Position numbers and translations under genes: made by a program | DNA from: Phycisphaerales bacterium | Lineage (GTDB): Bacteria; Planctomycetota; Phycisphaerae; Phycisphaerales; UBA1924 | DNA length: 34,267 nt | Direction: 5' to 3' | NCBI GenBank assembly: GCA_020427745.1 | Contig: JAGQOC010000051.1 | Location: forward strand, 1-34,267 | The notes under the pieces: model-generated | The model's input: only the letters and a program-made list of their open reading frames with translations | Database searches by the model: none | Told to the model about the DNA's origin: nothing | Shown: piece after piece, positions 1 to 34,267 of the stretch | Layout: every line of letters starts with the position of its first letter | Numbering within the stretch: position 1 is the stretch's first letter

Positions 1-129
1 CTTGCCCGAGCCGTCGGGCCCGTCGAAGACAAGGAACCTGCCGCGAAGGGCGCTGACGAGCGCGGGCGGGAGCTCGGCGGGGGTGCTTGCGGTGGGATCG
101 TTCGCTCTGGTCATTGGTTGCACACTCAC
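1..129 (-). CDS. tmk: Thymidylate kinase, N-terminal fragment (runs off window)
   Basis: Only the first 43 codons are inside the window. The fragment ends in RFLVFDGPDGSGK, the P-loop opening typical of dTMP kinase (FxxFEGxDGxGK), the enzyme that phosphorylates dTMP to dTDP for DNA synthesis. I chose the GTG at 129 because it forms a 4-nt GTGA overlap with the stop of the upstream VWA-like gene, the same junction type seen between that gene and the DoxX gene. This points to translational coupling in a three-gene operon. An in-frame ATG at 114 (MTRANDP) is the alternative. A TACACT hexamer at 137-142, 7 nt upstream of the GTG, could be an internal promoter but lies in coding sequence. The rest of the kinase (LID and substrate regions) is not visible, so identification rests on the P-loop context. 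Confidence 0.8.
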   Translation of the reverse strand, partial: MSVQPMTRANDPTASTPAELPPALVSALRGRFLVFDGPDGSGK

Positions 130-2828
130 GGCTCTGAGTGTAGCTCGTCGGACGCGCGAGTGATGCGCTCTTTCCAGGGTGATCCTCCAAGTTGTGGATC
201 AACGAGCCGAAGTCGTGTGATGTGCGTCCGGGCCGCGGATCGGTCATCGCGTGTCCCGCTTCGGGCGATGGTCTCGAGCATCAGTGCCCACGCCTGCCAG
301 TAAGTATCGTTGCGATCGTCGCTTGCGTCCTGTCGTGCGGCGATGGAGTTGAGGATCCCGAAAGCCTCCATCTTTTTCCCCGCATCGATCAACGCCCGTG
401 CACGCAACAGCTCGAGTTCCCCGGTGTCCTCGCCCTTCATCTGTGCCTCGTTGATGAGGCGCACGAGCCGATCCGCCGCGGCATCCGGATCTACATCGAG
501 CTCGCTCGCCGCGGCTCGTTGCGCCCACGCCGGGGCACCCTGGAGCGAGAGCCTCGACGCTGCGTCGGACATCCGCGAGAGCAGCGCTCTCTGGACGCTG
601 GGATCGTTGTAGCGTGAGAGCATCGAGAGGATCGTTTGCTCGTAGAGCTCGCCGCCGAGCACGCCCTCACGGGTGCCCGAGGCGATCGAGTCGAGCACAT
701 CGAGCCGCTCGTAGTCCTCGGTGAGCCTCGCGAGATCCAGACGCCAGAGATCCACCTCCAGGCGATCCGGGTACCGATCGATCGCCTGTCTGAGCAACGA
801 TCGGCGCAGGTCGTGGTTGTCCCTGGGCGCATTGGCGATCGCGCCCGTCAACGCATCACCGGCGAGCGGGTGATCGGGGAAGCGCGTGGCGAGCTGGGCG
901 AGCGCGTCGGTCGCGAGGGCCCTCGTGCGTGCCGTGTTGTGCGCACGCCCCACGACACCGATCGTCCACAGCGCCTCCGCCGCGAGCTCGGGCTCGTTCC
1001 GCTCGGCGACGACGCGGAGGAGATCGATCGCCCGCAGTCGCGTCTGCGGGTTGCCCGCCGAGCCTCTCGCGGCGGCGAGGATAACGGCGCTCGGCATCTG
1101 CGCGAACGCCTCGGGGTCCTCGATCCCGGATCGCGCGACGCCGGCCGCGATCTTCGCGTCGATGTATTCCACGAGCGATGGATCGGAGGCGGCGATCTTC
1201 CGGATGCGTACAAGCGGCGCCCACGCGTTGCTCCGCCCTGTTTCCAGCCGACCGCGTGTGCGTGCCTCGCCGAGCAGGATCGTCCAGAGCGGGTCAAGAT
1301 CGCCGGCGGGGGTAACGAACGGCGGGGGCAGCTTTGCGGGATCAGGATCGCTCGGCTCCTCGCCCAGTGCGCAGAGCGCGAGCAAGCCGGTTGCTCGTGT
1401 TAGTTCATCGAGCTGGAGCTCGTCCGCGTCGGCGAGGATCGAGCGTGTTTCGTCGATCGCTGTCGTGTAATCACCCTGCGCATGGGCGAGCCGAGCGACG
1501 AGCAGACGGCGATTGGCGTCGGCGATCGGGTCGCTAAAGACCGCGGCTTCGAGCGCCGAACGGACCGGTGTGATCGGGTTGGAGGTGTCCCCGGCCTCCA
1601 GTTGCATCAGGCGTGCGGTCGCGCCCATCAGCGCCGCCCGGGCGTTTGTGGAGACCAGGGGCTCGACCAGTGCGTCGATCTGTGCTGCGGCGCTCGTCGC
1701 GGCCTCGCTCTGCTCGGGGGTGGGCAGCCCGTAGAGCATTGTGTGGACAATCCCGGGCGCCGCGATCGATGCGAGCAGTTCTCCCGCTGTGCTGAGCCGC
1801 TGCTCGTCGGAGGCGCCGAGTGTTTTTCTCGCCTGTTCCTCGCGTTGGTCGTCGCGTCGGACAAGATCGTCATAGGACACCACGCGGTAATCGACCAGCC
1901 CGTCGCCGTGCGCGTTGCCGATCGCTTGCATGATCCCGGTCGGGTCGTCGTCGAGCAGCTGGACAGCCTTGATGACGGTTCGGCGCTGTCCGGTGCGTGA
2001 TGAACGCGGATTCAGCTCGTTGAGCTCCGCGAGGATCCGTTCGCGTCCCCCGGCCCATGCGCCGTCGCCGGTGCGTTCGATGGACTTGGTGATCAGCAGC
2101 ACCAGATCGGGCTTGAGGGCGAGCGCCGCGCGGAGCCCGTCGATCGGGTTTGATCGACCGTGGGTGGTGATCGTGTCGAGCCAATCTCCGACGGCCTGCT
2201 TGTTCGCACGCGTCGCATACGCGAGCCTGTTCGCGTTGATGGGTGAGATCGTGACGCTCGATTCCTTGGCGCTGCGGAAGAGCACGACCTGGAAACGCTG
2301 GGTGGCGCTGAGTTCGTCGATCGAGCGGAGGAGCTGCTGCTGGAGCGAGGAGAAGCTCGACGCGGTCGCGCCCGAGCCGTCGACGACATAGACGATCTTC
2401 TTCGCGGCTTTGGTCTGCACACCCGCGAATCGTACAACGGGCGGGGCGGTGCTCGTCGGGGCGGTGACCGATTGGGTGGACTGCTGCAGCGCCGCTTGAG
2501 CAACCGGGTCCATCGCGGGGGCTTTGGAGGGGCTCATCCCCAACGCCGCGATTGCACGGGCAAGGGATTCCGGGCGGATCTTGTCGTCTTTGAAGGGCTC
2601 GGGCGAATCAAGGTCCTGGGGTTGTTCGCTCGGTGCATCGGTCTTGGGCGTCGGCGGTTTGGCCGCGGGGACGGCGAGTGTCGAGAGCGGCGTGCGATCA
2701 CGCGGCTTCTCGGTCGAGACGATCCTCGATGAGACATAGACGATCAGCACGATCGCGAGCGCGTGAACAAGCAGCGAGACCCCGGGCGGGACGGTCCATC
2801 GGAGGAGCTTGCCCGATCTCCGGCTCAC
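126..2828 (-). CDS. Membrane-anchored VWA-like protein with long helical-repeat tail
   Basis: 900 residues. One N-terminal transmembrane helix (about residues 12-36) follows a short Arg-rich cytoplasmic start. A Pro/Ala-rich linker follows, then a von Willebrand A-like domain (about 140-320) beginning KKIVYVVDGSGA. The MIDAS motif is incomplete: the expected DxSxS reads DGSGA, so metal-dependent ligand binding may be lost. From about residue 345 to the end the sequence is Ala/Leu-rich helical repeats resembling TPR/HEAT solenoids (for example LAHAQGDYTTAIDETRSIL). It starts with GTG at 2828, overlapping the DoxX stop by GTGA. I infer a cell-envelope scaffold with the bulk of the protein outside the membrane. 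No specific partner can be named. The family appears common in planctomycetes as VWA-containing hypothetical proteins. Confidence 0.75.
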   Translation of the reverse strand: MSRRSGKLLRWTVPPGVSLLVHALAIVLIVYVSSRIVSTEKPRDRTPLSTLAVPAAKPPTPKTDAPSEQPQDLDSPEPFKDDKIRPESLARAIAALGMSPSKAPAMDPVAQAALQQSTQSVTAPTSTAPPVVRFAGVQTKAAKKIVYVVDGSGATASSFSSLQQQLLRSIDELSATQRFQVVLFRSAKESSVTISPINANRLAYATRANKQAVGDWLDTITTHGRSNPIDGLRAALALKPDLVLLITKSIERTGDGAWAGGRERILAELNELNPRSSRTGQRRTVIKAVQLLDDDPTGIMQAIGNAHGDGLVDYRVVSYDDLVRRDDQREEQARKTLGASDEQRLSTAGELLASIAAPGIVHTMLYGLPTPEQSEAATSAAAQIDALVEPLVSTNARAALMGATARLMQLEAGDTSNPITPVRSALEAAVFSDPIADANRRLLVARLAHAQGDYTTAIDETRSILADADELQLDELTRATGLLALCALGEEPSDPDPAKLPPPFVTPAGDLDPLWTILLGEARTRGRLETGRSNAWAPLVRIRKIAASDPSLVEYIDAKIAAGVARSGIEDPEAFAQMPSAVILAAARGSAGNPQTRLRAIDLLRVVAERNEPELAAEALWTIGVVGRAHNTARTRALATDALAQLATRFPDHPLAGDALTGAIANAPRDNHDLRRSLLRQAIDRYPDRLEVDLWRLDLARLTEDYERLDVLDSIASGTREGVLGGELYEQTILSMLSRYNDPSVQRALLSRMSDAASRLSLQGAPAWAQRAAASELDVDPDAAADRLVRLINEAQMKGEDTGELELLRARALIDAGKKMEAFGILNSIAARQDASDDRNDTYWQAWALMLETIARSGTRDDRSAARTHITRLRLVDPQLGGSPWKERITRASDELHSEP

Positions 2829-3907
2829 GGCGTGGGGTTCGGTGATCGATCAAACGAGTCCCGCTTGGGTGGAGCGGAAGCAGGGGCTTTGGGGTCGCCG
2901 TGGAGGTACTTGTCGCGGCGCGACGCACCGAAGATCAGACGATCGAACCCGATCGGTCCGGACCCAAGAAAGAACACAGCGATCGACATCGCGGCGCACG
3001 CGAGCTGGAACATCAGCGTTGTGTACTCATAGGCAAACAGCGATCCGTGATTGGGAAGGAACCCAAGGATCGGGGACGGAGCCCCCGGCATCGTCTGCAT
3101 CGCGGCGGGCCCGATCTGCGTCGTCCAGATCGCGACGAGCATCACCGTGAAGGTGCCCAGAGCGCTGAACCGGGTAAGGAACCCGAGCAGCAGGAGGATC
3201 CCCGCGCCGATCTCCGTGACGGCCGCGGCGATCGCCATCGAGCGGGCGAGCGTTCCGCCCGCGAATGCGCTCGGTAGGATCGGGGGGATCGCCTGCGAGT
3301 CGGCGGTAAGCCCGGGTTCGGCGCACTTGCTCAACAGCAGCGCGATGCTGTACACGCTGCGGACTTCCATCGGCTCTGGGAAGTCGCTCGCGGTCTTCTT
3401 GGGGTTCTCGTACTGCGCCGGGAGGAAGCGGAAGGTTTCCCCGGCACCCGCTTGCTCGTTTGTCTCTTCGGTCGGCTCGTCCGTTGGGTCCGCGGCGGGA
3501 TCCGTCGCGGGCAGCACCGCCGGGGGCTCGGTCAGCTCAGCGGCCTTCTTCTTCGCCTCCTCGGCGCGGCGCTTTGCTTCGTCGAGGATGTCCTGCATCT
3601 TCTGCTGGTCCTCGGGGGTGTTGAGCTCGGGGTCGATCTCGTCCGTTTGGTCGTTCCCGCTGGGGACATCGAGCGACTGCGGGAGTTCCTTGAGCGGCTG
3701 CTCGTCTTCCGTCGCTTCGGGTGTCATGGGGGTGCCGCTGACCGGGCTGAGGGTGACGCCGAGGTTCGCTAGGCGTGCCGCGTCGTCGCCGCTGACAGGC
3801 ATGCTGGTCGCGAACTTGCCGATCCCCGCCCAGAGGAAGACCAGCGCGAGCACAAGCCTCAGCACGAGCGCGGGGAGGGTCAGAGCAACTTGGTCGCGGA
3901 AGCGCAT
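2825..3907 (-). CDS. DoxX-like membrane protein with large loop insertion
   Basis: 360 residues from the ATG at 3907. I preferred this over a longer frame because MRFRDQ leads straight into the first transmembrane helix (residues 8-32, ending LFxWAGIGKF-like, a DoxX signature) and an AAGGGA motif lies upstream. The other helices are at about 222-243, 249-268 and 292-315 with AAVTEIGAGILLLLGFLTRF, typical of DoxX/MauE-like four-helix proteins. The unusual part is residues 36-180, an acidic Pro/Glu-rich segment with a Lys/Glu/Ala coiled-coil stretch at about 102-126, inserted between helices 1 and 2 and probably extracytoplasmic. DoxX relatives are linked to redox or quinone functions, but no role can be assigned here. 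An inverted repeat GATAC-N5-GTATC (3953-3967) overlaps a possible -10 (TATCAT), so a local regulator is possible. Confidence 0.75.
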   Translation of the reverse strand: MRFRDQVALTLPALVLRLVLALVFLWAGIGKFATSMPVSGDDAARLANLGVTLSPVSGTPMTPEATEDEQPLKELPQSLDVPSGNDQTDEIDPELNTPEDQQKMQDILDEAKRRAEEAKKKAAELTEPPAVLPATDPAADPTDEPTEETNEQAGAGETFRFLPAQYENPKKTASDFPEPMEVRSVYSIALLLSKCAEPGLTADSQAIPPILPSAFAGGTLARSMAIAAAVTEIGAGILLLLGFLTRFSALGTFTVMLVAIWTTQIGPAAMQTMPGAPSPILGFLPNHGSLFAYEYTTLMFQLACAAMSIAVFFLGSGPIGFDRLIFGASRRDKYLHGDPKAPASAPPKRDSFDRSPNPTP

Positions 3908-4032
3908 GGTTCGGATCCCTTCGTTCGTGCCCCGGGGTGGGCACATGTACATGATACGGTTTGTATCGGGAAAATGCTCGATCCCGAATGATTTGAGGCG
4001 GGGACACGGGCAGAACAATCGGCATGATCCGG

Positions 4033-4060
4033 TTGTTTTCACGCCGATCGCGCTTAGGCT
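4033..4060 (+). promoter_or_regulatory. Candidate tRNA-Leu promoter
   Basis: A TTGTTT hexamer (4033-4038) and TAGGCT (4055-4060) are separated by 16 nt. The predicted start would lie about 15 nt before the mature tRNA 5' end, which fits a short trimmed leader. Only sequence similarity to sigma-70 type boxes supports it. Confidence 0.4.
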
Positions 4061-4080
4061 TGCTCAGACCCGCATCAGGA

Positions 4081-4162
4081 GCGGATGTGGCGGAACTGGC
4101 AGACGCGCTGGATTTAGGTTCCAGTGGGGCAACCCGTGCAGGTTCGATTCCTGTCATCCGCA
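4081..4162 (+). tRNA. tRNA-Leu (anticodon UAG)
   Basis: A complete cloverleaf with a long variable arm. The acceptor stem GCGGATG (4081-4087) pairs with CATCCGC (4155-4161), followed by discriminator A at 4162. The anticodon stem CTGGA/TCCAG encloses the loop TTTAGGT, giving anticodon TAG (4115-4117), which reads CUA and other CUN leucine codons. The variable arm contains a GGG/CCC stem and the T-loop is TTCGATT. The 3' CCA is not encoded and must be added. It is followed at once by a terminator. Confidence 0.97.
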
Positions 4163-4167
4163 TACGA

Positions 4168-4199
4168 AAAAACCCCGGACCCACCGGCCCGGGGTTTTT
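4168..4199. terminator. Bidirectional intrinsic terminator
   Basis: A CCCCGG/CCGGGG stem (4173-4178 with 4189-4194) is extended by AAAAA on the left and TTTTT on the right. It therefore has a U-tract in both directions: it ends the plus-strand tRNA-Leu transcript and the converging minus-strand secreted protein gene that stops at 4222. Confidence 0.85.
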
Positions 4200-4221
4200 G
4201 TTCGGATTCAGCGGGCCCGGA

Positions 4222-4359
4222 TTACGGGCAACCGGCGTTGAACACATCGAGGAACGCGAAGACATCGAAGATGTCCAGCGAGCCGTCGCCGGTGAAGTCC
4301 GCGGAGGGGGCGCCGGCGTTGAACGCATCGAGATACGCGAAGACATCGAAGATATCGAG
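4222..4359 (-). repeat. Dockerin-like coding repeat, copy 1
   Basis: These 45 codons plus stop encode the duplicated LDIFDVFA(Y/F)LD module. The copy at 8793-8930 is the same length and orientation. The two share an exact 29-nt tract (4247-4275 and 8818-8846), so they are direct repeats 4571 bp apart. Confidence 0.85.
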
Positions 4360-6528
4360 TGTGTCATACGGCTCGGCAAGGTCGGCGGCGGAGCAGCCAA
4401 CAAACCCGCTGCCCTCGCAGTTGAGCACCTCGACACGCACGGCGTCGACGCCCGCCTCGACGACGGAGCCGTCGAGCAGGTCCGAGACATTGAAGCGGAT
4501 GCGGACATTGCTGCTCGGGGTGGTGAAGAGATCGGTGAGGTTGACGGTGTACTCGACCCAGCCTCCGGTGGAGTTGGGTTCGCCGGGACCGATCGCGAGC
4601 ACCTCAGTCCAGCTCGACCCGTTGTTGTTGGAGACCTCAACACTCATCGAGTCGTCGATGATGTTGCCGAAGGAGTTGGAGTACCACAGCGCGTAGCGGA
4701 GTGTCGCGACGCCGTCGCCCGACGCATCGAGCGCGGGCGAGGTGAGGATGGTGGTGCCGTTGTCGACATCGGTGTTGTCGTCGAGGTTGTCGGTGAGCCA
4801 GCACTGCCCGGACCCATCGAAGTCGCTGGCGGGGTCTCCGCGATCGCCGCCGCCGACCGGGACGCCGCGGTCCCACTGCCCGTCGCTCGCGTCGCCCGTG
4901 ACGCTCCACCCAGTGTTGGTCTCCATGTTGTCATCGAAGGCGACCTGGATGCCGCTGGCGACGAGCGCGGAGTAGGTCTCGCCCGGTGCGTTCTCGGGGA
5001 GTGTGCCGACGAAGCCGTCGGCGTTCTCGATCGCGAAGTAGTAGTGGAAGCTCTGGTCGCAGATGCCGCCCGGCAAGGCGCCGCTGTAGCTGCCGTCCGG
5101 GCCGGCGGTCATCGCGGTGGGCTGGAAGCCCGAGCCGGTATCAACCATGATGTTCACGCTGCTGATCGCGGCCTCGCCCGAGCGGACAAAGACCTTGATC
5201 TCCACAGACTCGCCGCCGGTCGGCGAAACCGTGCCCGGGAGCTCAGAAACGACCGATCCCCGCAGCGGCGGGAGATCCGCGTCCAGGCGCAGTACGAACA
5301 ACCCGCGTTCGATGTCCGAGACGATAATATTCCCGCTCGGGAAATAGGGGTAGTTGGACCACGCGCCGTTGAACGACGAGGCGTCATCGCCGGGGTAGGT
5401 GTCGAAGTACGCGATCTCGACCGGGTTGAGCGGGTCGATGCCATCAAACACGCGGAGCCCGGATCGGTAGTTGGCTTGGAAGATCAGATCGCCCTTGGTG
5501 TAGAGGTTGTGATCGATCGCCGGCTTGCCGCTGGTGAATGTCCCGACGAAGTGGGGGTTTGTGAGATCGGAGACATCGAAGATGCGGGTCGTGGTGGTGG
5601 GGACGACGCCGTTGTCCTCGTCGAGTTCGTCGTTGAGATAGAGGTACCTCTGGTCCTCGCTGAGCCAGAGCTGGTGGGAGTAGCCCGGGTTGGGATAGAA
5701 GAGCGTCGCGATGTTAAACGGCGCATTGGGGTTGGTGACATCCGCGATGCGGAGACCGGTCTGCGAGAACCCGCCGCTGAAACCGGAGGAGAGGAACGCG
5801 ATCTCTTTGCCCTGGAAGATCCCCGGTCGGGTCGAGGTGACGACCTGCGCGTCGTGGACATACATATCCGTCCACCCGCCGTCGATCGCGGGGAGCTCGG
5901 GGTTGGAGATATCGATGTGGACGAGCCCGCCGTTGCCGATGTTGGCGCCGGCGATCCAGAGCGATCCGGTGTCCGGGTTCGCGACGATGTTGTGCGTGGT
6001 CGCGTAGCCGCCCCCGGTCCAGTTGCGGACGAGGGTGACATTGCCCGAGTCGATCGCGGAGAGGTCCATGACCTGGATGCCTGAGCCGCCCTCGCTGACG
6101 CCGTAGGCGTACTGACCGACGACCTTGACATCGTGCCAGAGCGACGCGGGCCCGGAGATCCGATCAACGATGACCGGGGCGCTGGGGTTGGTGATCTCGA
6201 CGAACCCGTAGCCGCCCTCGACACCCATGATCGCGTACTCGCGTCCGCTCGGGGAGGTGTAGCCCCAGCAGTCGTTGCCCGAGTTGCGGGCGAGCGGCGC
6301 GAAGTTGTTGAGGGGGATATTGGCGAGGCAGGTCATGTTGAGCGCGTCGAACCCGCCGTCGCGCGGGGTGGGCATGCCCTGTGTCCAGATCGGGCCGAAC
6401 ACCGGGGGCTGCTGGTCGAGGATCTTGCGGAGATCGTCGTCGTGGGCGTTCGCGCCGGAGACACACAGCCCGGCCACGGCGCAGATCGAGAGAACAGACA
6501 CGGATCGCAGGGAGTTTCGGAGACCCAT
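4222..6528 (-). CDS. Secreted choice-of-anchor-B-like protein with C-terminal dockerin-like module
   Basis: 768 residues from the ATG at 6528, chosen because it opens a clean signal peptide (MGLRNSLRSVSVLSICAVAGLCVSGANA) preceded by AAAGGG. The longer open frame upstream is the shadow of the divergent gene. Residues of about 45-430 form a beta-propeller of LVIVD-like repeats (GFVEITNPSAPVIVD, LRIADVTNPNAPFNI, TRIFDVSDLTNPHFVG, LRVFDGIDPLNPVEI), matching the choice-of-anchor B family. A beta-sandwich-rich region and a Ca/jelly-roll-like segment follow. The C-terminus carries two LDIFDVFA(Y/F)LD repeats and ends NAGCP, the GC-type dockerin-like tail seen in Phycisphaerae. It is probably exported and held at the cell surface or in an extracellular complex by that tail. 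No enzymatic residues are recognised. Confidence 0.82.
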   Translation of the reverse strand: MGLRNSLRSVSVLSICAVAGLCVSGANAHDDDLRKILDQQPPVFGPIWTQGMPTPRDGGFDALNMTCLANIPLNNFAPLARNSGNDCWGYTSPSGREYAIMGVEGGYGFVEITNPSAPVIVDRISGPASLWHDVKVVGQYAYGVSEGGSGIQVMDLSAIDSGNVTLVRNWTGGGYATTHNIVANPDTGSLWIAGANIGNGGLVHIDISNPELPAIDGGWTDMYVHDAQVVTSTRPGIFQGKEIAFLSSGFSGGFSQTGLRIADVTNPNAPFNIATLFYPNPGYSHQLWLSEDQRYLYLNDELDEDNGVVPTTTTRIFDVSDLTNPHFVGTFTSGKPAIDHNLYTKGDLIFQANYRSGLRVFDGIDPLNPVEIAYFDTYPGDDASSFNGAWSNYPYFPSGNIIVSDIERGLFVLRLDADLPPLRGSVVSELPGTVSPTGGESVEIKVFVRSGEAAISSVNIMVDTGSGFQPTAMTAGPDGSYSGALPGGICDQSFHYYFAIENADGFVGTLPENAPGETYSALVASGIQVAFDDNMETNTGWSVTGDASDGQWDRGVPVGGGDRGDPASDFDGSGQCWLTDNLDDNTDVDNGTTILTSPALDASGDGVATLRYALWYSNSFGNIIDDSMSVEVSNNNGSSWTEVLAIGPGEPNSTGGWVEYTVNLTDLFTTPSSNVRIRFNVSDLLDGSVVEAGVDAVRVEVLNCEGSGFVGCSAADLAEPYDTLDIFDVFAYLDAFNAGAPSADFTGDGSLDIFDVFAFLDVFNAGCP

Positions 6529-6685
6529 CGGCCGGAGCCCTTTCTTGGATTGGTAAGCCGACGGAGAGGACCATCGGCGGAGACTGGCGCAGACACAACG
6601 CCGCCCGGAACCGGGCAACAGAGTATCCGCTCCGGAATCGATCCGGTTGCCGAAAATAAGGGAATCAGGGGGACTCCCGTGTGCG

Positions 6686-6691
6686 TAGAGT
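6686..6691 (+). promoter_or_regulatory. Candidate -10 element of the 6700 gene
   Basis: TAGAGT lies 8 nt before the ATG at 6700. With a start of transcription about 7 nt downstream, the mRNA would have almost no leader. There is no convincing -35. It supports ATG 6700 over the in-frame GTG at 6679, which would lie upstream of this element. Confidence 0.4.
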
Positions 6692-6699
6692 CGATCACG

Positions 6700-7530
6700 A
6701 TGTCTATTCGTATATTTGTTTGGATTTTGACTGTTTCGCTGGGTGCGTTGGGCGCTGTCGGGGCGGAGCCCGAGCCCGCCGAACCTGCCCAGGCTCCATC
6801 GCCGCCGAGGATCCTGCTCGCGGACACGGAAGCCGTGCCGACGGTGACGATCGGATGGGTGGAGCGCGGCGAACCCAGGGAGGTCTCGGGCGAGCGTGCC
6901 TACGGCCCACCGATCGGAGGCGAGCAGATCGCGGGCAACCTCCGCTGCTATGTGGCCCTCGGGGGCACACGGATCGAGACGGGCGCCGGACACCCGCAGG
7001 GGATCGTGATCCGCGTGGGTCTGACGAAGATCGACAACACGAAGCCGTTGTTTGCGGGCATCGATCCGGGCACGGACATCACGATCGAGCTCTCGGGTGT
7101 GCGCATGAACCAAGCGGTGAAGCCGCACGAGAACACGGGGCTGGTGCACCTAAAATATTCATTGGGTGATCTCGAGGCGTGCTCGCTGCCGGGCACCGCG
7201 CGGAACCAGTTCCTGATGGTCGACCCGAGAGACACACTCGGCGGGCGCGTCACCCAGGGGGTCAACGCGACGCCCGGCGGGCTCGACGGCAACGAGGGGC
7301 ACGGCGAGCTCGTCACGACGGTCCGCGACGACAACACGATCTCGATGCGCGTGCGCATCCCCTACGCGATGCTGCGTCATCTGCAGGACCCGTGGGACAG
7401 TGACCTTCCCGGGACCTTCTTCGAGCCGATCCATTTTCATGCGGAGAGCGAGCTGATCCCGGTCGACGCCGAGCCGTTTGATCGCGAGCCGATGCCGCCG
7501 CTGTATGACCCGGCGGATCCGCGTGATTGA
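6700..7530 (+). CDS. Secreted protein of unknown function
   Basis: 276 residues, not assigned to a known family. It opens with a signal peptide (MSIRIFVWILTVSLGALGAVGA), so it is exported. After a short Pro/Glu linker the mature part is a beta-rich domain with segments such as GIVIRVGLTKIDNT and VSGERAYGPPIGGEQ and a C-terminal HLQDPWDSDLPGTFFEPIHFHAE stretch (described in parts here, residues about 225-250). There is no transmembrane helix and no obvious catalytic motif. An alternative GTG start at 6679 has an AGGGGGA motif 5 nt upstream. I prefer ATG 6700 because it sits just after a TAGAGT element. It is divergent from the choice-of-anchor-B-like gene and ends 19 nt before the deaminase. 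A small palindrome, GCCCGG-AA-CCGGGC (6603-6616), lies in the divergent intergenic region. Confidence 0.7.
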   Translation: MSIRIFVWILTVSLGALGAVGAEPEPAEPAQAPSPPRILLADTEAVPTVTIGWVERGEPREVSGERAYGPPIGGEQIAGNLRCYVALGGTRIETGAGHPQGIVIRVGLTKIDNTKPLFAGIDPGTDITIELSGVRMNQAVKPHENTGLVHLKYSLGDLEACSLPGTARNQFLMVDPRDTLGGRVTQGVNATPGGLDGNEGHGELVTTVRDDNTISMRVRIPYAMLRHLQDPWDSDLPGTFFEPIHFHAESELIPVDAEPFDREPMPPLYDPADPRD

Positions 7531-7537
7531 TCTCGGG

Positions 7538-7543
7538 TACACT
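7538..7543 (+). promoter_or_regulatory. TACACT element of a probable leaderless promoter (deaminase)
   Basis: TACACT lies exactly 6 nt before the ATG at 7550, inside the 19-nt gap after the upstream stop codon. There is no Shine-Dalgarno sequence. The spacing puts the transcription start at or next to the A of ATG. The upp gene has the identical hexamer and spacing. Confidence 0.6.
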
Positions 7544-7549
7544 GGGCCT

Positions 7550-8017
7550 ATGAGCATACTGAGCGATATCGAGAAACGCGGGCTCGACGCCGCGTACGCG
7601 GAAGCCGTCGCGGGACAAGACGAGGGGGGCATCCCGATCGGGTCCGTTCTGATGACCAAGAGCGGCGAGATCGTCGCTCGCGGGCACAACCAACGCGTGC
7701 AAACGGGCGATTCGACGGCCCACGCGGAGACGGTCTGCATCCGCAACGCCGGGCGCCGTCGCGATTGGCACGAGCTCGTTCTGGTCTCCACACTTTCGCC
7801 CTGCGCGATGTGCACCGGGACGGCGGTCCTCCATCAGATCCCTCGCGTCATCATCGGCGAGCACGAGACCTTCCTCGGGCGCGAGGACTGGATGCACGCG
7901 GAGGGCATCGAGGTGGTGGTCGCGGACGACGAACGCTGCATCGCGATCATGCGCACATTTATCGAGGAGCACCCCGAGCTCTGGAATGAGGACATCGGCA
8001 TCCCGCCGGAGTGCTGA
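7550..8017 (+). CDS. Yeast-type cytosine deaminase (CDA-fold nucleoside/base deaminase)
   Basis: 155 residues. This is a zinc-dependent hydrolytic deaminase of the cytidine-deaminase fold. Zinc ligands are H58 with catalytic E60 (HAE) and C85/C88 (PCAMC). It resembles fungal Fcy1 rather than bacterial CodA (an unrelated TIM-barrel enzyme): shared landmarks from memory are EGGIPIG, RGHNQR, TLSPCAMCTG, the IPR..IGE segment, VVVADDERC and a C-terminal ...W.EDIG. Length also matches Fcy1 (158). The likely reaction is cytosine to uracil plus ammonia, feeding the convergent upp gene 45 nt away. Guanine or another base cannot be excluded from motifs alone, but the C-terminal match favours cytosine. 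The start is fixed by TACACT-N6-ATG and by alignment of the N-terminal helix (GLDAAYAEA). Confidence 0.88.
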   Translation: MSILSDIEKRGLDAAYAEAVAGQDEGGIPIGSVLMTKSGEIVARGHNQRVQTGDSTAHAETVCIRNAGRRRDWHELVLVSTLSPCAMCTGTAVLHQIPRVIIGEHETFLGREDWMHAEGIEVVVADDERCIAIMRTFIEEHPELWNEDIGIPPEC

Positions 8018-8038
8018 TCTCGTCTGCGCGATGTGTTC

Positions 8039-8057
8039 GGCCCCTGAGTGAGGGGCC
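8039..8057. terminator. Hairpin between convergent deaminase and upp genes
   Basis: A GGCCCCT/AGGGGCC stem (8039-8045 with 8051-8057) with a 5-nt loop starts 4 nt after the upp stop and 21 nt after the deaminase stop. There is no T-tract on either side, so it may act as an mRNA 3' end stabiliser or weak terminator rather than a full intrinsic terminator. Confidence 0.45.
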
Positions 8058-8061
8058 CGTC

Positions 8062-8700
8062 TCAGACTGTTCCGTACATCCGGTCGCCCGCGTCGCCGAG
8101 CCCCGGGAGGATGTAGCCCTTGTCGTTGAGTTTCTCGTCGAGCGTCGCGGCGTAGATCGTGATCTCGGGGTGATCGCGGTGCAAACGCTCGACGCCCTCT
8201 GGTGCCGCGACGAGGCAGATCATCCGGATATCCGTGGCGCCCGCCTCGCGGAGGATCGTGATCGCCGCCGATGCGCTGCCCCCGGTCGCGAGCATCGGGT
8301 CAACGAGGATGACAGGCCCTGCGTTGAGGTCCTTGGGCAGCTTGTTGAGATACACAACCGGTTCGAGTGTTTCTTCGTCGCGAGCGAGCCCGAGATGCCC
8401 GACGCGTGCTTCCGGCATGATGTGCAGGATGCCGTCGATCATCCCCAGCCCGGCGCGGAGAACCGGGACGATCGTGATCGGATCTTCGATCCGTTGTCCC
8501 GTCGTCTTCATGATGGGGGTTTCGATCTCGACGGGCTTGGTCTTGAAGGTGCGTGTGACCTCGTAGACCATGAGCCCGGCGATCTGGGAGAGGGTGCCCC
8601 GGAAGGGGCGGTGCCCGGTGTCCTTGTTGCGTAGGGCGCACATCTTGTGCTCGATAAGTGGGTGGTTGAAGACGATGAGCTTCTGCGGGGAGTTGGGCAT
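8062..8700 (-). CDS. upp: Uracil phosphoribosyltransferase
   Basis: 212 residues, normal for the family (about 208). It converts uracil plus PRPP to UMP in pyrimidine salvage. The PRPP-binding loop reads VILVDPMLATGGSA. Other family landmarks are HPLIEHKMCALRNKDT near the N-terminus, IVPVLRAGLGMIDG in the middle and GYILPGLGDAGDRMYGT at the C-terminus (uracil-binding region). I chose ATG 8700 (MPNSPQK) because the longer frame would translate through the promoter and the neighbouring terminator. There is no Shine-Dalgarno sequence. It faces the cytosine deaminase gene head-to-tail-end (convergent), so the two steps cytosine to uracil to UMP are encoded side by side. Confidence 0.96.
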   Translation of the reverse strand: MPNSPQKLIVFNHPLIEHKMCALRNKDTGHRPFRGTLSQIAGLMVYEVTRTFKTKPVEIETPIMKTTGQRIEDPITIVPVLRAGLGMIDGILHIMPEARVGHLGLARDEETLEPVVYLNKLPKDLNAGPVILVDPMLATGGSASAAITILREAGATDIRMICLVAAPEGVERLHRDHPEITIYAATLDEKLNDKGYILPGLGDAGDRMYGTV

Positions 8701-8706
8701 CGGTGC

Positions 8707-8712
8707 AGTGTA
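8707..8712 (-). promoter_or_regulatory. TACACT element of a probable leaderless promoter (upp)
   Basis: On the minus strand TACACT ends 6 nt before the upp ATG at 8700, and no Shine-Dalgarno sequence is present. It is identical in sequence and spacing to the element of the convergent deaminase gene, suggesting a matched, leaderless expression mode. No good -35 is visible. Confidence 0.6.
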
Positions 8713-8735
8713 TCTGGTGGGGGCGTTGCGTGCAT

Positions 8736-8767
8736 GAAAAAACCCCCGCGTGAGCACACGCGGGGGT
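8736..8767 (-). terminator. Intrinsic terminator of the 8793 gene
   Basis: An 11-bp perfect stem (8742-8752 with 8757-8767) and AGCA loop are followed on the minus strand by a run of T. It lies 25 nt after the stop codon at 8793 and separates this gene from upp downstream. Confidence 0.92.
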
Positions 8768-8792
8768 CTGGAGGAACCGAGATCCGGAAGGA

Positions 8793-8930
8793 TTACGGGC
8801 AGCCGGCGTTGAAGAGGTCGAGGAACGCGAAGACATCGAAGATGTCGAGGGTGCCGTTGCCGTCGATGTCCGCGGCGGGGTGCCCGCCGTTGAAGTAGTC
8901 GAGGTATGCAAAGACATCGAAGATGTCGAG
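8793..8930 (-). repeat. Dockerin-like coding repeat, copy 2
   Basis: Same length and orientation as the 4222-4359 copy. It includes the shared 29-nt exact tract at 8818-8846. Within each copy the LDIFDVFA unit is itself duplicated. Confidence 0.85.
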
Positions 8931-10127
8931 GATACCGTCGCCGGTGAGATCAGCCTCGCACGCGGTGGATGCTTCGGGCATCACGACGGAGGCGAGGACC
9001 GATGCGGGCGAGCCCGCACGGAAGAGCCCGATCTCCGCGTCACCGGTGGTGGGTGCGGAGTTGGAGTCGAACCAGAAGTTGTACATGGTGCCCCAGCGGA
9101 TCGCGTTGGCGTTGGGGTTGATGGCCTCGGTGTCGGTCGAGAAGGTCAGCGAGCCCGCGCCCTCGGTCGCGGTCCAGTCGGTGCCATCGATGTTGGCGTC
9201 GACGGAGTCGTGGTAGTTGACATCATGGAACCCGTGGTTGCTGGTGCCCGATGCGGGGACGGAGAACGACGCCGCGGAGCGGTGCGAGTTCTGGTTGTAG
9301 ACGCCGTACTCGTAGCGCCAGGTCCCGCCGCCGAGATCGACAGCCTTGGAGGCGACGACGAAGCGGCCCTCACCGGGCACATTGACCTCGGTGATGGTGA
9401 CGGAGGGATCCTCGAGCTGCCATGCGTAGATGACGGGCTGCTCGCGGGTGGTGGAGCCGGTGGTATTCAGCACGCGTGTTGCGTGGTGAGCCATGGGGCG
9501 CCACGAGACGTTGTTGAACTGGTTGCCGAAGGGCACATCGTCCTTGATGACATACGCGCCTTCAACGAAGTAGCTGTCATTGGTGTCGATATCGGAATCG
9601 CGGACCTGGATGCGCTTGAAGATCGCGTTGCCGGACTGGTTCTGCGAGGTGTAGGGGTAGGTGAAGAAGCCGGTGAATGCGTTGACTTCCGAGCGCGGGC
9701 CGAGGTCGGTGTGCGAACCGTTGAGCGATGCGCCGTAGGGGTCCGAGCAGCCCGAGCCGAGCGCCGAGAAGCTGCCGTTGTTCGAGCAGCCGAAGCCACA
9801 CGCGTTGTTCTGGAGAGCGGCGAAGGAGTGCTTGACGAAGCCGATGCCGACCTGGGTCATGCGGTTGCCGTCGTAGCGCCAGATGGTCTGGGAGATGACG
9901 GGGTGGTTCGGGGTGCCATCGATCCAGTTCGCGGGCTGATTGCCCGCGTTGCACGAGGTCGTGCCGACGGAGAACGCGTGGATGACCTCGCCGTTGACGG
10001 TCAGCGGGCCGTAGTGGAGCGTGTCGGTGAGTTCACCACAGATCACATCGGGTCCGTTGTTCGGGCCACCAGCGACGGCAACACCACAGCATGCCACGAG
10101 CGCGGCGGTCATAGTCATACGAATCAT
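8793..10127 (-). CDS. Secreted protein with C-terminal GC-type dockerin-like module
   Basis: 444 residues. ATG 10127 follows a strong GGAGG 7 nt upstream and begins a signal peptide ending near GVAVAGG. The mature part (about 20-390) is a beta-rich, Asn/Gly/Ser-rich domain with several Cys (CGELTDTL, CNAGNQPANW, CGFGCSNNGS) and no family I recognise. It resembles planctomycete secreted proteins that describe themselves only by their anchor. The C-terminus has Ca-binding-like DLTGDGILDIFDVFAYLDYF and DIDGNGTLDIFDVFAFLDLF repeats and ends NAGCP. The tail is nearly interchangeable with that of the 4222 gene. It has its own terminator and a long AT-rich upstream region with a perfect palindrome, so expression is probably regulated separately. 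Confidence 0.8.
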   Translation of the reverse strand: MIRMTMTAALVACCGVAVAGGPNNGPDVICGELTDTLHYGPLTVNGEVIHAFSVGTTSCNAGNQPANWIDGTPNHPVISQTIWRYDGNRMTQVGIGFVKHSFAALQNNACGFGCSNNGSFSALGSGCSDPYGASLNGSHTDLGPRSEVNAFTGFFTYPYTSQNQSGNAIFKRIQVRDSDIDTNDSYFVEGAYVIKDDVPFGNQFNNVSWRPMAHHATRVLNTTGSTTREQPVIYAWQLEDPSVTITEVNVPGEGRFVVASKAVDLGGGTWRYEYGVYNQNSHRSAASFSVPASGTSNHGFHDVNYHDSVDANIDGTDWTATEGAGSLTFSTDTEAINPNANAIRWGTMYNFWFDSNSAPTTGDAEIGLFRAGSPASVLASVVMPEASTACEADLTGDGILDIFDVFAYLDYFNGGHPAADIDGNGTLDIFDVFAFLDLFNAGCP

Positions 10128-10181
10128 TGTTTTTCCTCCAGTGGAATTTCTGAGTGTGTTTTGGACGAGTCGTCCGCTCCC

Positions 10182-10187
10182 ACACTA
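10182..10187 (-). promoter_or_regulatory. Candidate -10 element for the 8793 gene
   Basis: TAGTGT on the minus strand, giving a leader of about 50 nt that contains the strong GGAGG ribosome site. The -35 region is weak. Confidence 0.3.
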
Positions 10188-10212
10188 CCCGGAAGACCGA
10201 TTTGAGGAAACC

Positions 10213-10228
10213 GAAATTTGCAAATTTC
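10213..10228. promoter_or_regulatory. 16-bp perfect palindrome, candidate operator
   Basis: GAAATTTG followed by its exact reverse complement CAAATTTC. It sits in the AT-rich divergent region between the 8793 gene and the ABC ATPase gene, just upstream of the candidate -10 of the 8793 gene. This is a typical dimeric-regulator site, but no cognate regulator is adjacent. Confidence 0.45.
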
Positions 10229-10343
10229 AATGAAATAATCTACAAATATTTACCGTACAGAAAGCTTTTCGTGGAATCGATATCCACGGCGTTTTCGTCG
10301 GTTGTGGCTACCATTCCGGGCTGGATCATTCCCGAGGACCAAA

Positions 10344-11048
10344 TTGCCCATACCGACCACATCCCCTGCCCCGGTGCTCGAGATCCGGGACCTGATTCAC
10401 CGCTACCGCCCGGGTGAGCCGCCCGTTCTGACGCTGGACGACTTCCGGGTTGATCCCGGTGAGCAGGTCGTGGTCACGGGGAAGTCGGGGTCCGGGAAAA
10501 GCACGCTGCTGCACCTCTCGGCGGGGCTGATGGAACCCAGCAGGGGGGGCATCCGTGTCGACGGCGTCGAGCTGCGAACCCTCCGGGCGGCAAGGCGCGA
10601 TCGGTTCCGGGGACGGCGCATCGGGATGGTCTTCCAGACCTTTCATCTCCTCCATGGTTTCAGCGCCAAAGAGAACATCCTCGCGGCGTTGATGTTCTCG
10701 GATATGCCCGCCGCCGCGCACGAAAAGCGTGCGGACCAACTCCTTGGTGTTCTCGGTATCCAACGCCCGAACGCTCGGGTTGACACGCTGAGCATCGGGC
10801 AACAGCAGCGGGTCGCGGTTGCGCGGGCGGTGGCCTGCTCGCCCGCGCTTGTGCTTGCCGACGAGCCGACGGCCTCGCTTGATCCCGAGCTCGCCCGGGC
10901 CGCGCTCGATCTGCTCCAGGGTGCCTGCAGATCGTGCGGATCCGCGCTGGTCTGTGTTACGCACGACCGCTCGATCGTGGATCGCTTCGATCGTCATGTT
11001 GATCTGGCATCAGCCGCGGGATCGGGGGGCGAGCATGGCGATGCATGA
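10344..11048 (+). CDS. ABC transporter ATPase, LolD/MacB-like
   Basis: 234 residues. It has all ABC motifs: Walker A GKSGSGKST, Q-loop VFQTFHLLHGFSAKENI, signature LSIGQQQRVAVARA, Walker B LVLADEPTASLD and H-loop VTHD. The short subunit and the Q-loop context match the LolD/MacB/FtsE branch. I chose TTG 10344 because GAGGA lies 5 nt before it. TTG 10302 is upstream in frame without a ribosome site. The next gene, an FtsX-like permease, overlaps its end by 14 nt, so the two are translationally coupled and form one transporter. See the permease and DUF3299-like entries for the possible zinc link. Confidence 0.88.
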   Translation: MPIPTTSPAPVLEIRDLIHRYRPGEPPVLTLDDFRVDPGEQVVVTGKSGSGKSTLLHLSAGLMEPSRGGIRVDGVELRTLRAARRDRFRGRRIGMVFQTFHLLHGFSAKENILAALMFSDMPAAAHEKRADQLLGVLGIQRPNARVDTLSIGQQQRVAVARAVACSPALVLADEPTASLDPELARAALDLLQGACRSCGSALVCVTHDRSIVDRFDRHVDLASAAGSGGEHGDA

Positions 11049-12294
11049 CCGGACCATCGTGCTCCGCTCGATGAGCGGCCGGCTGTTCTCGACGACGACG
11101 ACGATCGTGACCGTAGCGATCGCGGTGGGGCTGATGACGCTGATCCTGTCGATGCGGAGTGCCGTCAGCGACGCCTTTGCACGCGGGACGGGCAATGCGC
11201 AGATGCTGATCTCGCACGAGTCGAGCCCGCTGCTCAGCGTGCTGAGCACGATGTTCTATACCGAATCGCCCTCGACACCGATCATGTGGGCAGAGTACGA
11301 GGAACTCCGCGGGCGTTACCCGTTCGCGTGGACCGTGCCGACGCAGCTCGGGGACTCGTTCCGAGGGCTTCCGGTCGTTGCCACGACGCAGAACTATTTG
11401 ACGGATTTCATGCCTGTGGACGGGACCCACTGGGCATTGGCGGACGGGCGGGTCTTCGAGGATGCGTTTGAGGTGGTTCTTGGGGCTCAAGCCGCGGCTC
11501 GCAGTGGGCTCAGGATCGGGGATCACATCCATCTCACCCACGGCGACGGTAAGAGCGGCGGCGACCACGAGCACGAGGGCTTTGAGTACACCATCGTCGG
11601 GATCCTTGAGCCGACCGCGACGGCGCACGACCGGGCGGTGATCACGGATCTGCAGAGCGCCTGGGTTGTGCACGCGCACGATCGCAGAGAATCGGAGCTC
11701 GGGCACGGCATCACGACAACCGCCGCGGATATCACGGGTGAGGACATGAAGATCACGGGGGTGTACGCCTCGCTCGGCGCACGCAACGCGGCGCTCGTGC
11801 AGGTGCTCAGCACCCTGCGCCGCGACGCGGGGTGGACGGTCGCCCAGCCCGCCGACACGGTGCGCAAGCTCTTTGTGATTGTTGGGAATATCGACCAGAT
11901 CCTCGTCGCGATGGCCGCGGCTGTCCTGCTCTCCAGCGGCGTGTCGATCCTCGTCGCGCTGTACAACTCGATGGAGCAGCGCCGACGCCAGATCGCGGTG
12001 CTCCGCGTGCTCGGCGCGTCGCGGGCGCGGGTGATGAACCTGGTGCTCTGCGAGAGCGCCCTGATCGGGCTGCTCGGGGGTGTGCTGGGTGTAGCGGTCG
12101 GGATGTTCTTGGGCGATGCCGTTGCGGGGGTGCTCGCAAGGCGTGTGGGGGTGGTCGTGCATCCGTCGCTGCCGATCGACGGGTATCTGTGGATGGTCCT
12201 CTCGACGGTTGGGCTCTCGATGCTCGCCGGGATCATCCCGGCGGTGGTCGCGTACCGTGTCGGGGTGATCCGGGCGCTGCGCCCGATGGGATAA
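11035..12294 (+). CDS. FtsX/MacB-like ABC permease with His-rich periplasmic loop
   Basis: 419 residues. Topology is one N-terminal helix (about 20-42), a large extracytoplasmic domain (about 43-285), then three C-terminal helices with the FtsX-type sequence RRRQIAVLRVLGASRARVMNLVLCESALIGLLGG (described here in parts, about 315-350). The extracytoplasmic domain has a cluster of histidines, H164, H166, H169, H178 and H180, followed by FEYTIVGILEPTATAHDRAV. This His-rich insertion before the VVGIL-P-T element resembles permeases of zinc-linked systems (ZrgBCDE of Vibrio, PA4065 of Pseudomonas, from memory). The start is ATG 11035, or ATG 11041 six bases later. It overlaps the ATPase gene. Substrate direction and metal role are inference. 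Confidence 0.82.
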   Translation: MAMHDRTIVLRSMSGRLFSTTTTIVTVAIAVGLMTLILSMRSAVSDAFARGTGNAQMLISHESSPLLSVLSTMFYTESPSTPIMWAEYEELRGRYPFAWTVPTQLGDSFRGLPVVATTQNYLTDFMPVDGTHWALADGRVFEDAFEVVLGAQAAARSGLRIGDHIHLTHGDGKSGGDHEHEGFEYTIVGILEPTATAHDRAVITDLQSAWVVHAHDRRESELGHGITTTAADITGEDMKITGVYASLGARNAALVQVLSTLRRDAGWTVAQPADTVRKLFVIVGNIDQILVAMAAAVLLSSGVSILVALYNSMEQRRRQIAVLRVLGASRARVMNLVLCESALIGLLGGVLGVAVGMFLGDAVAGVLARRVGVVVHPSLPIDGYLWMVLSTVGLSMLAGIIPAVVAYRVGVIRALRPMG

Positions 12295-12312
12295 GGAAAG
12301 GGAAGCGTGTCC

Positions 12313-13215
12313 ATGCGTGTGTTCTGGGTGCTCATCATCGCTCTGCTCGCTTGCGCGTTCATCATGCGCAGTCAGCGGATGCGTGCGCAGCCAGGCGTGG
12401 ACGCGGGGACGGGTGCACGCATCGTGATTGATCGCCCGTTCGATGTGGTGCCGAGCAAGCCGGCGGCGCTCGAGCCGAAGCTCGAAGCCGAGCCGATATC
12501 GATGCCCGCCGAGGAGACCACCGGATCGGTTGATGTGCCGGAACCGGACCCGGAAGAGGTTCTCGTGGAGAACATTGCAGAGCCTGAACCCGATTCAGCC
12601 CGGACGCCGGAAGCTCCGATCATCGAGACAGTCGGGGAGGGAGTGTTCCCGCCGGAACCCACGCCCGAGGCGGACCCCGAGCCCGTGGGAGAGATCGTGA
12701 TTGATCTCGCAAAGATCAAGCCCCCGCCCGCGGACCACACGATCAACCCCGACGGCTCGATTAGGCTCGCCGACGGCACACAGATCACCGGTTCGGGCAC
12801 CGCCGAGCACCCCTTCATGGTCCAGTGGGCGACGCTGCGTTCGGTCGATCGGGTCTATCAGCCCCGCTCGGGGAGGAGCGAGTTCCCGGCGTGGCTCCAC
12901 GCGATCGACGGAAAGATCGTGCGCGTCGAGGGGAACACACTCGTTCCGGTCGTGTCGCAGTCGACGAAGGAGATGCTCGTGATGCAGAACCCCTGGGACG
13001 GCTGCTGCATCGGGATCCCGCCGACGCCGTTCGACGCGATCGAGGTCTCGCTTGTGCACGATGTCGATTTCGGGTACGAGTCCGTCGGCTTCGGCGTCGT
13101 CACCGGGACCTTTGTTGTTGATCCCTATGTGGTCGACGGCTGGGTGCTCGGGGTGTATCTGCTCAAGGACGCGTCATATAAATCCGACGCGGGGACAGTC
13201 CTCCCCGATCTCTGA
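12313..13215 (+). CDS. DUF3299-like membrane-anchored protein
   Basis: 300 residues. An N-terminal hydrophobic anchor (2-18) is followed by a long Pro/Glu-rich linker (about 35-130) and a compact C-terminal domain (about 150-290). The domain reads HAIDGKIVRVEGNTLVPV, then NPWDGCCIGIPPTPFDAIEV, then VVTGTFVV and VLGVYLL. This follows the DUF3299 layout (GKxVRIxGxxVP, then a Cys and PP(P) motif, then a beta tail). C231 and C232 are candidate metal or disulfide residues. The start is ATG 12313 with AAGGGA 9 nt upstream; GTG 12307 is an alternative. It lies 18 nt after the permease, so the three genes form one operon. DUF3299 proteins accompany the zinc-linked ABC genes PA4064-PA4066, which supports the system assignment. 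Assignment is by motif memory, not by search. Confidence 0.65.
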   Translation: MRVFWVLIIALLACAFIMRSQRMRAQPGVDAGTGARIVIDRPFDVVPSKPAALEPKLEAEPISMPAEETTGSVDVPEPDPEEVLVENIAEPEPDSARTPEAPIIETVGEGVFPPEPTPEADPEPVGEIVIDLAKIKPPPADHTINPDGSIRLADGTQITGSGTAEHPFMVQWATLRSVDRVYQPRSGRSEFPAWLHAIDGKIVRVEGNTLVPVVSQSTKEMLVMQNPWDGCCIGIPPTPFDAIEVSLVHDVDFGYESVGFGVVTGTFVVDPYVVDGWVLGVYLLKDASYKSDAGTVLPDL

Positions 13216-13229
13216 TTCATTTATGAATA

Positions 13230-13264
13230 GAAAAACCCCGCATCACTGATCGGTGACGCGGGGT
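13230..13264 (-). terminator. Intrinsic terminator of nhaA
   Basis: A GCGGGGT stem with an inner GTGA/TCAC pairing and one mismatch (13235-13246 with 13253-13264) is followed on the minus strand by TTTTT. It is 25 nt past the nhaA stop and also lies just after the converging DUF3299-like gene. Confidence 0.85.
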
Positions 13265-13288
13265 GTGGATGCGTGGTTGGAGCGTGTC

Positions 13289-14926
13289 TCAGTCGTCGTC
13301 CGGATTGACTTCCGGACCGATCTGCTCGGGCTCGGGCTCCGGTGCCGATTTGCAGCTCAGCAGCAGGATCCCGCCGAAGACCGCGGAGATCGCCGAGGCG
13401 ACGAGGATCGCGAGCTTGGCGTGCTCGAGATGGGACGGGTTGTTCTTGAAGGCGAGGTTCGCGATGAAGATCGCCATTGTGAACCCGATGCCGCCCAGCG
13501 CGCCTGCGCCGAGCATATGACGCCAGCTGACACCGCGTGGGAGCGAGGCGAGCCCGATCTTGGTCGCGAGGAAGCAGATCGCGAGGATGCCGAGCGGCTT
13601 GCCCAGGAAGAGCCCCAGGATGATGCCGAGTGAGACGGAGTTGGTGAGGTTGTCCATGACGCCGCCGTGGACGGGGATCCCCGCGTTCGCGAGCGCGAAG
13701 ATGGGGATGATGAAGAACGCCGCCCACGGGTGGACGACATACTCGATGCGGTGCAGCGGGGGCAGCACCTGGCGAGCGTTCTTCATGATCGCGTTGACGG
13801 CGGCGCGCCGGATGGACGACTCCTTGATGTCGTGGTTCGGGTCGTCGTGCGCTTCCTGGAAGACATCAAGCGCCTTACGGGTCGAGTACACGAAGTTGAC
13901 CGCGTTGACGCGTGCGTGCGCCGGGATGGTCATCGCGAGCAGCACGCCGGCGATCGTCGCGTGGACACCGGACATATAGATGCAGTACCAGAGCGGGAGA
14001 CCCAGGACGAGGTACAGCGTGATCCACCGGCAGCGGAGGACATTGAGGAACATCAGCACCGCGACGATCGTGCCCGCGTAACCGAGGTACTGCAGCTGCA
14101 GGTTCTCGGTGTAGAACACCGCGATGACGATGAGCGCGCCGAGGTCATCGACGATCGCGAGACTAGTCAGGAAGACCTTGAGCGAGTTGGGGATGCGTGA
14201 GCCGAGCATCGCGAGGATGCCGACGGCGAATGCGATGTCGGTCGCCATGGGCACGCCCCACCCGCCGATGGTGTCTTTGCCGAGGTTGAGCCCGACGAAG
14301 ATCAGCGCCGGGCCGATCATCCCGCCGAGTGCGCCGAAGATCGGGAGGGCCGCACGCTTGGGGGAGGCAAGCTCGCCCACGAGGATCTCCCGTTTGATCT
14401 CGAGCCCGACGACGAGGAAGAAGACCGCCATCAGCAGGTCGTTGATCCAGTGCGCGATCGGGTGTCCCTGCCACCAGTGCGGCGGGTTGGGGAGTGGGTG
14501 CCACTCATCATGACCCGCCGAGCTGTCGTGCTCGGGTTCATCGGTGGCGTGGGTTGTGTCGCTGTCGTGTGTGTCGATTTCCGCGTGGTCATCAACAAGC
14601 CCGGCCTCCTCGGCGAGCGTGTTGAGCTCGTCGCCGACCTCGTCGGCAAGATCCTCGGTGTGCGGAGTCTCGCCGTGCTCCTGAGCAGCATCGCCGTGTG
14701 GGTTGTGCGCGACGGTCACGCGGATCTCGGTCTCGTTGAAGATCTCGTCGTAGGACCTGAAATCCATGTTCGCCCAGATCATCGCGATCGCGGTCATCAG
14801 CAGGAGCACGATGCCGCCGGAGCTCGAGAGGCTTGCGAAGCGCTGGAACGGGCGGGCGAGACGCTCGCTGGGTTCGAGGTTCGGGTCCCGGGACGCCGCG
14901 GTGGGGATATGGTGGTCGTCGGACAT
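13289..14926 (-). CDS. nhaA: Na+/H+ antiporter NhaA with expanded acidic/His loop
   Basis: 545 residues against about 390 for E. coli NhaA. It exchanges Na+ (or Li+) for H+ across the inner membrane. The paired catalytic aspartates are D260 and D261 (SLAIVDDLGALIVIA). Other hallmarks are HWINDLLMAVFFLVVGLEIKRE (about 159-180), GGWGVPMATDIAFAVG and HPWAAFFIIPIFALANAG. ATG 14926 (MSDD) has AGGAG 9 nt upstream. Between the first two helices, about residues 54-159, there are roughly 70 more residues than in E. coli. They are rich in His, Asp and Glu (13 His between 74 and 159). In E. coli this loop forms the extracytoplasmic beta-hairpin used for dimerisation. A C-terminal acidic tail also extends the protein. 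The antiporter assignment is secure; the role of the loop is unknown. Confidence 0.96.
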   Translation of the reverse strand: MSDDHHIPTAASRDPNLEPSERLARPFQRFASLSSSGGIVLLLMTAIAMIWANMDFRSYDEIFNETEIRVTVAHNPHGDAAQEHGETPHTEDLADEVGDELNTLAEEAGLVDDHAEIDTHDSDTTHATDEPEHDSSAGHDEWHPLPNPPHWWQGHPIAHWINDLLMAVFFLVVGLEIKREILVGELASPKRAALPIFGALGGMIGPALIFVGLNLGKDTIGGWGVPMATDIAFAVGILAMLGSRIPNSLKVFLTSLAIVDDLGALIVIAVFYTENLQLQYLGYAGTIVAVLMFLNVLRCRWITLYLVLGLPLWYCIYMSGVHATIAGVLLAMTIPAHARVNAVNFVYSTRKALDVFQEAHDDPNHDIKESSIRRAAVNAIMKNARQVLPPLHRIEYVVHPWAAFFIIPIFALANAGIPVHGGVMDNLTNSVSLGIILGLFLGKPLGILAICFLATKIGLASLPRGVSWRHMLGAGALGGIGFTMAIFIANLAFKNNPSHLEHAKLAILVASAISAVFGGILLLSCKSAPEPEPEQIGPEVNPDDD

Positions 14927-15004
14927 CGGTCGATGCTCCTGTGTGGATAGAAGAGCCCGGCGTAGCACACCCCCCTAAACTGGTGGTGTGATAACCCGGT
15001 GTGT

Positions 15005-15118
15005 CTACTTCTTATCGAACCAGAACACCGCGGGTGTTGAGCCCGGGGCGTGCTTCGATGCACAAATCAGACGATCGCCCGCGTGCATCGGGGAGTACCA
15101 GAGCGCAGAATCTTCCGG
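15005..15118 (-). other. In-frame open extension after the astB stop
   Basis: Reading on through the astB TGA (15119-15121), 37 sense codons follow before a TAG. The translation includes ALWYSPMHAGDRLICASK and AVFWFDKK, protein-like, with about 70 percent G or C at third positions. It could be read-through, a 27-codon small ORF from ATG 15088, the remnant of an older C-terminus, or chance. There is no ribosome site. Confidence 0.25.
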
Positions 15119-16453
15119 TCAGCGTTGGAACGGGTACAGCCCAGGCAGATCGAGGATCCGGGTGAGCTCGTCGAGCGCGTCGATGCACGAACGGGCGAGC
15201 GAGGGATCGCGGAGCTGGTCCGGGGCGATCTGCTCGGGGTAGGTCCGCTCGACCCATTCACACAAGAGTGTGTGCAGCTCGTCGTTGAGTAATACGCCGG
15301 TGTGGACCGCTCTGCGTTCCTTCTCGGTGAGCACCACACGCAGGCGCAGGCACGCGGGCCCGCCGCCGTTGCGCATCGACTCGCGGACATCAAGATAATG
15401 CACCGCGTTGACCGGGTTGCTCGCGTCCGCGATCATCCGCTCGATGAACGCGCCGACGCGCCGGTTCTCTCTGGATTCCAGCGGCGCGATCAGGGCCATC
15501 GAGCTGTCGGGGAGTGTGACGATCTGGGAGTTGAAGAGATAGCTTGTGACGGCGTCCTCGAGCGAAAAATCGGACTGGGTCGCTTCGATGCAGATCAGTT
15601 CCTGCCCGAGCGGGCCGGCAAGGTCGGTCATCAGCGAGCGTGATGCCGCGAATGCCTGCTCGTGGTAGAGGAACACCCGCCCGTTGCCTGTCGAGATGAC
15701 ATCGTTGTGGAACACACCGGCGTCGATCGCGTCGGGGTGCTGGCGTGCGAAAACCACACGCTCGGGGTCCAGCCCGTGCGACCGAACAATCGACTCGCTC
15801 GCGGCCCGGGTCTGTCTGCTGGGGAACTTGCGGGCGCCCGATCCCGGCTCGTGGGCATCCACGCCGTAGACAAAGAGCTCAACCCCCGGCTCGCCGTGCG
15901 TGTTGCAGAAGCGGACATGGTTCGCGGCACCCTCGTCGGCGAAGCGTGATTGGTCGGGCAGCGGGTCGTGGACGACGAAGTGCCTGGGATCGCGGAAGAT
16001 CATCCGCAGCGCATCGGTGGTGGTTGGGTGCTCGAAGGAGCGGTGGAAGTTGGAAACAAGGTTCGCGGGGGTGAGGTGGACCTTGTTGTCGTCCGTGTCG
16101 GCGCTCGGGGAGACGGTCGCGGCGTTGGCGGCCCACATGCTCGAGGCGCTCCAGACCGCCGCGAGGATCGTCGGGTCCGCGTCGTGCGTCTTGTCGAGGA
16201 GTTCGGCGTCGCTCCCGGTAAAACCAAGCCTCCGGAGCATCGCAAAGTCCGGGCGCTGCTGCGGGGGGAGCACGCCCTGCATGAGCCCGAGATCCATCAG
16301 GGTTTTCATCTTCCCGAGCCCCTGCAGCGCCGCCGCTTTGGGGCTGGAGACCAGCCCGGCATTGGTCGCGGACGCGACATTGCCCACGGATAGCCCGGCG
16401 TAGTTGTGGGTGGGGCCGATGAGCCCGTCGAAGTTGACCTCGTGTGTCGTCAT
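15119..16453 (-). CDS. astB: N-succinylarginine dihydrolase
   Basis: 444 residues. AstB removes two ammonia molecules and CO2 from N2-succinylarginine to give N2-succinylornithine in the arginine succinyltransferase pathway. Motifs recalled from E. coli AstB are kept throughout: EVNFDGLIGPTHNYAGLS at the start, MWAANAATVSPSADT, NLVSNFHRS, DEGAANHVR, FHNDVI and NGGGPACLRLRVVLTEKERR with nucleophile C368 (E. coli C365). I use ATG 16453, the second of two adjacent ATGs, because its N-terminus aligns residue for residue with E. coli and it lies 5 nt after TATCGT. No other ast gene is in the window. It starts only 18 nt after the metal permease stop, so it may also be co-transcribed with the metal importer. 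Confidence 0.95.
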   Translation of the reverse strand: MTTHEVNFDGLIGPTHNYAGLSVGNVASATNAGLVSSPKAAALQGLGKMKTLMDLGLMQGVLPPQQRPDFAMLRRLGFTGSDAELLDKTHDADPTILAAVWSASSMWAANAATVSPSADTDDNKVHLTPANLVSNFHRSFEHPTTTDALRMIFRDPRHFVVHDPLPDQSRFADEGAANHVRFCNTHGEPGVELFVYGVDAHEPGSGARKFPSRQTRAASESIVRSHGLDPERVVFARQHPDAIDAGVFHNDVISTGNGRVFLYHEQAFAASRSLMTDLAGPLGQELICIEATQSDFSLEDAVTSYLFNSQIVTLPDSSMALIAPLESRENRRVGAFIERMIADASNPVNAVHYLDVRESMRNGGGPACLRLRVVLTEKERRAVHTGVLLNDELHTLLCEWVERTYPEQIAPDQLRDPSLARSCIDALDELTRILDLPGLYPFQR

Positions 16454-16458
16454 CATCG

Positions 16459-16464
16459 ACGATA
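16459..16464 (-). promoter_or_regulatory. Candidate -10 element for astB
   Basis: TATCGT on the minus strand, 5 nt before the ATG at 16453. It is the same hexamer as the -10 of the metal-importer promoter. There is no ribosome site and no clear -35, so a leaderless internal promoter is possible. Confidence 0.35.
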
Positions 16465-16471
16465 GGCGTGC

Positions 16472-17770
16472 TCAACTCGCGGGCGGAATGGGCTTGCCGT
16501 GCTGGTCGCCGTGCGGCGCGTCGGTCTCGTTGGGCGATGGCGAATCGAGGTGCTCGAGCGTCTCGGCGACGGCGTGCACATGGTCGGGGAGCAGCCCGGC
16601 GCGATCGACGAGGTACCCCTCCCAGAGCCGATGCCTGCGGATGATCGCCGATGCGTCGGCGAGCCCCCGCTCGGTGAGCGACAGGGCGCCGTTCTTCGCG
16701 GTGACAAGCCCCGAGGATTTCGCCCGCGCGACCGCGGGCATGCCCGAAGCGTGGTGGGGCGCACCGGCCTCGCGTGCGCGATAGAGCGTCGTGAGCAAGT
16801 CCTCCATCGCGATGCGTCGGCTGAGTTTCTGTCGGTGGACAGCTCTGGCAACAATGCCGTGACGCGGGGACGCGATGATCGTGAGCACGAGCAGCACCCC
16901 CCCTATGACGGCCATCATCCCCGCGGCGTTCACTGATCCGCCGTGGACGAGCGACTCGGGCGCGTTGGCCGAGAGGAAGTACCCGCCGACCGACGCGCCG
17001 AGCGCCGCCAAGGCGCTGACCAGGATCTGCGAGCCCATCCGGTCGGTCAGCAAACGGGCGGTGGCGGCGGGGCAGATCAGCATCGCGATCACCAGGATCG
17101 AGCCGACCGCCTCGAACGACGCGACGGCTGCGGCGGCGACAAAGACCATTAGCAGGAACTGGATCGCCGATGCATTGATCCCCTGGGCGGTGCTGATCCC
17201 CGGGTCAAAGGCGCTGATGCGGAGCTCCTTGAAGAACAGCACCATGAACACGATCGACGCGCCGGTCATGCCGAGCAGTGTCCAGATCTGGCGGGGGATC
17301 TGCTCGAGTGTTGCTTTGCTTAGAAAAGCATCCCAGGTGTCCGCGGGTGTCCAGTGCAGCGAGAGCGATTCGAGATTGCCGTAGAGCACACAGCTCGCGT
17401 CGAGATCAACGGCGCGCGCGTTGCCCTGCTCGAGCAGGAACACGCCGAGCGCGAAGAGGACGGAGAAGATCACGCCCATTGCGGCGCCCGGCTCGACGCG
17501 TCCGAGCCTGCGGACGAGCTGGATAAGAACGACGGTGACGATGGCGGACGCCCCCGCACCGAGGAACATATACGCCGGGTTGATCGTCCCCCCGACCAGG
17601 AACGCGAGCACGAGCCCGGGGAGAACGGCGTGCGAGATCGCGTCACCCATCAGCGATTGTTGGCGGAGGACCAGATGATTCCCGAGCAGCCCGCAGCACA
17701 GCGCCGCAAGCACACCGGCGAGCATCGGCATCAGGTCCAACGCGATGAAGCCGTAGGCGAGATCGCTCAT
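16472..17770 (-). CDS. Metal ABC permease (TroD/YtgD-like) with C-terminal MntR-like metal domain
   Basis: 432 residues. Residues about 1-290 are an ABC-3 family permease with multiple helices and the family motifs LRQQSLMGDAISHAVLPG and VGSILVIAMLICPAATARLL. After the last helix the cytoplasmic tail (about 310-415) is MntR/DtxR-like. A helix AMEDLLTTLYRARE matches the MntR N-terminal metal helix (Asp kept, Glu11 position Thr). LTERGLADASAIIRRHRLWEGYL supplies H380 (MntR H77), and AETLEHL supplies E403, E406 and H407 (MntR E99, E102, H103). The winged helix is shortened and its recognition helix is not recognisable, so this copy is likelier a metal sensor or dimerisation module than a DNA binder. 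It starts by an ATGA overlap with the upstream permease. The imported metal is Mn, Fe or Zn. Confidence 0.9.
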   Translation of the reverse strand: MSDLAYGFIALDLMPMLAGVLAALCCGLLGNHLVLRQQSLMGDAISHAVLPGLVLAFLVGGTINPAYMFLGAGASAIVTVVLIQLVRRLGRVEPGAAMGVIFSVLFALGVFLLEQGNARAVDLDASCVLYGNLESLSLHWTPADTWDAFLSKATLEQIPRQIWTLLGMTGASIVFMVLFFKELRISAFDPGISTAQGINASAIQFLLMVFVAAAAVASFEAVGSILVIAMLICPAATARLLTDRMGSQILVSALAALGASVGGYFLSANAPESLVHGGSVNAAGMMAVIGGVLLVLTIIASPRHGIVARAVHRQKLSRRIAMEDLLTTLYRAREAGAPHHASGMPAVARAKSSGLVTAKNGALSLTERGLADASAIIRRHRLWEGYLVDRAGLLPDHVHAVAETLEHLDSPSPNETDAPHGDQHGKPIPPAS

Positions 17771-19083
17771 GCCCTGCTCTCCGCGAGCAGACGCTCGAGA
17801 CGCCGGACCAGCTCGTCGTCGAGCACATGCTCGACCTGGTCCACGGACCAGTCGACATGAGATGGCGCGATGTCGGCGTGTGTAATCAGGTACTGCTCCC
17901 ACAGCGCATGGTTCCGCGCGACGCGTGCGCCGCGCGCACTTCCGATGTGTGTAAGCGTCGCTACCCCGTTGCTCATCGTGATGAATCCGCGGATCTGCAA
18001 TGCTTTGGCGAGGAGTTTGAATCGCAATGACGGGATACCGTGCTCGTCGGCAATGTCGCTTAGGGGGCGGCCGGGGCTGGTGTTTGTGTTCTCGAAGAGA
18101 TACTCGAGCAGGTGGTCGTTGGCGATGCGCCAGCGGATCCTCGCTCGCCGGAGCGCCGTCGCGAGCACGCCGCGTGCGGGGGCGAGGAACATGCTGGCCG
18201 CGAACAACGCGCCCGCGGTGAGGACGATGACCGAGCCGGCGGGCTTGCGTGGGAGCAGGGCGCTGACGGATGAGCCCGCATAGCCGCTGGCGCCGCCGAT
18301 TAGCGCGCTGAGCAGGATGAGCTTCCACAGGCGTTCCGTCCAGAATCGTGCGGACGCGGCCGGGATGATCAGCATCGCAACGATCAGGATCAGTCCGACA
18401 GCCTGCAGCCCAGACACGGTGACAAGCACGATCAGCCCGAGAATCACCGTGTCCATCAGCCACGCGGGGATCCCCGTTGCGCGGGCGAACGAATCGTTGA
18501 AACAGACGAGCGAGAGCTCCTTAAGCAGCAGCAACGCGACGGCGGCGCTGAATACACCAATCACGCCCATCGTGATCGTGTCCGAACGCGTCATCGCGGC
18601 GGTCTGCCCGTAGATAAAATGATTCAGCCCCGCAGCATTCCCCGATGCGTTCGTCTGGATCACCGAGAGCAGCACGACCCCGAGCCCGAAGAACACCGAG
18701 AGCACGATCCCGATCGACGCGTCCTCGCGCAATCTGGTCTTCGTGATGAGCAGATGGATGCACACGACCCCGAGCACGCCGGTGATCGCCGCGCCGATCA
18801 TGAGCACGGGCATCGAGCGGGGCGCGAGCCCGAGCGACGGCGCCGCGAGGAACGCGATGCAGATCCCCGGGAGCGTCGCGTGGCTCAGAGCGTCGGCGGT
18901 GAGGGATCGTTTGCGGAGCAGCGCGAACGCACCGATCAAGCCCGCCGCGATCCCGAGGAGGGTGGTGCCGACAATAACGGATGTTGTGTTGAAACCGGCC
19001 TGCAGCGTGAGCGTGCGCACGATTTCGTCGATCGTCGGCGGCATATCGACGGCGCCCGGGATGGATCCGCCGGTTGTCGTCAT
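17767..19083 (-). CDS. Metal ABC permease fused to DtxR/MntR-like regulator (TroC/YtgCR-like)
   Basis: 438 residues. The permease part (about 1-305) has [23 protein letters not shown] and [20 protein letters not shown] (given as family landmarks, each about 20 residues). The C-terminal 125 residues look like a whole DtxR/MntR repressor core: the w[21 protein letters not shown], then [15 protein letters not shown] (wing), then H392 in [10 protein letters not shown], and D415, E418, H419 in VDQVEHVL, matching MntR H77, E99 (here Asp), E102 and H103. Chlamydial YtgCR has the same permease-repressor fusion, is cleaved, and its YtgR part represses in response to iron. I infer a similar role here. 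It starts by ATGA overlap with the ATPase gene. Both permeases carry such tails, which is unusual. Confidence 0.9.
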
Positions 19084-19898
19084 CCCCCGCGGTCCCTCCG
19101 GGCGATCGCTTCGGCCGCCTCGGACAGGAGCGTCAGACGCCCGCCGTAGGTTTTATGCAGGTTCTCCTGTGTGAACACATGCTCGACCGGGCCGGCGGCG
19201 ACAACGCGCATGTTCAGCAGCAGCGCGTGGTCGAAGTACTCGGGAACAGTCTGCAGATCGTGGTGAACGACGATGACCGTTTTGCCCTCCGCGCGGAGAT
19301 CACGCAGCACGGCGATGATCGCCCGCTCTGTCGCGGCGTCCACGCCCGCGAACGGCTCATCCATGAAGTACAGATCGGATTCCTGCGCGAGCGCCCGGGC
19401 GAGGAAGACTCGCTGCTGCTGCCCGCCGGAGAGCTGGGAGATCTGCCGCTTGGCAAAGTCCGCCATCCCGACACGCTCGAGGCATTCAAGAGCCACGCGT
19501 TTGTGCGCGCGAGAGACGGGCCGGCACCAGCCGATCTTGCGGTAGCGTCCCATGCACACGACATCGAGGGCGGAGACCGGGAAGTCCCAGTCGACGCTCT
19601 CTCGCTGGGGCACATAGCCGATCCGCGAGCGTGCACGCTTGTGGGCCTGTCCCCAGAACTCGACGGTCCCGCTCGCTTTGGGGATGAGCCCGAGGCAGGC
19701 CTTGATCATGGTGCTCTTGCCCGCGCCGTTGGGGCCGACGATCGCGACGAGCGCTTCGCTCGGCGCGTCGTAGTCGATGTCCCAGAGCACCGGCTTGCGG
19801 TCGTAGGCAACGGTCATCGCGTGCACCGACAGCGGCGACTCCTCGGAGTGCTCCGGACGCTGGGCGAGCGCGGAGGTTGTGGGGGGCGCCGCGTTCAT
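19080..19898 (-). CDS. Metal ABC transporter ATPase (TroB/YtgB/MntB-like)
   Basis: 272 residues. It energises metal import with the two downstream permeases. Motifs: Walker [11 protein letters not shown]-loop region [20 protein letters not shown] (typical of Mn/Zn/Fe ATPases), signature [15 protein letters not shown], Walker [14 protein letters not shown] and H-loop VVHHD. The ATG at 19898 overlaps the stop of the binding-protein gene by one base (TGATG), and its own stop overlaps the permease start (ATGA). A 22-residue Ala/Pro-rich N-terminal extension precedes the nucleotide-binding domain; start choice is fixed by the coupling. Confidence 0.94.
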
Positions 19899-20905
19899 CA
19901 GGGGGACTCCTTGGTGCTGGGCGACTCACCGAGTTTGCCCTGCATCCCGTGCTCGGGCGCGTCGCCGCCGAGGGAGCGGACGATGGTCGTGACATTGTGG
20001 TCGATCATACCGACATAGGTGCCCTCGTAGGTTCCGCGAGCGCCCATCGCGTCGCTGAAGAGGTTCCCGCCGATGATGACCTCGTGCCCGCGGGCCTTGG
20101 CGCCCGCGATGAGCGCCCGGATGTTGCGCTCGGAAACGGTCGTCTCCACAAACACGGCGCGGATCTTCCTGTCGACGAGCAGCGATACGATCCGCTCGAG
20201 GTCACGCACACCCGCCTCGGACTCGGTGCTGATCCCCTGGATGCCCACGACCTCGTAGCCGTAGCGCCGACCGAAGTAGCTGAACGCGTCGTGCGCGGTG
20301 ACGAGCACGCGGCGATCTTCGGGAACAGAATGCAGCACGCGCTCGGCATAGTTGTCGAGCGCGTTGATCTCGTTGATCACCGTCTGCGCGTTGACGGCAT
20401 ACTGCTCCGCGCCCTCGGGGTCGTACCCGCTGAGCGTGTCGCGGATCACCGCTGCAGACTCCGCCCACGCGGCGGGGTCCATCCAGACATGCGGATCGTG
20501 GTGCCCGTTGAACTGCGCCGGGGTGAGCAGGTACGACTCGTCGATCTCCTCGGTCACGGCGCGGACAGTTTTTCCCGAGCCGGCAACCCGCTCGAGGGCG
20601 TCGCCCATCTTGCCCTCCAGATGCAGCCCGTTGTAGAGCACAACATCGGCGCCGAGCAGCTTCTGGATATCCGAGCGTGTCGGGGTGTAGAGATGCGGGT
20701 CGATCCCCGACCCCATGAGCCCGGTGATCTCGGCGCGGTCGCCGGCGATACGCGTAGCGAGATCGGTGATCATCCCGGTGGTGGTGACGATCGAGATCCG
20801 CTCGCTCTCGGGGTTGGCCTTGGATTCTGTCGGCTGTCGAGCACAGCCAAGGAACGCGCACAGCGCGAGCAGAGCGGAGGTCCCAAGGATCAAGATACGC
20901 TTCAT
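19898..20905 (-). CDS. Metal-binding lipoprotein (TroA/YtgA-like) of ABC importer
   Basis: 335 residues. ATG 20905 begins a lipoprotein signal [21 protein letters not shown] with acylated C21, so the protein is tethered outside the membrane. It is a cluster A-I binding protein with TroA-type ligands: H71 (DPHLYTP), H139 (DPHVWMDP), H205 ([15 protein letters not shown]) and D285 ([10 protein letters not shown]). The three-His-plus-Asp set and the strings [14 protein letters not shown] and [13 protein letters not shown] favour the TroA/YtgA branch (Zn, Mn or Fe) over PsaA-type with Glu. An AAAGGG precedes the start by 7 nt. A longer in-frame start at 20944 would lie inside the promoter and is rejected. 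It is the first gene of the ABCD operon. Confidence 0.95.
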
Positions 20906-20923
20906 CGGAGCCCTTTCTGCTAT

Positions 20924-20937
20924 GTAGCCAAGGCTAC
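20924..20937. promoter_or_regulatory. Palindrome at the metal-importer promoter, candidate metal-repressor operator
   Basis: GTAGCC-AA-GGCTAC, perfect 6-bp arms. It touches the -10 box and covers the predicted transcription start of the binding-protein gene. The position fits repression by a DtxR/MntR-type dimer, possibly the regulator domain fused to the first permease. Confidence 0.6.
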
Positions 20938-20964
20938 GATACAATGCCGTGGATCTTCTGTCAA
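20936..20964 (-). promoter_or_regulatory. Promoter of the metal importer operon
   Basis: TTGACA (20959-20964) and TATCGT (20936-20941) are separated by exactly 17 nt on the minus strand. This is the best sigma-70 type promoter in the window. It predicts a leader of about 24 nt that includes the palindrome and the AAAGGG ribosome site. Confidence 0.72.
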
Positions 20965-20996
20965 GGGCAGCGGGGTGGTTCTGGATGGGTGAGGGC

Positions 20997-23744
20997 TTAT
21001 TCCGGCGCGAACTCGACCCGGAGATGGCGGGCCTTGGCGTAGGAGTCGGCGAAGAGGGCGTGCAGCGAATCCGGGGTCATCGCGAGGTATGCCTCGCGGA
21101 TATTCCAGATATCCCCGGGGGTGTAGCCCTGGATCTCAAGATCCGCGAGCCGGTCTGCCCAGAAGCGGGTGGATTCAAACCGGGAATCGAGCACGCCCCG
21201 GATGAACCCGGTCTGCGCATCGATCTCCGCCCGTGTGGGTGCGGTCTGGGCGAGTTCATTCAGTGCGGATTCGAGGGCCTCGCCTTGCTCGCCCGGGTTC
21301 GGGCCCCGGGACCCGATGAGGAGCAATGCCCGCCCCGGAAACCGGTCATCGAAGACAACGCCCGCGTTCGTATCGCCGGGGAGTTCCCCGGCTCTCACCT
21401 GATCACTGAGCCGGGCGTTGAGGATCATCGAGGTAAGGATCAATGCGCGGAGTCTTGGGAGATCCGACGCTTCGCCCGCGACCAGCCCGACGACGGCTCC
21501 ATGGTGCGCGGGCTCCGAGTCAACCACACGCAGGACGCACTCGGGCTCGATCGCGTTTCCGGTCTCGACCGGCAACGGGCGGACGCCCGGGAGCGGGCGC
21601 GCGGGCAGGGCACCGAGGAAGGTTTCGGCGGCATCGAGGGTGTGCTCGGTGTCCTCGGGCCCGACGATCGCGATCTCGATCGGCGCAGAGCGTGCGAGTT
21701 CGCGCAGGGCGCGGCTCGCCTCATCGTGGGAGACCGATGCGGTGCTCCGTGCAGAGCAGGGTTCGGGGGCGGTAACCGCGTCCAACGCCGCGTCGAGCAT
21801 CCATTCACTTTCGTCCAACGCCTCGTCGGTGGCGTGTTGCCACTGCCCGAACGCCCGATCATCGACCTGCGCATCCGCGAGGAGCACATACGCCAACTCG
21901 ATCGCGCGATCGATCGAGCCTGCGGGGGCGCGGATGCTGAGCTGGACCGAGTTGGTGTCGGCATGGACATCAAGCGTCAGCCCGTGCTCGCTCAGGATAC
22001 CCCGCACCTCGTCGCTGTTCAGACGCGTGGTCGAGGGGCTCTGCCACCCCGAGATCGCGGCTTCCTCGAGTGTTCGATCGTCGATGGTCCGCTGCAGCGA
22101 TACACGGATCTCGCTGGTGTTGGTGATGTCGCTCATCGTCCGCTGATGAACAACGACGCCGTTGTCCATGCGTGCGGTCCAGACACCCGATCCGGGGTGT
22201 TGGGTGATCTCACGGATCTCGCCGCCGACGGGGATGCTTGTCAGGATCGGAGGGGCGGCGGTGTTCACCCAGTCCAGCGCGAGGGGCGGGAGCCGATGAT
22301 TACGCCGGGAATCAAGCTCGGTCCGTGCGGCTTCTCTGCTCGGGACATCGTCTTGGCTCGAGAGGACGATGAGATTGCAGCGGTCCGGATCGAAGACCCG
22401 GCGGAGGGTTGCGTGGATCTCCTCGTTCGTGATCGTTGCGAGCACGCCCGAGGCCTCGTCGCCCCATCGGGCGGGGTCAAAGCAGAGCCCGGCGTTGATA
22501 ATCCAGTTGCACGAGCGGGCGCGTTCATTTGTGCTGAGACTTGCCCATTCGTCCTGATCGTTCTGCCAGAGCATCAGACAGACCCTGCGGGCACGCCCGA
22601 ACTCCGCTTCGCCGATCGGGTCGTTGCGGAGCCGATTGAGCTCGCCGAGCAGCGCGTCGAGCGCATTCTCCCACGCGTCGGTGTTGATCGCCGCGACGAC
22701 CTGGGCGGCGCGGATCCCGCTGGAGAGATTGACGATCGAGCCGTCCGTTTCGACGACGCCGTCGAGTGAGCGGAAGATCTGGGCGTTGATCCGGTGGCGG
22801 ACAAGCTCGGAAGCGACCTTCTCGAGCACAATCTTTCGTGTGCTCGATGCGGGGTCCATCTCCGCGAAGCGGTTGTGCTCGAACCAGACGAGCGCAACAT
22901 CCGTGCGGTCCTGCGTGTTTGTGACGACGGAAACGCGCCCGCTCGCGGCGGTCCCGCTCGGGTGATCCACTCCGGGCGGGGGGGCGGACTCAAGCCCGCC
23001 GAGGGAGCCCGCGATCCTGTTTGTCACCGCTTCGGGGTCGAAGGGGCCGACGATCACCAGCGTCGCGTTGGCGGGGGTGTAGTTCCGTTTGGCGTAGCTA
23101 TTGACGCGATCAAGGGTCAGCCCGCGGAGCGCGTCCGCGCCCGCCAGCGGCATCCGATCGCCGATCGGTACACCACTCAGGATCTCCGGCATCCACTGCT
23201 GCATCGAGTTTTCCGATGCCCGAGCGCTCAGGGTAAGCAGCGCGTCGCGGGCCCGGGTGAATGCGGGCGCATCCACGCGGGGCTCCGTGAGGAGATCGGC
23301 GTAGAACCCGAGCACGCGGCTCAGGGCGGTATCGTCGGGCGCCGCGAGCATGTAGGTGGTTTGATCGAAGTACGCGAACGCACCATTCCCGATCGAGGCA
23401 TCGGCCCCCGCGATGCTGAAGAGATCGTGGATCTGGGTCTCGTCCATCGTCGCTGTTCCGAACATCGCGGCCCGTTTGAAGACCATCGCCGCTCCGCGTT
23501 CGTCGTCGCGCTCATCGATCGATCCCGAATGGACTTGCAACCAGACCTGGAGCGCACCCCGGGACCCGTCTTCGTTGTGCTCGTCGCGGTCCGGGAACAT
23601 CTCGATCCGTAGCCCGTTGGGGAGCGTCTCGCTGCGGGGTTCATTGCCGAGGGACACCGGGGCGGTGAGCACGATCAAGGCAGCGATCGCCCATCCGATC
23701 AGTGCGGCGAGCGGTCGGGCGGGTTGTGGTCGGGTCTGGTTCAT
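20997..23744 (-). CDS. M16-family (pitrilysin-like) peptidase homologue lacking the HXXEH site
   Basis: 915 residues from ATG 23744, which opens a signal peptide or anchor (residues 12-32), so the protein is exported. It has the two-half M16 layout: SETLPNGLRIEMFPD begins half one, VWTARMDNGVVVHQRT begins half two (about residue 515). In active members half one has G-x-A-H-F-x-E-H-M-x-F-x-G-T. Here residues 84-97 read GAAMVFKRAAMFGT, so both zinc His and the catalytic Glu are gone (MVFKR at 87-91), while the surrounding fold residues remain. No HXXEH is seen in half two either. It is thus likely a non-catalytic binding or partner subunit. It starts 19 nt after the helicase-nuclease stop and is probably in that operon. 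Confidence 0.82.
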   Translation of the reverse strand: MNQTRPQPARPLAALIGWAIAALIVLTAPVSLGNEPRSETLPNGLRIEMFPDRDEHNEDGSRGALQVWLQVHSGSIDERDDERGAAMVFKRAAMFGTATMDETQIHDLFSIAGADASIGNGAFAYFDQTTYMLAAPDDTALSRVLGFYADLLTEPRVDAPAFTRARDALLTLSARASENSMQQWMPEILSGVPIGDRMPLAGADALRGLTLDRVNSYAKRNYTPANATLVIVGPFDPEAVTNRIAGSLGGLESAPPPGVDHPSGTAASGRVSVVTNTQDRTDVALVWFEHNRFAEMDPASSTRKIVLEKVASELVRHRINAQIFRSLDGVVETDGSIVNLSSGIRAAQVVAAINTDAWENALDALLGELNRLRNDPIGEAEFGRARRVCLMLWQNDQDEWASLSTNERARSCNWIINAGLCFDPARWGDEASGVLATITNEEIHATLRRVFDPDRCNLIVLSSQDDVPSREAARTELDSRRNHRLPPLALDWVNTAAPPILTSIPVGGEIREITQHPGSGVWTARMDNGVVVHQRTMSDITNTSEIRVSLQRTIDDRTLEEAAISGWQSPSTTRLNSDEVRGILSEHGLTLDVHADTNSVQLSIRAPAGSIDRAIELAYVLLADAQVDDRAFGQWQHATDEALDESEWMLDAALDAVTAPEPCSARSTASVSHDEASRALRELARSAPIEIAIVGPEDTEHTLDAAETFLGALPARPLPGVRPLPVETGNAIEPECVLRVVDSEPAHHGAVVGLVAGEASDLPRLRALILTSMILNARLSDQVRAGELPGDTNAGVVFDDRFPGRALLLIGSRGPNPGEQGEALESALNELAQTAPTRAEIDAQTGFIRGVLDSRFESTRFWADRLADLEIQGYTPGDIWNIREAYLAMTPDSLHALFADSYAKARHLRVEFAPE

Positions 23745-23763
23745 ACAACACCGGTGGACGGAC

Positions 23764-26700
23764 TCAGGGTGTACCCGATCCGGGGCCCGATGATGCACCC
23801 GGATCGGGTGAATTCGGGCCTGTTTCGTTCGGGTGCTTGAGCATGTCAGGGTCGATGCAGTCGTCGAGGATCGCGCAGCTTCCGGTGCAGGAGTGGAGTT
23901 TGGGCCATTGACCGCGTTGGATGCCCTCGATCGCGTTGTCGATTTTCTGCTTGATTTTATCGAGATCGAGGTCGTCGGCTCCGATCCTCCCGCGCGAGCC
24001 GTCCTGCAGGAGCCAGTACTCAAAGTCCGAGCCGGAGATGTCGCCGTTGTAGATCTCCGAGAGCGCCATCGCGTAGATGCCCATCTGCAGATCGGTCTTT
24101 TTGGGTTCGAGCAGGTCCTGCTTGGGGTAGCCGGTTTTGTAGTCGATCACACGGTACGCGCCGCTGGGTTGGAGATCGATCCGGTCGATCTTGGCGTGGA
24201 TGCTGTGCTCGATGCCGTCGTGTTCGTAGGGGATGTGCTCGTCGCGTTCGAGCTCGAGGATCTGTGCGTTTTCGTCGTGCAGGGTGTCCCAGACGGTCCG
24301 CGCCTGCGCGACTGCTTGCTCAAGCCGGGCGATATCGGGCTCGATGTGCGCGGGCCAGAGCTGCAGGAACGCTCTGCGGGTGAGCTGTTCGAGCTCCTCG
24401 ACGCCCGGCAATGCTGCCCCCTCCGCGTCCGCGGCGCGCCAATGGGTGTAGAACAGCTCGAGCGCGCGGTGCACGGTGCTGCCCGTCGTCGATGCGGCGT
24501 GCTCCTCCTCGGGGAGCCGGAGCACATAGCGAACCAGATAACAACGCGGGCACTGAAGATAGGTATTGATCCGCGTGTAGCTCAACCGTAGCGGGCCCGC
24601 GATCCCCGGGTGCAGGGCACGCTCGAATGGTTGCTCGCTGCGGAGTGACTCGGTCAGCCGGGTCGCGAGCCCGCCGAGCCCGTGCGCGTCCGCCCAGTCC
24701 GGCGCCACCCCCGATGCGCGGATTGTGGACGCGAGCGCCACCGTGCGCACAGATTGTGTGAGTTCGTCCTCGCTCTGCCCGATGCGGTCGGGGTGCAGAT
24801 CCGCCTGGTCGATCGCCGCGGCCGCACGCAGGCGTGCGAGCCGGCGCACCTCGTCGAACCCCTCGCGGATCGCCTTTCGGCTCCTGAACTCCACCTCCAG
24901 GCGCGCGATTGCGTCGGGGGTGTGCGATTCGTCGGTCAGCTCGCGGATGTCGTGCTCGATGAGCGTGGTGCGATCATTGTTGAGCAGCTCGAACGCGAAG
25001 TTGACCGCCGAGCTCTTCTTGGGCAGCTTGGCGAGCAGCACCGCACGCCGCTCGGCGCGGGTGAGCGCGACATAGAACACCCGCCGCTCCTCGTCCGCGC
25101 GGCGTTGCTTGCGGTCGCGTTCATCTCCCACGCGATCAACGAGCCCCTCGGGGAGTTCCTCGTTGTCGGAGCCCGCCATCTGCGGGTAGCCGTGCGGCGA
25201 GCAGACACGCGGGATAAACACCGTATCGAACTCCAGACCCTTGGATGCGTGGGCCGTGAGCAGCTGCACCGCGCCGTTCGAGCCGTCCTCCGTGCCCGCC
25301 GTCGGTCCTTCATCCCGCTCGACCGCGTTCTCGGGCAGCTCGCCCAGCGATTGTTCCTTGGGATCAAGATCGTCGATGTAGCGGAGCATCGCGCCCAGGT
25401 CGCCCGGCTGGTCGAAGCGTGTCGCCCGAGAACGGGCGAACCCGAGCAACGCGACGATCGCGCTCATACGCGATCCCTGCTCGCGTGCATCGGGGAGATC
25501 CGCGTGCAGCACCCCGGAGCGTTTGATGATCTCCAGCATGGTCTCCGCGGCGGGCGATTCTGCGTTGATCCGCGCAAGCTCCTCGAGCAGTGCGAGCGTC
25601 CGTTCGATCGGCGCGATCGCGTCGCCGATCGCCCGGGACCGCATCCAGACGAGCGGTGCCCCCGGGTCCGCGTGCTCGGTCGGGTCGCTCCCGTGGCGTG
25701 TGTGCTCGATCTTCCAGCGCGTGAGCAAGGAGCCGACGCCGTGCGGGTCGGCGCGCATCGGTGGGCGAGTGAGGATCCGTTTGATGTCGGGTGTTGAGAG
25801 CGGGTCCGCCGTGGCGCGAGCCCACGCGAGCACATCCCGGACACCCTGGTCGTCCATCAGAGACCGTTTCTCGCGGACACTGAAGGGGATCCCGGAGAGA
25901 TCCAGCACGCGGGCGATCTTCGCGAGCTCACCCGACGAGCGCGCGATCACGGCGATGGATCCGAAATCGAGATCCGGTTTCTCGGCTCGCGCCTGCAGGA
26001 TCATCGCGGCGATCGCCTCACCCGACTGCTCATCGTTCTCGAGACGAACAAGCTCGATTGTCGAGGAACCCGAGTCTGGTTTCGTCGGGTTGGCGGATTT
26101 ATCCGAGGCAAACCGCGAGCCTTCGGGAGCGTTCGTAATGATCGTGTTGGACGCGCCGACGATCGTGGGCTCGGAACGGAAGTTGTCGTCCAGCGTGACC
26201 GTCCGTGTACTTTGCCAGATCAAGTTGAACCGTGCGAACGCCCGATCGTCGGCGCCGCGGAAGGCGTAGATGCTCTGGTCGTCGTCGCCCACGACGCAGA
26301 TATCCGGGTTGCCCGTCGGCGGGGCGAGCGCCTCGAGCAGCGCGATCTGAGCGGCGTTGACATCCTGGAACTCGTCCACAACAAGGTGCGCGTGGTCGCG
26401 CCGGAGGATCGCGGCGATGTGCGATTGTGTGCGCATCAGACGCGTCGGCAGCGCGATCAGGTCTTCGAAGACCATCCACCCGCGTTTGAGGCATTCGCTC
26501 TCGAAATATCCGAACAGCACCGCCGCCTCGCGGAAACGCTCGATCTCGGTCCGCCGGGCGATGGCGTCCTGGTCCTCGAGCCCGCGGAGCCTGCCCAACT
26601 CAGCCTCCGCCCACCGCTGGGCGCGGGTGGCGTCGATTCCCGCGTTGCGGAGCATCGAGATCGTTCCCTGCGCATGCTCGATCGCGCTGTCGATCCCCGC

Positions 26701-27117
26701 GCCCATGGCAAAGCCGTAGAGCCCGCGGGCGCGGATGAGCTCGCGCATGAGTTGTCGTCGTTGCGACGAGTCAATCAGCACCGGGTTCGTGGGCAGCCCG
26801 ATGACATCGCCGAATCGGCGGATGACCCCGAGCCCGAAGCTGTGGAAGGTCGTCGCCTGGAGTTTCTGGGCCGTGCTGTTGCCGACGGCGGACGCGATCC
26901 GCTCGCGGAGCTCGCCCGCGGCCTTGTTCGTGAAGGTGACCGCGAGGACCCTAGACGCATCGATCCCGCGCTGGTCGATCATGTGCGCAACGCGCTCGGT
27001 GATGACGCGTGTCTTGCCCGTGCCGGGGCCGGCGAGGACGATCAGCGGCGATCCCTCGTGCTCGACGGCCTCGCGTTGTCGTTCGGTCAGCGGGAACGGG
27101 GTGTTTGCTTGTTGCAC
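23764..27117 (-). CDS. UvrD/PcrA-type helicase fused to PD-(D/E)XK nuclease with Cys cluster
   Basis: 1117 residues. The superfamily 1A helicase motor has Walker A GPGTGKT (30-36), DEFQD (from D248), GDDDQSIYAFRGA, TAHASKGLEFDTVFIPRV and FYVALTRAERR. The C-terminal part (about 840-1117) is a RecB/AddB-like nuclease with HRALELFY, AKIDRIDL and the catalytic VIDYKTG (D992, K994). C856 or C859 plus C1077, C1081 and C1087 match the split Cys layout of Fe-S nucleases such as AddB and Cas4. It probably works in recombinational DNA break processing as one polypeptide or with a partner not in the window. The start is GTG 27117, 6 nt after TAGACT and with no ribosome site. It follows rsmD by 20 nt. 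Confidence 0.92.
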   Translation of the reverse strand: MQQANTPFPLTERQREAVEHEGSPLIVLAGPGTGKTRVITERVAHMIDQRGIDASRVLAVTFTNKAAGELRERIASAVGNSTAQKLQATTFHSFGLGVIRRFGDVIGLPTNPVLIDSSQRRQLMRELIRARGLYGFAMGAGIDSAIEHAQGTISMLRNAGIDATRAQRWAEAELGRLRGLEDQDAIARRTEIERFREAAVLFGYFESECLKRGWMVFEDLIALPTRLMRTQSHIAAILRRDHAHLVVDEFQDVNAAQIALLEALAPPTGNPDICVVGDDDQSIYAFRGADDRAFARFNLIWQSTRTVTLDDNFRSEPTIVGASNTIITNAPEGSRFASDKSANPTKPDSGSSTIELVRLENDEQSGEAIAAMILQARAEKPDLDFGSIAVIARSSGELAKIARVLDLSGIPFSVREKRSLMDDQGVRDVLAWARATADPLSTPDIKRILTRPPMRADPHGVGSLLTRWKIEHTRHGSDPTEHADPGAPLVWMRSRAIGDAIAPIERTLALLEELARINAESPAAETMLEIIKRSGVLHADLPDAREQGSRMSAIVALLGFARSRATRFDQPGDLGAMLRYIDDLDPKEQSLGELPENAVERDEGPTAGTEDGSNGAVQLLTAHASKGLEFDTVFIPRVCSPHGYPQMAGSDNEELPEGLVDRVGDERDRKQRRADEERRVFYVALTRAERRAVLLAKLPKKSSAVNFAFELLNNDRTTLIEHDIRELTDESHTPDAIARLEVEFRSRKAIREGFDEVRRLARLRAAAAIDQADLHPDRIGQSEDELTQSVRTVALASTIRASGVAPDWADAHGLGGLATRLTESLRSEQPFERALHPGIAGPLRLSYTRINTYLQCPRCYLVRYVLRLPEEEHAASTTGSTVHRALELFYTHWRAADAEGAALPGVEELEQLTRRAFLQLWPAHIEPDIARLEQAVAQARTVWDTLHDENAQILELERDEHIPYEHDGIEHSIHAKIDRIDLQPSGAYRVIDYKTGYPKQDLLEPKKTDLQMGIYAMALSEIYNGDISGSDFEYWLLQDGSRGRIGADDLDLDKIKQKIDNAIEGIQRGQWPKLHSCTGSCAILDDCIDPDMLKHPNETGPNSPDPGASSGPGSGTP

Positions 27118-27123
27118 GCCCGG

Positions 27124-27129
27124 AGTCTA
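27124..27129 (-). promoter_or_regulatory. TAGACT element of a probable leaderless promoter (helicase-nuclease)
   Basis: TAGACT lies 6 nt before GTG 27117 in the 20-nt gap after rsmD. The spacing equals that of the deaminase and upp elements. No ribosome site is present. Confidence 0.5.
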
Positions 27130-27137
27130 CGCCCGAT

Positions 27138-27911
27138 TCATGCGTTCTGTTCGGTATCACGCATATAGAGGTGCAGCGCCGTGGTGCCGTAGGCGTGCGT
27201 TTCGGGCCCGAGTGCACCGCTCATCGTGAGATCGACATCGATACTGACGGGCTTGAGCTTCGCGGCGTCCGCGAGCAGTGCCGCCTCGAACGCATCGAGC
27301 GCATCGCCCGCGTCGTCGTTCTCGAGGTCGATCTCGACCATCTCTTCGCCGTCGATGGTCTCTGTCTTGGATGCGGGTTTTCCCTTGGAGTGCTTCGTTT
27401 TCTTCTCGCCCTCGGGCTCGATGACATGAAAGAACGGCTCGGGGAGGCGGAGCACGGCGTACCCGGTCTCGTCGAGGAGCTGGATGAGGCGTTCGAACTG
27501 GAGCTTTACGCGCGGCCACTGGTCAGGGTCACGGACCATCGCGTAGGGCGGGTCGTAGAAGATGATGTGCACGGGCTTGGGACAGCGCGAGAGGGCCGCG
27601 GGCCCGAGCGCGTCGGCGCAGACGGCTTCGCACTCTTCCTCCGCGCCCAGCATCGCGATGTTCTCTTCGAGGACCTTGATGACCTTGCGGTCGCGTTCGA
27701 TCATCACGACTCGGGACGCGCCACGGGAGGCGGCCTCGAGCCCGATCGTCCCGGTGCCGCTGAAGACATCGAGGACGGCTTCGCCCTCGATATGCCCGCG
27801 GAGCAGATTAAACGCGGCCTCCTTGACCATATCGGGGAAGGGGCGTGTGATCGTGCCCGGAGGGGGGGAGCCCAGTATTCTGCGTCGGTATTTGCCGGCG
27901 ATGATTCGCAT
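27138..27911 (-). CDS. rsmD: RsmD-family rRNA (guanine-N2) methyltransferase with C-terminal insertion
   Basis: 257 residues against about 190-200 usual. It uses S-adenosylmethionine to methylate 16S rRNA (G966 in E. coli). The N-terminus MRIIAGKYRRR and RPFPDMVKEAAFNLL are family hallmarks. The AdoMet motif is VLDVFSGTGTIGLEAASRG and the catalytic motif FYDPPYA. An extra acidic/Lys segment (about residues 170-235, with KKTKHSKGKPASK and VEIDLENDDAGDALDAF) lies before the final GTTALHLYMR strand. No Shine-Dalgarno sequence is visible, and a GGGTACCC palindrome abuts the ATG. It is followed closely by the helicase-nuclease gene. Confidence 0.9.
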   Translation of the reverse strand: MRIIAGKYRRRILGSPPPGTITRPFPDMVKEAAFNLLRGHIEGEAVLDVFSGTGTIGLEAASRGASRVVMIERDRKVIKVLEENIAMLGAEEECEAVCADALGPAALSRCPKPVHIIFYDPPYAMVRDPDQWPRVKLQFERLIQLLDETGYAVLRLPEPFFHVIEPEGEKKTKHSKGKPASKTETIDGEEMVEIDLENDDAGDALDAFEAALLADAAKLKPVSIDVDLTMSGALGPETHAYGTTALHLYMRDTEQNA

Positions 27912-27978
27912 CGGGTACCCAAGGAGGGCGCGGCGGACAAGTCAACCGTGCTCGGGAGCGGGGCAGCAAATGGGCGGT

Positions 27979-28632
27979 CTACGCCGGGTGTGCGGCGAGC
28001 AGCGTGTCGATCGAGCAGATCGAGGTGCTCGGCTGGTCGAGCCCGGTCACGAGCGACCAGAACGGGATGCCCGGCCCGTCCTCCCCCCAGGTGTGCAGGC
28101 GGGAGTTGGGTCGGCGTGCCTCGCGTTCGAGAGCGCGTCCGCCGAGATAGAGGCATCGCTGGATGAGCGAGCTCTCGTTGGTGCCGAACTCCAGCTCGGC
28201 GGCGACCCCCGCGAAGACCTCCACAACCTCGCCGAAGAGCACAGGATTGAGTCGCGCCAGAACATCGGCATCGTGGAAGATGAAGTAGCGGTTGCGGAGC
28301 ACGGGGTGTCCGGGGAGTGTGTGGTGGGTGCGGAGGATGGAGGCGACGCCCTTTGGTCCATCGATCGTGCGGGCGAGCCCGTCGCTCGGGAGCAGACGCT
28401 CGAGCTGGGCGCAGAGCCCTTCGAGGTCGAGAATGGAGCGTCCGTGGAGGACGCAGGTTTCGGTCGCGGGCTGGGTGCCGAGGAACCGCTGGAAGCCGGT
28501 GGCGAATCGGGTCCGGGCATAGGGATTCTCACTCACCGCGACGACATGGTGGGTGTCGAGCCGAGAGAGCACCTCGGGCTGCCAGGTGCTGGGTTCGAAG
28601 AGGAAAGAGGATGTGTTGATCCGCATCGACAT
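27979..28632 (-). CDS. Unrecognised protein, possible degenerate P-loop ATPase fold
   Basis: 217 residues from ATG 28632 (MSMRINTSSF); ATG 28626 and TTG 28656 are alternatives, and none has a ribosome site. I do not recognise the family. Alternating strands and helices suggest an alpha/beta fold: HHVVAVSENPYARTRFATGF could be a strand and a P-loop that has lost GxxxxGK(S/T), TCVLHG a second strand, and RYFIFHDADVL a Walker-B-like strand ending in DAD. There is no signal peptide or transmembrane helix, so it is probably cytoplasmic. It lies 67 nt upstream of rsmD on the same strand. Codon use matches its neighbours, so it is likely a genuine native gene. Confidence 0.6.
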   Translation of the reverse strand: MSMRINTSSFLFEPSTWQPEVLSRLDTHHVVAVSENPYARTRFATGFQRFLGTQPATETCVLHGRSILDLEGLCAQLERLLPSDGLARTIDGPKGVASILRTHHTLPGHPVLRNRYFIFHDADVLARLNPVLFGEVVEVFAGVAAELEFGTNESSLIQRCLYLGGRALEREARRPNSRLHTWGEDGPGIPFWSLVTGLDQPSTSICSIDTLLAAHPA

Positions 28633-29048
28633 ATGAACAAACAGCGATCGCCCCAACGGCGTGCCCTGGGCGCACCTGAAGCGTGTTGTCTCTCCGCCTT
28701 GATGTCTGAGGGGTTGGTGGTGTCAGTATCCGGGGCAACCCCATCGAAGCCACGGACAGGCAGAGTGTGCGCCAAAAACCAAAGAAAACCACGCAATCGG
28801 CGGAAAGTGGCCAAAAAAACACCCATCATGAGCACATTTTCCCGCGGGTGGATACGGGTTTGCTCAGGTACTTTATGTGCTTTATTACAAGTTGTTTTTG
28901 AGTTATTCACAATGTAGATTCTGTTGTTGTTGAATTAAGATTAATTTGGTGTGCGGCGTTCGAATTTTGGTATATTCGGGGATTCCCTGTGTGTAAGGCG
29001 CGAGTGGAGCCATGTTGGTGAGCAGCGGGCGGACAGGAACTTGATCTT
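28633..29048. other. AT-rich intergenic region with LuxR-gene promoter candidate
   Basis: 416 nt without a supported gene, clearly AT-richer than the rest from about 28780. It holds a TATATT box preceded by TGG (28971-28976), a plausible extended -10 for the LuxR-type gene with a leader of about 65 nt, a CCCGCGGG palindrome (about 28842-28849) flanked by TGAGCA and TGCTCA, and one TTATTCACA sequence (28903-28911) that matches the DnaA-box consensus. Nothing else is recognised. Confidence 0.5.
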
Positions 29049-29987
29049 GTGAACGATAGAAAGCCCAATGAGACGGTTGCGATGAATCCCGCGGACAGGG
29101 GGGATATCAATCGGTTTCTCGCGAATGCCGACGCGGTCTGCGCGTTGATGATGCTGCCCGCGGTCACGACAAACGATTGGACGAGTCGGGCGGCTGAGGC
29201 GGTAGCGCGTCTTCATCCCGGTCCGAGCCGTGCGTGTGTCATGCTGGTGGCGGGTGAAGTCTCGGGTACGGAGGACGGGTCCTTCCGCATTGAATCGGTG
29301 GGTGTGTGTGCGGGCGAGGGGAATGGACAGGATTCCGCGGGGTCGGATGAGGGGCTCACCATGCGGGTCCGTCTTGAACGGGTTCGCAACTTTGGCTTCG
29401 CCCGGACTCCACTGATGATGCAGGACGGATTTGTCGGGCGGATGAGCGGGTTGAGCCGTAGCTGGCGCGAGACCTCGCTCGGGCGTGTTTGGGCCGGGGT
29501 GCCCGCGGGCGAGGTGCTTATCGGGGTCTGCCCGATCGAGGGTGTTCCGGGTTCGATGGTCGTGTGCATGTATGCGGGCGATGCGCATACGCCGGAATGC
29601 TCGCTCCAGGCCTTTGGCGCGGTGATGGCGGTGCTGACGAAGCAGACCGCGATGATGTACCGCTCGATGGGCTGCACGGATGGCGTGCTCCGTTGGCTGA
29701 CCGCCCGTGAGCAGGATGTGCTCGACGCGTTGGTCGACGGGTTGTCGGTGCGGGAGATCGCCGATCGGCTCGGGCGGAGCAGGCACACAATGCACGACCA
29801 TGTCAAGAACTTGCACAAGAAGCTCAACGCGAGCTGCCGCGGCGAGCTGGTCGCCGCCGCGTTGGGCCACTCCGAATGCGGGAAGCGGTGTTCGCTGCGG
29901 ATGCCGATGGTCATCGAGGCGCCGTCCGATCCCATCCAAGAGCTCAAACCATCCCCGATGGTCCGGTCCAACGAACGCTCCGAGTAG
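29049..29987 (+). CDS. LuxR-family transcriptional regulator
   Basis: 312 residues. A C-terminal LuxR/NarL HTH spans about 216-275: WLTAREQDVLDALVDGLSVREIADRLGRSRHTMHDHVKNLHKKLN (read in parts), with the conserved T-x-R-E...VL and the IA..LG.S..T...H...L..KL pattern. The N-terminal 200 residues are not a receiver (no phospho-Asp pattern) and could be a divergent sensory GAF/PAS-like domain; I cannot assign a ligand. GTG 29049 has AGGAA 10 nt upstream; ATG 29082 is an in-frame alternative. It is monocistronic and convergent with the lipoprotein gene. Target genes are unknown. Confidence 0.85.
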   Translation: MNDRKPNETVAMNPADRGDINRFLANADAVCALMMLPAVTTNDWTSRAAEAVARLHPGPSRACVMLVAGEVSGTEDGSFRIESVGVCAGEGNGQDSAGSDEGLTMRVRLERVRNFGFARTPLMMQDGFVGRMSGLSRSWRETSLGRVWAGVPAGEVLIGVCPIEGVPGSMVVCMYAGDAHTPECSLQAFGAVMAVLTKQTAMMYRSMGCTDGVLRWLTAREQDVLDALVDGLSVREIADRLGRSRHTMHDHVKNLHKKLNASCRGELVAAALGHSECGKRCSLRMPMVIEAPSDPIQELKPSPMVRSNERSE

Positions 29988-30000
29988 ATCCTTCGCGTTT

Positions 30001-30585
30001 TCAGTTGCTCGATGATGCCACGGGCTGCTGGGCGAGTCGATCGCGGATTTCCTGCGCGAGCCGGGCGGAGAGCGCGTGGTCCTCACCGATCGGCTCGCGG
30101 AGGACCGGTGGCATCCGGGTGTTGTTGTTCGAGATGGATGCCGTGTGCGTGGATTTGCGGACGCTTTCGGTCTCCAGACGCCAGCCCGGGCGCCGCACGC
30201 GGATGATCGACGCGTGGACATCCGCGAGGATCGGTCCGCCCGAGGCACCCTGCTCGAACGAGACCCGGACCACCCGTTCGTGGTGGTGGACAAGGTCGCC
30301 GATCTCTTGGTCGAGGGAGGACTGCTCGGGGTCCCACGGAGAGGCGAGGCCTGCGGTCTGCTTGGGGATGGTGGTGAGCACGCCGCGTCGGGCATCGACG
30401 CGGTCGATCGTGAAGCGGTTGTCGAGCAGGACCGCCCGGGCGGCGTCGATCGCGCGGTCCATATCACCCGGCGCGATCTCGACGGTCGCCGCGCTGGGCT
30501 CTGCTTGTTGCGGGGATGAGCATCCGAAGAACGAGAGCAGGGGCGCGAGGAGCATGGTGGCGATCACGGGAGCAGGGGTCTTCAT
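30001..30585 (-). CDS. Small lipoprotein of unknown function
   Basis: 194 residues. MKTPAPVIATMLLAPLLSFFGC is a lipoprotein signal with acylated C22 (lipobox FFGC). The mature region contains DMDRAIDAARAVLLDNRFTIDRVDARRGVLTT (in parts), a pattern of envelope lipoproteins with an alpha/beta domain that bind or assemble near the outer membrane, then VRVSFEQ and IIRVRRPGWRLE strands. The family is not identified. The ATG at 30585 is 4 nt after the decarboxylase stop, so it is very probably co-transcribed with that gene. A TAGAGT 6 nt upstream overlaps the decarboxylase stop codon and may be coincidental. Confidence 0.75.
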   Translation of the reverse strand: MKTPAPVIATMLLAPLLSFFGCSSPQQAEPSAATVEIAPGDMDRAIDAARAVLLDNRFTIDRVDARRGVLTTIPKQTAGLASPWDPEQSSLDQEIGDLVHHHERVVRVSFEQGASGGPILADVHASIIRVRRPGWRLETESVRKSTHTASISNNNTRMPPVLREPIGEDHALSARLAQEIRDRLAQQPVASSSN

Positions 30586-30589
30586 GGGG

Positions 30590-32068
30590 TCACTCTACCA
30601 CCGATCGGGCGGCGTGATCTACCGCGGCGCACAGGTTGTCGATATGTTCGTGATTTACGCCCGTCGCTCCGATCGCGACGCGGGCGATGGTGGTTTTTTC
30701 TCCCGCGATATCGACGACACTGGGGGAGATCATGACCCCGCCCGACGCGTTGACGGCGTCAACAAGCGCCTTGGTCTGCTCGTTGGTCGGCATCCTGAAG
30801 CAGACGAGCGCGAGCGAGCGGTTGGTCGCGAGTTGCAGCGTCGGGTGGTCGATGATCCAGGATTCGAACTTCTCGGCGAGAGCGATGTGGTGGCGGATAT
30901 GGGCCTGGAGACCCTCGATGCCGAAGTGCTGGATGACGAACCAGAGCTTGAGGGCACGCATTCGGCGACCGAGCGGGACATGCCAGTCGCGGTAGTCGAT
31001 GACGGTTCCAGAGTCCGAGGCTTCGTTGCGGAGGTACTCGGGGGTGATGGACATCGAGTCGACAAGGGCGGCCCGGTCGCGGACCCAGTAGAGGTCGCAG
31101 TCGAAGTTGGTCAGCAGCCACTTGTGCGGGTTGATGCAGAGCATATCGGCGTGTTCGACGCCGTTGAGGATCGGCTGGTGCTCGGGGCAGACGCAGGCGG
31201 CGCCGGCCCACGCGGCGTCGACATGGAGCTTGGGGCGGCGTTCACCGAACGAATCGATCGTGGTCCCGACTTTGTCGATGGGGTCGATCGCGCCAGTGGC
31301 GGTGGTGCCGACGGTTGCGACGACGAGCGCGGGGACGAGCCCGGCGTCGAGGTCGCGTTGTATGGCGGCGCGGAGCTGGTCGATATCCATGCGCAGGGAA
31401 TCGTCGGTCCCGATCAAACGCACACGGGAATCGTCGTCGGGGGTGTCGGCGAGCCCGGCGACCATCGCGGCTTTGACAACCGACGAGTGCGCCTGCGTCG
31501 AGGTGTAGAGCGTGATCTTCGAACGGTCGTGCCCTCGTCTGGTCTGCGATCGCCGGGCGCTGAGCAGCGACGCGAGCACACCCTCGGAGGCGGTGGACTG
31601 GATGCACCCGCCGCCGATGGAACCGGGCGCGTCGAAGCGGAAGTGGTCGGGGAGGCCGAACATCTCGGCGCACCAGTCGAGCATGCGCATCTCGAGCTCG
31701 GTGCACGCGGGGGAGGTGGACCAGAGCATGCCGTTGATGTTGAGGACGGAGCTGATGAGCTCGGCGGCGATCGCGGGCATCGAGGCGCTGCAGGGGAAGT
31801 AGGCGAAGAAGTTGGGGGATTGCCAGTGGACGAGGTTGGGGACGATCGCGTCGTCGAGCTGGGCGAGCCAGTCGGCGGGGTGGTTGCCGGTCTGGGGCGG
31901 GTGTTTGGGGAGCTTGCTCAGGGTGTCGCCGGGGGCGGTGTTCGTGCGCACGGGGCGTGATTGGAGCGAGTGCAGATAGCGGCTGGACCACTCGGTTATG
32001 CGGTCCATGGCGGCGGTGAAAGAGTCGTGGTCAAGCCCTTTGGCGGCGGGGGGCGGTGGTGTGGGCAT
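30590..32068 (-). CDS. PLP-dependent group II amino acid decarboxylase (aromatic-type)
   Basis: 492 residues. ATG 32068 has AAGGA 7 nt upstream; a longer frame is spurious. It belongs to the aromatic-L-amino-acid/tyrosine/histidine decarboxylase family: NFFAYFPCSASMPAI near the N-terminus, GSIGGGCIQSTASEGVLASL, HVDAAWAGAACVCPEHQ and the PLP lysine K316 in NPHKWLLTNFDCDLYWVRD. It is expected to remove CO2 from an amino acid such as Tyr, Trp, Phe or DOPA; the substrate cannot be decided from sequence alone. It is cytoplasmic. A lipoprotein gene follows 4 nt later. The family is common in plants and animals and scattered in bacteria, including planctomycetes. Confidence 0.92.
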   Translation of the reverse strand: MPTPPPPAAKGLDHDSFTAAMDRITEWSSRYLHSLQSRPVRTNTAPGDTLSKLPKHPPQTGNHPADWLAQLDDAIVPNLVHWQSPNFFAYFPCSASMPAIAAELISSVLNINGMLWSTSPACTELEMRMLDWCAEMFGLPDHFRFDAPGSIGGGCIQSTASEGVLASLLSARRSQTRRGHDRSKITLYTSTQAHSSVVKAAMVAGLADTPDDDSRVRLIGTDDSLRMDIDQLRAAIQRDLDAGLVPALVVATVGTTATGAIDPIDKVGTTIDSFGERRPKLHVDAAWAGAACVCPEHQPILNGVEHADMLCINPHKWLLTNFDCDLYWVRDRAALVDSMSITPEYLRNEASDSGTVIDYRDWHVPLGRRMRALKLWFVIQHFGIEGLQAHIRHHIALAEKFESWIIDHPTLQLATNRSLALVCFRMPTNEQTKALVDAVNASGGVMISPSVVDIAGEKTTIARVAIGATGVNHEHIDNLCAAVDHAARSVVE

Positions 32069-32084
32069 CGCGGTTCCTTCAAAA

Positions 32085-32117
32085 ACGATAAAAAATGCTT
32101 GCGGATTCTTTGCGGAT
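32085..32117 (-). promoter_or_regulatory. Decarboxylase promoter region with tandem TTGCGGAT repeat
   Basis: A TATCGT -10 (32085-32090) gives a short leader containing AAGGA. Where the -35 would be there are two direct copies of TTGCGGAT (32099-32106 and 32110-32117), 11 bp apart, one helical turn, as for an activator binding on one face. The motif is read on the plus strand. Confidence 0.45.
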
Positions 32118-32367
32118 CTGGTACAGGTAGCGGGTTCGGTTCTCGAACTTCGTGGTCTCTTGGGTCTCACCGATTGATCGAAAGGGTGATCGGAACCATG
32201 CGTGTGGCGTTTGCTGCCTTGTCCGCGTGGATGCAGGGATGATAGAGCCTTGGAGTTGGTCCGCGTGTGCGGGCCCGCGTGGGGGTTGTTTGCTGCGTGC
32301 GAGCGATTTAGTTTGTTGATGCGCGGGTCGTGTTGCGCATCGGCCTGGTCCGTGTGGGGTCTTGGCG

Positions 32368-34257
32368 ATGAAATCCGGAAGTCGGAGAGTTCGGCGTGTA
32401 AACGCTGGGTGGTATTGTGCGCGCCCGATGAGCGACGGGCTGGTCGGTGTGTCGATGCTTCTGGCGTTTGCGGGTTCGTCCGCATTTGCGATGGGCCCGC
32501 TGGCTCGGGGGCAGGCTACGAGAGTCGAAGAGGTGTCCGCCCCCCGTGGGGTCTCGACCTGGATGCAGTTCGTGGACGCCTCGGAGGAGTCCGGGCTGAT
32601 CTATTCGCAGGTCCACGGGCCGAGCCCGAAATACCCCAACATGCTCGGCGGGGGGACGGTCGGGGATTTCAACAACGACGGGTATATGGATGTCTTTGCG
32701 CTCGGCAACGGGGGGGTCGCGGACGGCTTCTTCCTCAACAACGGTGATGGGACCTTCAGCGATCACGCGGGGTCGTGGGGGATCGCCCAGTTCCACTACG
32801 CGTTTGGCGCGAGCAGCGCGGACTTCAACAACGATGGGTTCCTGGACCTGTTCATCACGAGCTACGGCGATATCGCCGGCGGCGGGCTCCGCCCCGGGCA
32901 GCTCAAGCTCTACCGCAACAACGGGCCCGATGAGAACGGGCAGTGGTCGTTCACCGATGTCGCGGTCGATGCGGGGGTGAACTTTGTGCACCCGAGCACG
33001 ACCGATGGCACCGGGTCCGCGTGGGGAGACATTGATCTCGACGGGGATCTCGACCTGTTCGTGGGTGGGTACAACGCGAATCGCCAGGTGAACCGGCTGT
33101 ACCGCAACGACGGACCGGACAGCGGCGGTGTCTGGAGGTTCACAGACATCACACTCGACGCGGGGCTGGTGCACGAGCACTGGAGCGTCTTTGTTCCCGG
33201 TATCCAGGATCTGAACGGGGATGGGTACCCGGAGCTCCTCGCGATCTCGGACCACGGGTCGAGTGTGCTGTGGATGAACAACGGCGACAACACATTCACG
33301 AATCGCAACGATCTTGCCCGTCCGATCGAGATGCTCAACGGTATGGGGCTGGACTTCGGCGACATCAACCGGGACGGGCTGCTGGATTTCTACGCGACGA
33401 GCATTGTGTTCAACGCGACGGAGCTCGGGAACCAGCTGCTGATCCAGCAGCCGGACGGGCGGTTCCTCGATGTGGCGCACGAGGTCGGGGTCTGGGCCGG
33501 GTACTGGGGTTGGGGCGCCGTGATGGCGGACCTCGACCACGATCGTGATCTCGATATTGTCGAAGCGAATGGGTTTGAGAACGGTGATCTGTCCTCGCCG
33601 GCGGTGCTGTTCGAGAACAACGGCGACGCGAGCGGGTTTGTTGAGGTCGCCGAAGAGTGCGGGCTGGTGCATCGGCTCCAGGGCCGCGGCGTTGTGAAGT
33701 TCGACAGTGATAATGATGGCGACCTGGACATCGTGATCTTCACCAAGAACGGGCCGCTGAAGTACTATCGCAACGATCTGCTCACGCTGAGTGTGCCGAT
33801 GCTTGCTGACCGCCACTGGGTTCGGGTCGTGCTCGATACGCGTGCGAGCGATCGTCTGGCGCCGCAAGGGGTCGGATCGACCGTGTTCGTGCGTGCTGGG
33901 GGTGAGGAGTACATGCTCCCTGTGCATTCGGGCTCGAATCACTGCTCGTCGTCACCCATCGAGGTGCACGCGGGGTTGGGGGGGTCGGCAGGGATCGACG
34001 CGGTCCGCGTCGCATGGGCGGACGGGAGTTTTACGACGATGACGGATCTTGATGCCGACCAGATCCTGCGGATCAGTGCGCCGGCGTTCCCCGCGGATAT
34101 CGATGGCTCGGGGTTGGTCGACATGAATGATGTCGGCGAATATGTCTCGCGGTTCATCCAGGGTGATCTCTCTGCGGACACGACGGGCGACTGGATGCTG
34201 GACATCTTCGATGTGTTCGTGTTTATCGGGGACTATCGCGACGCGACCGGGACGTAG
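32368..34257 (+). CDS. Secreted FG-GAP/VCBS repeat protein with ASPIC/UnbV domain and dockerin-like tail
   Basis: 629 residues. ATG 32368 gives an Arg-rich n-region and the hydrophobic core LVGVSMLLAFAGSSAFA; ATG 32428 is an alternative, 9 nt after TATTGT. At least seven Ca-binding-type repeats follow: GDFNNDGYMDVF, ADFNNDGFLDLF, GDIDLDGDLDLF, QDLNGDGYPELL, GDINRDGLLDFY, ADLDHDRDLDIV and FDSDNDGDLDIV, a seven-bladed FG-GAP propeller. Residues about 470-565 match ASPIC/UnbV (SGSNHCSSSPIEVHAGLGGS, then VRVAWADGS). The end, DIDGSGLVDMNDVGEYVSRF and LDIFDVFVFIGDY, is a dockerin-like pair, but the terminal GCP of the other two is absent. It is probably an exported surface or extracellular binding protein. 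It is divergent from the decarboxylase. Confidence 0.88.
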   Translation: MKSGSRRVRRVNAGWYCARPMSDGLVGVSMLLAFAGSSAFAMGPLARGQATRVEEVSAPRGVSTWMQFVDASEESGLIYSQVHGPSPKYPNMLGGGTVGDFNNDGYMDVFALGNGGVADGFFLNNGDGTFSDHAGSWGIAQFHYAFGASSADFNNDGFLDLFITSYGDIAGGGLRPGQLKLYRNNGPDENGQWSFTDVAVDAGVNFVHPSTTDGTGSAWGDIDLDGDLDLFVGGYNANRQVNRLYRNDGPDSGGVWRFTDITLDAGLVHEHWSVFVPGIQDLNGDGYPELLAISDHGSSVLWMNNGDNTFTNRNDLARPIEMLNGMGLDFGDINRDGLLDFYATSIVFNATELGNQLLIQQPDGRFLDVAHEVGVWAGYWGWGAVMADLDHDRDLDIVEANGFENGDLSSPAVLFENNGDASGFVEVAEECGLVHRLQGRGVVKFDSDNDGDLDIVIFTKNGPLKYYRNDLLTLSVPMLADRHWVRVVLDTRASDRLAPQGVGSTVFVRAGGEEYMLPVHSGSNHCSSSPIEVHAGLGGSAGIDAVRVAWADGSFTTMTDLDADQILRISAPAFPADIDGSGLVDMNDVGEYVSRFIQGDLSADTTGDWMLDIFDVFVFIGDYRDATGT

Positions 34258-34267
34258 GCGGGCGGAT

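Follow-up and report, generated by a model that had tools for sequence, protein, structure and literature searches.

In Escherichia coli, the NRAMP transporter gene mntH is the target of MntR, and the mntH upstream region, as read directly from the K-12 genome, contains AAACATAGCCTTTGCTATGTTT, which is built on a TAGC-N4-GCTA core. In Treponema, the importer operon troABCDR is associated with TroR, for which operator oligonucleotides TTTGATGCATCAAA and TTTGATATATCAAA have been described, and the permeases are not described as tailed (PMC2628430). Chlamydia trachomatis YtgABCD is an SBP-ATPase-permease-permease operon in which a TroC-type permease ends in a DtxR-like domain, and this product, YtgCR, is reported to repress its own operon (PMC5599777, PMC7755916). 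Permease-DtxR fusions have been reported in 11 phyla, and it has been suggested that such self-regulation may occur throughout bacteria (PMC5599777). In the transporters MetNI and ModABC, transport is stopped when a C-terminal cytosolic domain detects the substrate being imported (PMC10710835). A literature search for reports of permease-DtxR fusions in planctomycetes yielded no papers.

Here we analyse an importer operon in a stretch of 34,267 nt (the window) from a Phycisphaerales bacterium (GCA_020427745.1, contig JAGQOC010000051.1, positions 1-34,267), whose closest named relatives are Phycisphaerales genomes. As in E. coli, the genome encodes a MntR that passes the equivalog model, and the site shares the E. 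coli operator core and lies over or near the promoter; the outer half-site differs (ACATAGC in E. coli, TGTAGC in the window), and the target is an ABC importer rather than mntH. The operon is homologous to that of Treponema, but the window genome has the MntR-type pair of regulator and box, whereas in many relatives a long TroR-like DtxR with an FeoA domain and TTTGA-N4-TCAAA replace MntR and its box. The gene order and the fused permease recall YtgCR, from which the window differs in that both permeases are tailed, the helix that would read DNA shows no conservation or is truncated, and the operator goes with a repressor encoded separately. By sequence, then, the operator is assigned to the MntR-box kind, and the tails group architecturally with YtgCR while appearing, from indirect tests of conservation and co-occurrence, to lack two of its defining features. 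MetNI and ModABC offer a possible working analogy for the tails, in that a C-terminal cytosolic domain senses substrate, although their domains have other folds and sit on the ATPase rather than on the permeases.

Importer operon and promoter

The importer is encoded on the minus strand. Its first gene (19898..20905) encodes an SBP of the ZnuA/TroA family (PF01297, E=2.8e-77) and is followed by genes for the ATPase (19080..19898; PF00005, E=5.6e-28), for permease 1 (17767..19083), an ABC-3 permease with a C-terminal DtxR/MntR-like tail (PF00950 and PF02742), and for permease 2 (16472..17770), which has the same two domains and a DtxR-like tail. The start codon of the SBP gene was picked by inspection and is the ATG at 20905-20903, with AGAAAGGG upstream. 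We note that a gene for an astB-type succinylarginine dihydrolase (15119-16456) begins 15 bp beyond permease 2, in the same orientation, and may share a transcript with the importer.

A consensus scan of the minus strand finds a -35 hexamer TTGACA (20959..20964) and a -10 hexamer TATCGT (20936..20941) separated by a 17-nt spacer. TTGACA-N17-TATCGT is the sole sigma-70-like match in 18000-25500, where shuffled sequences give a mean of 0.6. The exact palindrome GTAGCC-TT-GGCTAC (20924..20937, minus strand), which contains the MntR-box core TAGC-N4-GCTA, covers the expected transcription start site, given the SBP start codon at 20905-20903. A promoter overlapped by a palindrome that spans its predicted start site, as proposed in a preliminary description of this DNA, is therefore confirmed in exact sequence and recurs in relatives. 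That description had placed the palindrome directly after the -10 hexamer; this needs a small correction, as the two overlap by two bases, the final GT of the hexamer being also part of the palindrome.

As a bare inverted repeat, the palindrome proves little. The window contains 27 perfect 6-N2-6 inverted repeats, compared with a mean of 13 in shuffles, so a chance repeat with no regulatory role could in principle look the same. Its weight comes from conservation in relatives: position and sequence are conserved upstream of 49/53 importers in genomes with MntR, against a background of 0.02 per scanned zone for GTAGC-N4-GCTAC with at most one mismatch, and the probability of a chance origin is negligible. 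The palindrome is unique at 0 mismatches across the 2.56 Mb genome. A wider regulon was also considered, and the sole other site with at most one mismatch lies inside a repeat-rich FG-GAP-like coding region and was taken as chance; this genome-wide site search found no second convincing MntR site. With mntR itself unlinked and no second site, the predicted MntR regulon of the window genome rests on one site.

Stand-alone MntR in the window genome

A free-standing mntR gene is present on another contig of the window genome (G000:C146:6868-7296). Its product comprises PF01325 (wHTH) and PF02742 domains, scores 164.8 bits against the NCBIfam PRK11050 MntR equivalog model (cut-off 153), and has E. 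coli MntR (2h09, E=1e-30) as its best PDB match. Alignment to the E. coli and Bacillus subtilis proteins shows that the equivalents of D8, E11, H77, E99, E102 and H103, the metal-binding residues of MntR in B. subtilis numbering, are all kept. Contamination as the origin of this contig was considered and rejected as unlikely, because its composition matches that of the window (tetranucleotide distance 0.107; the window compared internally gives 0.088, and relatives give 0.28-0.50) and because two congeners have the same mntR-STAS neighbourhood. In many relatives mntR adjoins the importer.

The preliminary description saw no free-standing DtxR gene because it covered a single contig, and it took the tail of the first permease as the only candidate regulator. 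Neither statement holds: a stand-alone DtxR-family gene is encoded elsewhere in the genome, and the second permease carries a PF02742 tail as well.

Co-occurrence of operator and regulator in related genomes

Importer loci (94) were taken from genomes of the same order, and the zone from -700 to +60 of the SBP start was scanned. The comparison set comprises the 91 loci with upstream sequence, window included, of which 53 come from genomes with MntR and the other 38 from genomes whose stand-alone DtxR is of the long type or absent; regulators were grouped by a score threshold, and the scores are clearly bimodal. GTAGC-N4-GCTAC (at most one mismatch) is present upstream of the importer in 49/53 MntR loci and in 0/38 of the others (Fisher 2e-21), and the exact site is found in 41 of the 53. 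Across the set, presence of the MntR-box core ahead of the importer thus tracks the regulator. Four MntR genomes lack the strict site: two carry GTAAC-N4-GTTAC, one has an imperfect site, and in the fourth the sites are displaced to a position beside mntR, 1.4-1.9 kb upstream. Pairs of neighbouring MntR-box-like sites, with a spacing of about 16 to 21 nt, are seen at loci L229 and L230 (-52 to -18 of the SBP gene) and also at L105, an arrangement that suggests two dimers side by side.

De novo palindrome searches recover a different motif for each regulator group, GTAGC-N4-GCTAC where MntR is present and TTTGA-N4-TCAAA where the regulator is a long DtxR. The latter, with at most one mismatch, occurs at 27/36 long-DtxR loci compared with 1/53 MntR loci, and equals the operator of Treponema TroR (PMC2628430). 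Two of the long TroR-like regulators were examined, and both contain PF01325, PF02742 and FeoA domains. Judged from sequence, each operator is thus of the kind that the accompanying type of stand-alone regulator is known to recognize. The two loci in which both tails are present and a stand-alone DtxR was not detected (L164 and L165, congeners) were inspected for an operator specific to the tails and have neither known palindrome upstream of the SBP gene. By eye, a Fur-like TGAGA-N5-TCTCA is common to both near the promoter, and genes of the Fur family are present.

Relatedness was controlled for with a tree of SBP and ATPase, on which regulator type changes 12 times. Eight independent pairs have support; the operator goes with the regulator in a mean of 7.4 of them and is never opposed to it (median p 0.0078), whereas the tail of permease 1 shows no association with the site (1.6 for and 1.6 against). 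The switch can be seen within a single genus: one genome (G062) has a long DtxR and GTTTGACTAGACAAAC, five congeners have MntR and GTAGC sites, and both tails are present in all six, so that regulator and operator have both been swapped while the tails are unchanged. Such paired swaps, of MntR or a TroR-like regulator together with the matching box, constitute a clean record, left by nature, of one regulator replacing another.

The site is conserved, and both its presence and its switches follow the stand-alone regulator rather than the tails. We conclude that the palindrome very probably serves as operator for a stand-alone MntR of the E. coli type, with binding, the identity of the metal and repression predicted from the family and from site position.

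This conclusion can be set against the closed loop proposed in the preliminary description, in which the wHTH tail of permease 1, perhaps released by proteolysis as in Chlamydia YtgCR, would bind the palindrome and repress its own operon. YtgCR provides a reported precedent for a permease-fused DtxR domain acting in this way (PMC5599777, PMC7755916), but the distribution of the site is at odds with it. The permease 1 tail is kept in 35 of the 38 loci without MntR, all of which lack the site, while five MntR genomes that have lost both permease tails (L179 and L191-L194) retain it, and the tree pairs give the same lack of association. The expected conservation of the palindrome with the fused tail is therefore not borne out, and the closed loop is not supported. 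Of the broader proposal, a DtxR/MntR-type operator over the importer promoter, the operator class is upheld by the comparative evidence and the identity of the regulator changes, from the tail to stand-alone MntR. Across 91 related operons, the operator changes about a dozen times together with a separately encoded regulator and the tails stay, which is a clear counter-example to general self-regulation and makes the real function of the tails directly testable.

DtxR-like tails of the permeases

The tail of permease 1 (17770..18168, minus strand) has a wHTH fold with an unconserved recognition helix and a conserved metal-binding and dimerization half. Its structural model (pLDDT 85.7) shows a full DtxR/MntR fold, with MntR and DtxR as the best Foldseek matches and TM of about 0.7-0.8 to 6kta, 1ddn and 2h09. 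The tail of permease 2 (16475..16864, minus strand) also retains the metal and dimer half, but its model (pLDDT 89.5) has a single helix before the wing, one HTH helix being missing. We note that this truncated tail ends in a DPHG-x-x-IP-like motif that is conserved in relatives. Both permeases thus carry a DtxR-like domain at the C-terminus of a TroC-type permease, as in YtgCR. The other two hallmarks of YtgCR appear to be lacking: conservation argues against a DNA-reading HTH in either tail, and co-occurrence argues against an operator of the operon that tracks the tail.

Within the same 32 genomes, the mean top-residue value of the recognition helix is 0.78 for MntR, 0.32 for tail 1 and 0.46 for tail 2, whereas that of the metal-binding and dimerization part is 0.70, 0.74 and 0.72, respectively. 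The latter part contains invariant R-x-H-x-L-W and E-H motifs in the tails. Such conservation is consistent with a domain retained to sense metal rather than to read DNA. The modelled DtxR/MntR fold of tail 1 makes some DNA binding conceivable, and its near-invariant metal-ligand-type residues also speak for the loop. Nevertheless, the recognition helix varies even though most MntR loci have an exact site, and at L229, L230, L245 and L247 HTH residues of tail 1 are deleted while the operators are perfect. Co-occurrence, the tree pairs and the conservation of the helix all led us to reject the tail as reader of the operator; the tails probably do not read the palindrome, and self-repression by tail 1 is very improbable.

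A combined arrangement, in which the operator is read by MntR while the tails adjust repression by sequestering or pairing with MntR, is supported by the conserved tail halves, which include the dimerization region and make contacts between tail and MntR conceivable. Against it, tails also persist where the regulator is a long DtxR or a stand-alone DtxR is lacking, and regulator type and tail are unassociated, with no partner-specific link visible; we consider it highly unlikely too.

Under control by stand-alone MntR, sufficient cytosolic Mn(II) would place a Mn-loaded MntR dimer on TAGC-N4-GCTA, over the -10 hexamer and the start site. From knowledge of the family and the position of the site, a dimer at the promoter would be expected to block RNA polymerase and keep the importer operon silent. 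When Mn is scarce, the dimer would leave and the importer would be made. The tails, by analogy with trans-inhibition in MetNI or ModABC, probably detect metal in the cytosol and work on the transporter, and their most likely role is that of DtxR-derived cytosolic metal sensors of this kind. A more specific reading, to which we give slightly less than an even chance, is that, across this order, both tails of the Mn/Fe importer have turned from DNA-binding repressors into post-translational metal sensors that gate the transporter (DtxR-fold trans-inhibition), with transcription left to an interchangeable stand-alone MntR or TroR-like regulator.

Another fusion of a DtxR-like domain with a component of metal transport was seen by eye in a relative (G003): a 381-aa open reading frame (L268, 1664-2809), beside a feoB-like gene, joins a DtxR-like domain with an altered ligand region (DRREHRR) to FeoA-like sequence.
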